Source: Candidatus Moraniibacteriota bacterium (GTDB taxonomy: Bacteria > Patescibacteriota > Minisyncoccia > Moranbacterales > UBA1568). Taken from it: a stretch of 61,056 nt of DNA. The stretch is taken from the NCBI GenBank assembly GCA_028711705.1, contig JAQTRS010000006.1, positions 1 to 61,056 on the forward strand, read 5' to 3'. How positions within the stretch are numbered: the stretch's first letter is position 1; every line of letters begins with the position of its first letter. Made by a program: the position numbers and the translations under genes. The notes beneath the pieces are model-generated. The model did not search any database. It worked only from the letters and a program-made list of their open reading frames with translations, and was not told the DNA's origin. Below, piece by piece: positions 1 through 61,056 of the stretch.

Positions 1-843
1 CCATCACCGGAGGAGCCACGAATAACTATTTCGGCACTGCCTTTACTGCGGGTGATTTCAATGCCGACGGCAAAACCGACCTAGCTATCGGAGCCAATGG
101 CTACTCGACCAACACCGGCCGCGCCTATATCTTCTACAACGACGGTTCCATCCCGACCACCGCCGGAACAGCCGACGTCACCATCACCGGAGGAGCCACG
201 AATAACTATTTCGGCACTGCCTTTACTGCGGGTGATTTCAATGCCGACGGCAAAACCGACCTAGCTATCGGAGCCAATGGCTACTCGACCAACACCGGCC
301 GCGCCTACATTTTCTATAACGACGGTTCCATCCCGACCACTGCCGGAACAGCCGACGTGACCATCACCGGAGAGACCACGGACAATTATTTTGGCTATGC
401 TCTCGTATCCGGCGATTTCAATGCCGATGGCAAAACCGACCTGGCCGGTGGGTCTTATGGTTATTCGACCAATACCGGTCGCGCCTATATCTTTTACAAT
501 GACGGCTCCATTCCGACTGCTGTCGATAGTGCTGATATGATTATCACCGGAGAGACCACGAATAACTATTTCGGCTATGCGCTCACCTCCGGCGATTTCA
601 ATGCCGACGGCAAAACCGACCTAGCTATCGGAGCCAATGGCTATTCGACCAACACCGGCCGCGCCTATATCTTCTACAACGACGGCTCCATTCCGACCAC
701 TGCCGGAACAGCCGACATGACCATCACCGGAGAGACCACGAATAACTATTTTGGCGGAGCCTTCACTTCAGGCGACTTCAATGCCGATGGAAAAACCGAC
801 CTGGCCGGTGGGTCTTATGGCTATTCGACGAATACCGGCCGCG
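1..843 (+). repeat. 180-bp tandem repeats inside the FG-GAP gene
   Basis: Units begin at 1, 181, 361, 541 and 721, each 180 bp and starting with a variant of CCATCACCGGAG. Units 1 and 2 are nearly identical at DNA level, while later units differ mainly at third positions. This points to recent unit duplication, and such arrays are prone to assembly collapse, so the true copy number may be higher. Confidence 0.9.
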
Positions 844-938
844 TATCCGTTTACATTACCGAGGCAAAAGCTATTAATGAAGAGAAAATTATCATGCGTG
901 GGTCGGTCAAGATGCTCGGCGATGTGAAAATGCGGTAG
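1..938 (+). CDS. FG-GAP / integrin-alpha-like repeat protein, 5' end cut off
   Basis: The reading frame is open from the window edge (codons begin at base 3), so this is the C-terminal part of a larger, probably secreted or surface protein. It consists of about five 60-residue FG-GAP repeats, each with a DFNADGKTDLAIG-type loop whose D-x-N-x-D-G-x-x-D spacing is that of calcium-binding beta-propeller blades, followed by YSTNTGRAYIFYNDGS. The last repeat ends in GRVSVYITEAKA and a short basic tail. FG-GAP propellers usually mediate extracellular adhesion or binding. An internal GTG at 357 could be mistaken for a start, but the frame upstream has no stop. Ligand unknown. Confidence 0.85.
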   Translation, partial: ITGGATNNYFGTAFTAGDFNADGKTDLAIGANGYSTNTGRAYIFYNDGSIPTTAGTADVTITGGATNNYFGTAFTAGDFNADGKTDLAIGANGYSTNTGRAYIFYNDGSIPTTAGTADVTITGETTDNYFGYALVSGDFNADGKTDLAGGSYGYSTNTGRAYIFYNDGSIPTAVDSADMIITGETTNNYFGYALTSGDFNADGKTDLAIGANGYSTNTGRAYIFYNDGSIPTTAGTADMTITGETTNNYFGGAFTSGDFNADGKTDLAGGSYGYSTNTGRVSVYITEAKAINEEKIIMRGSVKMLGDVKMR

Positions 939-989
939 ATTTCTGTACGATTCGTTCGCAGTAGGGCGAAAATGAGGTATACTGACTTT

Positions 990-1031
990 ATGTGTGTGCC
1001 CGCCAAGCAATCTGAGCAATACGAAATATGA
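990..1031 (+). CDS. Possible 13-residue leaderless upstream ORF coupled to the permease
   Basis: ATG at 990 opens a 13-codon frame (MCVPAKQSEQYEI) whose TGA stop (1029-1031) overlaps the ATG of the next gene (1028) in the ATGA arrangement. A -10 box TATACT at 978-983 lies six bases upstream, with a weak -35 (TTCGCA, 956-961, 17-base spacer), so the transcript would start at or next to this ATG. The following gene has no Shine-Dalgarno sequence, so terminating ribosomes could restart there. The peptide resembles nothing I know and its role may only be translational coupling. Confidence 0.4.
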   Translation: MCVPAKQSEQYEI

Positions 1032-1987
1032 CGTGGATCACTGTCGCTATCGCCGGATATTTTTTTAACGCGCTGGCGAATATATTGGACAAATATATCC
1101 TTTCCACCAAGATACCGCAGCCCTCGGTCTATGCTTTTTTTGTTGCCGTTTTCAGCTTGTTCGCTTTGGTGGATGTCCCGTTCGGCTTGCGTATACTCAG
1201 CCCGCAGATGATCGTGGCAGCCTTCCTAGCGGGAGCCTTTTTCATCTATGGATTGATATTTTTTTATCGAGCGGTGAGAGAGAGCGAGATTTCGCGCGTG
1301 GCGCCGCTTATGGGCGCTTTCATGGCATTGGGCGCCCTGACCTATGACTTCGCTTCGCATATCAATCGCTTGGATTGGCTTCATCATCCATTCCTAGGGC
1401 GCTCCGAAAATATCCTGGCTTTTTGGTTGCTTCTGATCGGGGGATTTTTGGTGGCGTTCGATCTGCCATTCCATATCCGCGATATATTCCGCGGCATCCG
1501 CAACACGTCTGCGGCGAGCGCGTTTATGGTCGTTTCGTTGGTCATGCTCAAGCAGATCTATTTTGCGGAGGGTTTCGTGAACGGTTTCGTGTGGTCGCGC
1601 ATGGGCTTGTTTCTCGGCGGACTCAGTTTACTTCTGGTGCCGACGTTTCGGAAGGAAATCATCGGGAGCCTTTCGGACATGTCGCGCTCGAAGCGCGAGC
1701 AGCGCCTGACCGGGTCATGGTTTGTGGCCAATAAGGTTATCGGCGCTCTGGGGAATTTTTTGGTGCAGTATGCTATTTTTCTCGGGCCGCTCGTAGCGGT
1801 GCAGGCATTTTCGGGCGTTCAGTTCGCGTTCGTCTTTCTGGTGGCGGTACCACTTTCTATCCGTTTCCCGACTCTCTTCGGGGAAAAGCTCTATTTCAAT
1901 GATTGGCTGCAGAAAGTGGTCGCACTTACCTTGATCGGCCTGGGCATCTATTTCTCCGCCTTAAGCGGCGCCGATCTGTTCGTGTAA
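1028..1987 (+). CDS. EamA/DMT-superfamily permease
   Basis: A 319-residue integral membrane protein with about ten hydrophobic segments in the two-half arrangement of the drug/metabolite transporter superfamily (EamA-like). It starts MTWITVAIAGYFFNALANIL and has the usual short loops and a conserved small-residue-rich segment (RVAPLMGAFMALGAL) in the first half. The family exports or imports small metabolites; the substrate cannot be read from sequence. Translation is probably coupled to a 13-codon ORF overlapping its ATG. The glycosidase gene follows after 19 bases, so the two are likely cotranscribed. Confidence 0.75.
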   Translation: MTWITVAIAGYFFNALANILDKYILSTKIPQPSVYAFFVAVFSLFALVDVPFGLRILSPQMIVAAFLAGAFFIYGLIFFYRAVRESEISRVAPLMGAFMALGALTYDFASHINRLDWLHHPFLGRSENILAFWLLLIGGFLVAFDLPFHIRDIFRGIRNTSAASAFMVVSLVMLKQIYFAEGFVNGFVWSRMGLFLGGLSLLLVPTFRKEIIGSLSDMSRSKREQRLTGSWFVANKVIGALGNFLVQYAIFLGPLVAVQAFSGVQFAFVFLVAVPLSIRFPTLFGEKLYFNDWLQKVVALTLIGLGIYFSALSGADLFV

Positions 1988-2006
1988 AAAAATAACCCTC
2001 CTTCTC

Positions 2007-3023
2007 ATGAAACATATTGTCAAAATTATCGGCTACACACTACTGAGTGTTTTGTTGCTCTCGGGACTTTTGTTTGCTTATTTCAATATGCCCGGGCCCG
2101 CGCCACGCCAGGACGTTTCCTTTGGCATCACATTCTCGTCCCGCTATGCACAGTTGCTGGGGCTGTCATGGCAGGAAACCTATACGGCGCTTTTGGATGA
2201 CATGCGGGTGCGTAAGATCCGCATCCCGCTGTATTGGGATCTGATAGAGAAAAACCAGGGTGAATACGATTTTTCAGATGTTGATTGGCAATTGGATGAG
2301 GCTAAAAAACGTGATGTGGACATTATCTTGGTTATGGGGCAGAAGGTGCCGCGTTGGCCGGAGTGTTTCATTCCGGCGTGGGCGGATACGGATGCGCTGC
2401 GCAGGCAAAGGCTGCTCGCTTTCGAGCAGCACGTGGTTGATCGGTACAAAGACCGTTCGGAAGTGGCAATGTGGCAGATCGAGAACGAACCATTCCTTCG
2501 GTTCGGCAATTGCGTGAATTTCGATATCACGCTCTTGGATGATGAGGTGAAGCTGGTCAAAGGGCTTGATCCGACGCGTCCGATACTGACGACCGACAGT
2601 GGGGAATTGAGCTTGTGGTTTCAGGCGGCCGCAAGAGGGGATGTGTTCGGCACGACGCTCTACCGCGATATCTGGTCGAAGAAATTCGGCTATATCACGT
2701 ATCCGATCGGGCCTAACTTCTTTCTCTTCAAGGAGATGATCGTCAGGGCGCTGACCGATCAGGAGCACTTCATCGTCATCGAGCTGCAGGCGGAGCCTTG
2801 GGCGAACGGTTGGGTGGCCGATGTGCCGCTTGAGGAGCAGTTCCGTACCATGGATGAACACAGACTGGTCGCCAATATCGAGTATACGAAGCAGATCGGT
2901 TTCCCGGAAATCTATCTGTGGGGAGCGGAGTGGTGGTACTGGCTGAAGGTGGAGAAGGAGTATCCAGCTGTCTGGGATACCGCCAAACAGTATTTCGTGA
3001 CCAGTCCTCAGTACGCTCGGTAA
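2007..3023 (+). CDS. Membrane-anchored glycoside hydrolase (clan GH-A type TIM barrel)
   Basis: The 338-residue protein has one N-terminal membrane segment or signal anchor (residues about 5-28) and a TIM-barrel glycosidase body. WQIENEPF carries the Asn-Glu-Pro acid/base motif of clan GH-A, and the later VIELQAEPW provides the likely nucleophile Glu. SRYAQLLGLSWQETYTALL and KIRIPLYWDLIEKNQGEYDFS match the N-terminal part of cellulase/beta-galactosidase-like barrels. It probably acts outside the membrane on a polysaccharide or glycan, possibly its own or its host's envelope. The exact GH family and substrate are not assigned. Confidence 0.75.
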   Translation: MKHIVKIIGYTLLSVLLLSGLLFAYFNMPGPAPRQDVSFGITFSSRYAQLLGLSWQETYTALLDDMRVRKIRIPLYWDLIEKNQGEYDFSDVDWQLDEAKKRDVDIILVMGQKVPRWPECFIPAWADTDALRRQRLLAFEQHVVDRYKDRSEVAMWQIENEPFLRFGNCVNFDITLLDDEVKLVKGLDPTRPILTTDSGELSLWFQAAARGDVFGTTLYRDIWSKKFGYITYPIGPNFFLFKEMIVRALTDQEHFIVIELQAEPWANGWVADVPLEEQFRTMDEHRLVANIEYTKQIGFPEIYLWGAEWWYWLKVEKEYPAVWDTAKQYFVTSPQYAR

Positions 3024-3058
3024 ATAATCGAAGAGGTATCCTTGTATTCAATATCCCT

Positions 3059-3544
3059 ATGTCTTATATCGTTATCGCTCATAATATCCGCAGCGCACAC
3101 AATGTTGGATCCTTGTTCCGGACAGCTGACGGGACGGGAGTGGACAAGATCTTCCTGACCGGCTATACGCCGATGCCCGCCACGAAAGAGACTATCTATC
3201 TGACGCGGGCGCACAAAGACCTTGCCAAGACCGCTTTGGGCGCTGAAAAAAATATCGTCTGGGAACACAGGGAGGATGTTTTGGCATTGCTTAAGGCGCT
3301 TAAAAAGGATGGCTATCAAATCATCGCTTTGGAACAATCCGAAAAGAGCGTGGATTATCGGGCGTATCGACCGTCGAAAAAGATCGCGCTCATCGCGGGC
3401 AATGAGGTTAGGGGAGTGGATGCTGATATTTTGGATCAGTGCGACGCGATTCTGGAAATTCCTATGCGAGGACAGAAGAATTCACTCAATGTTTCCGTCG
3501 CTTTCGGGATTGCTGCTTTCGAAATAAGGAGTAAAATGGAGTGA
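3059..3544 (+). CDS. SpoU/TrmH-family RNA 2'-O-methyltransferase
   Basis: A 161-residue SPOUT methyltransferase lacking any N-terminal RNA-binding extension. It shows the three family motifs: HNIRSAHNVGSLFRTADG near the N-terminus, IALIAGNEVRGVD, and IPMRGQKNSLNVSVAFGIAAFE forming the trefoil-knot S-adenosylmethionine site. It methylates a ribose 2'-OH in tRNA or rRNA; which nucleotide is not predictable. The start at 3059 (MSYIVIAHN) is chosen because the frame upstream overlaps the glycosidase gene and has no family similarity. A palindromic element begins right after the stop. Confidence 0.88.
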   Translation: MSYIVIAHNIRSAHNVGSLFRTADGTGVDKIFLTGYTPMPATKETIYLTRAHKDLAKTALGAEKNIVWEHREDVLALLKALKKDGYQIIALEQSEKSVDYRAYRPSKKIALIAGNEVRGVDADILDQCDAILEIPMRGQKNSLNVSVAFGIAAFEIRSKME

Positions 3545-3546
3545 GT

Positions 3547-3670
3547 GGTATCATGTGGTCGTAGTGCGGATAAATAAGTTTTCATGACCATGGTGTACTC
3601 ACGGAGGTCATGAAAACTTATTTGTTCGTACTGCTTCGTCCTTTTCCCAACCATGCTCTCAGTATTTTCC
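3547..3670. repeat. 124-bp palindromic element, type A, loop orientation 1
   Basis: Two 26-bp inverted arms (3564-3589 and 3606-3631, three mismatches) enclose a 16-base loop (3590-3605). The same 124-bp unit occurs at 17278-17401 with the outer flanks in the same orientation but the 16-base loop reverse-complemented. The element lies between the SpoU and HAD genes and brings in-frame codons upstream of the HAD start. No ORF of its own is credible. Confidence 0.85.
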
Positions 3671-3681
3671 GTAAACATACT

Positions 3682-4371
3682 ATGAAAAAAAACAAAATCG
3701 CTATTTTCGATATCGACGGGACGATCTTCCGCAAGAATCTTCATTTCGAGCTCATCAATGAACTGGTGTGGCTCAAGATATTTCCGCAGAAGGTGCGCAA
3801 GGAGTTGGTGGGGGTCTATTCTGATTGGTTGGAACATGAAGGTGTCTATGACGATTACCGCCGCAAGCTGGTCGGATTGTACGCGCAGCATATCACCGGC
3901 TGTTCACCGGAGGATGTGAAGCGCGCGAGCCGTATCCTTATGCCGTTCCATGAGAAGCGCACCTATATCTTCGCGGAACAATTGATGAAGAAATTTCGCA
4001 AGGAGAACTTCTACATCGTGGCCATTTCCGGCTCTCCGATCGAGATCGTCGAGGAATATAATCGCCGCTATCTCAAGTTCGACCAGGTGCTCGGCAGCGT
4101 GTATTCGGTAGGGACGGACGGATTGTATACGGGAGGGGCGGATTTTGAGCCGACGAAAAACAAGGGGTTGGCCGCGAAGCAGATCATCTATGAGAATCAC
4201 TTGACATTCGCGGGCTCATATGGTATAGGTGATACGGAGTCGGACGTGAGCTTACTCAATCTTGTGGAGCACCCGATCGCCTTTAATCCCAATCAGAATC
4301 TCAAGGCGGTGGCGGAAAAGAACAAGTGGCGGATAGTGGTGGAGAAAAAAGACGTCATTTATGACGTATAG
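3682..4371 (+). CDS. HAD-superfamily phosphatase (subfamily IB, SerB-like)
   Basis: A 229-residue haloacid-dehalogenase-like hydrolase. Motif I is FDIDGTIFRK, with the two aspartates that form the phospho-intermediate and bind Mg; motif II is VAISGSPIEIV; motif III/IV is GIGDTESDVSLL. The helical cap between motifs I and II fits the IB group, which includes phosphoserine phosphatase and related phosphatases. The start MKKNKIAIFDIDG at 3682 is preferred over an in-frame ATG at 3610, because the first 24 codons would be translated from the repeat element. Substrate not assigned. Confidence 0.85.
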   Translation: MKKNKIAIFDIDGTIFRKNLHFELINELVWLKIFPQKVRKELVGVYSDWLEHEGVYDDYRRKLVGLYAQHITGCSPEDVKRASRILMPFHEKRTYIFAEQLMKKFRKENFYIVAISGSPIEIVEEYNRRYLKFDQVLGSVYSVGTDGLYTGGADFEPTKNKGLAAKQIIYENHLTFAGSYGIGDTESDVSLLNLVEHPIAFNPNQNLKAVAEKNKWRIVVEKKDVIYDV

Positions 4372-4448
4372 GAAAAGGATGCAGGCGCTTGTGAAACGGC
4401 GCTTTGGCCGGTGGGATATAATCAATCCAATGTGCTTAAGAAAAATAT

Positions 4449-4562
4449 ATGGATATCAACAAATCAGCGGATGATTTCATGAAAAAGACCCTGTGGGTGT
4501 GGCTGCCATTTTATGCGCTTATTCTCCTGGTCCGTGAATTCAAGCAGAAACACACTAAATAA
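4449..4562 (+). CDS. Small single-span membrane protein (37 aa)
   Basis: ATG at 4449 encodes MDINKSADDFMKKTLWVWLP and continues to residue 37, with one hydrophobic segment (about residues 14-29) and a basic C-terminus (KQKHTK). The TAA stop (4560-4562) directly abuts the ATG of the VanZ gene at 4563, and a TATAAT box lies at 4417-4422. The arrangement suggests a two-gene transcript with coupled translation. No family recognised. Confidence 0.5.
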   Translation: MDINKSADDFMKKTLWVWLPFYALILLVREFKQKHTK

Positions 4563-5042
4563 ATGTCCGGTAAAAATGCGCATTGCAAAACGCAGGTTCT
4601 TTTGTATGCCCCTTTGCTTGTGTGGATGGCGGGTATCTTTTACCTATCGTCCCTCCCGGGAAGCGGCGCGGCATATGAGATGCCCAGGGCGATGCTTATC
4701 GAACGCAAGGGAGCGCATATTTTCGAATACTTCATCCTGACCCTGCTGTGGGTAAGGGTTTTTTCGTTTCTTTTTTCGAAAAACGAACGGGTTGCTATGG
4801 GTTTTTCCATCCTTTCGGCTCTCATCTATGCCGTTTCGGACGAAATCCATCAGCTTTTCGTGTTCGCTAGGACCGGGAAACTGACGGATGTTCTGATCGA
4901 TAGTATCGGTATCTTTATCGCCTCGGCGCTGTTTGTCCGTTTTTTCGATCGACTTCCGGCTTTTTATCAGGGTTTTTTCATACCGCGGCGAAAGGGTTTG
5001 CCACGGCGGGTAAAGAAGACTACAATAAAAGTGAAGAAATAA
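4563..5042 (+). CDS. VanZ-like membrane protein
   Basis: A 159-residue protein with four predicted membrane helices. It has the VanZ-family pattern: FYLSSLPGSG after the first helix, then KGAHIFEYFILTLLWVR and a later SDEIHQLFVFARTGKLTDVLID. The His, Asp-Glu and Asp residues in these positions are the conserved polar residues of the family. VanZ proteins are linked to teicoplanin resistance in enterococci, but the general function is unknown. The C-terminus is strongly basic (RRKGLPRRVKKTTIKVKK). Confidence 0.85.
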   Translation: MSGKNAHCKTQVLLYAPLLVWMAGIFYLSSLPGSGAAYEMPRAMLIERKGAHIFEYFILTLLWVRVFSFLFSKNERVAMGFSILSALIYAVSDEIHQLFVFARTGKLTDVLIDSIGIFIASALFVRFFDRLPAFYQGFFIPRRKGLPRRVKKTTIKVKK

Positions 5043-5103
5043 TCTTTTTGTACATCACGGTTTTTTCCACGCGAGGTGTGGCAGGAATTGTGACAACAGT
5101 CCT

Positions 5104-5646
5104 ATGCCTGAGGAAATGAAACAAGAGGATGCTGCCGAGGAATCAAGTCAGGGGAGCGGGGAAAAGGAGACACCGAGCAATGACGCCTCAAAGGATATGC
5201 GCGGCATGATCGATCAGTTCGAAGCGACGCTTGATGAATATATGGTCAAGAAAGCGCCGTTCCACATCCCTGCCGGAGGGAAGGATTTTTTGGTAAAGGT
5301 AGCGCCGTATTTTATCATCGTGTTCGCTATTCTGACGCTGCCGGTCATTGTTGCCGGTCTCGGACTGACAGCCTTACTGACCCCGTTTGCTGCTATGGGA
5401 GGCTACTATAGTTTCGGAGCGCTCGGATTGCTTTCGGTCGTGTTTGCGGCCGCGGCCCTGATCGTAGAACTGATGGCGGTCAAGGGGCTTTTCAAACAAA
5501 CTCATGCGTCATGGCGTCTTTTGTATTATGCTTCCCTTATCGGCTTCGCGGGCAATATCGTATCGCTCAATATCGTTTCGGGTATCATCGGATCCATCAT
5601 TGGTTGGTATATCCTCTTCCAGGTGAAAGAACGCTACAAGAATTAA
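5104..5646 (+). CDS. Uncharacterised multi-span membrane protein
   Basis: 180 residues: an acidic, low-complexity cytoplasmic N-terminus (about residues 1-60, rich in Glu, Ser and Lys) followed by about four hydrophobic segments (FIIVFAILTLPVIVAGLGL, a Gly/Ala-rich pair, and SLNIVSGIIGSIIGWYILF). It ends with KERYKN. I do not recognise the family; the layout resembles small conserved membrane proteins common in Patescibacteria. A strong promoter for an RNA gene begins ten bases after its stop. Confidence 0.65.
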   Translation: MPEEMKQEDAAEESSQGSGEKETPSNDASKDMRGMIDQFEATLDEYMVKKAPFHIPAGGKDFLVKVAPYFIIVFAILTLPVIVAGLGLTALLTPFAAMGGYYSFGALGLLSVVFAAAALIVELMAVKGLFKQTHASWRLLYYASLIGFAGNIVSLNIVSGIIGSIIGWYILFQVKERYKN

Positions 5647-5654
5647 GAAATATA

Positions 5655-5682
5655 TTGACAAACTTTTTCCACGTTATACAAT
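5655..5682 (+). promoter_or_regulatory. Near-consensus sigma70 promoter of the structured RNA
   Basis: TTGACA (5655-5660), a 16-base spacer and TACAAT (5677-5682). Transcription is expected to begin near 5689-5690, directly before the folded region. No credible protein start follows within 340 bases. Confidence 0.75.
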
Positions 5683-5689
5683 AGAGATA

Positions 5690-5983
5690 GTTCTTGGGCA
5701 AGGGGTGACTTGCTAGAGCATGAGGCTCTCAAGCGAGAACGAAAAAGAGTCGTGCAGAGTCGAAGTTCGTTAGAAACACAAATGTGTCAGCTTCAGCCAC
5801 ATCCGGACCATGCAAGAAATGGTCGCGCATTGTTCGGGAAAACGTTGGGCATACCGTACACATGCCTTACAACTGAAGTCGCAAACGTTGGACGCAACGT
5901 GGGTGAGAAACAGACTTGTTGAAATGTATCATGCTGATTCCAAGCGTTTGGAATACAGAGTTCGTTTCATTCAGTCTGTTTTT
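5690..5983 (+). ncRNA. Structured non-coding RNA, family not recognised
   Basis: The region has a strong promoter but no credible ORF, and it folds by eye into a multi-branched RNA. GTTCT/AGAAC encloses CTTGC/GCGAG and AGAGC-atgag-GCTCT (about 5690-5740). CTTCAG/CTGAAG (about 5790-5878) encloses two hairpins, GACCA/TGGTC and GTTG-GGCAT/ATGCC-CAAC. Then come ACGTTG-gacg-CAACGT (5885-5900) and a closing pair AAACAGACT/AGTCTGTTT running into a T-tract near 5983. A hairpin ATTCCAA-gcg-TTTGGAAT lies between the last two strands. I looked for signatures of RNase P RNA, tmRNA, SRP RNA and 6S RNA and found none. Ends are approximate. Confidence 0.65.
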
Positions 5984-6011
5984 TTGTCCGCATTTTATTT
6001 CGTGCTACAAT
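5984..6011 (+). promoter_or_regulatory. Promoter of the HtrA-like protease gene
   Basis: TTGTCC (5984-5989), a 16-base spacer and TACAAT (6006-6011). The -35 box lies in the T-rich end of the preceding RNA gene. The 5' UTR would be about 16 bases. Confidence 0.5.
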
Positions 6012-6033
6012 CAAGACACTCACACTATCGACT

Positions 6034-7473
6034 ATGAAACGGATACCCCTCTTTTTTGTCCTTGCGTTTTGCGTCATGATCGCGCTGTTTTCTGTCGGTA
6101 TATCCGCGGTGGCAGCTCAATTTCAGGTGCCGTTGATGCGGGAGGATATCGTTGCGCTCACCAAGCCGTCCGTGGTACGTATCGCGCAGCACGTGAAGGG
6201 GACAGCCACTATTCCGGCTTTGACGATCAATCTCAAGGATTGGTCGGTGAGCGTCGATACGAGCCGCCCATCAAAAACCATTCCTGTCGATGAGACGCTC
6301 AGTGGGAGCGGCTTTATCGTTTCTTCGGACGGCTATATCGTCACCAATTCCCATGTCGTTTCGCTTTCGACGATCAAGATCGACGTGATGACCCAGGCCG
6401 TATTGCCGGCCATGTACGACAGTGCGCTGGCATTGAATGAGGAAGAGGCGAATAAGATTTTCCAGGACGAGAGCGCGGCATTCGAATTCAGCAAGAAGGT
6501 ATTCGACTACGCTTCGGTTCACAGCACCTTCGATGTCGTGCAGGATATCGTCGTGCTCGATCCTTCCTCGCAAAAGGAACGATTCGACGATCTGATGCAG
6601 GAGGGATTTCCTGTGCAGGTAGTGAGCGTTAATGACCGTTTTTACGATGACGATAAGGATGTTGCGCTCATTAAGATTGATCAAGAGGGCTTGCCAACAA
6701 TCCCATTCGGGAACTCCCAGAGCCTGAATGTCGGCAAACAGATATTCATCTTCGGTTTCCCGGCCACGGCGGAATTCAATCAGCGCAATCCGCTCGAGTC
6801 GACCTTTACGCAGGGCGTCGTGAGCGCGATCAAGGATGCTGAGAAAAAAGATTTCAAGGTATTCCAGACCGATGCCAAGGTGTCGGATGGATCAAGCGGC
6901 GGACCGCTTGTGGATGATAATGGCAATGTTTTGGGCATCGTGACGTTCCAGACGGGACAATTCCAAAAAACATCAGGCGATAATTTCGCTTTTGCCATAC
7001 CTATCGAGATGGCATTGAAAATGATCGCTGATAGCGGCGTGGCCATCAGCGCTTCGCCGTATCAGGAAGAATTCAAGCAAGGGCTGGGACTTCTCCGCGC
7101 CAAACATTGCCGGGACGCGCTCTCTTTGTTCAAGCTTTCGGGAGTGGGCAATGAGGCTTTTGATGTCGATAGGTATACGGCGCCGTACAGTGCGTATTGT
7201 GAACTGTTGATAGTGCAGGGGCAGTCGATCGATACTCTGCGCAGCAAGATCAAGGACTTTGCCGGGCTTATCTCGCCATCGATGTGGATGGCGATCGGTA
7301 TCGTGGCGCTTTTTGGGCTGTCGCTGTGCTTCGTGATCTGGTGGCTTATCCGCGAGGTTAATAAGGAGGAGAGGGAAATTCAGTCACTGGAGAAACGTCT
7401 GCATGAGGAAGAGGAACAGTTATGTAGGGATCATAAGATGATCGAGAAACTCTCGCAAAGGAAGAAGGATTAA
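6034..7473 (+). CDS. HtrA/DegP-like trypsin-fold serine protease with C-terminal membrane anchor
   Basis: The 479-residue protein has an N-terminal hydrophobic signal or anchor (residues 5-28) and a trypsin-fold domain. The catalytic triad is His107 (VTNSHVV), Asp209 (DKDVALIKID) and Ser288 (SDGSSGGPL). An unusual insertion of about 95 residues, partly acidic and helical, separates His from Asp. There is no PDZ domain; the C-terminus has a second membrane segment (about residues 415-440) and a charged coiled coil (REVNKEEREIQSLEKRL). It likely acts outside the membrane in protein quality control. It ends convergently with the P-type ATPase gene, overlapping it by four bases (TTAA). Confidence 0.88.
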   Translation: MKRIPLFFVLAFCVMIALFSVGISAVAAQFQVPLMREDIVALTKPSVVRIAQHVKGTATIPALTINLKDWSVSVDTSRPSKTIPVDETLSGSGFIVSSDGYIVTNSHVVSLSTIKIDVMTQAVLPAMYDSALALNEEEANKIFQDESAAFEFSKKVFDYASVHSTFDVVQDIVVLDPSSQKERFDDLMQEGFPVQVVSVNDRFYDDDKDVALIKIDQEGLPTIPFGNSQSLNVGKQIFIFGFPATAEFNQRNPLESTFTQGVVSAIKDAEKKDFKVFQTDAKVSDGSSGGPLVDDNGNVLGIVTFQTGQFQKTSGDNFAFAIPIEMALKMIADSGVAISASPYQEEFKQGLGLLRAKHCRDALSLFKLSGVGNEAFDVDRYTAPYSAYCELLIVQGQSIDTLRSKIKDFAGLISPSMWMAIGIVALFGLSLCFVIWWLIREVNKEEREIQSLEKRLHEEEEQLCRDHKMIEKLSQRKKD

Positions 7474-9374
7474 TGGGTATGTGCTGTTTTGGTTGCGATA
7501 TGCGGTAGCGGTATATGAGCGAGGAGTTGCGTATCGGTATGTACACGCAGGGCGTTTACGATAGCGATCACGTCGATAACTTCCTGAAGGATGGCGCCGA
7601 GCGCGGGCGGGATATAACCCAAGGAGGCGAAGATCATGAGCGTGATGGAGAGCCCTATGCCGATGAAGATACCTTGATGCGCGACCGTCAGGACTTTTTT
7701 TCCGATATGGAACGCCTCGACGACGCGCTCGAGCGTATTGACCGTGATAACGACATCGCCCGCTTCGGAAGCGGCGCTCGAACCGCGTGTTCCGAGCGCG
7801 ATGCCCATATCGGCCTCTATGAGGGCCGGGGCGTCATTGATGCCATCACCCACCATGATGATGGGTGAAAATTTCCCCTTGAGGGCGCGTATCTCCTTGA
7901 TTTTGTCTTCCGGCAGGCATCCGGAACGATACTCCGTGATACCCGTACGCTCTGCGATATGTTTGGCCACCGTTTCTTTGTCGCCGGTAAGCATGACGAT
8001 TTTTTCTATGCCCGACTGTGTGAGGGAATGAAAAAGGTATTTGACTTCGCTGCGGATGATGTCGGCGAAATGGATGTCGCCGATGATTTTTTCTTGGGTG
8101 GCGAGGTAGGTGATCATGATGCCCAGGTTTTTGGAAGTCTCATGCTTTAATATCAGATCGTTTTCGATGGGAACCCCCTTCGCTTCAAGGAACGAAGGAC
8201 TTCCGAAAAAATACAAGACCCCATCGATGCTTCCGGACACGCCCTTACCGATGACTTCCTCGAAGTGTTCGGGTAGAGAGAGACTTACGCCCTGTTTTTT
8301 GGCGTGCTCGGTAAGGGCATGGGCGATGATGTGCGCGGAGAACTGTTCGATGGAGGCTGCTATGCGGAGAGTGTCTTTTTTTGCCATACTATACGCATCG
8401 ATAGATTGCACCTGCGGGGTGCCGAGCGTCAGTGTGCCGGTCTTGTCGAAGACGAACACGCGGGCATTACCGAGGTGTTCGAGTGCGCCGCCGTTTTTTA
8501 TCATGATGCCCCGTTTGGCAGCGCGACTGATGCCGGAAGCGAAGGCGATGGGGGTGGCAAGTATGAGCGGGCAGGGGGTTGCGACCACCAGTACCGCCAA
8601 AACCCGCAGCGGATCACCCGAAACGAGCCATGCCAGGAACGCGAAGCACAGAGTGATCAGCGTGAAGCGCGCGCTGTACGTATCCGCCATGCGCACGAAC
8701 GGAGCTTCATTGGATTGTGCTTCTTTGACGAGCCTGACGATGTGTTCGTATTGGCTGTTTTGGCTGGTGGCCGAAGCCTTGATTTCGATCACTCCTGATT
8801 GATTGACGCTCCCGCTCATGATACGCATAGGAGCTTGCTTGAAAAGCGGCATCGATTCTCCGGTGAGTGTGCTTTCATCGATGGTCGTCTCTCCATGTAT
8901 GATGATGCCGTCGACCGGAATAATCTCTCCCGGACGTACGATGAGTATGTCTTCCGGCTGGATCGATTCAATGGGGACGTTGATAAGTGTTTCGCCATCT
9001 TTTTTATATGCTTTGCTCGGTGCTTTGGCGAGAAGCTCGGTGATTTCTTTGCGAGCGCGTTGGAAGGCGATATACTCGAGCGATTCCCCGGTAGCGAGCA
9101 TCAGGAGGATGATGATACCCACCAGGTATTCCTGGAGCATGGCTGAAGCGATGATGGCCGTGATAGCGATGACATCGATGCCGAAATGGCGCCTCGCGAA
9201 TGAGGCGAGTATCTGGTAGGCGAGCGGGAGGCTTCCGAAAATGAGTGCGAAAAAGAGGATGGCATGAGCGGCATCTTTTCGGTGATTCACTAAAAAAAGC
9301 GATGCGACACCCAAACTGAGAAGCAATGTTATCGGAAGCGCGATCTTCCAGATGAATCTTCTTGTATCGTTCAT
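7470..9374 (-). CDS. Heavy-metal P1B-type ATPase
   Basis: A 634-residue P-type ATPase of the metal-translocating branch. It has the actuator motif TGES (171-174), the membrane motif TPCPLILATP (Cys268-Pro-Leu), the phosphorylation site DKTGTLT (Asp310) and GDGINDAP (509-516). Six to eight membrane segments are placed as in P1B pumps. There is no N-terminal metal-binding domain, and the usual His-Pro dipeptide of the nucleotide domain appears replaced in SIEQFSAHIIAHAL. The CPL rather than CPC motif and a His-rich tail (HIPLPHIATKTAHTH) make metal choice uncertain (Zn, Co or Cd more likely than Cu). It starts three bases after the ABC permease stop, hence probably one operon. Confidence 0.88.
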   Translation of the reverse strand: MNDTRRFIWKIALPITLLLSLGVASLFLVNHRKDAAHAILFFALIFGSLPLAYQILASFARRHFGIDVIAITAIIASAMLQEYLVGIIILLMLATGESLEYIAFQRARKEITELLAKAPSKAYKKDGETLINVPIESIQPEDILIVRPGEIIPVDGIIIHGETTIDESTLTGESMPLFKQAPMRIMSGSVNQSGVIEIKASATSQNSQYEHIVRLVKEAQSNEAPFVRMADTYSARFTLITLCFAFLAWLVSGDPLRVLAVLVVATPCPLILATPIAFASGISRAAKRGIMIKNGGALEHLGNARVFVFDKTGTLTLGTPQVQSIDAYSMAKKDTLRIAASIEQFSAHIIAHALTEHAKKQGVSLSLPEHFEEVIGKGVSGSIDGVLYFFGSPSFLEAKGVPIENDLILKHETSKNLGIMITYLATQEKIIGDIHFADIIRSEVKYLFHSLTQSGIEKIVMLTGDKETVAKHIAERTGITEYRSGCLPEDKIKEIRALKGKFSPIIMVGDGINDAPALIEADMGIALGTRGSSAASEAGDVVITVNTLERVVEAFHIGKKVLTVAHQGIFIGIGLSITLMIFASLGYIPPALGAILQEVIDVIAIVNALRVHTDTQLLAHIPLPHIATKTAHTH

Positions 9375-9377
9375 ATC

Positions 9378-10589
9378 TTATTTGTATCTCAATGCGTCAA
9401 GCGGGTCGATGTGACTCGCTTTGCGGGCCGGGAAGACACCGGTCAGGAATCCGACAAAGGATCCAAACACGACGATGGCCACGACAAACCACAACGGGCT
9501 ATAAAAGAGGCTCACGGATTGCCCTCCGAAGCGTGAAGCGACCAGGTTGATGAGCAGGTTGAAGGCGGCGCCGGCAGATATGCCGAAGATAACGCCGAAC
9601 ACGCCGCCCAAAAACCCCATGAGGCTTGCCTCGACGATGAACATGAGCGAAACGCTGGTCTTAGATGCCCCGATAGATTTCATGATGCCGATTTCTTCCG
9701 TTCGCTCCAAAAGCGCGATGGTCATAGTATTGAACATACCGATCGCACTCACGACGAGCGCGATGATGCCGAAGAGCATGAGGACGATCTGGATGATGCG
9801 GAAGACCTTGTTGGCCTGATCGACCGTCTCGGAAATGGAGGAGGCGAGGAGGTTCATGGAAACGATGTTTTCACGGACGGAGGGCATGACATTGGTCGAC
9901 TGACACTTGACTTTGAGTTGACTGAGATGTGTATAGGCCGCCGCGTCGATGGTGTCCAGTGGGACATAGGCGATATTCTCTTCATTATCCACGATGCCGG
10001 CTATGGTATAGGTGTGGGTAAATTTTTTCCCCTGAGATGCATCCGTGCCGCTGTATTGTTCAGTAGTGTTATCGCTTTGTTCGAAGAGCGTAAGTGCGAA
10101 TTGCTTGCCGATCATATCCTGAGGCTCTTTGCCGAAGATATTGGCGATGGCGGAAGTGAGGACGACCGTGTCTTCGGTTTTCGTTTCGTTCGGAAAGCTT
10201 CCGGCGAGCATTTTCTTTCCGCTGAGACGGAGGAATGAAGCCTGGCTGCCGGTGGTTTCAAGATCGAAGATAATCGAATCGAACTTTCCTTGACTGGAAA
10301 GCGATACGGCCGGAACGACATCGTTTACGCCCGGTATCTCGCGGAGCGTTTGTGTCATTTCGTTATCCAGCACCGGGGAATCGCTCCCGGCGGGCGCTAT
10401 GTCGAGCGTCACGAGCGAATCGGACGTGGTGATGCGTTCCAAAAGGGTCTTTTGAAGGCCGTAACCGAAAGAAACAAGGAATAAGATGGCGGCGATACCG
10501 ATGCTCATACCGAATACTGTCAATAGTGTCCGCATGGTGCGGGCCTTGAACATACGGAGGGAGAGTTTGATGAGGTCAAAAAAGCGCAT
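9378..10589 (-). CDS. MacB/FtsX-like ABC transporter permease
   Basis: 403 residues with one N-terminal membrane helix (RTLLTVFGMSIGIAAILFLV), a large extracytoplasmic domain (about residues 45-270, MacB periplasmic-core type) and three C-terminal helices with the FtsX-family pattern (ALLERTEEIGIMKSIGASK in the cytoplasmic loop). It should pair with the ATPase encoded upstream on the same strand. Such mechanotransmission transporters export lipoproteins or peptides or act on the cell wall. A palindromic element lies between the two genes. Confidence 0.87.
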   Translation of the reverse strand: MRFFDLIKLSLRMFKARTMRTLLTVFGMSIGIAAILFLVSFGYGLQKTLLERITTSDSLVTLDIAPAGSDSPVLDNEMTQTLREIPGVNDVVPAVSLSSQGKFDSIIFDLETTGSQASFLRLSGKKMLAGSFPNETKTEDTVVLTSAIANIFGKEPQDMIGKQFALTLFEQSDNTTEQYSGTDASQGKKFTHTYTIAGIVDNEENIAYVPLDTIDAAAYTHLSQLKVKCQSTNVMPSVRENIVSMNLLASSISETVDQANKVFRIIQIVLMLFGIIALVVSAIGMFNTMTIALLERTEEIGIMKSIGASKTSVSLMFIVEASLMGFLGGVFGVIFGISAGAAFNLLINLVASRFGGQSVSLFYSPLWFVVAIVVFGSFVGFLTGVFPARKASHIDPLDALRYK

Positions 10590-10607
10590 AAGCGGGTGTG
10601 GAGTTGT

Positions 10608-10710
10608 GAATTATCGTATATCTTATTCTTCGGAGTACGGATATTTTTCTGCTGAAAAATTCCTCGTGCCCGCCTCGCCAGCCTCCTCAAAATAAGATAT
10701 ACGATAATTC
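10608..10710. repeat. Hairpin element with conserved core, copy 1
   Basis: Perfect 20-bp arms (10608-10627 and 10691-10710), then a 4-base mismatch and a further GGAG/CTCC pairing, enclose a core that begins GTACGGATATTTTT and is close to the cores at 33311, 50635 and 54163. The 3' part of this core is shorter than in the other copies. The element lies between the ABC ATPase and permease genes of one transcription unit. Confidence 0.85.
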
Positions 10711-10726
10711 GCCAATAGGGAGATTA

Positions 10727-12031
10727 TTAATACTTAAGCAACATGATCATTTCCAATTCACGTACCAGCTTCTCGGCGGTTCCCTTGTGCAGGCCGACGC
10801 CGCCGAGGATTTTCGGCGCATCGAGTTTGTGCTTGAGCTCGAATTGATTGATCTTGCTCTCCACCCTCTGTTTGAGGAATGTCTGCAGTCTTAGCGCTTG
10901 TTCAGGATTGATATGCAGGTGCAATAGGTCGATCAGGTATGTTGCAAGTCCCGGAAGGGCCGCTTCCGGTGATTCTTGGATATTTTTGGATTGCTGCATG
11001 ATGTTGCGTATCCTTTCGGAGAAGGAAGTAGCGCGTTGTTTGTTCCATCCAGCCCCGCCGTTGTCTAGGTCGGCATCGAGGCGTTCGGTCAGTTGGCTGG
11101 CATCGATATTGTTAAATAAGAGCTCCTTAAGCAGGCTTTCTGCCATGTTGACCTGTTCTTCCCGAAGCTCTGAGAGGGTATGGTTGAGGAGTTGTTTCGC
11201 TTTGAAGGGGATGAGTAAGATGTTCATCTGTTGCGATGAGAGGTTCTTGAAGGAGTGCATGAGCATCTTGAGCTCATTGGGTACTTCCACCGGATCCGAT
11301 TTGATCTCTTCTTGCGCCACCTCTATAGGGCGTTTTTCCTCATGGATTTCCTCGCTCACCACCATGCCGTCTTTCATGTGGAGGACGCGATCGGCATAGA
11401 CAAGATGTTCCGGATTGTGAGTCACCATGATGATCGTTTTCTTATCCACGTCATTGAGTTCTTTGAGGAGCGTGAGCACGTTCTGCGCGGATTCGCTGTC
11501 GAGGTTACCGACTGGTTCATCGGCCAGGATGATTTCGGGATTATTGATGAGCGATCGGGCGATGGCGACGCGCTGTTTTTGGCCGCCGGATAGTTGATTC
11601 GGAAATTTGTCGGCTTGTTCGGCGATGCCGAAACGACGCAGCAGGCGCATGCCCTCGGCACGTCGTGACGAGGGGCTTTCGCCACGGAAAATTTTCGGAA
11701 GGCAGACGTTATCGATGATGGTGAGCGAGGGGATAAGGTAGAACGCCTGAAAGATCATGCCTATTTTCGTCTGGTGGAGTTCAAGCTCTTGTTTTTCGTT
11801 CATCTGCGAAAGCGATATGTCCTGCACAGTGACATTGCCATAGGTGGCGCGCTGCAGCCCGGAGATGGAATACAAAAGCGTGGACTTTCCGCAGCCGGAA
11901 GGACCATAGATGATGATATATTCCTTGGGGAAAATTTTGAGATTGGTTTCCTCAAGCGCGCGCATTTCATTGGATTTGCCCTGGTTATAGATGACGCGCA
12001 ATTTATCGACGCTGATGACCGGTTCGACCAT
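10727..12031 (-). CDS. ABC transporter ATP-binding protein with long C-terminal helical extension
   Basis: 434 residues. Residues 1-225 form a LolD/MacB-type ATPase with Walker A GPSGCGKST, signature LSGGQKQRVAIARSL and Walker B ILADEPVGNLD followed by a switch His (MVTHNPEH). The remaining 200 residues are helical and charged, with no recognised domain, much longer than in LolD (about 230 residues). It should energise the permease encoded downstream. A -10 box TATAAT lies upstream on the minus strand. Confidence 0.87.
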   Translation of the reverse strand: MVEPVISVDKLRVIYNQGKSNEMRALEETNLKIFPKEYIIIYGPSGCGKSTLLYSISGLQRATYGNVTVQDISLSQMNEKQELELHQTKIGMIFQAFYLIPSLTIIDNVCLPKIFRGESPSSRRAEGMRLLRRFGIAEQADKFPNQLSGGQKQRVAIARSLINNPEIILADEPVGNLDSESAQNVLTLLKELNDVDKKTIIMVTHNPEHLVYADRVLHMKDGMVVSEEIHEEKRPIEVAQEEIKSDPVEVPNELKMLMHSFKNLSSQQMNILLIPFKAKQLLNHTLSELREEQVNMAESLLKELLFNNIDASQLTERLDADLDNGGAGWNKQRATSFSERIRNIMQQSKNIQESPEAALPGLATYLIDLLHLHINPEQALRLQTFLKQRVESKINQFELKHKLDAPKILGGVGLHKGTAEKLVRELEMIMLLKY

Positions 12032-12198
12032 AAGGAAGGAGTAGTTTTTATTTTGATCGGATGTGTGAATGATATGTCCATTATACTATAAAGATGATGG
12101 AATACATATATGCATCCCGCTGGATTTTTCACAATGCTTGACGGTTTGTATGTGCGTGATATAGTAGCATCATGAGTTAATCTTTTCAAAATAAAAAT

Positions 12199-14637
12199 AT
12201 GCGAAGTCTTACGACGGGGGCATTAGGGGTATATATGGGAGGGGTGTTTTGCGCATGCCTCCTATCAGTATCTATCGCGCATGCACAAGAAGCACCAGTA
12301 ACACCTGTTAATAAAGGTGTTTTTTTGAACACTCTGACCGTTGCTACCGTCAATGTTTCGGACGTTAAGCTCGTGCGGCAGGAGGGAAAGGCACTGACTG
12401 TCGCTTTTTCGATTTCAAATCGTGAAGGCGTGCAACCGAAGGTTATTTATGCGGTTAATCTTGTACAGAAAGATGGTTCCGGACAAGATATTACTGTCGA
12501 TCGAAAGGTGTATGATGATGTGTTGAGTATCGGGACTAATGATGTCGCGCATAAGGAGATCACCTATGTTGCACCGGACTATCTTCAGGGCACCTATTTC
12601 ATCAAAGTAGAGGCTCGTAATCCGGAAGGACTGATTTTCGGTATGTCACAAATACCTAATGCCATTACCTTTTCCGGCACGGGTGAATATATCCGTATCA
12701 ATCCTACAGCATGTTTTCTGACTGTGGATGGAGAAAACAAGAACACGCATTATGCGCTTGCGCAGGGTGTCGATATTTCTCAGGATGAAACCCTTACGGC
12801 TCATTGTCCTTTGCAGAGCGCCTTCTCAACAGCGCAGACGATAACCCCGTTTTTTGTGAGTCGTTATCGTTCCGCATTCGGCAAAGTCGTTCACAATGAC
12901 GCTCTAGAACCTTTGACAATGCAGCCCGGTCAATCATTGGATTTTGCCGTTAAACTACCTCGGCTGACCGAGCCTCAAGCCTATGAAAGTACCCTGACTT
13001 TTGTGGATAGTGAGAGCAAGGCCGTTTCTTCCTCTATAGATTTCCACTATGTTCTGCGAGGGGAGAGCGCTACCATCCAAAATATCATTCTTGATAAGGA
13101 TGGGTATATGGAAAACGGAACCGCTTTGGTAACCTTCGTATGGAGCGGATCAGCAGACAGGTTTCTCGGTTCAAGAATAGGATCGAATGGAGCCGACAAG
13201 GAAATTTCTGCGATTATCACATTGAGCGATGATGAGAAAAATCCCTGCGCCGAATCTTTGACACATACGCTCGATGTCAATCGCACGGGCGGTAAGGAGA
13301 GTATTTCCCTTCCTATTACTCGCAACTGTCGCAATCCGGTAGTCAGTGCCAAGATTGTTGATCAAGACGGCAGAATGTTGGCGGAGAGTACGTATGATAT
13401 TCGATCAGAAGATACGTTTCCGACCGATGCCGCGACATTAGATGCCTCGATGTTGAAAAAGAGCGTATGGATAGCGGTTGTGTATGCTATAGCCTTTCTC
13501 TTGATTATGACATTGCTCGTATATCTGATGCGGAGACATAAACGGTCAGGTATGATGGTGTTGCTTGGTTTTATGATCAGTGCCGGAGTGCTATTGGGCG
13601 GTGCTGAAGTGAGGGCGGATACGTTTTTTGTTGCGAAGACGGGTGGCGAAGATACTCTCTTTACGACGTTTACGGCGAACTTGGACCAAGCGCTGTATGA
13701 GCCGGGAGGGAATATTACCGCGTCGGGAACCTATGCGTTTTCAGTATGTTCTAATGGTCAAGAGGCCACTCCTTTTATCACCGTCACGCTTACAGCAACT
13801 ATCAATGGCGTAACCAAAGATATTCTCAATAAATCGGCTGATTTTACGGCTCAAAACGTCAGGGGTATATACAGCTCAATCATCGATGCCTCCGCGAAGT
13901 TTGAGGATGAGGATGAAGATGCTGGCACGGGTGGGATACTGATTCCTTACGCGGTTGCCGCTTCTTCGGGAACTGACGGCGTATGCGGCACAGCGAATGG
14001 CAAAGTATATGCAGAAAGCCAATCAGGCTATGGCGCCGACACGCAATGCGCGGTAGGGAATTCTACCAATCCGGCATTTCCAGCAGTGGGCGGGGTCGCT
14101 TCGTGGATATGTCGGGGTTCGGGTGGCGGATCGGATGAGGCGTGTTCTGCGACGCGTGATCGACCTTTGGTGCTCAAGATCTGTCCTGCAAACCCTCTTC
14201 CGCAGTTGACGATCAATCAAGGAGAATCCAGGATGTTGGAGCTTGATTATGATGCGAGGACCGATTGTTTCGATACGTCGTCAATCGCGATTCCCGTCCC
14301 TGCCACCTCTTGGGGTAAGGTCGATACCAATAATGTCATAGCCTCGCTGAATCCATCAAACGGTGCGAAGAACGCGTTGGTAACTGCTGCTGTAGACGGA
14401 ATTTTGGCCAGCAGAACAGCAACAATCAAGGCAACCTATATGACAGAAACCGCGGATGTTGTCGTGACGGTCGTGTCGATTCCGCAACCTTGCATTTGCG
14501 ATCCGGCAACCCTCGACAATACGTGCGATACGGATACTTTCACGGCATATACCCCTGTGGGTACATGTGTCCCGCAGGTGTGCACCGGCAGAAAGAGTTG
14601 TCGCCTGCTTTGGAAGGAAGTGCCGCCCGCGAATTAG
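12199..14637 (+). CDS. Large surface protein with internal membrane span and Cys-rich C-terminal half
   Basis: 812 residues in two halves. Residues 1-30 are a signal peptide ending near HAQEAP; residues 30-420 are beta-rich and extracytoplasmic; residues 425-447 are a membrane helix followed by LMRRHKRSG. A second hydrophobic stretch (452-474) ends in GGAEVRA and looks like an internal signal peptide. The C-terminal half has Cys-rich repeats (W-I-C-R-G-S-G-G-G type) and ends with CICDPATLDNTCDTD and further Cys residues. It resembles two secreted proteins joined end to end, and an internal ATG pair at 13552-13557 could start the second. Function unknown; surface or adhesion role inferred. Confidence 0.6.
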   Translation: MRSLTTGALGVYMGGVFCACLLSVSIAHAQEAPVTPVNKGVFLNTLTVATVNVSDVKLVRQEGKALTVAFSISNREGVQPKVIYAVNLVQKDGSGQDITVDRKVYDDVLSIGTNDVAHKEITYVAPDYLQGTYFIKVEARNPEGLIFGMSQIPNAITFSGTGEYIRINPTACFLTVDGENKNTHYALAQGVDISQDETLTAHCPLQSAFSTAQTITPFFVSRYRSAFGKVVHNDALEPLTMQPGQSLDFAVKLPRLTEPQAYESTLTFVDSESKAVSSSIDFHYVLRGESATIQNIILDKDGYMENGTALVTFVWSGSADRFLGSRIGSNGADKEISAIITLSDDEKNPCAESLTHTLDVNRTGGKESISLPITRNCRNPVVSAKIVDQDGRMLAESTYDIRSEDTFPTDAATLDASMLKKSVWIAVVYAIAFLLIMTLLVYLMRRHKRSGMMVLLGFMISAGVLLGGAEVRADTFFVAKTGGEDTLFTTFTANLDQALYEPGGNITASGTYAFSVCSNGQEATPFITVTLTATINGVTKDILNKSADFTAQNVRGIYSSIIDASAKFEDEDEDAGTGGILIPYAVAASSGTDGVCGTANGKVYAESQSGYGADTQCAVGNSTNPAFPAVGGVASWICRGSGGGSDEACSATRDRPLVLKICPANPLPQLTINQGESRMLELDYDARTDCFDTSSIAIPVPATSWGKVDTNNVIASLNPSNGAKNALVTAAVDGILASRTATIKATYMTETADVVVTVVSIPQPCICDPATLDNTCDTDTFTAYTPVGTCVPQVCTGRKSCRLLWKEVPPAN

Positions 14638-14672
14638 GATGAGGGTATAGGGAAATGTCTGTGTTCCGCAAA

Positions 14673-14702
14673 AAAGCAGTTTTTTGAAGACTGCTTTTTT
14701 GT
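14673..14702 (+). terminator. Rho-independent terminator
   Basis: AAGCAGT and ACTGCTT arms with a T-rich loop, followed by a T-run. It closes the 812-residue surface-protein gene. Confidence 0.75.
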
Positions 14703-14774
14703 GGGCTATTGGGTGGATGAGCTGCGCTTCGGGTGTGGTATACTATGGAAGTAGGGCCTTTACGTATTTGTCTT

Positions 14775-15509
14775 ATGGCTTTTTTCGACAACATTTTTTC
14801 TGCCCAGAATCCCGCAATGAGGTTGGGGTTCAAGATGCACGATGGAGTGAGCGATTTCGTGGCACGCTACTTGAAGCAGCTCAAATTCGGACTGCTGGTT
14901 TTAGCGCACGCAAGCCTATTGGGATTATTTTTTCCGCAATTCGCGAGGGATTTCGGCGAAGTCGGGAGGAATCTCTTATTGGTGATAATGCTCGTCAGTC
15001 CGTTGTCTAAGATTTTCCGTATGAGGATCCTGTATCAGATGATGAGTCTGCGCCGGGAGCTCGGCATCTGGTTTGCCTATCTGGCGATCGTGCACGGCGT
15101 CGGGTATATTCTCGATCCTGAGTGGTTTTCCGTATTTATCGCACCCTTCGTATCTGATCCGCTGTCCATTATGCCGCGATACATTTTCGGTATCATCGCT
15201 TTGATTCTGACACTGCCCCTTCTTATCACCTCCAACAATCTCTCACTCCGGCTCCTGAAGGGCAATTGGAAGCGGGTGCATTGGCTGACCTATCCTATGT
15301 TCGCCTTTGTGCTTGCCCATAGTTTTCTTCCGGACAGTTCCAAAGGTATGGGTGTATTGTTCGCCTGGATTCAGTTCGGCATCGTTTTCGGCGGATATGT
15401 TTTCCTTAAGATGCTAGCGAAAAACAATTTCTTGACGCCGCTGCGGGAGGTGAATGAATATGTCGGGCAGCAGTATCGGGAGTATCAAAGTAAAAAGCAG
15501 ATTTCCTAG
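14775..15509 (+). CDS. Ferric-reductase-like transmembrane protein (MsrQ/YedZ type)
   Basis: About 244 residues with six hydrophobic segments and the pattern of ferric-reductase-like haem membrane proteins: LRRELGIWFAYLAIVHG in one helix, NWKRVHWLTYPMFAFVLAHS in another, whose His residues could ligate b-type haem. The family passes electrons across the membrane, as MsrQ does for the methionine sulfoxide reductase MsrP. No MsrP partner is next to it; a DsbA-like thiol protein follows. Start 14775 is preferred over 14733 or 14745 because a -10 box TATACT lies at 14739-14744. Confidence 0.72.
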   Translation: MAFFDNIFSAQNPAMRLGFKMHDGVSDFVARYLKQLKFGLLVLAHASLLGLFFPQFARDFGEVGRNLLLVIMLVSPLSKIFRMRILYQMMSLRRELGIWFAYLAIVHGVGYILDPEWFSVFIAPFVSDPLSIMPRYIFGIIALILTLPLLITSNNLSLRLLKGNWKRVHWLTYPMFAFVLAHSFLPDSSKGMGVLFAWIQFGIVFGGYVFLKMLAKNNFLTPLREVNEYVGQQYREYQSKKQIS

Positions 15510-15540
15510 GATGGGAGTAGCATAAAGAAAGGAAAATTCA

Positions 15541-15564
15541 TAATCATAATCATAATCATAATCA
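15541..15564. repeat. Hexanucleotide repeat (TAATCA)x4
   Basis: Four perfect TAATCA units followed by the related TACATA, eight bases before the start codon of the DsbA-like gene. Slippage would change the length of the region just upstream of the start. Confidence 0.9.
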
Positions 15565-15572
15565 TACATATC

Positions 15573-16370
15573 ATGAATCAAGAGACTATACCGGCAGCAA
15601 ATCAGAGTCATCCACTGCAAAAGCCGCTCATGCTCATCGCCATCGCTGTCATGTTTGCGGGTATTTTGGTAGCCGGGGCCATTGTTGCGACCCAGATATT
15701 GCCGATGCCGTCACTCCTTAAGAGTGAGGATGCCGCAGTAATACCGATCGATGAGGATCAAAAGTCCGCTCCGAAGGAAGTCAAAGATGGCATTGTTTCG
15801 CTTTCGCTCGGCAATGACCCGGTGCTCGGTGATAAAACGAAGGCGAAGATCGCCATCATTGAATTCAGTGATTATGAGTGTCCGTTCTGCAAGAAATTTC
15901 ACACAGAAACGCTCGATACGCTTATAAAGGACTATGTCGATACCGGTAAGGCCGTGCTTTCTTTCAAGGATTTCCCGCTCAGCTTCCATGAGCCGATGGC
16001 GAGTAAGGAAGCAGCGGCTGCCAACTGCGTACAGAAACTCTCAGGGGATAAGACCTATTTTTCATACAGCGCTTTGTTGTATAAGAATACGGCGACGAAT
16101 GGCAAGGGTATGACCGATACGAAAATGACGGACCTTGCTATCGGCTTGGGCATTCCCCGTGAAGTATTTGCGGATTGCGTGACCAAAAACGATTTCAAGG
16201 ACGAAATCGAGCAGGATCTTGCGGAAGGTGAGGAGGCCACCGTGACCGGTACCCCTGCGTTCATTATCGGTACGCTCGGGAGCGACGGGTCTGTGACGGA
16301 TGGCGTGAAGCTTGTGGGTGCGCAGCCTCTGGAGGCCTTCAGGAAAGCCTTGGATGCGCAATTGCAATAG
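15573..16370 (+). CDS. Membrane-anchored DsbA-like thiol-disulfide oxidoreductase
   Basis: 265 residues: a cytoplasmic N-terminus, one membrane anchor (about residues 20-45) and a DsbA/thioredoxin-fold domain with FSDYECPFCKKFH, giving a Cys-Pro-Phe-Cys redox centre, and a later cis-Pro loop in VTGTPAFIIG. It probably forms or isomerises disulfides in exported proteins; the window encodes several Cys-rich or Cys-pair exported proteins. A second DsbA-like protein lies at 41431-42144. A short TAATCA repeat precedes the start. Confidence 0.88.
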   Translation: MNQETIPAANQSHPLQKPLMLIAIAVMFAGILVAGAIVATQILPMPSLLKSEDAAVIPIDEDQKSAPKEVKDGIVSLSLGNDPVLGDKTKAKIAIIEFSDYECPFCKKFHTETLDTLIKDYVDTGKAVLSFKDFPLSFHEPMASKEAAAANCVQKLSGDKTYFSYSALLYKNTATNGKGMTDTKMTDLAIGLGIPREVFADCVTKNDFKDEIEQDLAEGEEATVTGTPAFIIGTLGSDGSVTDGVKLVGAQPLEAFRKALDAQLQ

Positions 16371-16398
16371 GTGTGCTTTGGACGTGAGATATGTTTGT

Positions 16399-16427
16399 TT
16401 GACAGAAGTCAAAAAATGCGCTATAAT
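16399..16427 (+). promoter_or_regulatory. Consensus sigma70 promoter of the CAP-domain gene
   Basis: TTGACA (16399-16404), a 17-base spacer and TATAAT (16422-16427), a perfect match to the housekeeping consensus. The transcript would begin near 16434, eight bases before a strong hairpin. Confidence 0.85.
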
Positions 16428-16441
16428 GGCTACAGATAAAT

Positions 16442-16472
16442 GAAACGGGTGCCCCAACGGGGAACCCGTTTC
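16442..16472 (+). promoter_or_regulatory. 5'-UTR hairpin before the CAP-domain gene
   Basis: GAAACGGGT and ACCCGTTTC pair perfectly with an inner CCC/GGG stem, followed by only a short T-run (CTTTG). It could protect the mRNA 5' end, act as a weak attenuator, or hold a regulator. The spacing to the ATG at 16486 is 13 bases and no Shine-Dalgarno sequence is seen. Confidence 0.6.
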
Positions 16473-16485
16473 TTTGTATCCTCCT

Positions 16486-17265
16486 ATGAACAACACCAAC
16501 ACACCATTCATTTCTCTAGCATTCATATCGTTCGCGCTTGCGAGCATTTTTTCGTGCACTCCTGCGGCATCCGCTTCGGAAATAACTCCGAAGAAGGTGG
16601 TAGAGCTCGTCAACCAAGATAGGGCCAAAGAGGGTCTTGCTCCGCTCCGAGTGAGTGAGGAGCTGACGAAGGCTGCGCAGGCGAAGGCGGATGATATGGC
16701 CAAAGAGGATTATTTCGCGCATACTTCGCCCAAAGGACGTACTCCTTGGTATTGGATCCAGCAGAGCGAATATGATTACCGTTTCGCCGGTGAGAATTTG
16801 GCTATCCATTTTACGGATGCCGAGAGTCAGGAACAGGCATGGATGATCAGCGTGAAGCATAAGGAGAATATATTAAGCCCGAAGTATCAGGATATCGGTG
16901 TAGCTGTTGATCATACGGTCCAGAACGGACAGTCAACGATTATCGTCGTGCAGATGTTCGGACTTCCTTCCGGCGTTACACCTCCGGTGGCAGTGGCCGG
17001 CGCAGGGACCGAAACGCAGGAACCTGTCACGAGCAATGCCCTTGTCTCATCGATCGGTTCTTCGCAGCATGATCCGGCCAAAGCCATGCAGGTATCCGGA
17101 CAGGTAGGGGCGGCGCATCCTGGAACCTATGCCTGGTTTTGGTGGGTCAGTCTCTTTGCCATCACTCTTGTGATGACTTCCGGATTGTCGGTCATAGTGA
17201 CGGAGCGCAGGATTCTCTATTATAGATGGTTTCGTAAGGATGATATCTTCCACTATAGAGCGTAA
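16486..17265 (+). CDS. CAP/SCP-domain protein with C-terminal membrane anchor
   Basis: 259 residues: signal peptide (about residues 1-27), a CAP (SCP/PR-1) domain of the short bacterial type, then a linker and one membrane helix near the C-terminus (FWWVSLFAITLVMTSGLSVI). CAP motifs include VVELVNQDRAKEGLAPL, DYFAHTSPKGRTPWYWIQ and AGENLAI, with the conserved His and Glu residues. Bacterial CAP proteins are extracellular; some bind lipids or act on wall polymers, but activity here is not predictable. The last codons lie in a 20-bp sequence that is repeated after the adjacent palindromic element. Confidence 0.88.
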   Translation: MNNTNTPFISLAFISFALASIFSCTPAASASEITPKKVVELVNQDRAKEGLAPLRVSEELTKAAQAKADDMAKEDYFAHTSPKGRTPWYWIQQSEYDYRFAGENLAIHFTDAESQEQAWMISVKHKENILSPKYQDIGVAVDHTVQNGQSTIIVVQMFGLPSGVTPPVAVAGAGTETQEPVTSNALVSSIGSSQHDPAKAMQVSGQVGAAHPGTYAWFWWVSLFAITLVMTSGLSVIVTERRILYYRWFRKDDIFHYRA

Positions 17266-17417
17266 AGTAGAGCGAATGGTATCATGTGGTCGTAGTACAG
17301 ATAAATAAGTTTTCAAGACCTCCGTGAGTACACCACGGTCATGAAAACTTATTTATCTGTACTGTTTCATCTTTTCCCCAACTATGATTTCGGTATTTTC
17401 CACTATAGAGCGTAAAG
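17248..17417. repeat. 20-bp direct repeat flanking the type-A palindrome
   Basis: The 20-mer that starts TTCCACTATAG and ends GCGTAAAG occurs at 17248-17267, covering the end of the CAP gene and its stop, and again at 17398-17417, just past the palindromic element. This looks like a target-site duplication or a template-switch scar left when the element arrived. Confidence 0.8.
17278..17401. repeat. 124-bp palindromic element, type A, loop orientation 2
   Basis: Arms at 17295-17320 and 17337-17362 (one mismatch in 26) enclose a 16-base loop (17321-17336). Against the copy at 3547-3670, the outer flanks and arms align in the same direction, while the loop matches only as its reverse complement (15 of 16 bases). 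Confidence 0.87.
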
Positions 17418-17424
17418 CAAATAT

Positions 17425-17447
17425 ACCCGTCTAGAGCGGGTTTTTTT
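17425..17447 (+). terminator. Rho-independent terminator
   Basis: ACCCG and CGGGT arms with a short loop, followed by seven T. It lies downstream of the CAP gene and its repeat element and upstream of ftsK. Confidence 0.7.
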
Positions 17448-17516
17448 GTTGCGTGTATTATAGTTTCATAGTGTAGTATACTTAAGGTAATACACATAAT
17501 ACGAAATAATATTCTT

Positions 17517-19970
17517 ATGGGAAGAAAAAAGAAAAACGTAGAGGTCATTGAAGAGGAAGAGGAATCTTTGGGGTTGTTCTCATTCTTGCACGGAGATGCC
17601 AAGCGAAGCATTGTGGCTGTGATCTTGTTCGCTCTATCGATTCTTTTTGTGTTGGGATTTTTTGAGAGTGCCGGTTTGTTGGGGCATTTTTTCAACAGTA
17701 TTCTGGGTAAGGCTCTCGGATGGGGAAAGTGGATTTTCCCACCGGTCCTGATGACAGCCAGCGTCTTCCTTCTGAAGCGACGGCAAAGCTCTTTGGCTGA
17801 ATTTTTGAAGTTGACCGGCCTTGCCGTGGCATTCGTGAGCTTGCTCGGATTTTTTCATCTCTATCTTGATGGCGATCTGCTCAAGGCGGCAGAAGCGGGA
17901 GAGGGTGGCGGATACATCGGCTTCGCTATCGCGCATACCTTGCGGCAATTTACGGGAACGGTGGCGGGCACTATCATTTTGGTAGCTTTGATTCTGACAG
18001 GTCTTATCACTGCTTTCAATCTGTCATTGATACACTTTTTCGAACGGATGCAGGCACGGATGAAGCAAAATCGGGAAGTTGATGAGAGTGAGGGAGGCTA
18101 TGATGAAGAGGAAAGCGTTTTGGATCTGGACGACATGATACCCAAGGAAATGTCTCTGAAGATGTCTTCGGGAGAGGTTGTCTCATCCGAGGACGCGGCG
18201 CCGATGCATACCGAGGAGGCGGTGCTTCAGGCGGAAAATATACAGCATCTGAAATTTTCGGGAGAGGATACGCAGGAGGATGAAGAGGATGAGGAGGATG
18301 AGGAGGATGTCCCGTATATCGCCCGTCCGAAACAAAGGAAGAGGCAGGCCCCGAAACGGCACTGGGTCTTGCCGCCACTTGAGCTTTTGGAGGCGGAAAC
18401 CGCGAAAGCGAAGGGTATTAAGAATGAACAGAGCGCCTTTATTATCCAAAAGACGCTCAAGCATTTCGGTATCGACGTGGAGCTCGGGGAAGTTCAGACC
18501 GGACCGACCGTGACGCAGTATACGTTTCGTCCGACAGCCGGTATCAAACTTTCCCGTATCACGGCGCTCAACAACGACCTCGCTTTGGCGTTGGCTGCGC
18601 AATCTATCCGTATCGAGGCGCCCATCCCTGGCAAGTCCCTCGTGGGTATCGAGGTGCCTAATCAGACTTCGGCCGTAGTCCGATTGAAAAATGTTTTGCT
18701 GGGGCAAGCTTTCACGAAACGGGACGGCAATATGATGCTTGTTTTGGGGCAGGATGTGACCGGCGAATACGTTTTGGGCGATCTTCGCAAAATGCCTCAT
18801 CTTTTGGTGGCAGGTGCGACGAATTCTGGAAAAAGTGTGTGCGTCAACACGCTCTTGCTTTCGCTTCTGTATCAGAATTCCCCGGATGATTTGAAGCTTA
18901 TTTTGGTGGATCCGAAGCGGGTGGAGCTTTCCTTGTACAATAAGATCCCTCATCTGCTGACGGATGTGATCGTGGAGAATAAGAAGGTGGTGAATGTTTT
19001 GAGGTGGGCGGTTTCCGAGATGGAGCGACGCTATAAGGTGCTTCAAGAGACCGGATCACAAAACCTGGCCTCTTATAAGCAGAAATTCGATAATGGTGAG
19101 AAACGGGTGGTTGTGAATCCGGAGACGAATAAGAGTTCTGAGGAGGATCTGGAGAAACTGCCTTATATCGTGATCGTGATCGATGAAATGGCGGATTTGG
19201 TCATGGCGCACGGCAAGGACGTGGAAGGACTTATCGTCCGTTTGGCGCAGATGTCTCGCGCTGTGGGCATTCACCTGATTTTGGCGACGCAGCGACCGAG
19301 CGTAGAGGTATTGACGGGGCTTATCAAGGCGAACATCACCACGCGTATCGCTTTCCAGGTGGCGACGCAGATCGACTCGCGTACGATTCTCGATCAGGGC
19401 GGCGCGGAGAAGCTTTTGGGTCGCGGCGATATGCTCTATCTTTCAACGGGATCGAGTCAGCCGAAGCGTTTGCAGGGCGTCTTCATTTCCGAGGAGGAGG
19501 TGAAGAATGTGGTGGATTTTTTGAAAAAACAAAAGCTTGGGGATGGCAATGAGGAGGATTTGTTCGAGGATATCGCTGGATCGGGTGCGAAGTCGCGGTC
19601 CGAATCCGGGCTCGGCTACGCACCGCAGGAAGGCGGCATGCACTTCAGTATCGATGATGATGGCATAGAGGGGGACAGGTCGTCGGAGGATGATCTGTAC
19701 AATGAGGCCAAGGAGCTGGTGATTGCGGCCGGGAAGGCCTCGGCCTCGCTCTTGCAACGGCGTCTGCGGGTGGGATATTCGCGCGCGGCCCGCATACTGG
19801 ATCTTCTGGAGGATGACGGGGTGATCGGGCCGTCCGATGGAGCCAAGCCTCGAGAGGTATATGCGGATGGAGGCGGAAGAAGCGCTTCGCAGGGAAAAGC
19901 TGGTGATGAGGAGGAAGGGGAAGATGATCCTTTGTATGAGCAGGAAAAGCGTGATAAGTGGCAGATGTAA
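17517..19970 (+). CDS. ftsK: DNA translocase FtsK/SpoIIIE
   Basis: 817 residues. Four N-terminal membrane helices (about residues 37-170) anchor it at the division septum. An acidic linker (DEEDEEDEED near residue 255) precedes the alpha and beta motor domains, with Walker A GATNSGKS near residue 434 and Walker B IVIVIDEMADLVM. The C-terminal gamma winged helix (KELVIAAGKASASLLQRRL) would recognise chromosome polarity sequences. It pumps DNA during chromosome segregation. The linker is short compared with E. coli FtsK, as in SpoIIIE-type proteins. Confidence 0.95.
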   Translation: MGRKKKNVEVIEEEEESLGLFSFLHGDAKRSIVAVILFALSILFVLGFFESAGLLGHFFNSILGKALGWGKWIFPPVLMTASVFLLKRRQSSLAEFLKLTGLAVAFVSLLGFFHLYLDGDLLKAAEAGEGGGYIGFAIAHTLRQFTGTVAGTIILVALILTGLITAFNLSLIHFFERMQARMKQNREVDESEGGYDEEESVLDLDDMIPKEMSLKMSSGEVVSSEDAAPMHTEEAVLQAENIQHLKFSGEDTQEDEEDEEDEEDVPYIARPKQRKRQAPKRHWVLPPLELLEAETAKAKGIKNEQSAFIIQKTLKHFGIDVELGEVQTGPTVTQYTFRPTAGIKLSRITALNNDLALALAAQSIRIEAPIPGKSLVGIEVPNQTSAVVRLKNVLLGQAFTKRDGNMMLVLGQDVTGEYVLGDLRKMPHLLVAGATNSGKSVCVNTLLLSLLYQNSPDDLKLILVDPKRVELSLYNKIPHLLTDVIVENKKVVNVLRWAVSEMERRYKVLQETGSQNLASYKQKFDNGEKRVVVNPETNKSSEEDLEKLPYIVIVIDEMADLVMAHGKDVEGLIVRLAQMSRAVGIHLILATQRPSVEVLTGLIKANITTRIAFQVATQIDSRTILDQGGAEKLLGRGDMLYLSTGSSQPKRLQGVFISEEEVKNVVDFLKKQKLGDGNEEDLFEDIAGSGAKSRSESGLGYAPQEGGMHFSIDDDGIEGDRSSEDDLYNEAKELVIAAGKASASLLQRRLRVGYSRAARILDLLEDDGVIGPSDGAKPREVYADGGGRSASQGKAGDEEEGEDDPLYEQEKRDKWQM

Positions 19971-19985
19971 AACAGCGGTGCAGCC

Positions 19986-20013
19986 TTGCTTTTTGGCTTG
20001 ATATTGCTATAAT
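19986..20013 (+). promoter_or_regulatory. Promoter placed for a leaderless mRNA (RodZ-like gene)
   Basis: TTGCTT (19986-19991), a 16-base spacer and TATAAT (20008-20013), six bases before the ATG at 20020. Transcription should start at or next to the start codon. No Shine-Dalgarno sequence is present. Confidence 0.65.
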
Positions 20014-20019
20014 GCTGGT

Positions 20020-21009
20020 ATGATGAAAGCGGGATTTACACGAAAAAAAGTGGAGTCGATGACTCTGGGGGAGAAATTGAAAAAGATTCGAAGTGAATAT
20101 CGGATCAGTTTGAGCGAGGTCGCCAAGCACACGAAGATTCAGATGAAGTACCTTGAGTATTTGGAGAACGGCGAGTACGAGAAGCTTCCGGCGGAAGTGT
20201 ATGTGCGTGGTTTCGTGCGAAGCTATGCCAATTTTTTAGGTACGGACGAGGTTGTCTTGGTGAAGATGTATGAGCGCGAAAGGAATATCCAGCGCAATCT
20301 CAAGAAGGAACAATTTGAAGAGCAGCGAGAAAACACGTTCAGCATCCCTCGTTTTTTTGTTACGCCTAAACTCTTTTTGGTGAGCGCGGCTATCTTTGCG
20401 GTGCTCGGAGGGTTTGTGTATCTGTATCGGGAGTTCCGATCATTTGCTGCTGTGCCACGATTGGTTATCCTAGAACCGCTGGATGGTCAGGTGATCACTG
20501 ATCGGGATGTGTATGTGCGCGGCACGACGGAAAAGGACGCGAGTCTGGTTATCAATGGACAGCCGGTGCTCGTGCGCGATGGCGGGGATTTTTATGAACA
20601 GGTTCACTTGCAGCCGGGACTCAATGCTTTCACGGTTATCTCAACCAATAAATTCAAGAAGGAGAAAGTGGTGACGCTGTCCGTGCAGGCGGATTATGAG
20701 ACGTCGCCGCTGGTTAGTCAGGAGGTTCCCGCTCCGGTCGCTGTCATGCCGGCCTCTTTGAAAACCGTTTTCGAAATTTTCACCCAGGATAAGCCGCTCG
20801 CCGTGAGTGTGGAGGTCGATGGAAATAAAGTCTATAATGGAGTGCTGGCGCCGGGCACCAATCAGGTGTTTCAGGTGGAAAAAGAAGTGAAGATCAGTTC
20901 CGAGGATGGGAGTAAGACTTTCGTGCGTATGGGCGAAGGTGCTCTTGCCAAGCCGATCAGTCCCGAATCCAAGAAGGTGAAAGATATCGTCTTTGTTCCG
21001 GGGCAATAG
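20020..21009 (+). CDS. RodZ-like HTH membrane protein
   Basis: 329 residues. An N-terminal helix-turn-helix of the RodZ type (LGEKLKKIRSEYRISLSEVA and following YLENGEYEKLPAEVYVRGFVRSYA, residues about 13-75) is followed by a basic linker, one membrane helix (about residues 122-140) and an extracytoplasmic part. The latter begins with a glucodextranase-B/Big-like beta domain (LEPLDGQVITDRDVYVRGTT) and ends with a second beta region. RodZ links MreB to cell-wall synthesis and shape. Here it lies between ftsK and recA. A second ATG follows immediately (20023). Confidence 0.85.
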   Translation: MMKAGFTRKKVESMTLGEKLKKIRSEYRISLSEVAKHTKIQMKYLEYLENGEYEKLPAEVYVRGFVRSYANFLGTDEVVLVKMYERERNIQRNLKKEQFEEQRENTFSIPRFFVTPKLFLVSAAIFAVLGGFVYLYREFRSFAAVPRLVILEPLDGQVITDRDVYVRGTTEKDASLVINGQPVLVRDGGDFYEQVHLQPGLNAFTVISTNKFKKEKVVTLSVQADYETSPLVSQEVPAPVAVMPASLKTVFEIFTQDKPLAVSVEVDGNKVYNGVLAPGTNQVFQVEKEVKISSEDGSKTFVRMGEGALAKPISPESKKVKDIVFVPGQ

Positions 21010-21159
21010 ATCTGAGTCCGAGTATATTTTAGAAAAATTTCATCTGCGAAGGGATAGAATGAATAGTGGGGTAGTATACATGTGTTTACATATATTACAC
21101 ATAGAGTATACTGAGGATGTAGGGGTGATGTAAGAAAAATAAATTTTAAGAAAACAGAT

Positions 21160-22194
21160 ATGGCTGCAAAATTCGGAGCAAAAGAAAAGGCGCCAGATAA
21201 AGTGATGGGTTCGAAGGGGGATAAGACGATCGCCGCCTTGGTGGATGATTTGCAGGAGAAATTCGGAGAGGGCATCATCATGCGATTAGGGGATGTGCGC
21301 AAAGTCGACGTGGAAGCGATTCCGTCGGGATCGGTATCGCTGGATATGGCACTCGGTATCGGCGGTGTGCCGCGAGGAAGGATTATCGAAATCTATGGAC
21401 CGGAATCTTCGGGAAAGACGACGCTTACTTTGCATATCGTCGCCAATGCGCAGAAGGCAGGCGGTATCGCCGCTTTCGTGGATGCCGAGCATGCCTTGGA
21501 TCCGGAGTACGCCAAGAAAATTGGTGTTGACGTCGATAATCTGTTGATTTCTCAGCCGGATACCGGGGAGCAGGCGCTCGATATCGTCGAGACGCTGGTG
21601 CGTTCGAATTCGGTCGCGGTTATCGTGGTGGATTCCGTGGCGGCGCTCGTGCCGAAGGCGGAGATCGAGGGTGAGATGGGCGATCAACATGTAGGGCGTC
21701 AGGCAAGACTCATGTCGCAGGCCCTGCGCAAGCTTACGGCCATCATCGCGCGTTCCAATGTGACGGTGATCTTCATCAATCAGATCCGTATGAAGATCGG
21801 TGTGATGTTCGGCAATCCGGAAACGACGACCGGAGGCAATGCACTCAAGTTCTATGCCTCTGTCCGTATCGAGATACGTCGGGCCGCGCAGATCAAAAAG
21901 GACGATAGCGTGGTTGGCAATCGCGTGAACGTGAAGGTGGTCAAAAATAAGGTGGCGCCGCCTTTCCGTACGGCGGAATTCGACATCATGTATAACGAGG
22001 GCATCTCGCAGGCAGGCGATATCCTGGACTCCGGCGTGAAGCTCGAGGTCATCAAGAAATCCGGCAACTCCTACCTCTTCGGCGAGGTGAAACTCGGCGT
22101 GGGCCGCGAGGTCGCTAAGACATTCCTTAAGGCCAATCAGCCGATTTTGCAGGAAATCGAGAAGGCGATATTGGACAAAGTGAAGGAAATTTAG
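21160..22194 (+). CDS. recA: Recombinase RecA
   Basis: 344 residues, the usual bacterial length. Walker [10 protein letters not shown] (residues 80-88), [18 protein letters not shown], Walker [16 protein letters not shown], the L1/L2 DNA-binding loops ([41 protein letters not shown]) and the C-terminal domain are all present. It forms the ATP-dependent filament for homologous recombination. A palindromic terminator follows. Confidence 0.97.
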
Positions 22195-22211
22195 GGCGTA
22201 TCCGGACACAG

Positions 22212-22254
22212 AAAACAAAAATGATCCCTTGCTTTTCGGGATCGTTTTTGTTTT
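22212..22254 (+). terminator. recA terminator (symmetrical)
   Basis: GATCCC/GGGATC stem with flanking A-rich and T-rich arms that extend the pairing; a T-rich tract follows. It could work in both directions. Confidence 0.8.
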
Positions 22255-22255
22255 C

Positions 22256-22284
22256 TTGACGATGTTTTTGAGAAGGAGTATAAC
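22256..22284 (+). promoter_or_regulatory. Promoter after recA, placed for a leaderless ORF
   Basis: TTGACG (22256-22261), a 17-base spacer and TATAAC (22279-22284). The next ATG is at 22290, five bases beyond the -10 box. The whole recA-sulP gap (22195-22565, 371 bp) holds the terminator, this promoter, a short ORF and a hairpin element. Confidence 0.6.
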
Positions 22285-22289
22285 TACAT

Positions 22290-22454
22290 ATGTGTCCAAA
22301 GGAGCATATCTTTTATCTGAGAAAATCACTCGCTGATTTTTTCGATGAAGGGCGTACTTCTTCGGGGTGGATTCTGGCGGTTTTTGTTGGAACCTGTCTA
22401 CGATCCCATCGCGCAAGTAAAATAAAATCCGTCGCTTGTCGGCTGGAATCTTAA
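22290..22454 (+). CDS. Possible small protein (54 aa) running into a hairpin element
   Basis: MCPKEHIFYLRKSLADFFDE starts a 54-codon frame with a central hydrophobic stretch (SGWILAVFVGTCL) and a basic C-terminus. A good promoter places the transcript start at this ATG. From about residue 33 onward the frame is translated from the hairpin element at 22385-22494, so the C-terminus may be foreign to the original gene. No family recognised; it could be a remnant. Confidence 0.35.
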   Translation: MCPKEHIFYLRKSLADFFDEGRTSSGWILAVFVGTCLRSHRASKIKSVACRLES

Positions 22455-22494
22455 AATCTACGGTCCGACATGATATCGTAGACAGGTTCCAACA
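22385..22494. repeat. Hairpin element of the same plan, different core
   Basis: Perfect 20-bp arms (22385-22404, 22475-22494) enclose a 70-base core (22405-22474) rich in A/T in its middle. The core is not like those at 10.6, 33.3, 50.6 and 54.1 kb, but the long perfect arms, size and intergenic position are similar. Only one copy is in the window. Confidence 0.7.
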
Positions 22495-22565
22495 TCAAGG
22501 CTACTTTCAATAACGGAGCAGAAGAGGGTATTCTTTTTGTTGTTCTAAATACTAAAATTCGTAGT

Positions 22566-24251
22566 ATGATACCATTTTTTTCATCGATGAAAATACGATC
22601 CAATTGGAAACCAGGACTGACCGTCGCGCTCATCTCCATACCGCTTTCGCTTTCCTTGGCGATCGCTTCCGGAGCAACCCCTTTGCAGGGCATACTCACG
22701 GCCATCTGGGCAGGACTTATCTATTCTTTTTTTGCGGGAAGTAAATACAATGTGGTCGGACCGGCCGGCGCCCTTTCCGGTATTTTGGCGATATTCGCGT
22801 TCGAGTATGGGGCCGCAGCCTTGCCGGCTCTGGCCGTTCTTTCCGGGCTTTTCATCCTTGCGGCATGGTACTTCAGGCTTGAGCGTTACCTGGTGTTCGT
22901 GCCCGCCAGCGCCTTGCACGGGTTCACGATGGGTGTGGCATTGACTATCGGACTCAATCAGCTGAATTTCGCGCTTGGACTTTCTGAACTTCCCAAGCAC
23001 GAGAAATTGATTGACAATCTTGTGGAGTCTATGTATCATGTCGGTGATTTTTCGCCGGTAACGCTGGGGATATTTCTAATCTTCCTTATGGGTTTGTTTT
23101 TGTTTGCCAAGTGGACGCCGAAAATGCCGGGTGCGGTCATCTTGGCGCCGATCGGTATCATCATCGGCATGCTTTCTTCGAACGGAACGCTCCCCTTCAC
23201 GCTGTATACGCTTCAGTCGACCTATGGGGATTTGCAGATGCGATTATTCGAGTTTCCGCATCCCGTGATATCGCTCAATATTCTTGTGGCGGCGATGACG
23301 GTCGCTTTTGTGGCTATTCTTGAGACGCTTATTTCCGCGAAGATCGCCGACGGCATGGCGAAGACCCGTCAGAAATACGGTCGCCATAAGGAGATGAAGG
23401 CGCTGGCATTCGCCAATATCGCATCGGGACTGATGGGAGGTATTCCGGCAACCGGTGTGTTCGCCCGTACGGCGCTCAATGTGAAGACGGGCGCGACCGA
23501 TAAGACGGCCTGTTTCCTGCAGAGTATTTTCGTGGCGCTTATCTCGCTTTTCCTATTCGGCTACTTCAGCTATATCCCGCTTGCGGTTATCGCGGCTATC
23601 TTGGTGTTCGCGGCTATCCGCATGGTGGAACTGCATCATTATCGCCGGGCATTCGATTTCGACCGCCTCGGTTTCTGGGTGATGATCTTAGTGGCCTTCG
23701 TGACCGTGTATCATGATCCGATGATTGGTATTTTTGCGGGAACAGCTATCGCGCTCGTATTGTTCGTGGAGCGGCTTTCGAAGGGGCAGTTTGAATTAGT
23801 CTTCAATCATCCGGAAAAGAAGGTGTTGGGCACGGTGACCGGGGATAGCGCGGCGGCGATGTCGCAGGAAGGGACATTTGAGGACTGCGACACGATGGTG
23901 TATTCTCTGAAGGGACAACTGGCTTACCTAAACGCTCTGGCGCATGTCGACCGCTTCGAGAAGAAGCTGACGGATTATGAGAATGTGATCCTGCGTTTCC
24001 GGGAATTATCGTTCATGGATCTTGATGGCGTGGATGCTTTCGATGAGATCGTCGAAATTGTCGAGCGGAAGGGAAAGATGGTCTATGTGAGCGGCGTGAA
24101 CGCTTCCGTGGAAGCGACGCTCAAGCACTCCAAGCACTACGGCCGGCTCAAACAGGATGGCCGCGTCTTCGATAAGACGACTTCCGTGCTGGGTAGCCTC
24201 GGTTATGGCAAGCTTGGCTATTATGAAAAAGTCGTCGAGGCGATCGGCTAA
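22566..24251 (+). CDS. SulP-family anion transporter with STAS domain
   Basis: 561 residues. The membrane part (residues about 15-405) has 12-14 hydrophobic segments and SulP motifs such as GLTVALISIPLSLSLAIASG, YNVVGPAGALSGILA and GLMGGIPATGVFARTALNVKTG. A STAS domain follows (about 440-545, VILRFRELSFMDLDGVDAFD). Members carry sulfate, bicarbonate or other anions; substrate not predictable. The ATG at 22566 overlaps a possible -10 box (TAGTAT), so the ATG at 22587 (MKIRSNWKPGL) may be the true start. Confidence 0.9.
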   Translation: MIPFFSSMKIRSNWKPGLTVALISIPLSLSLAIASGATPLQGILTAIWAGLIYSFFAGSKYNVVGPAGALSGILAIFAFEYGAAALPALAVLSGLFILAAWYFRLERYLVFVPASALHGFTMGVALTIGLNQLNFALGLSELPKHEKLIDNLVESMYHVGDFSPVTLGIFLIFLMGLFLFAKWTPKMPGAVILAPIGIIIGMLSSNGTLPFTLYTLQSTYGDLQMRLFEFPHPVISLNILVAAMTVAFVAILETLISAKIADGMAKTRQKYGRHKEMKALAFANIASGLMGGIPATGVFARTALNVKTGATDKTACFLQSIFVALISLFLFGYFSYIPLAVIAAILVFAAIRMVELHHYRRAFDFDRLGFWVMILVAFVTVYHDPMIGIFAGTAIALVLFVERLSKGQFELVFNHPEKKVLGTVTGDSAAAMSQEGTFEDCDTMVYSLKGQLAYLNALAHVDRFEKKLTDYENVILRFRELSFMDLDGVDAFDEIVEIVERKGKMVYVSGVNASVEATLKHSKHYGRLKQDGRVFDKTTSVLGSLGYGKLGYYEKVVEAIG

Positions 24252-24284
24252 GAACTTGCCTGAAAGTGTGGTATACTATCCTAT

Positions 24285-25547
24285 ATGCATAGAAATACAA
24301 TGTGGGTACAATCCGTCTCTTTTGTGCTGATACTTTGCTTCCTTGTCGTAAGCGATATGCAGGGAGTGTTTGCTGCCATCTCATCGGCGGATGAGTATGA
24401 TCAGAATAAGGAACAGGCGAGCGATATTAAGGACGATATCAGCAGCTTACAGAAAAAGCTTGATCAGGCGACACAGAAGAAACAGTCCCTCGAGAAGAAC
24501 CTCAATCAGATTAAGAGTTCCTTGGGTTCGACTATCAACGCAATTAATAAGACGAAATCGGCCCTCCGGGAGACAACCGATACCATCAAGCGCAAAGAGC
24601 TCGAGGTGCAGTTGCTTGAAGAGAATATTCAGTTCAAAAAGGAGATGTTGACTGCCCTGATGCAGGAGATCTATTTCAATGCCGACAAGCCTTTGGCGGA
24701 AGTGGTCTTGAGCGAAGATGATTTTTCCGGATCGCTCGATGAGGTGTTGACTGTGACGAATCTGAGCGCGAAGGTGAAGACGATCCTGGATGAGGTGCAG
24801 GGACTGAAGGGGCAGACGGAAAGCGAACGCGTCAATCTCGAGAATATGAAGAAGGAGAATGAGCGCATGCTTGCGGAAAAGGCGGCGCAGCAGCGCGAGC
24901 TTGCCGGCGATCAGGCGGAAACCCAGGCGGATCTGAAGGAACAGGAGGCGACCATCGCCGAACTTCAGAAGAAGATGCAGAAGCTCAAAAGCGAACTCTC
25001 CAGTTTGCTCGGTGCCAATATCAGCACGGATGATGTGATGGAAGCGGCGGCGATCGCGAGTAAAGCGACCGGCGTGCGCAAAGCGTTCATTCTGGCGGAG
25101 CTTACCCAAGAGAGCGGATTGGGAAGGTTTACGGGAGGATGTCTGTATAAGAATACCCGGGTGAAGCCGGCGGATAAGGCGGCTTTCGAAACTATCATGA
25201 AAGAGCTTCATTACGATGTGAATAAAAAGAAGATTTCCTGTTCGCCAGGATACGGATATGGCGGAGCGATGGGTATCGCGCAGTTCATGCCGACGACCTG
25301 GATGGGATATAAGTCCAAGATAGCTTCTATGACAGGACATAATCCGCCGGATCCGTGGAGCGTCGTGGACGGCGTGGTGGGTATGGCAATCAAGCTTGCG
25401 GCCGGGGGTGCGACGAGCAAGAGCGGCGAAATCATAGCCTCGAAACGCTATTATTGCGGTGGGCCGACGTCGCCGTACTGGAATAACAAATGCAATACCT
25501 ATGCGCAGAATGTCCAGCGTTTAGCCACAGGCTATGAAAAGAACTAG
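24285..25547 (+). CDS. Secreted coiled-coil protein with C-terminal lytic transglycosylase domain
   Basis: 420 residues: signal peptide (about 1-28, cleavage near VFAA), long coiled coil (about 35-245, like EnvC/CwlO regulators of wall hydrolases), then a lysozyme-like domain (about 255-415) of the MltB type. FILAELTQESGLGRF holds the probable catalytic Glu, and GAMGIAQFMPTTWMGY is the family substrate-site motif. It probably cleaves peptidoglycan at sites set by the coiled coil, perhaps at division. A -10 box TATACT (24272-24277) lies seven bases before the ATG, fitting a leaderless mRNA. Confidence 0.88.
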   Translation: MHRNTMWVQSVSFVLILCFLVVSDMQGVFAAISSADEYDQNKEQASDIKDDISSLQKKLDQATQKKQSLEKNLNQIKSSLGSTINAINKTKSALRETTDTIKRKELEVQLLEENIQFKKEMLTALMQEIYFNADKPLAEVVLSEDDFSGSLDEVLTVTNLSAKVKTILDEVQGLKGQTESERVNLENMKKENERMLAEKAAQQRELAGDQAETQADLKEQEATIAELQKKMQKLKSELSSLLGANISTDDVMEAAAIASKATGVRKAFILAELTQESGLGRFTGGCLYKNTRVKPADKAAFETIMKELHYDVNKKKISCSPGYGYGGAMGIAQFMPTTWMGYKSKIASMTGHNPPDPWSVVDGVVGMAIKLAAGGATSKSGEIIASKRYYCGGPTSPYWNNKCNTYAQNVQRLATGYEKN

Positions 25548-25649
25548 TCTTGCGCTTGCCAAACCGATCCTGATGTGATACGCTTGGGATACAATCAAGA
25601 AAGACCTGATTTATCCCGCTTTTTCCCCTTAGAGGAGTGAAGAGATAGG

Positions 25650-25709
25650 ATGAATATACGACAAGCCTTGAGGCCTGTCGCCAGGATTTCTTGGCGGCAG
25701 GTTTTTTAA
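25650..25709 (+). CDS. Possible 19-residue leader peptide before rpsF
   Basis: ATG at 25650 opens MNIRQALRPVARISWRQVF, which ends with TAA inside the T-run of the terminator-like hairpin at 25674-25708. A ribosome on this frame would sit on the alternative hairpin, as in transcription attenuators. A purine-rich AGGAG is 12 bases upstream, longer than ideal, so translation is uncertain. Confidence 0.35.
   Translation: MNIRQALRPVARISWRQVF
25659..25708 (+). promoter_or_regulatory. Possible attenuator in the rpsF leader
   Basis: Two hairpins compete for the same bases. The first is CGACAAGCC-ttga-GGCCTGTCG (25659-25680, one mismatch). The second is CCTGTCGCCA paired with TGGCGGCAGG (25674-25701, ten pairs including one G-T), followed by six T, a typical terminator. 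Ribosomal protein operons are often regulated by leaders of this kind, and S6-S18 binds its own leader in several phyla. It could also simply terminate the upstream gene. Confidence 0.55.
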
Positions 25710-25731
25710 TTCGTGAGTTGATATAATGTAT

Positions 25732-26295
25732 ATGATAGAATATGAATTGCTCTATTTGGTGGCGGAGTCAAAGGAAATCGATTTGGCTCGCATCCGGGAA
25801 GAAGTGAAGGCGATCGTAGAAGGCGAGGGCGGCATCTATAGCAGTGCCGAAAAGTTAGAAAAGCGCAAGCTCGCGTATGCCATCAAGCGAGAGATTCGCG
25901 GTACGTATATCGCGCAGCGATTCACAACACCGGACAAAAACGACCGTGAGGCAAGCGTCGAGGCGGGTGACCCGAGCATTATCGGGCTCATCAATCGCAA
26001 GCTGACACTCTATCGCGACGTGCTTCGCTTTATCGTCGTGCGTGCGGAAGGTTTGCCATCGCTTACCCCGGAAGAGGGAACCTCGAAGGTGGTGGCGGAA
26101 GTGGCCAAGGAAGCGCAGGCTAAGAAGGCTGCTATCGAGAAAAAGACTGTACGAAAGCCAAAGGTAGAGGCAGTTTCCGAAGCCATGAAGGCAGAGTCTG
26201 TCAAAGAGACGGCTTCTGCCGAAAAGAAGGAGGAGAAGGCTCCGGCAACCGAGGCCGAACTCGACAAGCAATTAGAAGAGGTTTTGCATATCTAA
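25732..26295 (+). CDS. rpsF: 30S ribosomal protein bS6 with C-terminal extension
   Basis: 187 residues from the ATG at 25732 (MIEYELLYLVAESKEID), which fits the usual S6 N-terminus; an ATG at 25726 adds two residues. The S6 fold covers residues 1-105 (RKLAYAIKREIRGTYIAQRF, LTLYRDVLRFIVVRAEG). The last 75 residues are a Lys/Glu/Ala-rich tail absent from typical S6 (about 95-135 residues). It opens the conserved rpsF-ssb-rpsR cluster. Confidence 0.93.
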   Translation: MIEYELLYLVAESKEIDLARIREEVKAIVEGEGGIYSSAEKLEKRKLAYAIKREIRGTYIAQRFTTPDKNDREASVEAGDPSIIGLINRKLTLYRDVLRFIVVRAEGLPSLTPEEGTSKVVAEVAKEAQAKKAAIEKKTVRKPKVEAVSEAMKAESVKETASAEKKEEKAPATEAELDKQLEEVLHI

Positions 26296-26370
26296 CACAC
26301 ATTAATACATACGCGGTCTCAATAGAAAAATACAGAGAGTAAAACTATTGGCGCCCCGTATCCTTGGTCT

Positions 26371-26862
26371 ATGAATGTTAACAAAGTAATACTTGTTGGA
26401 CGTTTGACCCGTGACCCGGAAATCAGGACGACCCCATCCGGTCAGACGGTAGCCACCATCGGTTTGGCAACGAGTGATCGTTGGAATGACAAGAATGGAC
26501 AAAAGCAGGAACGGACGGAATTCCACAGGGTCGTCTTGTGGGGGCGCATCGCGGAAATCGCCGGGCAATACCTTACGAAGGGACAGGAAGCATTCTTTGA
26601 GGGACGCCTCCAGACGCAGACGTTCACCGGAAAAGACGGCGTGGAACGCAAGATGGTCGAGATCGTTGCGGACAGCATGCAGTTGGGAAGTCGTGCCCAG
26701 GGAACGAGCGCCCCTTCCGGCAGCGCCCCAAGACAGACCGCCCCGGCGCAGCAAAGACCGGCCCCGCAAGCAAGGCAGCAGTCTCCGGTAGAAGAGGAGA
26801 TCCCGACCATCAACCTCGATGACGAGCGCGATGAGATCAGGATTGAAGATGTGCCGTTCTAG
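26371..26862 (+). CDS. ssb: Single-stranded DNA-binding protein
   Basis: 163 residues. The OB fold covers residues 1-108 ([54 protein letters not shown]). A Pro/Gln-rich disordered linker follows, and the acidic tail IRIEDVPF ends in the typical D-x-P-F tip that recruits repair and replication proteins. Between rpsF and rpsR, its standard place. Confidence 0.97.
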
Positions 26863-26897
26863 TCGGCAGAGAGGATATTAATTATAAGAGTTTTATT

Positions 26898-27104
26898 ATG
26901 GTAGACACCAAGAACACCGCTTCCTCAGAGAAGCTTGAGAACATCGATTACAAAGACGCCTATTTCTTGCGACGATTTTTGAATTCCCAGGGAAAGATCT
27001 ACCCTCCGAAGAAGTACGGCCTGTCCACGAAGCAGCAGCGGGAATTGACACAAGCCATCAAGCGCGCCCGTTTCATGGCCCTTATCCCGTACGTGATTAA
27101 GTAG
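26898..27104 (+). CDS. rpsR: 30S ribosomal protein bS18
   Basis: 68 residues, slightly shorter than E. coli S18 (75). The S18 core is clear: [19 protein letters not shown], then [20 protein letters not shown] and PYVIK at the end. It partners S6 on the 30S platform. Last gene of the rpsF-ssb-rpsR unit. Confidence 0.95.
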
Positions 27105-27166
27105 TTTTAGTTTTTACACAAGCGATATTCTATTGAATTTTTCTTGAGACATTTTGTTTGAAAAAA

Positions 27167-27233
27167 CTTTTTACATTTTGAGAATACCCATTGATTGTGT
27201 TGAGTGAGGGGTATTATCAGGTAATGTAAAAAG
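27167..27233 (+). promoter_or_regulatory. Two-part hairpin upstream of efp
   Basis: CTTTTTACATT (27167-27177) pairs with AATGTAAAAAG (27223-27233), and inside it AATACCC (27183-27189) pairs with GGGTATT (27209-27215), leaving an internal loop and a 19-base end loop. There is no T-run after it. It lies 51 bases before the efp start in an AT-rich 180-base gap and may be a leader RNA or a protein-binding site. Confidence 0.55.
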
Positions 27234-27284
27234 CTTTTGAGTCTGTCGAAAGAAACATTCAATGGGATATCGCCGCACTTTGTT

Positions 27285-27842
27285 ATGTTGAATCTCAGTG
27301 AAATCAAAACAGGCAAGAATATCTTGTGGGAAGAACAGCCCTATGTCGTGCTGCATCACGAGCATTCCAAAACGGGCCGTGCCGGCGCGGTGCTCCGCAC
27401 GAAGCTCAAAAACCTCTTGACGGGCGCCGTGCTCGACAAGACGTTCCAGGGATCGGAGAAGATCGATAATGCCGACATGTCCAAAGCCAAGGCGCAGTTC
27501 CTGTACCTGGAAGGGGATCATTATGTCTTCATGGACAATGAAAGCTATGAACAGTTCTTCCTTTCCAAGGAAACTCTGGGCCAGAGCGCTTCGTATCTGG
27601 TCGAAGGGACCGAAGTGACCATCCTTCAGTTCAATGGGCAACCGGTCAATATGGAGCTTCCGATCAAAATGACGCTGACCGTCGTGGATGCGCCTCCCGG
27701 CATCAAGGGCGATTCCGTGTCCGGCGGCGACAAGGTGGTGACGGTCGAGACCGGACTGAAGGTCACGACACCGCTCTTCGTCAAAGAAGGCGACAGAATC
27801 ATCATCAATACCGAGCAGGGAACATACGTTTCCCGTGCGTAG
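27285..27842 (+). CDS. efp: Translation elongation factor P
   Basis: 185 residues with the three beta-barrel domains of EF-P. LSEIKTGKNILWEEQPYVVL opens the KOW-like domain; HEHSKTGRAGAVLRTKLKNL holds the loop where Lys (in SKTGRA) is modified in some bacteria; the C-terminal OB domain ends GDRIIINTEQGTYVSRA. It relieves stalling at polyproline. The ATG at 27285 is chosen over the TTG at 27237 because similarity begins at MLNLSEIKTG. Confidence 0.95.
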   Translation: MLNLSEIKTGKNILWEEQPYVVLHHEHSKTGRAGAVLRTKLKNLLTGAVLDKTFQGSEKIDNADMSKAKAQFLYLEGDHYVFMDNESYEQFFLSKETLGQSASYLVEGTEVTILQFNGQPVNMELPIKMTLTVVDAPPGIKGDSVSGGDKVVTVETGLKVTTPLFVKEGDRIIINTEQGTYVSRA

Positions 27843-27854
27843 TTTAACATGATA

Positions 27855-27900
27855 TATACCAAAAAACAGGGAACAAAACCCTGTTTTTTGGTATAAAAAA
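27855..27900 (+). terminator. efp terminator
   Basis: A 17-bp perfect stem from TATACCAAAAAACAGGG to its complement with loop AACAAAA, then an A-rich run; the T-run lies in the second arm. Very stable. Confidence 0.8.
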
Positions 27901-27941
27901 CCCCTTCATCACCAATTGACTTGCATTGATGAGAAGGGGTT
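27896..27941 (-). terminator. Terminator of the minus-strand membrane protein gene
   Basis: Read on the minus strand, AACCCCTTCTCATCA pairs with TGATGAAGGGGTT (two-base bulge), followed by six T. It faces the efp terminator, so the two convergent units have separate signals. Confidence 0.75.
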
Positions 27942-28015
27942 GTCGCATGAGGACTTTTTCCGGCGATGATTTTATGGAAAGTCTATCGGAGTCTATCTTA
28001 TTCGTTAAAATTCTT

Positions 28016-28687
28016 TCATTGATCACCATCGCTAACGATGAGAATTTTAACCGGAAGCTCATTGGTGAATCTTATCGTCAATCTTTGTTGGAGCGCCAAG
28101 AGCTTTTTGTCAGATGCCTCGATATTTTGTTGGGAGTTCGGCAGTATCGTTTTTCCAACCCAGGCTTCATCTGTGATGATGGCCTTAATATCGTCACAGA
28201 GACCACGGACACCATTGGTTTTGTAATGATGATAAAAGTCGGCATAGTTCACGATTTTGATTTCACCTATGAAAAACCACCCTGGATTTTCAATGTAGAC
28301 ACCGTCTTCCGTGCGCCCTTGAAGCACTATACGAGAGCAATCAAAAATGGTGTTTCTCAGCCGGACGTAATCGTCATTTTCGGGTATTCTCCATGCGCCG
28401 TAGGGAAGTGGAATGATATCGCCCTGCTCGGTTATACGTACCGTCGGCGATGAAAAGTAGGTCGGATAAACGGGGAGTATTGAACAGACAAGTAGTAAAC
28501 ACAAGCTAATGAATCGCACTGCATCGATAGTATTTTCAACTTCAACCCTGAGATGATGAGCATCGTTTTTATACCGCCAGCTTTTTGGGGCATGTTTTTT
28601 AATAAGTCTTGCGACAACATAACAGAATACAATGGTGATAATTGCTACCAATAGCCACCAAATAACTATTTCAACACGATAATTCAT
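28016..28687 (-). CDS. Uncharacterised two-span membrane protein
   Basis: 223 residues from the ATG at 28687, which has a good Shine-Dalgarno AGGAG eight bases upstream; an earlier in-frame start at 28786 would precede it by 33 codons. Two hydrophobic segments (about residues 6-28 and 58-78) flank a short basic loop; the remaining 140 residues are soluble and probably extracytoplasmic (TEQGDIIPLPYGAWRIPEND). The coding region is more AT-rich than its neighbours, which may point to separate ancestry. Family not recognised. Confidence 0.65.
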   Translation of the reverse strand: MNYRVEIVIWWLLVAIITIVFCYVVARLIKKHAPKSWRYKNDAHHLRVEVENTIDAVRFISLCLLLVCSILPVYPTYFSSPTVRITEQGDIIPLPYGAWRIPENDDYVRLRNTIFDCSRIVLQGRTEDGVYIENPGWFFIGEIKIVNYADFYHHYKTNGVRGLCDDIKAIITDEAWVGKTILPNSQQNIEASDKKLLALQQRLTIRFTNELPVKILIVSDGDQ

Positions 28688-28809
28688 GACTTTTCTCCTG
28701 AAGAATGGTTGCTCGCGAAATGCGAAATAAATTGGTAAATAGCCGTTTGTACGCGAGATATTCATCGCGACAATGAATAGTAGCATATTTGGGTGTTTTG
28801 TGTCAATGG

Positions 28810-28838
28810 TTGCTTGTCGGGCGGAAAAAGGCTATAAT
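28810..28838 (+). promoter_or_regulatory. Promoter of the gene at 28885
   Basis: TTGCTT (28810-28815), a 17-base spacer and TATAAT (28833-28838). The 5' UTR would be about 40 bases. Confidence 0.6.
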
Positions 28839-28884
28839 GATGAAGAAGCTCAAAGAGCTTATATAAAAGAAAAAACTACCTCCT

Positions 28885-29331
28885 ATGTCGTTACAAGGCT
28901 ATCTTTTGGGGTTGAAGATGAGCACGCTGTTCGCCTTTTCCGCGTGGGCGGGAGTGGTGCTGTATATCGATCCGGAGACGGCGGGTATGTTCGGGAGGAG
29001 CCTTTTTTTTATCACGCTTTTTTTGTGGCTGTCGGGTGCGCTCACGCTCATACTGACATGGCTGCAAAGGAGATGGTGCGATGATGAGCGGGCGGCCCGT
29101 TCACTCGGATCAAATATGCGGCAAAGCGTCTTTGTCGCATGCCTGCTTCTGACGCTTCTGACGCTTCAGTATTTCAAGGTCCTCGCCTTTTGGAATGGGC
29201 TTCTGATCGGCGTCGCGTTCCTTTTGATCGAATTGTATTTCACGCATGCCTCGGCGGCGTGTCATGATTCACAGAGTTCAGAACTTAAACCAAGAACCCA
29301 GCATTCCCGATTGAAGCCGCGGCGGATGTAG
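28885..29331 (+). CDS. Uncharacterised four-span membrane protein
   Basis: 148 residues with about four hydrophobic segments in two pairs: LSTLFAFSAWAGVVLYIDPE-like and a second helix ending LILTWLQRRWCDDERAARSL, then QSVFVACLLLTLLTLQYF and LIGVAFLLIELYF. The C-terminal 25 residues are polar and probably disordered. Family not recognised. gyrB starts 72 bases downstream. Confidence 0.65.
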   Translation: MSLQGYLLGLKMSTLFAFSAWAGVVLYIDPETAGMFGRSLFFITLFLWLSGALTLILTWLQRRWCDDERAARSLGSNMRQSVFVACLLLTLLTLQYFKVLAFWNGLLIGVAFLLIELYFTHASAACHDSQSSELKPRTQHSRLKPRRM

Positions 29332-29378
29332 CGGAAAGGATTTGAGGGGTGCATTTTGTGAGTGAACGGATGTAATAG

Positions 29379-31469
<2,091 letters not shown>

Positions 31470-31531
31470 GTTCTTGCGGCAAGGTTGACGTGCGCGATGT
31501 ATCCGTGCTACCTTTGGCAGAGCCTTAAGAA

Positions 31532-31560
31532 TTGTCGTTTGTTATTTTTTAGGTTACAAT
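31532..31560 (+). promoter_or_regulatory. Promoter placed for a leaderless mRNA (zinc-ribbon protein)
   Basis: TTGTCG (31532-31537), a 17-base spacer and TACAAT (31555-31560), six bases before the ATG at 31567. Confidence 0.65.
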
Positions 31561-31566
31561 GGGCCT

Positions 31567-31887
31567 ATGAAAACCTCTTTAGAAAATTTGAAGCCGCTGA
31601 TGCGCTGTTCCGTGTGCAATCACAAGTATGAGCCTGTCAAGGCTTTGCTTTTGGAGGAGCAGGACGGGCAGACAACGTTTCATTTGACGTGCGCCCAGTG
31701 CGGCGTCTCGACGGTGGTATTCGTCTCGACCACCCAGTTCGGGGTGGTAAGCATGGGTATCCTGACCGATCTGGAGGGCGATGAGGTGAGGAATCTATTC
31801 GGCGACGAGGCCATTTCGAGCGATCAGGTGCTCGATGTCCATACTTTTTTCAAGAGTTTTGATGGAAGCGCGAAGGAATTCATGTAA
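31567..31887 (+). CDS. Small zinc-ribbon-like protein
   Basis: 106 residues. Two Cys pairs, MRCSVCNHKYEP (C-x-x-C) and LTCAQCGVS (C-x-x-C), about 30 residues apart, form a probable zinc ribbon, with a short beta region between. The C-terminal part (LTDLEGDEVRNLFGDEAISS) is acidic and helical. No membrane segment. Such proteins often bind nucleic acid or a partner protein, but nothing more specific can be said. Confidence 0.65.
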   Translation: MKTSLENLKPLMRCSVCNHKYEPVKALLLEEQDGQTTFHLTCAQCGVSTVVFVSTTQFGVVSMGILTDLEGDEVRNLFGDEAISSDQVLDVHTFFKSFDGSAKEFM

Positions 31888-31934
31888 GATTAATTGAAAG
31901 GGAAGCTCTCTGGTTTTCCTCTAACGAGAAATGT

Positions 31935-32585
31935 ATGTCAAATATAGTATTGAAAGCGACGAAACGGGATGTTGCCGGGAAAGCGATGCGAGCCGCTAAG
32001 AATGCATTGCAATTGCCGGTGGTCGTTTATGGCCATAATATCGCTTCTCGCAATCTGTGGGTACCTTCTTTGGATTTTGCGAAGGCATACAAGGCTGCCG
32101 GAGAGAGCACGATTATCTCGCTCGATGTCGAGGGGGATAAGAAAGTGAACACCCTGATTCATGACACGCAGATGGATCCGATGTCCGGAGTCTTCACACA
32201 TGCCGACCTTTTGCAGGTCCGTATGGATGAGGAAATCGAAGCGCATATCCCGCTTGAGTTTGTGGGCGAGTCCGCTGCTGTCAAGACATTGGGAGGCATG
32301 CTTTTGAAGAATACGGATGAAGTGTTGGTGAGTTGTTTGCCGGCCGATCTGCCGCATTCCGTCACGGTTGACATTTCCGCATTGGCGACATTCGATGACC
32401 ACATCAAGGTGAGCGATCTGAAAATCTCTGACAAGGTGAAGGTGCTCAGCGAAGCCGATCTGATTGTGGCTGGCGTGACGCCTCCTCGAACCGCCGCACA
32501 GATCGCCGAGCTCGACGTGAAGGCCGAAGCCGATGTGACCAAGGTCGAAGGCGTGGTGAAGGAAGAAAAAACGGAGACGAAATAG
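31935..32585 (+). CDS. rplY: 50S ribosomal protein bL25, long CTC form
   Basis: 216 residues. The N-terminal L25 domain (about 1-92, LKATKRDVAGKAMRAAKNAL; VVYGHNIASRNLWV) binds 5S rRNA, and the C-terminal TL5/CTC beta domain follows (about 95-190, EIEAHIPLEFVGESAAVKTL). The tail is Lys/Glu-rich. This long form is the general stress protein type. A terminator shared with the convergent pth gene follows. Confidence 0.93.
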   Translation: MSNIVLKATKRDVAGKAMRAAKNALQLPVVVYGHNIASRNLWVPSLDFAKAYKAAGESTIISLDVEGDKKVNTLIHDTQMDPMSGVFTHADLLQVRMDEEIEAHIPLEFVGESAAVKTLGGMLLKNTDEVLVSCLPADLPHSVTVDISALATFDDHIKVSDLKISDKVKVLSEADLIVAGVTPPRTAAQIAELDVKAEADVTKVEGVVKEEKTETK

Positions 32586-32602
32586 TCCCTGCCCTCTTTT
32601 AC

Positions 32603-32634
32603 AAAAACCCCGCGGAGTGTTCCGTGGGGTTTTT
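32603..32634. terminator. Bidirectional terminator between rplY and pth
   Basis: AAAAACCCCGCGGA pairs with TCCGTGGGGTTTTT (one mismatch), loop GTGT. The T-run on each strand lets it serve both convergent genes. Confidence 0.85.
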
Positions 32635-32644
32635 GCCATTTAAA

Positions 32645-33199
32645 TTAGAGCGACTCAGCGGTGATAAACTTTTCGACTTCTTCCTGATACCGGGAAAGGC
32701 TGCCTTGAAGAGTCTCCCGTTCTTCATCGGTGAAGGCGTCGAGGACGAAATCATGGGCGCTACGTAGGCAAGAGGCGTCTTGCTGCTTGGTGGCGATGCC
32801 GATGCGGAGGCGGGAGAAGGCCTGTGTCCTAAGATGCTCGATGATATTTTTGATGCCGTTGTGCCCGGCAGCGGAAGAATCGGTTGCGATCTTGTGCTTT
32901 CCTAAGGGTAGGTCCAATTCATCCTGCACGACGAAGACATGAGCGGGGGAGAGCTTATAGAAGTCGAGGACTTTCCTGACAGATGCGCCGGAGAGGTTCA
33001 TGAAGGTCTGCGGTTTCACGAGTAGCACCTTTTTCCCGAGGACGGTGCCTTCGGAAACTTCCGCATCGAATTTCTTATTGAGAAGGAAACCCGGAAATCC
33101 CCAGGCCTTCCTGAGCTCATCCAGGACCATGAAGCCGATATTATGCCGTGTCTTTTCGTATTTTTTTCCCGGATTGCCCAGGCCGATAATGATTTTCAT
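32645..33199 (-). CDS. pth: Peptidyl-tRNA hydrolase
   Basis: 184 residues. MKIIIGLGNPGKKYEKTRHN contains the catalytic His of the family (TRHNIGF), followed by KPQTFMNLSGASVRKVLDFY, VVQDELDLPLGKHKI and AGHNGIKNIIEHL. It recycles tRNA from prematurely released peptidyl-tRNA. Confidence 0.96.
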   Translation of the reverse strand: MKIIIGLGNPGKKYEKTRHNIGFMVLDELRKAWGFPGFLLNKKFDAEVSEGTVLGKKVLLVKPQTFMNLSGASVRKVLDFYKLSPAHVFVVQDELDLPLGKHKIATDSSAAGHNGIKNIIEHLRTQAFSRLRIGIATKQQDASCLRSAHDFVLDAFTDEERETLQGSLSRYQEEVEKFITAESL

Positions 33200-33283
33200 G
33201 GTATTGTGGTTAGGTGAGTGATGAGGTCTTTTCTGGTCGAGTGAGTGATGTGATAATCCTATTCATCTCTCTTATACCCAGGA

Positions 33284-33395
33284 GAATTATGGAATAATAT
33301 CTTTTATGGAGGCTTGCGAGCCTGGCGAGGCGAGTACGAGGAATTTTTTAGCAAAAAAATATCCGTACTCCATAAAAGATATTATTCCATAATTC
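33284..33395. repeat. Hairpin element with conserved core, copy 2 (core reversed)
   Basis: Perfect 27-bp arms (33284-33310, 33369-33395) enclose a 58-base core (33311-33368) that matches the cores of copies 1, 3 and 4 as its reverse complement. It lies between the pth start and the LCP gene stop. The outer seven bases GAATTAT and inner TTATGGA of the arms are shared with copy 3; the middle differs. Confidence 0.9.
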
Positions 33396-33412
33396 GTACC
33401 TTGCTACAGTTT

Positions 33413-35026
33413 TTAAGGAGTCATTTCCTTCGGGTAAGCGATACTATCATCCTCCGCATTTTTGAAATCGTCGATCGAATCCTCTTCGAAATCCAGATCC
33501 TTGCCGAGTTTATCGCCCAAAATCAGAATGAAATCGCTTGAAGGCTCGTCCTCCTGCGTCATGCTTCCGTCGCTTTCCTTGAGCGTGATGGGGAGTTTCT
33601 TGAGGAGCTCGTCGAGACTGAAAGGCTTCTCCCGATCGGTGTTGTCTATAATGAAGCTATCATTTTGCGCCGATTCTGTCGAGTTGTCCGTCGCGATGCG
33701 GACCTGACCGGAGCCGAGGTTTTCCTGGAGCAGTCTTTTTACCCGATACGTGAGCGAAGGGCTTGAGGATCGATTGATGATGGTGATGCTGGCCTCTTCG
33801 GCGGCGATAGCCTCTCCCCGCCGTTTGATGGCATTGATATCGAAGAGGTTGGCGGCGACATCCTGTATCTCGCTGTAGTTGCCGACGCGCGGCACGAGGG
33901 TGAACATCCTGGTTTGGCCGACCATGACATGCGATACCCGAAGGAGGCTATCCGGTTTCCAGGCATCGACAACCACGTTGCTGATATTGTTCGTGTCCAC
34001 TTGTTTGCTGAGCGCGATAAAGCTGTTGATTTCCTCGGGAGCGATGGTGGTTTTGATGCTGTCGCCCAAGATGGTGAGGAGGTCATTGAGCGCGAACGCA
34101 TCGACGAAAGTCTTGAGGGAGAAGGCTTTGCTTTTGACGGCTTGGATGACTTGCTGCTGCCGCTTGGCGCGACCGAAATCCCCCTCGGGATCGTCGTGCC
34201 GTTCGCGGACGTACTTGAGTGCGGTCGCTCCGTTCAGCGTCTGCCACCCTTTTTTGATTTCGAAGGTCTCATAGCTGTAATTGGGTCCCGGGTAGCGGGA
34301 ATCATAGATGTCCCGCATCACCTCCACATTGATGTCTCCGAGGGCGTCGATGACTTTTTCGAAGCCGTCGAAATCGATGATGAAGGAATAGTGTATGGGA
34401 AGATCGGTGATGTCGGCGACTGTTTTTTCGATAAGGTCTATGCCGTTACCCTGCGCAAGGCCGTGCTGATAAACGGCGTTTATCTTGGTGAAGATGGAGG
34501 TATCGGGTACCTTAACGTAGAGGTCGCGCGGCAGCGAGAGGAGGGCGATTTTATCGGTGTTCGTGTCGATGCTCATGACTATGATGGTGTCGGTCAGGTC
34601 ACGACCGGAGTGGTGCTCACCGGCCCTTCCGAGAAGCAGTATATTGGTCCGCCCGTCTGCCGCCCCTTTGAGCGGGAGCTTGTCGGTCGCGATGAGCGAT
34701 GTCGCAAGCGATCGCATGCGCTCAAGCGTTCCCTGCGATGGTCCTTCGTTGGCGGCCGTCTGGTCTTGGGAGGATACCTGCATCGTGCGGCTGACGCGTG
34801 CGATTTTCCAGGCGAAATACCCGCACCAGGAAAGGATGATAAGGAGGATGACGAAGAGGATTTTTTTCCACAAAGAACGCTTTTTTTCGGGAACTTTTTT
34901 TGAGAAGGGTCTTGGTGAAAGACGCGGCGAAGGAGGTGGATCAAGGGTTGGCAGAGGAGCGGGGGTTGGTGCGCGATAGGGAGGCGAAGCTGGCCGTATT
35001 GTGGGTTTTTTGCTTATACTGTCCAT
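33413..35026 (-). CDS. LytR-CpsA-Psr (LCP) family protein with LytR C-terminal domain
   Basis: About 537 residues: Pro-rich cytoplasmic N-terminus (about 1-55), one membrane helix (KKILFVILLIILSWCGYFAW), LCP domain (about 110-330: NILLLGRAGEHHSG, DTIIVMSIDTNTDKIALLSL, PRDLYVKVP, the Asp/Arg residues that hold polyprenyl pyrophosphate) and a LytR_C domain (about 430-500). LCP enzymes attach glycopolymers to peptidoglycan or proteins at the cell surface. The ATG at 35026 (MDSISKKP) is preferred to the TTG at 35044. Confidence 0.92.
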   Translation of the reverse strand: MDSISKKPTIRPASPPYRAPTPAPLPTLDPPPSPRLSPRPFSKKVPEKKRSLWKKILFVILLIILSWCGYFAWKIARVSRTMQVSSQDQTAANEGPSQGTLERMRSLATSLIATDKLPLKGAADGRTNILLLGRAGEHHSGRDLTDTIIVMSIDTNTDKIALLSLPRDLYVKVPDTSIFTKINAVYQHGLAQGNGIDLIEKTVADITDLPIHYSFIIDFDGFEKVIDALGDINVEVMRDIYDSRYPGPNYSYETFEIKKGWQTLNGATALKYVRERHDDPEGDFGRAKRQQQVIQAVKSKAFSLKTFVDAFALNDLLTILGDSIKTTIAPEEINSFIALSKQVDTNNISNVVVDAWKPDSLLRVSHVMVGQTRMFTLVPRVGNYSEIQDVAANLFDINAIKRRGEAIAAEEASITIINRSSSPSLTYRVKRLLQENLGSGQVRIATDNSTESAQNDSFIIDNTDREKPFSLDELLKKLPITLKESDGSMTQEDEPSSDFILILGDKLGKDLDFEEDSIDDFKNAEDDSIAYPKEMTP

Positions 35027-35109
35027 AAATAGGTACCTTGCCAAAAGACTATCTTTGTGATATCCTGTGGGTAATTAGTTTAATTTTTTTTGTCGGTGGT
35101 AACTTTTTT

Positions 35110-35763
35110 ATGAGCCAGGATATTTCACAAAATCACAATGACGCTTCCGACGAGGATATATATGGTATCGGGCGCTTTTTATGGGAAATCGTCAAAGTCT
35201 GCATACTCGCTTTCGTTATCATTATACCAATCCGCGTGTTTTTTTTCCAGCCTTTCTTCGTACAAGGAGCGAGCATGGAGCCGAATTTCTCGGATGGGCA
35301 GTATCTGATTATCGGGGAACTCGGATATAAGAAAACGGATATGGATCTTTTGGGACTGCATACGATTTCTGTCGATCCGACAAAGGAATTGCAACGTCAG
35401 GAAGTAGCGGTCTTTCATCCGCCTTCCGCACCGAGCGCCGATCAATTCTTCATCAAGCGGGTCATCGGCCTTCCGGGCGAGACTGTTGAGATCAAGAACG
35501 GGCATGTGACTATCTACAACCCCACTCATTCGGAGGGATTCGTTCTGGATGAGAGCGCTTATTTAAGCTCAACCGTACCGACATTCGCCTCCAATGGCAA
35601 TGCCACGTATTCGGTCCATCTGAAGGATGATGAATATTTCCTGATGGGGGATAATCGTTTGTATAGCCATGACTCGAGGGCTTTCGGTCCCGTGAGCAAA
35701 GATAAGATTACCGGACGGGTGCTGTTGCGGGCATGGCCTGTGAACAAGGCGGAGATATACTAA
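35110..35763 (+). CDS. lepB: Signal peptidase I
   Basis: 217 residues with one N-terminal membrane helix (IVKVCILAFVIIIPIRVFFF). The catalytic Ser is in GASMEPNFSDGQYLI and the Lys in FFIKRVIGLPGETV; the family box GDNRLYSHDSRAFGPV follows. It removes signal peptides outside the membrane. ATG 35110 is chosen over 35038 because the latter would add a second hydrophobic segment not usual in the family. Confidence 0.95.
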   Translation: MSQDISQNHNDASDEDIYGIGRFLWEIVKVCILAFVIIIPIRVFFFQPFFVQGASMEPNFSDGQYLIIGELGYKKTDMDLLGLHTISVDPTKELQRQEVAVFHPPSAPSADQFFIKRVIGLPGETVEIKNGHVTIYNPTHSEGFVLDESAYLSSTVPTFASNGNATYSVHLKDDEYFLMGDNRLYSHDSRAFGPVSKDKITGRVLLRAWPVNKAEIY

Positions 35764-35782
35764 ATTCCTATTCATACCCTTT

Positions 35783-37213
35783 ATGATTTCAAAAAAGAAA
35801 ATCCTTCCGCAAGCGAAAAAAAAGACTTCCACCGCGAAAAAGATTGAAAAGAAGGTTGTCAAAAAAACAGTAGCGAAGGAAATGAAGAAGGCGGCGGCTC
35901 CTGAAAAGGAATCGCTGCTGATGCAGCCGCCGCGCGGTATGCGGGATATTTTGCCGATCGATCAGCCGTATTGGGAGAAGGTGCGCAAGGCTCTGGCCGT
36001 CGCGTGCCAAGAATACGGCTATAATCGTATCGACCTTCCCGCTCTTGAATTTACCAATCTCTTTGTGCGATCTATCGGTGAAGGGACGGATGTGATCGAT
36101 AAAGAAATATATTCTTTTGTCACAAAAGGTGGCGATAAGGTCTCTTTGCGTCCTGAAATGACAGCAGGTCTTGCTCGTGCCTATATCCAGCACGGTATGA
36201 GCGTGTTGCCCAAGCCGATCCGTCTGTTTTCTATGGGACCGCTCTATCGTTATGAACGTCCGCAGGAGGGCCGCTACAGAGAGCATTTTCAGGCGAACTT
36301 CGATGTCTTCGGAGAGGATGACCCTATTTTGGATGCTCAAATCATCCATTTGGCGCAGCGAGTTGTCTCTCAGCTCGGCCTTAAGAATATCGAATTCCGG
36401 ATCAATAGCATCGGAACCGCCGAAAGCCGTCGCGAGTACGAGAAAGTCTTGATCCGTCATCTCGAATTCCAGAAGAATAAGTTGTGTCAGAATTGTCGCG
36501 AGCGATTGGTGACTAATCCTTTGCGAATCCTGGATTGCAAGGAAGATAAGTGCGCGCAGCTGGTGCAAAGCGCCCCGAAATTCGCGGAGCACCTCGATCA
36601 GGAATCCAAGAATCATTTCAAGCGATTACAGGAGTATCTTGATGAATTGGAGGTGACTTATGTTGTGTCGCCCCAGATGGTTCGCGGCCTGGACTATTAT
36701 ACCCGCACCGTATTCGAGATTTTCTCGACTGACGGCGAGGGCAGGAAAACGGCCTTGGGTGGCGGCGGTCGCTATGACCGATTGATCCAGTCACTGGGCG
36801 GCGAAGAAACGCCGGCTATCGGTTTCGGACTCGGCATGGACCGCTTGGTGCTTGAGATGCAGCGCAACAATGTCAAGCTGCATCAGGAGTTGAAGCCGAA
36901 AGTATTTTTGGCGCAGCTCGGCGATTTGGCAAAAAAGAAAAGTCTGCGGTTGTTTTCGGAGCTCCAGAAAAATGGTATCCTGGTAGCAGAGAGTTTCGGT
37001 CGCGGAAGCCTGAAGTCTCAGATGCGCGTCGCGAATCGTTTGAATGTCGAGGTGGCGCTTATTCTCGGTCAGAAAGAAGCTTTGGATGAGACGGTTATCC
37101 TCAAAGATATGGTCAGCGGAACGCAAGAAACGGTGACGCAGGACAAGTTGGTCATCGCCGTGAGGAAGATTCTGAAGGGCAATCAGGTAGTAGTGGCCAA
37201 GAAGGGCGAATAA
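35783..37213 (+). CDS. hisS: Histidyl-tRNA synthetase with Lys-rich N-terminal extension
   Basis: 476 residues. Class II core with motif 2 MGPLYRYERPQEGRYREHFQ, the His-specific RGLDYYTRTVFEIF, motif 3 PAIGFGLGMDRLVLEM and a C-terminal anticodon-binding domain (about 375-470). The first 48 residues are an extra Lys/Ala-rich segment (KKKTSTAKKIEKKVVKK) ahead of the usual start region PPRGMRDILP. Such basic tails may bind tRNA or ribosomes nonspecifically. The window has no other synthetase. Confidence 0.96.
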   Translation: MISKKKILPQAKKKTSTAKKIEKKVVKKTVAKEMKKAAAPEKESLLMQPPRGMRDILPIDQPYWEKVRKALAVACQEYGYNRIDLPALEFTNLFVRSIGEGTDVIDKEIYSFVTKGGDKVSLRPEMTAGLARAYIQHGMSVLPKPIRLFSMGPLYRYERPQEGRYREHFQANFDVFGEDDPILDAQIIHLAQRVVSQLGLKNIEFRINSIGTAESRREYEKVLIRHLEFQKNKLCQNCRERLVTNPLRILDCKEDKCAQLVQSAPKFAEHLDQESKNHFKRLQEYLDELEVTYVVSPQMVRGLDYYTRTVFEIFSTDGEGRKTALGGGGRYDRLIQSLGGEETPAIGFGLGMDRLVLEMQRNNVKLHQELKPKVFLAQLGDLAKKKSLRLFSELQKNGILVAESFGRGSLKSQMRVANRLNVEVALILGQKEALDETVILKDMVSGTQETVTQDKLVIAVRKILKGNQVVVAKKGE

Positions 37214-37234
37214 TAGTCTGTCGGTTTTTTGCAT

Positions 37235-37582
37235 ATGGCAACGATATTCACGAAAATCATCCAGAAAGAGGTTCCTGCAGACATTGTCTACGAGGATGAT
37301 GAGGTGTTGGCATTCAAAGATGTTCATCCGATCGCCCCGGTCCACGTCCTCATCATTCCTAAAAAGGAGATTCCGAGCATCAATGATTTGCAGGACTCCG
37401 ATCAGCTGCTTATGGGAAAAATGCTCTTGGTTGCGCGAAATATAGCCAGGGACTTGAATATTTCTGAAAAAGGGTATAAACTACTCTTTCGGACTGGTAA
37501 GCATGGCGGACAGGAAATCCCCCATGTCCACCTGCATCTGATCGGCGGCGCACGGCTGCATGAAGATATTCGCCCTGTCTGA
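37235..37582 (+). CDS. HIT-family (histidine triad) nucleotide-binding protein
   Basis: 115 residues. The histidine triad is in GGQEIPHVHLHLIGG (H-x-H-x-H), and the N-terminal part MATIFTKIIQKEVPADIVYE and DVHPIAPVHVLIIPKKEI matches the Hint group. It hydrolyses nucleoside phosphoramidates or AMP adducts. The ATG at 37235 (MATIF) is preferred over the TTG at 37229. Ends with TGA, which supports the standard genetic code. Confidence 0.94.
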   Translation: MATIFTKIIQKEVPADIVYEDDEVLAFKDVHPIAPVHVLIIPKKEIPSINDLQDSDQLLMGKMLLVARNIARDLNISEKGYKLLFRTGKHGGQEIPHVHLHLIGGARLHEDIRPV

Positions 37583-37732
37583 GCGACGAGTATAATTTAT
37601 TCGAGGTATTTTGTTATCGTATTGAACCCTGGCAATTTTTTGGAAAAGCCTTAAGAGTACATCACCGGATGGTTTTTTGGGAGAAATTGTCAGAGTTCAA
37701 TCATGTTGACTCTAAGGAAAGGAGGTTGTCGT

Positions 37733-37984
37733 ATGATTCAGGTAAAAAAGAAGGAAAGGGAAACACCGGAAAGCCTCATTCGCAGGTTCTCTCGTCGTGT
37801 CCAGCAAAGCGGAGTCTTGCAGCATGTCCGCAAGAACCGTTTCCGCCTTGAAGCGAAAAGCAAGGTAAAACGTCGTGAGGAAGCCCTCTATAAAACGAAG
37901 ATCCGAAAGGAAATCAGCAAGCTTAAGAAGCTCGGGAAGTTTGATAATGAAGCCTTGCGAGAAATCAAGAAGAAAATCAACTAA
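37733..37984 (+). CDS. rpsU: 30S ribosomal protein bS21
   Basis: 83 residues, slightly longer than usual. MIQVKKKERETPESLIRRFS and RRVQQSGVLQHVRKNRF match S21, followed by a Lys-rich helix. The start has a strong AAAGGAGG Shine-Dalgarno, unlike most genes in this window. S21 sits near the 16S 3' end and helps mRNA start selection, so its own strong signal is notable. Confidence 0.9.
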   Translation: MIQVKKKERETPESLIRRFSRRVQQSGVLQHVRKNRFRLEAKSKVKRREEALYKTKIRKEISKLKKLGKFDNEALREIKKKIN

Positions 37985-38001
37985 TGCGGTTGTTCTTTTT
38001 T

Positions 38002-38027
38002 CTCCAGCAGAACCATTTTTGCTGGAG
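38002..38027. other. Hairpin between rpsU and yqeY
   Basis: CTCCAGCA and TGCTGGAG form a perfect 8-bp stem with a ten-base loop. There is no T-run on the plus side, so it is not a normal terminator; it may be a processing or stability element. Confidence 0.45.
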
Positions 38028-38059
38028 GCAAAGAGAATAATTCCTTATTGTGAAATCCT

Positions 38060-38515
38060 ATGACACTTCAAGAACAGATCCGAACCGATCTTAAGGATGC
38101 GATGCGCGCCGGGAACACCGTGAAACGCGATGTGTTGCGTATGCTCGAAAGCGCTGCGAAAAACGTCGCTATCGATAAGAAGATGGAGCGGGAAGTGCTT
38201 GATGACAGTGTTGTTTTGGAGGCTATCCGTCGGGCTGTTAAGCAGCGAAAGGATAGTATCGAACAGTTTAAGCAGGGCGGGCGCGACGATTTGGCAAAGC
38301 AAGAAACGCAAGAACTCGCCGTTTTGGTTGCCTACCTCCCAGCATCGCTTGATGAAGACGCTGTGCGCGAGCTGGCGCAGCAGGTAATTGCCCAATTCGG
38401 TCCTACGACCCCATCCGACTTCGGAAAGATTATGGGCAAGGTTATGGCAGCGACCAATGGTCAGTCGGATGGCGACGTGGTGAAAAAAATCGTGCAAGAG
38501 CTTCTGAATGCATAA
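38060..38515 (+). CDS. GatB/YqeY-domain protein
   Basis: 151 residues of YqeY type: DLKDAMRAGNTVKRDVLRML, then AVKQRKDSIEQFKQGGRDDLA and LVAYLPASLDEDAVRELAQQ, then FGKIMGKVMAATNGQSDGDV. This tRNA-amidotransferase-related helical domain occurs alone next to rpsU in many bacteria, as here. Role uncertain. It slightly overlaps or abuts ybeY. Confidence 0.92.
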   Translation: MTLQEQIRTDLKDAMRAGNTVKRDVLRMLESAAKNVAIDKKMEREVLDDSVVLEAIRRAVKQRKDSIEQFKQGGRDDLAKQETQELAVLVAYLPASLDEDAVRELAQQVIAQFGPTTPSDFGKIMGKVMAATNGQSDGDVVKKIVQELLNA

Positions 38516-38525
38516 TGTTTTTCGT

Positions 38526-38975
38526 ATGCATCTTACTGCAGAACTCGTCAAGCGGACCCCTGCCGCCATAGGGAAGCCTTTTATAATCACGGTGATCAAG
38601 GAGACGCTCATAGCTTCCGGATACGACGCCTTGGGGAACGGTAACATTTCCGTCAGTGTCGTTTTCGTTTCCGCGGAGGAAATCCAGAAACTTAATAAGG
38701 AATATCGACGGAAAAACAAGGTGACGGACGTGTTATCATTTCCGGAGTATCCAAGCAGAAAAGAGTTGCTTGCCGAGACGGCCGAGAGTATTTTTCTCGG
38801 CGATTTGATTATATGTTATGATTATATCGTGCAGGCGGCCGTCGAGGACGCCGTTTGTTTGGAGCAAGAAATGGCCTATATCGTTTCTCATGGCGTTTTG
38901 CACCTCCTAGGATTCCGTCACAGCAAGAAAATGTTCGCTTTGCAGGATGCTGTGAGTGAGGTATATGCCCTATAA
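38526..38975 (+). CDS. ybeY: Endoribonuclease YbeY
   Basis: 149 residues from ATG 38526 (an ATG at 38508 overlaps yqeY and adds six residues). The zinc motif H122-GVL-H126-LLGFR-H132 and the upstream KNKVTDVLSFP are diagnostic. It matures the 16S rRNA 3' end and acts in ribosome quality control. The gene order yqeY-ybeY-dgkA is common in bacteria. Confidence 0.94.
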   Translation: MHLTAELVKRTPAAIGKPFIITVIKETLIASGYDALGNGNISVSVVFVSAEEIQKLNKEYRRKNKVTDVLSFPEYPSRKELLAETAESIFLGDLIICYDYIVQAAVEDAVCLEQEMAYIVSHGVLHLLGFRHSKKMFALQDAVSEVYAL

Positions 38976-38986
38976 ATAAAATATAT

Positions 38987-39346
38987 ATGAGAAGATTCGC
39001 CAGAAGCGTCAAGCATGCCTTGCGTGGCGTGTATCATGCCAGCAAAATGGAGAAGAATTTTCGGCTCGAAATCATCGCTGCCATTTTGGTGGCGATACTC
39101 GCCTACCTGTTGCCGGTGACGGCGCAGGAGAGAGTTCTTTTAGTGTTCGTAGTGGCGGGAGTACTCGTTATCGAATTGATTAATACCGCCATCGAGCGGG
39201 TCGTGGATATGCTCAAGCCCAGAGTGCATCCATATGCCCGTATCGCTAAGGATGTGATGGCGGCCGCGGTGCTTATCGCCTCTATCGGCGCTATGATGAT
39301 CGGTCTGGGTATTTTCTTGCCGTATATCCTCAAGATTTTCTCATGA
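38987..39346 (+). CDS. dgkA: Diacylglycerol/undecaprenol kinase (DgkA family)
   Basis: 119 residues with three membrane helices. Conserved EKNFRLEIIAA at the start of helix one, and VIELINTAIERVVDMLKP with the catalytic Glu and Asn residues. In Gram-positive-type bacteria it phosphorylates undecaprenol. It overlaps the next gene by four bases (ATGA), so translation is coupled. Confidence 0.93.
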   Translation: MRRFARSVKHALRGVYHASKMEKNFRLEIIAAILVAILAYLLPVTAQERVLLVFVVAGVLVIELINTAIERVVDMLKPRVHPYARIAKDVMAAAVLIASIGAMMIGLGIFLPYILKIFS

Positions 39347-40686
39347 CAGATATTTTTTCGGAACCATTCGATGTGATCGTGATCGGTGGCGGGCCATCCG
39401 GCATGATGGCGGCGGGGCGTGCAGCAGAAATGGGTGCACGTGTTTTATTATTGGAAAAGAATGAGAGTTTGGGAAAAAAGTTGCGTATCACGGGCGGCGG
39501 CCGTTGCAATCTAACGAATGCGACAGCAGATGCCCGGAAGATGGCGGAGAAATTCGGGGATAAGGGAAAATTCCTCCTCCCGGCTCTGGCCCGTTTCGGA
39601 GTGGAAGCGACATTGGATTTTTTCCATCAGCATGAATTGCCGACGAAGGTAGAAGGGGAGAACCGGGTGTTTCCAGCCAGCGATCGGGCGGATGACGTGT
39701 GGGGCGCGCTCGTGCAGTATATGTTCTCGCACAAAGTCGTTATCCAATACGATGTGCGGATAGATGGTTTTGCGATTGAAGATGGTCGGGTGATCGGCGT
39801 GAAGATGAACGGAGGCGTTGTACGCGCGAAGCAATATATCCTCGCGACGGGCGGGAAATCGAAGCCGGAAACGGGATCGACCGGGGATGGCCTTGCATGG
39901 TTGTCCGCGCTCGGGCATACGGTTATCGAGCCCGACACCGCGCTCGTGCCGATCACTATCCAGGATCCTTGGGTCAGGAACCTTCAAGGAACGAGTCTGC
40001 AGAAGGTGAAATTGAGTATCGTCCATAAAGGGGAGAAACGGAAGGGCTTTGAGGGCAAGATGCTGTTCACGCATTTCGGAGTGAGCGGACCGCTCGTATT
40101 GAATATGAGCCGCTTGGTGCGGGAGCGTTTCGGGAAGGGAAAGACCGAACTTTCTTTGGACCTTTTCCCGCATACCGATAGTGCTGGGCTCGACCTGCGA
40201 CTTTTGGATATTTTTGCAAAAAACGTCAATAAGAAACTCAAGAATGGTTTGGATGATTTTACGCTGCCATCCTTGATTGGGGCGCTTATCGAGCTTTCGG
40301 AACTCGATTCTGAAAAACCGGTACGGGAAATCACCCGCAAAGAGCGCTTGCTTTTGAGTCTGGTGGCCAAGGATATGCGTATGACGGTTTCGGGATTCTT
40401 GGGTTTCCAAAAGGCGATCGTTTCCAGTGGCGGAGTGGATGTGAAGGAAGTCGATTTCAAAACCATGCGATCGCGCCGTTACCCGAACCTTTTTTTGGTG
40501 GGGGATATTTTGGATTTCAATCGGCCATCCGGTGGCTATAGCCTTCAGATTTGCTGGACGACAGGTCGGCTTGCGGGAGAAAATGCCGCCGCCTCAGCAC
40601 TGGTAGAGGGTGGACCTTCGGGCCGTTCGTCAATGCATCAAGCTCGAAGCGAGCGGGATGAAAGAAGCGAATTTCGGATTATGTAG
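39343..40686 (+). CDS. NAD(P)/FAD-dependent oxidoreductase (HI0933/YhiN family)
   Basis: 447 residues. Dinucleotide fold DVIVIGGGPSGMMAAGRAAE at the N-terminus, then GKKLRITGGGRCNLTNA, the family mark. The C-terminal FAD motif is LFLVGDILDFNRPSGGYSLQ. The family is widespread and of unknown reaction. The last 25 residues are polar and atypical. A leaderless-type promoter for the next gene overlaps its end. Confidence 0.93.
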   Translation: MTDIFSEPFDVIVIGGGPSGMMAAGRAAEMGARVLLLEKNESLGKKLRITGGGRCNLTNATADARKMAEKFGDKGKFLLPALARFGVEATLDFFHQHELPTKVEGENRVFPASDRADDVWGALVQYMFSHKVVIQYDVRIDGFAIEDGRVIGVKMNGGVVRAKQYILATGGKSKPETGSTGDGLAWLSALGHTVIEPDTALVPITIQDPWVRNLQGTSLQKVKLSIVHKGEKRKGFEGKMLFTHFGVSGPLVLNMSRLVRERFGKGKTELSLDLFPHTDSAGLDLRLLDIFAKNVNKKLKNGLDDFTLPSLIGALIELSELDSEKPVREITRKERLLLSLVAKDMRMTVSGFLGFQKAIVSSGGVDVKEVDFKTMRSRRYPNLFLVGDILDFNRPSGGYSLQICWTTGRLAGENAAASALVEGGPSGRSSMHQARSERDERSEFRIM

Positions 40687-40701
40687 TATACTATAGGTAC
40701 T

Positions 40702-41370
40702 ATGAAATCATCCGCCAAAAACAATACACAATTTTTTTTGAGAAAGAAGGAAACGCGGCAGGCAAGGGCGCTGCGCGTGCGACGGATCAAGGAGATGCTC
40801 ATGCGGAGGAAAGAGATTCCCTTGAAAGTATTTTTCATCACTTTGGGCGCTTTGGTCATGACGCTCGTGGTGGCGACCACCAAATCGATCGAGTATGAGA
40901 TGGCGATAACGGATTATATCCCGAAAGCGTTTCAGGAGGGTCCGTCGCCGCTCGAGCTCGAGATCAAAGAAATGGTCAAGGGTTATCCGATCGAGGATAT
41001 GGTGCCCGTTATTGCCAAACAGGATCCGACCGTCGCGGCTTTCTTGGTGAGTATCGCGAAGAAGGAAAGTAATTGGGGCAAGCGCGTTCCGGTGCTCAAT
41101 GGCAGGGATTGTTATAATTATTGGGGATATCGCGGCAAGAGCGAGGAAATGGGTACCGGCGGACATACATGCTTCAAGACCCGTAAGGAAGCGGTGACGC
41201 GGGTCGCCAAGCGTATCGAAACGCTGACCAAGGAGAATAAGCTCGATACGCCTTCGGAAATGATCGTCTGGAAATGCGGCTCAAGCTGTGCCGGACATAG
41301 CGAAGCGAGCGTGAGCAAATGGATCGCCGACGTGTCATTCTATTTCAAGAAGTTCAAGCGAAACGAGTAG
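40702..41370 (+). CDS. Membrane-anchored lysozyme-like protein
   Basis: 222 residues: basic cytoplasmic N-terminus, one membrane helix (about residues 34-54) and an extracytoplasmic lysozyme-like domain (about 95-220) with VSIAKKESNWGKRVP (candidate catalytic Glu), DCYNYWGYRGKSEEMGTGGH and a Cys pair (KCGSSCAG). It probably acts on peptidoglycan, like transglycosylase/glucosaminidase-fold proteins. A -10 TATACT (40687-40692) is nine bases before the ATG, so the UTR is very short. Confidence 0.72.
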   Translation: MKSSAKNNTQFFLRKKETRQARALRVRRIKEMLMRRKEIPLKVFFITLGALVMTLVVATTKSIEYEMAITDYIPKAFQEGPSPLELEIKEMVKGYPIEDMVPVIAKQDPTVAAFLVSIAKKESNWGKRVPVLNGRDCYNYWGYRGKSEEMGTGGHTCFKTRKEAVTRVAKRIETLTKENKLDTPSEMIVWKCGSSCAGHSEASVSKWIADVSFYFKKFKRNE

Positions 41371-41390
41371 CCCCGCCTGGATGGGTATGC

Positions 41391-41418
41391 AAAAACTTCC
41401 CCGAGCGGGAAGTTTTTT
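41391..41418 (+). terminator. Terminator between convergent genes at 41.4 kb
   Basis: AAAAACTTCCC and GGGAAGTTTTTT arms with a five-base loop. The next gene is on the other strand and ends 13 bases later. Confidence 0.85.
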
Positions 41419-41430
41419 AGTGCGGATATT

Positions 41431-42144
41431 TTATTTGTTTTCGGTTCCTTGCGCCGGAGATGTTTTAGCGATCTCATCTTCTATAAGTTTTTTGAAAGCC
41501 TCATAATCTTCCGGGTTTTCGATCTTTTTGCCATTAAGGAAAAAAGAAGGCGTTCCGGGGATATTGGCCTCCGAACCCATGGCCTCATCCGATTTGATAG
41601 GGTCGATAATGGAAGCGTCCTGCATATCCGCGTTGAATTGGTCTATATTGAGGCCGATAGCCTGCGCGTAGGACTGGAAGCTGTCGGTCGGGTTCTCGCT
41701 CTTCGCCCAATCGTTTTGGTGCTGGAAGAGCAATTCCTGCATTTCCCAAAACTTGCCTTGCCTATGCGCCGCTTCGGCCGCCTTGGCGGAGATGGTGGCG
41801 TTTTTGTGAATCGAGGTGAGCGGGAAATAGCGGTAGACGATTTTGAGCGTGTCGGGGAAATCCTGGCCGAGATTTTTGACGAGCGGTGCATAGGCGGCGC
41901 AGGCAGGGCACTGGAAATCGGAGTACTCGATCAGAGTGACCGGTGCCTCGGCTTTGCCCTGGATCTTGGTATCCGCGGCGGTCGCTTGGGTCGTGACGGT
42001 GCGCAGATCCTCGTCCTGGGAGGCGAGCTTCTCGAGCCCGAAAACGAGCAGCCCGAAGAGGAGCAGACCTCCTGCGATAAGGGCATAGGTTTTCATAGGG
42101 GAAGATGGTTCTTGCATAGGCGTATGATTATGAATAGGTCTCAT
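41431..42144 (-). CDS. Membrane-anchored DsbA-like protein, second copy
   Basis: 237 residues: polar N-terminus, one membrane anchor (YALIAGGLLLFGLLVFGLEK) and a DsbA-like domain with YSDFQCPACAAYAPLV (Cys-Pro-Ala-Cys) and cis-Pro in NIPGTPSFFLNG. It differs from the CPFC protein at 15573 in its active site and may be oxidase or reductase to that protein. The ATG at 42144 is supported by a -10 TACAAT five bases upstream and a -35 TTGCCA with 17-base spacing, giving a leaderless mRNA. Confidence 0.88.
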   Translation of the reverse strand: MRPIHNHTPMQEPSSPMKTYALIAGGLLLFGLLVFGLEKLASQDEDLRTVTTQATAADTKIQGKAEAPVTLIEYSDFQCPACAAYAPLVKNLGQDFPDTLKIVYRYFPLTSIHKNATISAKAAEAAHRQGKFWEMQELLFQHQNDWAKSENPTDSFQSYAQAIGLNIDQFNADMQDASIIDPIKSDEAMGSEANIPGTPSFFLNGKKIENPEDYEAFKKLIEDEIAKTSPAQGTENK

Positions 42145-42149
42145 TAGGT

Positions 42150-42198
42150 ATTGTAGTTTTTTTAGGGGCTTTTGGCAACGCGTGAAGTTTGCTATGCT
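42150..42198. promoter_or_regulatory. Divergent promoters sharing one -35 region
   Basis: On the minus strand: TTGCCA (42178-42173), 17 bases, TACAAT (42155-42150), ATG at 42144. On the plus strand: TTGGCA (42172-42177), a short 15-base spacer, TATGCT (42193-42198), ATG at 42206. The two -35 boxes occupy the same seven bases because TTGGCAA reads as TTGCCAA on the other strand. Polymerase could serve only one gene at a time. Confidence 0.6.
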
Positions 42199-42205
42199 AA
42201 GGGGT

Positions 42206-43828
42206 ATGAATCAGAAGCTTCTGTATCGATTGCGGGCGTGGCGGGTGACTCAGGCTCAGAAAGAGGGCGTGGAGCTTTTTCGTGTCCTGCCCAATGTGAC
42301 GCTTCAGGAGATCGCGCGCGTCGTCCCGAAAACGGCGGCGGAATTTTTGAAGATCAAGGGTATCAAGGAGGGCCGTTGGAAAAAATACGGGGCGATGCTG
42401 CTTGCGATAATGGCTGATAGCGTGCCCGCGGCGGAGGATACGGACGCCGTGCCCACCCCGCGCTCGACCATGAAGTTGGATTTCGCCCGCATGGACGCCA
42501 TCGCGATGGAATCCATGTCCGTTTTCGATGAAGCGAAGAGTGTCGATGCGGCGCTTGCGGAGCAGGATACCGGACCGGAGATTCCCGGCCAAAGAACGCT
42601 GTATACGGTGAGCGCTTTTCTGGATGCGCTCAACGTGTTGTTCGCAGAGATGACCGTGCGCGTGCAAGGAGAGATATCCAGCGTCGACACGCGCGATAAG
42701 ACGACGTATTTCACCCTGAAGGATTCCCAGGACGGCAGCATTCTCAGCTGCCTCATTTTCCGTTACCAGTACGATGTTTCCGGCGTGAAGCTTTCGGTCG
42801 GACAAGAGGTGATCGTCGAGGGTGTGCCCGGCATCTGGAAGCCGACGGGGAGACTGAGTCTTAAGGCGCAGTCGATCGAGGTGAGCGGGGTGGGCGCTTT
42901 GCAGAAAGCCTATGACGAATTGAAACAGAAACTTGAAAAAGAGGGTTTGTTCGCTCCCGAAAGAAAGCAGGCTTTGCCGATTTTCCCGGAACGTATCGCG
43001 TTGATCACTTCCAATCAGGGGGCGGCTATCGGGGATTTCATGATGAACCTTGGCAAGTATGGCTTCAAGATATCCCTTTTGAATGCGAGCGTCGAAGGGA
43101 AGAAGGCGGTGCTTGATCTGATCGCTGCGGTACGATTTTTCAATCGGCATCCCAAAAAGTATGATGTCTTGGTGATTATCCGCGGCGGAGGAAGTTTGGA
43201 GAGTCTGCAGGCATTCAATAACGAGGCCTTGGTGCGCGAGGTGGCGGCTTCGGCCATCCCGACGCTGTGCGGTATCGGGCATGAGAAGGATGTGTCGCTC
43301 GTGGCCCTGTCGGGGGATGTGATGGTGTCGACGCCAACGGCAACCGCAAGAGCGCTGCGCGAGAGTTTCGAAAGGGCGGATGCCCTGCTTATCCGGCAGG
43401 AGCAGCGGTTGATGAGCGGTTTTGGGTCAATGTTGCAAGCTGCCAGGAAGCGATGCGAGGACGGATCAAGTGTTTTGCTGCATCGGCTCCAGTTAGTGAA
43501 GGATGGCTCTATGCGGGTGCAGAATGCCTTCGCTCGCAGTGTCGAGAAATGGCAGTTCTCCATGCTTCATACGCGATCCGTGATTTCGCAGCTGCAAAAA
43601 ACCATAGTGGATACCTATACGCTCCGATTGGAATCCGTTCAGGAAAGGATGCGGCAAAATGAAATGAAGCTTGCAGCGAATGATCCGACGCGGTTGCTTA
43701 AGCTCGGGTACAGCCTGATCGCGAAGCAAGGAAAGATCGTGCGGAATATCGGGGACGTTTCGGTCGGGGATATGATAGATATCCAGCTTGCTGATGGCAG
43801 TATCGGCGCGGAAGTGAGAAAGGCGTGA
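42206..43828 (+). CDS. xseA: Exodeoxyribonuclease VII large subunit fused to an N-terminal HRDC-like domain
   Basis: 540 residues. The first 75 (MNQKLLYRLRAWRVTQAQKE; TLQEIARVVPKTAAEFLKIK) form an HRDC-like helical domain known from RecQ and RNase D. The OB domain (about 135-235, TVRVQGEISSVDTRDKTTYF) and XseA core (RIALITSNQGAAIGDF; RGGGSLESLQAFNNE; PTLCGIGHEKDVSLV; TPTATARAL) follow, then the coiled-coil C-terminus. Typical XseA is 400-450 residues. The small subunit XseB is not in the window. The ATG at 42206 fits the leaderless promoter better than 42182. Confidence 0.92.
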   Translation: MNQKLLYRLRAWRVTQAQKEGVELFRVLPNVTLQEIARVVPKTAAEFLKIKGIKEGRWKKYGAMLLAIMADSVPAAEDTDAVPTPRSTMKLDFARMDAIAMESMSVFDEAKSVDAALAEQDTGPEIPGQRTLYTVSAFLDALNVLFAEMTVRVQGEISSVDTRDKTTYFTLKDSQDGSILSCLIFRYQYDVSGVKLSVGQEVIVEGVPGIWKPTGRLSLKAQSIEVSGVGALQKAYDELKQKLEKEGLFAPERKQALPIFPERIALITSNQGAAIGDFMMNLGKYGFKISLLNASVEGKKAVLDLIAAVRFFNRHPKKYDVLVIIRGGGSLESLQAFNNEALVREVAASAIPTLCGIGHEKDVSLVALSGDVMVSTPTATARALRESFERADALLIRQEQRLMSGFGSMLQAARKRCEDGSSVLLHRLQLVKDGSMRVQNAFARSVEKWQFSMLHTRSVISQLQKTIVDTYTLRLESVQERMRQNEMKLAANDPTRLLKLGYSLIAKQGKIVRNIGDVSVGDMIDIQLADGSIGAEVRKA

Positions 43829-43938
43829 GCTATCGGTAGTGAAACGTGATGTCGTATTTTGCGAGAGTTATGTTTTAGGGTATACTGAAGGGGTACATAT
43901 ACTTTGTTATTTTTGTTTTTTCTTAATGCTATTTTAGT

Positions 43939-45204
43939 ATGTCTCAACGAGGGCATTATATTGTTGGATTGGATATCGGCTCTGCAAGTATCAAGACGGT
44001 CATCACACAGGAAGTCCCGGAGGAATCCTTGCTGCGTGTGATCGGCGTGGGCGTTTCTCCCGCGGTCGGTATTCGTCGTGGCGCCGTTGTGGACGTGGAG
44101 GAGGCGATGCAGTCCATAGGCGCGTCCATCAATCAAGCGGAGAAGATGGCGGGCGTTCCTGTAGAGCAGGTCACGGTCAATGTTTCCGGGACGGAAATCT
44201 TTTCGCAGAATGCCAAGGGGGTCGTGGCTGTCGGCAAGGCCGATGGGGAAGTGCTCGAGGATGACATCACCCGGGTACTTCATGCCGCTCAGTCGGTTGC
44301 CATCCCGCTCAATAAGGAGATTCTGCATGTTCTGCCGCGAAGCTATCGGTTGGATGACCAGAAAGACATCAAGGATCCGTTGGGTATGCACGGCGTTCGC
44401 TTGGAAGTGGATACCCTGATTATCGGAGGATCCTCCTCGCATCTTAAGAATATCGCCCGTTGCGTCGAGCAGATGGGTATCGCTTTGGACGGTTTTACTA
44501 TCGAGCCGATTGCGGCCGCGACGGCTGTTCTGAGTCGGAAACAGAGAGAGCTCGGTGTCGTGGTGGTTAATATCGGGAGCGCGACCACATCGATAGCTGT
44601 TTTTGAGGAAGGCGATATTTTACATGCTGCCATTTTGCCTATCGGCGCTTCGCATATTACCAACGATATCGCTATCGGGCTTCGCACTTCGGTGGAGGTT
44701 GCCGAACAGGTGAAGCTTTTGTTCGGCACGGCGATCGTGCGGGATGTGGATAAGGAGGAGGATATCGACTTGTCGCAGATCGATTCTCAGGAAGAGGGAT
44801 TGGTATCCCGTCATCATGTGGCGGAGATTATTGAGGCCCGCACCGAAGAAATCCTGCATTTTGTGAACAATGAGCTTAAGACTATCGGACGCGCGGGGCT
44901 TTTGCCTGCAGGTGTGGTGCTGACAGGAGGCGGATCGAAGCTTGTGGGTATCGTGGAGTTGGCGAAGGATATCTTCCGTCTGCCGGCACAGATCGGATAT
45001 CCGCAGCCGTTGGGGGGTATTTTGGACAGAGTGGATGATCCTGAGTTTTCTACCGTGGTCGGCTTGGTAGTGTGGGCTCGTGAGAATACCGTGAATGTCC
45101 CGAATGGATTGCAGTGGGGAGGGGCGCTTTCAGGGGGATTTTTGGGCGGAATGCAGGGGATATCGAAAAAGGCGAAGGCGCTTTTCGATAAGTTCCTGCC
45201 ATAG
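43939..45204 (+). CDS. ftsA: Cell division protein FtsA
   Basis: 421 residues. Actin-like ATPase: YIVGLDIGSASIKTVI (phosphate 1), the FtsA-specific 1C domain (about 90-165), VVVNIGSATTSIAVFEEG (phosphate 2) and VVLTGGGSKLVGIVELA (adenosine). The C-terminus ends KKAKALFDKFLP, a short amphipathic membrane-binding helix. It tethers FtsZ to the membrane; ftsZ follows after 216 bases with its own promoter. Confidence 0.95.
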   Translation: MSQRGHYIVGLDIGSASIKTVITQEVPEESLLRVIGVGVSPAVGIRRGAVVDVEEAMQSIGASINQAEKMAGVPVEQVTVNVSGTEIFSQNAKGVVAVGKADGEVLEDDITRVLHAAQSVAIPLNKEILHVLPRSYRLDDQKDIKDPLGMHGVRLEVDTLIIGGSSSHLKNIARCVEQMGIALDGFTIEPIAAATAVLSRKQRELGVVVVNIGSATTSIAVFEEGDILHAAILPIGASHITNDIAIGLRTSVEVAEQVKLLFGTAIVRDVDKEEDIDLSQIDSQEEGLVSRHHVAEIIEARTEEILHFVNNELKTIGRAGLLPAGVVLTGGGSKLVGIVELAKDIFRLPAQIGYPQPLGGILDRVDDPEFSTVVGLVVWARENTVNVPNGLQWGGALSGGFLGGMQGISKKAKALFDKFLP

Positions 45205-45288
45205 GGCTATTTTTCGGCCTCTTTTATCCATTTTGCTTTCGGGGTAGAATAAAGGGGTATAAAGATAGGCTCGCAAGGCGTACTTTTC

Positions 45289-45318
45289 TTGACATACGTG
45301 AAAATAATATGCTAGATT
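45289..45318 (+). promoter_or_regulatory. Promoter of ftsZ
   Basis: TTGACA (45289-45294), 18-base spacer and TAGATT (45313-45318). The 5' UTR would be about 95 bases. Confidence 0.6.
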
Positions 45319-45420
45319 GAGGTATCTGGTTATGTGTAAAATCCACGCCACGCAAGACAAAAATCAATATCAAAAGTAATAATGAAAGCCGATGGAGAAT
45401 AACTAAAGGAAAGAAAATAT

Positions 45421-46803
45421 ATGGCTGAAATTAAACCTGAAATTGAAACTTTTGCGAAGATCAAAGTCGTGGGCGTGGGTGGATCGGGTGGAAATGCTAT
45501 TTCACGTATGATCGACTCCAAAATCAAGGGAGTCGAGTTTGTCGTGGTCAATACCGATGCGCAGGCGCTGCATCATTCCAAGGCCCAGGATAAGATCCAT
45601 ATCGGAAAAAATCTGACAAAAGGACTGGGCGCGGGTATGAATCCTGAGATCGGTCGTCAGGCAGCCGAGGAAAATCGGGACGAGATCCAAGAAGTGCTCA
45701 AAGGTGCCGACATGGTATTCGTGGTGGCGGGATTTGGCGGAGGAACAGGATCCGGTGCCGCGCCTATCGTCGCCGAGACTGCTAAGGAGCTCGGTGCTCT
45801 GACGGTGAGCGTCGTGACGCGCCCATTCGCTTTCGAGGGCGCTCAGCGAAGAGCTATCGCTGATGAGGCTTTAGCGAATATGCGTGATCGTGTGGATACA
45901 TTGATTACTATTCCGAATGACAGGTTGCTTTCTATTATCGACAAGAAAACGACCTTGATCAATGCGTTCCGTATCGTGGATGATATTCTCCGTCAGGGCG
46001 TGCAGGGGATTTCCGATCTGATCACGCGTCCCGGTATCGTCAATGTCGACTTCGCAGACGTCCGTGCCATTATGGAGGACAGTGGCAGTGCCCTTATGGG
46101 TATCGGTGTCGCTTCCGGTGAGGATCGTGCTGCGGAAGCTGCCAAGGCTGCCATCAACAGCCCGTTGCTCGACCTCTCTATTGACGGTGCCAAGGGTGTG
46201 TTGTTTAATATTTCCGGATCTTCCGATTTGGGTATGCTTGAAATTAACGAAGCTGCCAATATCATTACCGAAAACATCGATCCGAATGCCAAGGTTATTT
46301 TCGGTGCGGTGGCTGATGATCAGGTCCGTAAGGGTGAGATTCAGATTACGGTCGTGGCGACCGGCTTTGATGCCACCAAGAACAGCAAGGAGGTCTTGTT
46401 CGGAGGGCGTTCGCGTACTGTCAGACCGATCGCTGTTCCGGAATCCGCTCCGATGGACCAGCAACCGCAGGCACAGCCGCAGCCGCAGCATCAACCGATG
46501 ACACCGTATTTTTCCAGACAGACAACATCCTATTCTCCTCATGCCGCTTCGGCACCGCAGACCTCAGTCCCGGCAACACCGACCCCTTCCGCGTCGCGCC
46601 CAGCGCCTTTGTCGGACGAGGATTTGGAATTGGAGCAGGAGTTGACGTTTACGCGGAGGGAGATGGAGCCGAAGATGATTATCGAAGAAAAGATCCAACC
46701 GCGAGGGATTTCCATGCGGGGTGAGACCAATAATGTGTTAAATGATGGCGAAGATGATGACTTGGAAATCCCGGCGTTTATCCGTCGCAAGATGAAGAAA
46801 TAA
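45421..46803 (+). CDS. ftsZ: Cell division protein FtsZ
   Basis: 460 residues. GTP-binding [16 protein letters not shown], the tubulin signature [17 protein letters not shown]7 loop [11 protein letters not shown] and the C-terminal beta domain to about residue 320. A long Pro/Gln/Ala-rich linker follows (about 330-440), and the conserved tip [14 protein letters not shown] binds FtsA and other partners. It forms the division ring. Confidence 0.97.
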
Positions 46804-46847
46804 ACGAATTTTGTTTTATTCGTGAGGTGAGATTGCAGATATGTTTC

Positions 46848-46878
46848 AAAAAGATGCCCTAGGGCATCTTTTCTTTTT
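46848..46878. terminator. Bidirectional terminator overlapping the rel stop codon
   Basis: AAAAGATGCCC pairs with GGGCATCTTTT with only two bases between. The minus-strand TAG stop of rel (46859-46861) is at the tip of this palindrome, so the last rel codons are part of the hairpin. Confidence 0.85.
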
Positions 46879-48337
46879 TGAGCTGTTTGCGGATGTGGGA
46901 TTTGGCAGCGGAAGTCTTGACGGATTCGAGCCAGTCCCGATTGGGTTTCCGCGGCTCTTTGGAGGTGAGAATTTCGACTACCTGACCGTTTTGGATGTGA
47001 TAATCGAGGGATACCATCTTGCGATCGACTTTGGCACCGGCGATACGGCTGCCGACCTCGCTGTGGATGGCATAGGCGAAATCCACAACAGTCGCTTCTT
47101 CGGGAAGGTGGATGATGTCGCCTTTCGGGGTGAAGGCGAAAATATGGTTTTTGAAAAAATCGATCTTGAGGCTTTTGAGGAACTCCTCGTCATCGCGGCC
47201 GATTTCCTTCTGCCATTCCTGGAGCTGCTTAACCCATTCGAGCTCTTTGTTCGGGATGACGGTATTTTGCCTGAAGATAATATTGCGCCAGGTTTTGCTT
47301 TCTTTTTCGGTGTAAATCCAATGGGCGGCGATACCGAATTCCGCTTCGTCATGCATTTTCTGCGTACGGATCTGGATTTCGAGGATGCGTCCTTCCGGAC
47401 CGAAGACGGTGGTGTGCAGCGATTGGTAGCCGTTGGGTTTCGGGAGGGAAATATAGTCCTTGATGCGGCCGACCATCGGGCGGTATTTTTTGTGCACCAA
47501 TCCGAGCGCTTCATAACAGTTGGTGATGGTGGGCACGATGATGCGGATGGCCACGAGGTCATAGATCCGCTGCATGTCCATATCGTGCTGCTGGAGTTTT
47601 TTGAATAATCTGTAGATATGCTTGCTTCGGCCGCTTATCTCTATGACGGGGATGCCTTCTTTCTGCAAATCCTTCTTATAGGTGTCGGTGGTCTGCTTGA
47701 TATAAGCATCGCTTTCGTGAATGTGTTTTTTGACAAGCTTTTTGGTGATGGCGTAATTTTCCGGATCGAGGTACTTGAAACATAGATCCTCGAGTTCGCC
47801 CTTGATTTCCCCGATACCGAGGCGGTTGGCGATAGGCGCGTAGATTTCCATGGTTTCACGCGCGATGCGTTCTTGTTTCTCCGAAGGGAGGTGACCGAGC
47901 GTACGCATATTGTGCAGACGGTCGGCGAGCTTGATGATGACGACACGGATGTCGGCCGCCATCGCCAAAAACATCTTACGCAGATTTTCCAGGAAGTATT
48001 CTTCGCGGGATCCTCGCAGCTTTATTTTTCCCAGTTTCGTGACGCCGTCCACCAGATCGGATACTTCGGCGCCGAATTTTTCCTTGACCTGTTCGAGCGT
48101 GAATGCCGTGTCTTCGGGAACATCGTGCAGGAGTCCGGCAGCGATCGTGCGCGACTCCATGCCGATTTCCGCCAAAATTTTGGCCGTCTCGAGGGTGTGT
48201 TCGATGTAGTCGACGCCCGATTTCCGTTTTTGTCCGACATGAGCCTCACTGGCGACCATGAAGGCGTCAGTGATGAATTTTTTCCCTTCGCTTGAGAGGG
48301 GAAACTTCGATGCTTTGAAAACATCTTCGAGTGTCAT
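46859..48337 (-). CDS. rel: (p)ppGpp synthetase/hydrolase (RelA/SpoT family), short form
   Basis: 492 residues. HD hydrolase domain with GLLHDVPEDT (His71-Asp72) and IIKLADRLHNMRTL; synthetase domain with DLVAIRIIVPTITNCYEALG, the PNGYQSLHTTVFGPEGR loop and EIQIRTQKMHDEAEFGIAAH; TGS domain (about 390-455, DIIHLPEEATVVDFAYAIHS). It ends after TGS and lacks the helical and ACT domains of full-length Rel (about 700 residues), so ribosome sensing may differ. Both enzyme centres look intact. Confidence 0.94.
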   Translation of the reverse strand: MTLEDVFKASKFPLSSEGKKFITDAFMVASEAHVGQKRKSGVDYIEHTLETAKILAEIGMESRTIAAGLLHDVPEDTAFTLEQVKEKFGAEVSDLVDGVTKLGKIKLRGSREEYFLENLRKMFLAMAADIRVVIIKLADRLHNMRTLGHLPSEKQERIARETMEIYAPIANRLGIGEIKGELEDLCFKYLDPENYAITKKLVKKHIHESDAYIKQTTDTYKKDLQKEGIPVIEISGRSKHIYRLFKKLQQHDMDMQRIYDLVAIRIIVPTITNCYEALGLVHKKYRPMVGRIKDYISLPKPNGYQSLHTTVFGPEGRILEIQIRTQKMHDEAEFGIAAHWIYTEKESKTWRNIIFRQNTVIPNKELEWVKQLQEWQKEIGRDDEEFLKSLKIDFFKNHIFAFTPKGDIIHLPEEATVVDFAYAIHSEVGSRIAGAKVDRKMVSLDYHIQNGQVVEILTSKEPRKPNRDWLESVKTSAAKSHIRKQLKKEKMP

Positions 48338-48407
48338 AGGGAAAAATGAAGAATCAATGTCTTTAGTATAGGATAAATAGCGTGAATTGTCATGTGAGAT
48401 GACCGAT

Positions 48408-48437
48408 TTGACAGATGCAACACAGTTGCGTTAGTAT
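48408..48437 (+). promoter_or_regulatory. Promoter and possible operator of the Fur/Zur-znu unit
   Basis: TTGACA (48408-48413), an 18-base spacer and TAGTAT (48432-48437), six bases before the ATG at 48444 (leaderless placement). The spacer holds an inverted repeat GCAAC-aca-GTTGC (48417-48429), a candidate site for autoregulation by the encoded repressor. Confidence 0.55.
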
Positions 48438-48443
48438 GGATGT

Positions 48444-48863
48444 ATGAAGACCTATCAAGAAGCGATACAACAGATACGCGCACGAGGATACCGCCTTACC
48501 AGGGCTCGCCAGGGTGTTTTGAAATTGCTCTGGAAAAAACGAAAACCGCTGGCTGCAAGCGACATGCAGGATTTGCTGGCAAAGCAGGGGATTATTGTTA
48601 ACAAAACGACTGTCTATCGTGAATTGGAATTTCTGGCGCAGGAAAAGCATATCGAGGAAGTGCGGCTTCATGACGGAAGGCGGTACTACGAGTGCGTTTC
48701 CTCACATCATCATCATTTGATCTGCGTCACGTGCAAAAGCATCGACGATGTCATTTTGGAAAATGAATTCGAGAGGGAGGAAAGGCAGATTGAGCGTGAA
48801 GCGGGGTTTAAGGTGTTGAACCATTCATTGGAATTTTTCGGTGTGTGCGCTCAGTGCCAATAA
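48444..48863 (+). CDS. Fur-family metal regulator, probably Zur
   Basis: 139 residues. N-terminal winged helix (YRLTRARQGVLKLLWKKRKP; GIIVNKTTVYRELEFLAQE) and C-terminal metal-binding domain with ECVSSHHHHLICVTCKS and CAQC at the end, giving two C-x-x-C pairs for structural zinc. As the first gene before znuA, znuC and znuB it most likely senses zinc and represses this uptake unit. A Fur (iron) or Mur role is less likely on context. Confidence 0.88.
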   Translation: MKTYQEAIQQIRARGYRLTRARQGVLKLLWKKRKPLAASDMQDLLAKQGIIVNKTTVYRELEFLAQEKHIEEVRLHDGRRYYECVSSHHHHLICVTCKSIDDVILENEFEREERQIEREAGFKVLNHSLEFFGVCAQCQ

Positions 48864-48882
48864 AAACGATAACGATATACAT

Positions 48883-49842
48883 ATGAAACGACCACTCCTC
48901 ATCCTTAGTACGATACTCTTTGTACTTTTTATTCTCACAGGCGCCGTCATTTTCCGGACGCGCACCCAGGTTCCGGAAGGTGCTGCCATCCGCAGTACCG
49001 AGGCGACCGTGCATGCGGTGGCGACGTTTTATCCGTTGGGAGAGTTTTCGCGCCAGGTGGGAGGAGACCGTGTGTTCGTTTCCGCAATCGTCCCTGCCGG
49101 GGTCGAGCCGCATGAGTATGAGCCGACACCGGCAGACATCGCTTCGATATATGCTGCGGATGTGCTTATCGCCAATGGCGCGGGTATGGATGCCTGGGCG
49201 ACCAAGCTCCGTCCGGATCTTGAGAGCAAGGGCGTGAAGGTGATCGTCATGAGTCAGGTGTTGGGATTTGACGACGGCCTGGGCGATACCGGCCTTTCGG
49301 ATGATGAAGGCATCGACCCTCATTTTTGGCTCGATCCGAAATTCGCTCAGCGGGAGGTGGCGAGCATCAGGGATGCCTTCACCGCGGTTGATGTAAAAAA
49401 TCAGGACGTGTATACTGAAAATACGATAGCTTATACTGAAAAACTGGACAATCTTGACAGGTCTTATAGCGAAGGGATAGCGATGTGCCGCACCAAAACC
49501 ATCGTGACCTCTCATAACGCCTTTCACTATCTGGCAAAGCGGTACGGGTTCGAGGCGCTTTCGATAGTCGGCTTTTCACCGGAAAGCGAGCCGTCGACAC
49601 GGCAATTGGCGGATCTTGCGACGCTTGCCCGCCAGAAAAACATCCGGTACATCTTTTTCGAGACACTGGTGAGTCCGCGATTGGCGCAGACGCTGGCGGA
49701 TGAGATCGGTGCGGAGGTATTGGTCTTCGATCCGCTCGAGGGATTGACGGATGAAGACATCGCACAAGGGAGAGACTATCTTTCCGTGATGTACGAGAAT
49801 TTACATAATTTGCAACTGGCGATGGATTGTTATGCACAATAA
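48883..49842 (+). CDS. znuA: Zinc ABC transporter substrate-binding protein
   Basis: 319 residues from ATG 48883 (MKRPLLILSTI). Signal anchor (about 5-25) without a lipobox Cys, so it is tethered by a helix. Cluster A-I fold with FYPLGEFSRQVGG, the metal ligand His in GVEPHEYEPTPADI, another in GIDPHFWLDP and a third in TSHNAFHYLAKRYG. The His-rich loop of some ZnuA proteins is missing. Zinc (or manganese) delivery to the ZnuCB transporter. Confidence 0.9.
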   Translation: MKRPLLILSTILFVLFILTGAVIFRTRTQVPEGAAIRSTEATVHAVATFYPLGEFSRQVGGDRVFVSAIVPAGVEPHEYEPTPADIASIYAADVLIANGAGMDAWATKLRPDLESKGVKVIVMSQVLGFDDGLGDTGLSDDEGIDPHFWLDPKFAQREVASIRDAFTAVDVKNQDVYTENTIAYTEKLDNLDRSYSEGIAMCRTKTIVTSHNAFHYLAKRYGFEALSIVGFSPESEPSTRQLADLATLARQKNIRYIFFETLVSPRLAQTLADEIGAEVLVFDPLEGLTDEDIAQGRDYLSVMYENLHNLQLAMDCYAQ

Positions 49843-50590
49843 TAATTGTATCGAATTCGCCAATATCAATTTTTCCTATCCGCACAATCAGGTGCTGGAC
49901 GATATTTCGTTTACCGTACAAGAGGGGGATTATGTCGGGTTGGTCGGCGGAAACGGCAGCGGCAAGACCACCATCCTGCGCATCATGCTCGGGCTTATCC
50001 CGTTCGCATCAGGGAGCGCGAAGCTGTTCGGTGAGGATGTTGAGGATTTTGATGCCTGGCACCTGATCGGCTATGTGCCCCAACATGTCGCTCGCGGCGA
50101 GGCATCTTTCGGGACGACGGTGCGAGAGGTGATCGAGAGCGGACTGGTTTCACGGAAAAAATACTTTCTTCACAAACAGCCCGCCGATGAAAAGCTGATC
50201 CAGTGGGCGATGAATGTCGCGGAAATCGCCGATCTGGAACACCGGATGATCGGGATGCTTTCCGGAGGGGAGAGGCAATTGGTATTCATCGCGCGCGCGC
50301 TCGTATCCCGCCCGAAACTTCTGGTGCTCGATGAACCGACGACGGGCGTGGACGCGCAGTCTCAGGAGCGCTTCTACCGACTGCTTTCCGCACTCAATCA
50401 AAGCCACGGCATGACGATCATGCTCGTGTCGCATGATCTGGAAGTGGTGGCCCGCGAGGTGAAGACCGTCATCTGCGTCAACCGGAAGCTGGTGTGCCAT
50501 GTGAATAGCCGCGAATTCATCGAAGGGGACTATCTGAAGCGGTTGTACGGCGAGGATATGAAGTATATCCATCACGAGCATAATCATTAG
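49832..50590 (+). CDS. znuC: Zinc ABC transporter ATP-binding protein
   Basis: 252 residues: Walker A GGNGSGKTT, signature LSGGERQLVFIARAL, Walker B LLVLDEPTTGVD and switch His in MLVSHDLEVV. It overlaps znuA by 11 bases, so translation is coupled. A His-rich C-terminus (YIHHEHNH) could bind zinc. Hairpin element copy 3 separates it from znuB. Confidence 0.93.
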   Translation: MHNNNCIEFANINFSYPHNQVLDDISFTVQEGDYVGLVGGNGSGKTTILRIMLGLIPFASGSAKLFGEDVEDFDAWHLIGYVPQHVARGEASFGTTVREVIESGLVSRKKYFLHKQPADEKLIQWAMNVAEIADLEHRMIGMLSGGERQLVFIARALVSRPKLLVLDEPTTGVDAQSQERFYRLLSALNQSHGMTIMLVSHDLEVVAREVKTVICVNRKLVCHVNSREFIEGDYLKRLYGEDMKYIHHEHNH

Positions 50591-50605
50591 TTTGTCAAAG
50601 TGCCA

Positions 50606-50722
50606 TGAATTATGAGAGAAACCATTTTTATGGAGTACGGATATTTTTCTGCTGAAAAATTCCTCGTGCTCGCGCCGCCGCGACTCGCAAGCCTCCATAA
50701 AAATGGTTTCTCTCATAATTCA
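50606..50722. repeat. Hairpin element with conserved core, copy 3
   Basis: Perfect 29-bp arms (50606-50634, 50694-50722) enclose a 59-base core (50635-50693) that starts GTACGGATATTTTT and ends CTCGCAAGCC. It lies inside the zinc transporter unit between znuC and znuB, where a 29-bp hairpin could lower znuB expression or stabilise the upstream mRNA. Confidence 0.92.
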
Positions 50723-50733
50723 GACAATATCCT

Positions 50734-51537
50734 ATGTTCGTAGAAATGTTCCAATTCGATTTCATTATCCGCGCTTTCCAGGCCGGCCTTTTGCTCGCGG
50801 TTATCGCGCCGATTATCGGGGTATTTTTGGTGGTGCGCCGGTATTCGCTTTTGGCGGATGCGCTGTCGCACGTTTCGCTGATGGGCGTGGCGATCGGATT
50901 TTTGCTCAAGCTCAATCCGGTGCTGACGGCGCTCTTCGTATCCGCAGCGGCCGCCTTGGGCATCGAGCGTTTGCGTCAGAAGCAGAAGATGTTCGGTGAG
51001 TCGGTGTTGGCCGTGTTCCTGTCGGGGAGCCTGGCCATCGCGGTGGTGCTGATCGGCATGGCCAAGGGATTCAATGTGAACCTGCTCAACTTCCTGTTCG
51101 GCAGCCTCTCGACGGTAAGAGAGAGCGATGTGTGGCTTATCGGCAGTCTCAGTCTCGTGGTCGTCGCGTTCTGCACCATTTTTTACAGGCAGCTTTTCCT
51201 GATTTCCTTGGATGAGGATTTGGCCAAAGTGAGCGGCGTATCCGTGAATATGCTCAATACCATCTTGGTGATTTTGGCGGCCTGTACGGTGGCGCTCGCG
51301 ATGCAGATGGTGGGCGTGCTGTTGGTGGGGGCACTTATGGTGATGCCGGTGCTTGCGGCGATGCAGGTGGCGAAAAGCTTCCTTCAGACCTTCGGTTTCG
51401 CGCTGTTCTTTTCCATCCTCTCCGTTATCACGGGGCTCTTCCTTTCGTATGCGCTCAATATCGCGTCAGGCGGCGCGATCGTCTTGGTGTCGCTGTGCTT
51501 TTTCCTCTTGAGCCTTCTTTTTCCGAAACAGGGGTAG
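50734..51537 (+). CDS. znuB: Zinc ABC transporter permease
   Basis: 267 residues with seven to eight membrane helices and the ABC-3 family pattern: RRYSLLADALSHVSLMGVAIG near the N-terminus and MQMVGVLLVGALMVMPVLAA in the second half. With ZnuA and ZnuC it forms the metal importer. Its start is 12 bases after hairpin copy 3. Confidence 0.93.
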   Translation: MFVEMFQFDFIIRAFQAGLLLAVIAPIIGVFLVVRRYSLLADALSHVSLMGVAIGFLLKLNPVLTALFVSAAAALGIERLRQKQKMFGESVLAVFLSGSLAIAVVLIGMAKGFNVNLLNFLFGSLSTVRESDVWLIGSLSLVVVAFCTIFYRQLFLISLDEDLAKVSGVSVNMLNTILVILAACTVALAMQMVGVLLVGALMVMPVLAAMQVAKSFLQTFGFALFFSILSVITGLFLSYALNIASGGAIVLVSLCFFLLSLLFPKQG

Positions 51538-51610
51538 TATAAAAACCGCTCCTGCTGGCACGCCATACATATATGCTATACTGACGATAGAGTTATTAAC
51601 CGCGAGATTT

Positions 51611-52057
51611 ATGCGTTGTCCGTTTTGCCGTCATCTTGAAACACGCGTGGTGGATTCCCGGGAAACCAAGGATGGGGAGGTGACCCGTCGCCGTCGGGAG
51701 TGCGAATCCTGCACGGCCCGTTTCAGCACCTATGAAGAGGTGGAAATGTTCCGCTTGTCGGTGGTCAAACGCGATGGCCGCAAAGAGGAATATAATCGGG
51801 AGAAGATCCGAAGCGGCCTCTTGCGGGCTTTCGAGAAGCGGCCGATGAACGATGAGAAGCTCGATAGGGTGCTGGGCGCCATCGAGTATGAATTATCTGT
51901 CAAAAAATTGGACGAAATCGCCAGCAAGGAAATCGGCAGGCTCGTGATGGAGAAATTGCGCGCTATCGACGATGTCGCCTATATCCGCTTCGCGAGCGTG
52001 TACAAATCTTTCGGGAGCATCAAAAGCTTCGAGAAAGAACTTGAGAAGCTGAAGTAA
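51611..52057 (+). CDS. nrdR: Transcriptional repressor NrdR
   Basis: 148 residues. Zinc ribbon MRCPFCRHLETRVVDSRETK with a second pair (CESCTARFSTYE), then an ATP-cone (VVKRDGRKEEYNREKIRSGL). It senses ATP/dATP and represses ribonucleotide reductase genes, none of which are in the window. A -10 TATACT lies 27 bases upstream of the ATG. Confidence 0.96.
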   Translation: MRCPFCRHLETRVVDSRETKDGEVTRRRRECESCTARFSTYEEVEMFRLSVVKRDGRKEEYNREKIRSGLLRAFEKRPMNDEKLDRVLGAIEYELSVKKLDEIASKEIGRLVMEKLRAIDDVAYIRFASVYKSFGSIKSFEKELEKLK

Positions 52058-52063
52058 AAACAT

Positions 52064-52345
52064 ATGCGAGGATGGATGATAAAATTGGCATGGATCATGG
52101 CGACCTTTTTTGCGGGCCTCGCTATGATTTTCGTGCTGCTGGTGCTCGGGGTGCAGCATGGGGACACGTATCAGGGTCAGGCCTACCCTTCGTTTACGGC
52201 TGCCGCCAAATATGTCGTCAAGAAATCGCTTCGCACGGTAAAGAACGGCATTTACCATGAGGCGACTATCCATAATCCCGAGGGAGACACTATTCCCGAT
52301 TGGGTGGATGATGCTATTTTCGGTACCATCAAGAAGGCGTTTTAG
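52064..52345 (+). CDS. Small membrane-anchored protein, unknown
   Basis: 93 residues: an N-terminal membrane helix (LAWIMATFFAGLAMIFVLLV) and an extracytoplasmic tail with AAKYVVKKSLRTVKNGIYHE and a C-terminal DWVDDAIFGTIKKAF. It begins six bases after the nrdR stop, probably cotranscribed. Family not recognised. Confidence 0.6.
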   Translation: MRGWMIKLAWIMATFFAGLAMIFVLLVLGVQHGDTYQGQAYPSFTAAAKYVVKKSLRTVKNGIYHEATIHNPEGDTIPDWVDDAIFGTIKKAF

Positions 52346-52442
52346 ACATTGTTGATGCATAACTCGCATCTTTCGGTTGTCTTGTATCGAAGGTCCAATT
52401 GATTATGGGGCTGATACTTTTTATTTTTTCTTCATATATGGT

Positions 52443-52664
52443 ATGCGAATATATGTACGGGTCGTGCCTCGCGCCTCTTTCGATGCTATCGAACAGCTAG
52501 GCGAGCATGAATATCGGATCAGGATGACGGCGCCGCCGATACAGGGGCGGGCGAATGAGAAGCTGATCGAAATCCTTTCCAAGCATTTTCATGTCGCGAA
52601 AAGCCTTATCGTTATCGTGGGCGGCAAGAGTACACGGACCAAGATCGTCGATATCGCGGATTAA
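52443..52664 (+). CDS. DUF167/YggU-family protein
   Basis: 73 residues: MRIYVRVVPRASFDAIEQLG, then RMTAPPIQGRANEKLIEILS and VIVGGKSTRTKIV, which match the YggU/DUF167 fold (usually 75-100 residues). Function unknown in the family. The ATG at 52443 is where similarity begins; the frame upstream is not conserved in appearance. Confidence 0.88.
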   Translation: MRIYVRVVPRASFDAIEQLGEHEYRIRMTAPPIQGRANEKLIEILSKHFHVAKSLIVIVGGKSTRTKIVDIAD

Positions 52665-52675
52665 TCTGTGGTCAC

Positions 52676-54148
52676 ATGGTTTGGTACTTGATTTTCATAG
52701 GGTATGCTCTGGGCATAGAGGCGGGGTTGTTTTTTGATACCCCGTTTTTTGTGGGAGGGAGTTTCGTTTGGGGTGTGAGCGCCATTGTGGTATGGCAGCG
52801 GTCGAAGCTGGCATGGGGGATGGCTGTGGCTTTTGTGCTTATGGGCGCCGGCTATGTTCAGGCACATGCCACGCTGAGGTTATGGCAGGCAGCGCAGCGC
52901 GAATACACTGTCTTTGGGCGAGCTATCATCGTGCGCTCACCGGAAATCAAGGAACGATCGCAGGAAGTTGTACTTCGATTCACACAATGCTCGAACGGAG
53001 CGTGTCCGGAGCATCTTGTTTTGGCCTATTTCCCGATATATGATGAACTGCGGTATGGCGATATCGTCACCACGGAGTGTCCTTTGAAAATACCTAAAAA
53101 TATCGGGATCGATTTCGATTACCGGATGTATCTGGCCATGAAGGGCATCGGCTACACCTGCTATCCGAAAGAGTGGCATGTCGAGAATGATGAGGGAGGA
53201 AATGCTCTGGTGCGATGGGTGCTTGGTTTGCGAAGCCTTATGGAGGAAAAGCTCGATGCGTATGTGGCGTATCCGGAGTCCGGCCTTGGCAAAGGATTGC
53301 TCTTCGGCGGTAACGGGTATCTGACCAAGGAGACGCAGACGGCTTTTTCACGGACAGGCATGTCGCATATCGTGGCGGTGTCGGGAGCGAATGTGGTCAT
53401 CGTGTCACAGAGCCTTTTCTTGCTGGCGATACTGTGCGGATTGTGGCGCAGGCAGGCGCTGTGGGCAGCGGGGTTGGGGGTAGTTTTCTTCGTGGTCATG
53501 GTCGGCGCGTCCGCTTCGGCGCTGCGCGCGGGGCTGATGGGCGGATTGGTGCTGCTTTCGGGCTATAGCGGCCGCGTCTCGGACGGGCTTCGGTTATGGT
53601 CATTGGCATTGGCGTTGATGCTGTGTTTCAATCCTTTGCTGCTGCGATACGATTTGGGTTTCCAATTGTCGTTCATGGCAACGCTGGGCATTCTGCTGTG
53701 CATGCCGTTGTTCGAAAAAATCGCTGCGCGAAAAAATGTGCCTGCTTTAGCGATGCTGCAAGAAATTTTTTGGATGACGATGTCTGCTGAAATGTTCGTC
53801 CTCCCGATCATCCTGTATAATTTTCATGCGCTCCCATCGCTTTCTTTGTTGGCGAATCTGCTCGTGCTTCCGGCTATACCCGTCGCCATGCTGTTCGGTT
53901 TTTTGGCTTCCGTTTTCGGGTTTTTTCTTGCACCGCTCGCGAAGCTTTTCGGTCTGCTGGACTATCTGGTGCTGCACTATATGATGTCCGTCATCGGGGT
54001 GCTGAGCGGGCAGTCGTTTGCATCTGTCGAGGTGAAGTCGTTCGGAGTGATGTTTTTATTGGGGTGGTATGGAGTGCTTTTTATGGTAGTATTTTTTCTG
54101 AGGAGAAGATGTTTGTCCGATATGGAAACGTCTGTAACCGATAGCTGA
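52676..54148 (+). CDS. comEC: ComEC, membrane (channel) part
   Basis: 490 residues. The N-terminal OB-like DUF4131 region (about 35-160, YTVFGRAIIVRSPEIKERSQ) and the competence domain with about eight to ten helices (GLLFGGNGYLTKETQTAFSR; TGMSHIVAVSGANVVIV). It carries single-stranded DNA across the membrane in natural transformation. It ends before the metallo-beta-lactamase domain, which is the separate gene at 54277. Its last six codons form the outer part of hairpin copy 4. Confidence 0.92.
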   Translation: MVWYLIFIGYALGIEAGLFFDTPFFVGGSFVWGVSAIVVWQRSKLAWGMAVAFVLMGAGYVQAHATLRLWQAAQREYTVFGRAIIVRSPEIKERSQEVVLRFTQCSNGACPEHLVLAYFPIYDELRYGDIVTTECPLKIPKNIGIDFDYRMYLAMKGIGYTCYPKEWHVENDEGGNALVRWVLGLRSLMEEKLDAYVAYPESGLGKGLLFGGNGYLTKETQTAFSRTGMSHIVAVSGANVVIVSQSLFLLAILCGLWRRQALWAAGLGVVFFVVMVGASASALRAGLMGGLVLLSGYSGRVSDGLRLWSLALALMLCFNPLLLRYDLGFQLSFMATLGILLCMPLFEKIAARKNVPALAMLQEIFWMTMSAEMFVLPIILYNFHALPSLSLLANLLVLPAIPVAMLFGFLASVFGFFLAPLAKLFGLLDYLVLHYMMSVIGVLSGQSFASVEVKSFGVMFLLGWYGVLFMVVFFLRRRCLSDMETSVTDS

Positions 54149-54252
54149 TATTCGTTTTCAGGGTACGGATATTTTTCTGCTGAAAAATTCCTCGTACTCG
54201 CGCCGCCGCGCTCGCAAGCCCCTGAAAACGAATATCAGCTATCGGTTACAGA
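54131..54252. repeat. Hairpin element with conserved core, copy 4
   Basis: Perfect 32-bp arms (54131-54162, 54221-54252) enclose a 58-base core (54163-54220). The first 18 bases of the left arm are the last five codons and stop of comEC, and the right arm is an inverted copy of them. The arms share no sequence with copies 1-3, but the core is nearly identical to that of copy 3. Confidence 0.93.
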
Positions 54253-54276
54253 AATTAAAGTGTTGCGATAATATAA

Positions 54277-55155
54277 ATGTCTATGTTCAAGAAATCATTT
54301 CTATACGTCGGGGGAATGGTGCTCATAACGCTGGCGTGCGCGTTGGGTTTGATGCTGTGGTTTTGGTGGCAGGATTTTTCCGATACCAAGGTCGTGTTTC
54401 TCGATGTGGGGCAAGGTGATGCTATTTTGATCATTCAGGGGAGCAATCAGGTGCTTATCGATGGCGGACGGAGCGGTAAAATACTTTTGGAAAGGTTGGG
54501 AGCGTATATGCCGTTTTGGGATCATCAGATCGAAACGATAGTGGCGACGCATCCGGACGAGGACCATATCGGCGGATTGGTGGATGCGATAAAAACCTAT
54601 CGCGTCGGCACAATGCTGGATACGAAAATGAACAGCGACACGGCGGTGTATCGGGCGCTACAGGAAGCGAAATCCGATCGGCATATAACGGATATGGAAA
54701 CTTTTTCCGGTCTCTTAGTCAAACTTCCCGATGGCGGTGTTATGGAGGCGGTGCATCCATTCGAATCGCTTGAAAATAATCATTCCAAGGATACCAATGC
54801 GACGAGCATCGTGATGAAACTGACCACCGCATCCGGCGAGACGTTTTTGTTTACGGGGGATCTGCCGGATGAGCAGGAGAATCTGATCGATCCGGGAAAA
54901 GTGGACGTCCTCAAAGCGGGGCATCATGGATCGAAGTCTTCTTCCTCGGATAGTTTTCTTAAAAAACTCTCTCCGCGCGATGCCATCCTTTCCGTCGGCG
55001 CAAACAATCGCTACGGACACCCGGCACCCGAGGTGATCGATCGCCTCAGAACGCATCATGCCAACATCTTCCGAACCGATATGCAGGGGAGTATCCTCTA
55101 TCGGTGCCCTCCCGAAAAGGAGCGTGATTGCATGGTAAGCACGGCGAAAAATTGA
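54277..55155 (+). CDS. ComEC-type metallo-beta-lactamase domain protein
   Basis: 292 residues: one N-terminal membrane anchor (about 8-30) and a beta-lactamase-fold domain with VVFLDVGQGDAILI, the metal motif THPDEDHIGG (a variant of HxHxDH), and later KAGHHGSKSSSS. It matches the C-terminal domain of ComEC, thought to degrade the non-transported DNA strand. Separated from the channel gene by hairpin copy 4. Confidence 0.92.
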   Translation: MSMFKKSFLYVGGMVLITLACALGLMLWFWWQDFSDTKVVFLDVGQGDAILIIQGSNQVLIDGGRSGKILLERLGAYMPFWDHQIETIVATHPDEDHIGGLVDAIKTYRVGTMLDTKMNSDTAVYRALQEAKSDRHITDMETFSGLLVKLPDGGVMEAVHPFESLENNHSKDTNATSIVMKLTTASGETFLFTGDLPDEQENLIDPGKVDVLKAGHHGSKSSSSDSFLKKLSPRDAILSVGANNRYGHPAPEVIDRLRTHHANIFRTDMQGSILYRCPPEKERDCMVSTAKN

Positions 55156-55247
55156 TATACTGGTGATGAAAGTCTTGTTGCCGTAGATCGAGCTGCCGGA
55201 CCATGTAGCGATAAGCGGTTTCATAAATAGATTTGAATACTACCCCT

Positions 55248-55964
55248 ATGTCGACACTCGTACTTGATATCGAAACCATCGGAGAAGATTTTGAACAGAT
55301 GGATGACGTGACGAAAAGGATGCTCACTCGCTGGGTGAAGAACGGGTCTTTGGGTGCCGAGGAACAGGAGAGGGAAATCGAGAATGTGAAAAACGGTCTC
55401 GGGTTCTCACCGCTCACCGGACAGGTGGTGGCGATCGGGATGCTGGATTATGAGAAGAATAAATCGGCCGTGTATTTCCAGGCGCCGGGAGAAACTCTCG
55501 GGAACTTCGAGGAGAACGGCGTGATGTATAAGCAGATGACGGAAGTGGAAATGCTCGAGGCGTTTTGGCGGGTATGTGAGAACTACGATCAATTCGTGAC
55601 CTTCAACGGCCGGGGATTCGACGCGCCGTTTCTGGCGATACGATCGGCGATCCATAAGATCAAACCGAGTAAGGATCTGCTCTCCAATCGTTACCTTGGC
55701 ATGCAGAAATTCGGTGCCAAGCATTTCGATCTGCAAGACCTTTTCACTTTCTATGGATCGACCATGCGCCGGCCGAGCCTGCATCTGGCATGCCGGGCTT
55801 TCGGGATCGTAAGCCCCAAAGTGGAGGGTGTGGACGGGGATGATGTGACAAGACTCTTCGCCGAGAAGAAATTCCTCGATATCGCCCGTTACAATGTCCG
55901 CGATATCGTCGCTACCAAAGAATTGTACGCCTACTGGGAGCAGTATATGAAATTCGAGCGGTAG
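55248..55964 (+). CDS. Predicted 3'-5' exonuclease (DnaQ-like, PolB-like group)
   Basis: 238 residues. Exo I motif VLDIETIGEDF (Asp and Glu), exo II FVTFNGRGFDAPFLAIR, and a later exo III-like region RYNVRDIVATKELY with Asp. This fits the family of predicted exonucleases related to the PolB proofreading domain. The ATG at 55248 is preferred over the TTG at 55233. Confidence 0.87.
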   Translation: MSTLVLDIETIGEDFEQMDDVTKRMLTRWVKNGSLGAEEQEREIENVKNGLGFSPLTGQVVAIGMLDYEKNKSAVYFQAPGETLGNFEENGVMYKQMTEVEMLEAFWRVCENYDQFVTFNGRGFDAPFLAIRSAIHKIKPSKDLLSNRYLGMQKFGAKHFDLQDLFTFYGSTMRRPSLHLACRAFGIVSPKVEGVDGDDVTRLFAEKKFLDIARYNVRDIVATKELYAYWEQYMKFER

Positions 55965-55966
55965 GA

Positions 55967-56060
55967 TTGACTTTTTGTATGAAAAATGCTAGCATGAACC
56001 ATTGCTGCTATAAGCGGCAACAATGGGTGTATTTTGCACCTTGACAACTGAAACGAGAAA
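55967..56060 (+). promoter_or_regulatory. Conserved promoter-leader unit, copy 1
   Basis: TTGACT (55967-55972), 17-base spacer, TAGCAT (55990-55995). The transcript should begin near 56002, exactly at a hairpin TTGCTGC-tataa-GCGGCAA, followed by GGTG-CACC. The first 54 of 55 bases are identical to the leader at 56977. An AGGGG-type ribosome site precedes the ATG at 56073. Confidence 0.75.
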
Positions 56061-56072
56061 AGGGGAAAAGAA

Positions 56073-56861
56073 ATGAAAATATGGGCTAAAGCTTTGCAAT
56101 TGTGCTGGCTACAAGGTATTCTTTTGATTGTGTTTGCAAGCGGGTATTTCTATATACTTGGACATGATGACATTCTATTGCATGAAACTGGTTATAGGGT
56201 AGCAATCATTACAGTTACGTTAGTGTTTATATCGATGAGGTTATTCTATATTGTCGGAAAGTTGGCGCATCAAAGACAAGTTCTTGCTGATGTGATGGAA
56301 AAGGTGTCTTTTGAAGAAGATATAATCGCTGCCGTTATGAACTCTTTGCGTATGTGCCAAGGTGATTTGGAGATGCAGTTATTGTTAACTCATATCTACA
56401 GCAGCAATATCGTATTGAGAAAAATGGAATCCCAGGATATTTTTGAGACATTGGTTTTGCAGCTCTATTCGGAAGGTGCTGATAAACAGGTGATTCAAGC
56501 ATTTCGTAATCATCTTAGACTATCGTTTGAGGACGTGCTTCAGAGACGATTGAAAGGGCTTCTGAAAGAGAAGGATGAGTTTCCTAGAGACGATAAAAAC
56601 TTTGTTGAAACATTCCTTCAAGCATGTAATACCCTGATGATTCTGGGTGGCTATTTCAAATTGTATGATGACATACTTGATGCGATTGTCGCCTATTTGA
56701 AAAGCCATCTTCCTTCCAGTGTACCGCTTTCTGATTTTGCGCACTCTCTTTTTGGCCAATACATGATGAAGTATGCCGATGCTCTGGATGGTAGAACGAT
56801 CGCTTCGATGCATGAGGCATTGGAGAATGCATTGAAAAGGGACGCGGGTGGAATTTGTTGA
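56073..56861 (+). CDS. Unknown membrane protein, paralogue 1
   Basis: 262 residues: two N-terminal membrane helices (about 12-30 and 43-60) and a 200-residue helical cytoplasmic domain. It is related to the next gene in the stretch GDLEMQLLLTHIYSSNIVLR, QLYSEGADKQVIQAFRNHL and around EFPRDDKNFVETFLQAC. Family not recognised; the helical domain might bind a partner protein. More AT-rich than most neighbours. Confidence 0.6.
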   Translation: MKIWAKALQLCWLQGILLIVFASGYFYILGHDDILLHETGYRVAIITVTLVFISMRLFYIVGKLAHQRQVLADVMEKVSFEEDIIAAVMNSLRMCQGDLEMQLLLTHIYSSNIVLRKMESQDIFETLVLQLYSEGADKQVIQAFRNHLRLSFEDVLQRRLKGLLKEKDEFPRDDKNFVETFLQACNTLMILGGYFKLYDDILDAIVAYLKSHLPSSVPLSDFAHSLFGQYMMKYADALDGRTIASMHEALENALKRDAGGIC

Positions 56862-56897
56862 TACGATGCAGTGATTGAGGTAGAATAATGGAACGTG

Positions 56898-56952
56898 GAG
56901 AAACCTCCGCAATAGAACCGGTAGTAGTTTTAAGTAACTATGCCGGTTTTTT
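56898..56952 (+). terminator. Trailer with terminator, copy 1
   Basis: A small hairpin GGAG-CTCC is followed by AACCGG-TAGTAGTT pairing with AACTATG-CCGGTT and a T-run. The trailer at 57909-57963 has the same two-hairpin plan and partly the same bases (AACCGGTAGTAGTT). Confidence 0.75.
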
Positions 56953-56976
56953 CATGGCCAGACATCGCGATGCAGC

Positions 56977-57075
56977 TTGACTTTTTGTATGAAAAATGCT
57001 AGCATGAACCATTGCTGCGATAAGCGGCAACGGCGGGTGTATTTTGGCACCTTAACAATTCAAGAGGGGAAAAGG
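56977..57075 (+). promoter_or_regulatory. Conserved promoter-leader unit, copy 2
   Basis: TTGACT (56977-56982), 17-base spacer, TAGCAT (57000-57005), then the hairpin TTGCTGC-gataa-GCGGCAA at the expected transcript start and a GGTG-CACC hairpin. Only one base differs from copy 1 in the first 55. A GAGGGGA ribosome site precedes the ATG. Confidence 0.75.
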
Positions 57076-57077
57076 GT

Positions 57078-57890
57078 ATGAAAATCTATGAGAAAATTTT
57101 CGAAACGCTGTGGATCTATGTCCTGTTTATGCTGGTCTTCTTTGTATATTATGGGTATTTATGGATGCATGACGGATTGTCCGCCGGCGGTTACTTGGCG
57201 GTTTATGTGGCGTGTATCGTAGCAATAACGTTTATTGCGATAGTACGGTTATTCGTGCTGACCTTGGAAGCGCGAAATCGATTGCGGTCGGTCATCAATC
57301 TGCGTAAATGGATAGCTCATCAAGATGCGGAGTATGTTTATCGGGAAATCGAGCAGTATGCCGGGGATAAGGAAATGCAATTGCTGGTATCATATGTCTG
57401 CGCAGGCACCATCAAGTATCGGCCGCTTTTGCGAGACTCGATCCTGTATTTGTATGCCAATAACGCGGATGACACCATTCTTCAGATTTTTCGGGATCGA
57501 TTCGCGCCGGGGACTATCGCGTCGCTGGACGTGTCGCTCGCGTCTTTGTTGGATACGTATAAAACGGTCCGACTTGAGGATCGGGACTTTATGGAGGCAT
57601 TTCTGGAAAAGGTACGCATAGCGTTGATTCTCGCTCAAGAGGAACGGCAATGTAGGGAGGTGGGTGAATATACCGCAGGGTATCTGTATGAACATTCGAA
57701 TAGGGATGAGTCCGCAGTTATCTTGGCAGCCAGGATTGCAATCGCATTAAGTTGCGAAACAAGAGAGAAATCACGTTTGCGAGGAAGGATCGAATGTTTC
57801 CGAACGAGCATGCAGCAAGAGCTGCGCGCGAAAGTCGATGATTCATTAAGGAAGCTTACGGCGAAAACCTTCCATCTATGGCGTGCGTAA
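57078..57890 (+). CDS. Unknown membrane protein, paralogue 2
   Basis: 270 residues with the same plan as the gene before it: two N-terminal membrane helices (about 12-28 and 38-62) and a helical domain. Related stretches are GDKEMQLLVSYVCAGTIKYR, LYLYANNADDTILQIFRDRF and RLEDRDFMEAFLEKV. Overall identity looks low, roughly a quarter to a third by eye, in contrast to the almost identical leaders. No family recognised. Confidence 0.6.
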   Translation: MKIYEKIFETLWIYVLFMLVFFVYYGYLWMHDGLSAGGYLAVYVACIVAITFIAIVRLFVLTLEARNRLRSVINLRKWIAHQDAEYVYREIEQYAGDKEMQLLVSYVCAGTIKYRPLLRDSILYLYANNADDTILQIFRDRFAPGTIASLDVSLASLLDTYKTVRLEDRDFMEAFLEKVRIALILAQEERQCREVGEYTAGYLYEHSNRDESAVILAARIAIALSCETREKSRLRGRIECFRTSMQQELRAKVDDSLRKLTAKTFHLWRA

Positions 57891-57908
57891 TCGGCGCCCG
57901 ATGAAATT

Positions 57909-57963
57909 GGAGAAATCTCCATACGAAACCGGTAGTAGTTATCCATCTACAGCCGGTTTTTTT
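57909..57963 (+). terminator. Trailer with terminator, copy 2
   Basis: GGAG-aaat-CTCC, then AACCGG pairing with CCGGTT and a run of seven T. Confidence 0.75.
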
Positions 57964-57990
57964 ATACCAAAACCTTGAAGCTGGGCCGCT

Positions 57991-58018
57991 TTGATGCTAC
58001 ACTTTCGGTAGGTATAAT
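57991..58018 (+). promoter_or_regulatory. Promoter of the gene at 58028
   Basis: TTGATG (57991-57996), 16-base spacer and TATAAT (58013-58018), nine bases before the ATG. The UTR would be two to three bases. Confidence 0.65.
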
Positions 58019-58027
58019 ACTTTCGCT

Positions 58028-58531
58028 ATGGATGTTTTTCAAGCCATTTCACCCGCAAACTTTTTGCCCGCCACCATTGCGGGGGATGTCTCGTTCCTTC
58101 TGGTCTTTATCGCGGTCTGTTTGGCGCTGGGTCTTTACCTGGGGCGATCACAGCTCGTGAGCGTGGTGATGTATGGGTATATCGGCGTGGCGCTCCTGAC
58201 CGTGCTCCCGGCTGATGTTTTCGCCTTCTCACTCTATAGCAAGGCCATTATTTTCGCAGGCATCTTCTTTTTCCTGTTTTTCGTGGGGGATTATGTGTTG
58301 GATATCCATATCCCCAATGCCGGGGCCGACTTCTTTTGGCGCATCCTGATCATGAGCTTTCTGGCCGTGGGGATGCTGACGAGCATCATCTTCGCGCTCC
58401 TGCCGAAAGCGGATTTGCTGCAATACCTTTCTCGGACCTCTCTGACCTATTTCATTTCCCCGAATGCCCAAATCGCCTGGATGATAATCCCACTCTTTTT
58501 CCTCCTGTTTATCAATAAGCGATTGAGATAG
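58028..58531 (+). CDS. Uncharacterised membrane protein
   Basis: 167 residues with about five hydrophobic segments (SFLLVFIAVCLALGLYLGR; VVMYGYIGVALLTVLP; AIIFAGIFFFLFFVGDYVL; ILIMSFLAVGMLTSIIFALL; WMIIPLFFLLFI) and short loops. It ends INKRLR. Family not recognised. Near-leaderless promoter. Confidence 0.65.
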   Translation: MDVFQAISPANFLPATIAGDVSFLLVFIAVCLALGLYLGRSQLVSVVMYGYIGVALLTVLPADVFAFSLYSKAIIFAGIFFFLFFVGDYVLDIHIPNAGADFFWRILIMSFLAVGMLTSIIFALLPKADLLQYLSRTSLTYFISPNAQIAWMIIPLFFLLFINKRLR

Positions 58532-58623
58532 CGATGGTTTTTTGCGATCTAAGCTGCCCTGGTATTTTATTTCAGATTGGTATAGTATGATGGTGCGCAG
58601 TTGTTGTATAGGTGGAGGATGGC

Positions 58624-59076
58624 ATGAATAAAGCGTCATTGATCGTATGGGAAGGTTGTGACCCGGTTCATTTTCAGTTTTCAGACAATGAACGGGAAAA
58701 TGAAGCGAAGGTAGTACGTTTTTTGGAGGAATTAGCGGTAAAAATAGAAACTATTTTTTCTGACGAGGAAAGGCGATCGCAGGTATTGGGCGTATGTCTC
58801 GAACTTCTCACCAATACATGCGATCATGTGTGCGGTGATATAAAAACAGTCTCACTGAGCTTTCTTTTTGCAAAGAGCAGCGTTGCGGTGCGATATAGCG
58901 ATTCCGGGGATTTTTTCTCGAGAAAAGGGGTTAAAAATACCCTGGAGGCGGGATTGTCTGTCGCCTCTACGCGGACAGTCTGTGTTGGAGGGATGGGGAC
59001 GCAAATGCTCGTGAAATATGCAAGCGACCTTTATATAGATACGCATGGTAATAACCTTCAAATAATGTTTGAATAA
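58624..59076 (+). CDS. RsbW-like HATPase, orphan
   Basis: 150 residues from ATG 58624, which has a GGAGG Shine-Dalgarno five bases upstream; the GTG at 58612 is less likely. It looks like a GHKL ATPase of the anti-sigma/serine kinase type: N-box CLELLTNTCDHVCGD, a short YSDSGDFFSRKG region and GGMGTQMLVKYASDLY. No partner sigma factor, STAS antagonist or phosphatase is next to it. It may control a distant regulator or a surface process. Confidence in the fold is moderate. Confidence 0.65.
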   Translation: MNKASLIVWEGCDPVHFQFSDNERENEAKVVRFLEELAVKIETIFSDEERRSQVLGVCLELLTNTCDHVCGDIKTVSLSFLFAKSSVAVRYSDSGDFFSRKGVKNTLEAGLSVASTRTVCVGGMGTQMLVKYASDLYIDTHGNNLQIMFE

Positions 59077-59081
59077 TGGAT

Positions 59082-59118
59082 GCCTCCTGAGAAGAGTTTT
59101 TCTCAGGAGGCTTTTTTA
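59082..59118 (+). terminator. Terminator before the rRNA operon
   Basis: GCCTCCTGAGAA pairs with TTCTCAGGAGGC, followed by six T. It isolates the rRNA promoter from upstream transcription. From here to the promoter at 59267 I see no gene. Confidence 0.9.
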
Positions 59119-59266
59119 TATCTATCTTCTTGGATACGGCGTAGATTTGTTACAGAGTTTTTTGATACATCGAAAGAATGATGCATTTATTATAGCTTAA
59201 TCAAGCCATAATTATAGCATCATCTACCTGAAGGAAAGATCATTTCGGCACGTATGGGCCAAATGC

Positions 59267-59294
59267 TTGACAAGTTTTTCAAGACTGCTATACT
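59267..59294 (+). promoter_or_regulatory. rRNA operon promoter
   Basis: TTGACA (59267-59272), a 16-base spacer and TATACT (59289-59294). It lies about 230 bases before the mature 16S start. No UP element is evident. Confidence 0.8.
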
Positions 59295-59522
59295 GAGTAA
59301 GCAAATTACAAGTTTGCGTTTTTATTTACAAGGGATTGCAGATAAGAATCATATAAGAACTTTGACAAAATAATAACCTAAAACAATCACAATTTATTGT
59401 GGTTAGTCCTAAATTATCTCGGTCGTAAGATCGGGAGTACAAAAGTCTATTCAAATCTTTACATTTGAGAAATTTATTTCTCTTTTGTATTCGGGTAAGT
59501 ATGTCTTCGGATATACTTACTT
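59295..59522 (+). other. rRNA leader with processing hairpins
   Basis: The transcribed leader has no ORF. It holds hairpins CACAAT-tt-ATTGTG, GAGAAAT-tt-ATTTCTC and, directly before 16S, GTAAGTAT paired with ATACTTAC (59495-59520) around a C(UUCG)G tetraloop. AAGAACTTTGACA near 59365 resembles a boxA antitermination site, by eye only. The final hairpin may be part of 16S 5' maturation. Confidence 0.6.

Positions 59523-61056
<1,534 letters not shown>

Follow-up and report, generated by a model that had tools for sequence, protein, structure and literature searches.

A candidate small noncoding RNA gene in the 3' untranslated region of a membrane-protein gene of a Moraniibacteriota genome

Results

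The locus and its genomic setting

The stretch under study lies in the window, i.e., the whole piece of DNA that was analysed (61,056 nt), which is contig 1 of a Candidatus Moraniibacteriota genome of 1.16 Mb (21 contigs, 99.5% complete). It sits between a membrane-protein gene and a protease gene, all on the plus strand (Table 1), and is present as a single copy in the genome. For the searches, the genome was handled as 68 stretches plus the window (labels such as C17 and L049 mark parts of this genome), and the relatives available comprised 27 other genomes of the family and 131 genomes of the order, this genome included; no second genome of the genus was encountered among those searched.

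Table 1. Annotated and predicted features of the locus (window coordinates)
Feature	Position	Strand	Remarks
Upstream gene, 180-aa membrane protein	5104..5646	+	No Pfam or NCBIfam match
Sigma-70-type promoter, TTGACA-16 nt-TACAAT	5655..5682	+	Transcription start expected near 5689
Predicted noncoding transcript	5689..5985	+	~297 nt; bounds predicted from promoter and terminator-like hairpin
5' domain, three-way junction	5690..5740	+	Segment 5688-5741: z -3.14, p 0.0075
Small hairpin, ACAC-AAAT-GTGT	5776..5787	+	Predicted fold
Central domain, closing stem CTTCAG (5791-5796)/CTGAAG (5873-5878), two hairpins inside	5790..5879	+	
Hairpin, ACGTTG-GACG-CAACGT	5885..5900	+	Predicted fold
Terminator-like long hairpin, stem AAACAGACT (5908-5916)/AGTCTGTTT (5973-5981), helices nested inside	5907..5985	+	
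Separate protease promoter, TTGTCC-16-TACAAT, TG ahead of -10 box	5984..6011	+	Similar box before most orthologues
Downstream gene, trypsin-like (HtrA/Deg-related) serine protease with membrane segments	6034..7473	+	Outside the RNA gene

The stop codon of the membrane-protein gene (5644-5646) ends 8 nt before the -35 box of the candidate RNA, and no terminator lies within these 8 nt. Downstream of the membrane-protein orthologues lie other genes, in Moranbacteria often pyruvate kinase, and the named records that encode its relatives belong in good part to Candidatus Moranbacteria or Moraniibacteriota. Relatives that are ~50% identical were seen in Moranbacteria and also in records labelled Chlorobiaceae or Chlorobium (labels as given), where the next gene is a different one; this distribution suggests that the membrane-protein gene was transferred between Patescibacteria and green sulfur bacteria.

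Several repeats were observed in the same genome. A near-perfect palindromic element of ~110 bp with 26-bp arms (ATTATGGAATAATATCTTTTATGGAG) lies at window positions 33286-33400; further copies occupy 10608-10685, 50626-50702 and 54163-54220 of the window, and the genome holds more than 10 of them (~80-90% identical), one copy lying ~40 bp away from the gene for RNase P RNA; we read it as a MITE-like or REP-like family. A second palindromic family, with arms AGTACAGATAAATAAGTTTTCA, is found at 17262-17401 and 3531-3670, with partial copies on other contigs; a 20-bp direct repeat (TTCCACTATAGAGCGTAAAG, at 17248-17267 and 17398-17417) brackets its 17.3-kb copy. The 16S rRNA gene is cut by the end of the window (59523-61056) and its 3' end opens contig 4 (L019:1-156), while the 3' end of the 23S gene and the 5S gene lie on contig 19 (L034), i.e., assembly breaks split the rRNA operon.

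A near-consensus promoter precedes a stretch with little coding potential

An earlier, sequence-only reading of this DNA had proposed a strongly expressed, structured RNA driven by a near-consensus promoter, i.e., ~290 noncoding bases forming seven or more helices and belonging to no recognised family. The promoter is indeed there, matching the consensus at 11 of 12 positions. Searching the 1.16-Mb genome with the same strict pattern returned 39 sites, this one among them, of which 28 (72%) are intergenic; several of the others are located just upstream of tRNA genes. Given that the sites are mostly intergenic and that several lie a short way before tRNA genes, the pattern appears to be meaningful in this genome. 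Strong expression of the candidate RNA would be a prediction from the promoter only. Other promoters of the genome that are followed by long leaders have ordinary genes and tRNAs downstream, never copies of the candidate RNA. A strict promoter on the minus strand of L051 (near local position 1116, reading downwards) is likewise followed by ~120 noncoding bases, with a long AAAACAGACTCATC..GATGGGTCTGTTTTT hairpin ahead of a putative secreted-protein gene; this unit is a further candidate small RNA or leader.

Regarding coding potential, no frame contained within the stretch is longer than 70 aa (5710-5922), and this one scores -0.16 per codon in codon log-likelihood, below the 1st percentile of 70-codon stretches taken from real genes (-0.13), with both neighbouring genes scoring above +0.2 on the same measure. 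The frame matches no Pfam or NCBIfam family, so that the claim that the stretch holds no credible open reading frame is upheld. We considered the possibility that this frame is nonetheless a small protein gene, or that the transcript is a dual-function RNA: its 70 codons are open, and a purine-rich, ribosome-binding-like site (AAGGGGTGA) lies immediately 5' of its TTG start codon. Yet the spacing between this site and the TTG is very short, no homologue of the frame was found and its codon usage falls outside that of nearly all real genes, making such a product very unlikely.

The predicted fold draws mostly on a 3' hairpin

When compared to shuffled sequences, the 303-nt stretch folds better than expected (z -3.97, with 0 of 100 shuffles as good), and it does so in a strand-specific manner (z -4.49 on the plus strand versus -1.44 on the minus strand). 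The 3' hairpin by itself (5906-5983) reaches z -5.61 (0 of 400 shuffles), while the transcript devoid of this hairpin (218 nt, 5688-5905) yields z -1.78 and p 0.045. Most of the fold signal thus comes from the 3' terminator-like hairpin, and the excess of structure outside it is marginal.

Within the remaining transcript, the 5' domain is predicted to comprise an outer stem (5690-5696/5734-5740) and two hairpins (5697-5714 and 5715-5729), and in the full-length fold a different pairing, AACGAA/TTCGTT, competes with it. The central-domain segment (5787-5880) scores z -2.52 (p 0.005) as a segment picked after the fold had been seen; the z values of all individual segments are optimistic for this reason, having been selected after folding. 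To place these values, we turn to a survey of intergenic folds that covered 73 tiles, roughly a fifth of the planned set and taken from its beginning, some of which are rRNA or palindromic repeats. In 14 tiles, among them several such rRNAs or repeats, the best z was no higher than -4; the two tiles over the gap that holds the candidate RNA scored -1.7 and -3.05. Since z values around -4 are no rarity among the intergenic tiles of this genome, we regard the fold as suggestive, not remarkable.

The description of the stretch as a richly structured RNA hence survives in part: the fold is better than that of shuffles (z of about -4 to -4.5), but what stands out is mostly the terminator hairpin (z -1.8 without it). 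Of two pairings that had been singled out as long-range, CTTCAG/CTGAAG is present as the closing stem of the central domain; AAACAGACT/AGTCTGTTT exists as well, though not as a long-range, tertiary-like contact but as the closing stem of the 3' hairpin.

The stretch matches no known RNA family

A search of the whole stretch against Rfam 15, at the gathering scores and at E values up to 10, gave only plainly chance matches, the best being a nematode snoRNA on the minus strand (20.4 bits, against a gathering score of 65). In agreement with the sequence-only reading, which had found no hallmarks of RNase P RNA, tmRNA, SRP RNA or 6S RNA, none of these models matched.

It had also been proposed that the RNA might be a very divergent member of a known family. 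A divergent copy of one of these four housekeeping RNAs would fit the size and the promoter, and neither a 6S nor an SRP RNA was found elsewhere in the genome. However, the RNase P RNA (C17:174955-175309, 136.9 bits, RF00010) and the tmRNA (in L049:794-1188, 112.5 bits, RF00023) of this genome are located elsewhere. SRP RNA (RF00169) was found in none of 57 genomes of the order (this one and 56 relatives), and a search of the same 57 genomes for the SRP54 GTPase domain (PF00448) returned weak P-loop fragments only, while recovering the domain in 14 of 14 controls; a motif search for Ffh/FtsY in this genome likewise gave no candidate. The loss of SRP in Parcubacteria was already published in 2015 (PMC4508563), and the missing SRP RNA and SRP54-family proteins agree with that loss and, in these data, extend it to the order. 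With neither the RNA nor its proteins found here or in the 56 relatives, we rejected this identity: the candidate is not a hidden SRP RNA, SRP having been lost together with Ffh/FtsY. As for 6S RNA (RF00013), neither the window nor any of 28 family genomes gave a match, and the candidate lacks the long 6S-type rod with its central bubble. The stretch was, moreover, not found in relatives (see below), and we consider a housekeeping identity extremely improbable.

No homologue is found in relatives

BLAST searches of 95 relatives and of the 131 order genomes retrieved no homologue of the candidate RNA. Within the family, at E values up to 10, short matches appeared, and those inspected look like chance hits to coding DNA. 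In the 131 order genomes, the two other matches with E below 0.01 likewise look coding. Across the searches, the borderline hits were matches of 35 and 19 nt, which when inspected look coding, and one of 47 nt to the AT-rich promoter stretch. Two single-sequence covariance models, R1 and R2, built on two competing 5' folds, recovered only the window's own copy from the 95 relatives and 28 family genomes; R1 also matches the window's own minus strand weakly, because the hairpin is near-palindromic. No match to the candidate RNA was found among plasmids and phages, nor to two exact 21-base probes among viral contigs. As single-sequence models are not very sensitive, rapid divergence is indistinguishable from recent origin.

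These results do not support the idea that the stretch encodes a conserved new RNA of Patescibacteria, no relative having been found either by BLAST in the 131 order genomes or with the two covariance models. Nor does the corresponding region downstream of the membrane protein hold a similar RNA in relatives, where other genes follow. The stretch could still belong to a new class of structured RNA (a ribozyme, a scaffold or a component of a ribonucleoprotein) that is restricted to the genus or was transferred from an unsampled source, in line with its ~297 nt, its multi-domain predicted fold, its lack of an Rfam family, its single copy and its strong promoter. Large structured RNA classes are usually revealed by their conservation, and nothing was found in the 131 order genomes, the plasmids, the phages or with the two exact viral probes; together with the marginal structure outside the terminator, this renders a new class improbable. 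A specific form of this idea, a genus-restricted, multi-domain RNA with a housekeeping-level promoter and homologues only in unsampled Moranbacteria, is slightly less probable again; if it held, the RNA could, e.g., take over the function of 6S RNA, for which the family gave no match. A new RNA class is at present not supported, and an interpretation as a new structured RNA family is not established.

The downstream protease carries its own promoter box

With the protease gene on the same strand, the terminator-like hairpin lying ~49 nt ahead of its start codon and a full-length fold in which the 5' region can instead pair with the T-run, the stretch could be read as a conditional leader (an attenuator or riboswitch), in which the terminator at 5907-5985 would be bypassed into the HtrA-like protease gene at 6034. 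Thirteen full-length orthologues of the protease, 33-45% identical over the aligned region, were found in other genomes of the family, and most of them have a similar box (TGCTACAAT, TACAAT or near variants) shortly 5' of the start codon, as does the window copy. A leader comparable to the candidate RNA was seen at none of the 13, and the stretch matches no riboswitch, T-box or leader of Rfam. Based on these upstream regions, we rejected the protease leader and hold it to be distinctly unlikely.

The terminator-like hairpin lies far from the upstream stop codon

The 3' hairpin ends in a run of seven T residues (5979-5985), and no other terminator candidate was seen downstream of the membrane-protein gene. 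It encloses ~56 nt, which is unusual in intrinsic terminators, and it is absent from the output of a terminator pattern scan limited to loops of 3-8. After the orthologues of the membrane-protein gene, compact terminators are located 17-64 nt past the stop codon in most of 26 loci, commonly with the stem AAAACAG..CTGTTTT. The window has no compact terminator after this gene; a similar stem, AAACAGACT..AGTCTGTTTTTTT, is found 262 nt past the stop codon, and the promoter and the candidate RNA occupy the interval between the two. Homology of this stem with the terminator stems of the orthologues is plausible but not proven, because stems of this type most often begin with ACA in this genome.

Discussion

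We propose that the 3' UTR of the membrane-protein gene holds a lineage-specific small noncoding RNA gene, which has a promoter to itself and shares the terminator of the membrane-protein gene; to this reading we assign a probability of roughly 55%. It draws on the promoter, the noncoding stretch, the terminator-like hairpin, the lack of a terminator ahead of the promoter and the absence of the stretch from relatives, and it is supported by the strand-specific folding (z -4.5 on the plus strand versus -1.4 on the minus strand). It is weakened by the missing homologues, by the z of -1.8 outside the terminator hairpin, by the ~56-nt enclosure of a hairpin that the pattern scan skipped and by a complementarity to translation starts that stays within the range of shuffles.

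According to this model, RNA polymerase carrying the housekeeping sigma factor would start near 5689, from a promoter 8 nt past the upstream stop codon, and transcription would end near 5985, where the long hairpin meets its T-run, giving an RNA of ~297 nt whose transcription and exact ends are predicted. The same hairpin would also terminate the membrane-protein mRNA. In the simplest picture, the 3' UTR of the membrane-protein gene is where the RNA gene either originated or was inserted; the product of the RNA gene would act in trans, by base pairing or protein binding, instead of being a by-product.

The main rival is precisely that the RNA is a by-product, i.e., that an expanded 3' UTR with a chance or newly gained promoter gives rise to a transcript that has no selected function. 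Conservation in none of the relatives tested and the weak structure outside the terminator would both be expected of such a transcript, as would the lack of an antisense target signal, the longest complement of the candidate RNA to translation starts being 11 nt, as compared to 10-15 nt in shuffled controls. At the same time, a near-consensus promoter, a strand-specific fold and a hairpin with a T-run are more orderly than random drift would produce, and the whole 1.16-Mb genome has as few as 39 strict promoter sites. On balance, we view a by-product as possible, though a good deal less probable than a small RNA gene.

If the RNA is transcribed, it would provide a concrete small-RNA candidate for a superphylum for which a literature search found no dedicated small-RNA study, and would illustrate how a small RNA can be gained in the interval that separates a gene from its ancestral terminator.

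Among noncoding transcripts, the TIGR arrays of Tas systems are known from Patescibacteria (PMC12045711), i.e., from the same superphylum. The stretch contains only weak, irregular repeats, with no regular dual repeats of the TIGR type, and no Nop-domain protein was recognised among the neighbours examined; we rejected a TIGR array, which would have regularly spaced dual repeats. A search of the genome for CRISPR-like arrays found none.

Like 5' leader attenuators and riboswitches, the candidate is a structured RNA that has a terminator ahead of a gene read in the same direction, but it differs in that this gene has its own promoter box and that its orthologues lack such a leader. With stand-alone intergenic small RNA genes it shares a promoter, a noncoding body and a terminator within an intergenic gap, whereas here neither a gap nor a terminator separates it from the upstream gene. 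The closest parallel is found in small RNAs whose own promoter lies at a gene's 3' end and which share the terminator of its mRNA, e.g., MicX of Vibrio (PMC9438474). Compared to these, the candidate is longer (~297 nt), is not conserved outside this genome and is described here from sequence alone, yet the arrangement is alike: a promoter near the end of the upstream gene, no terminator in between, and a final hairpin with a T-run that both transcripts could use.
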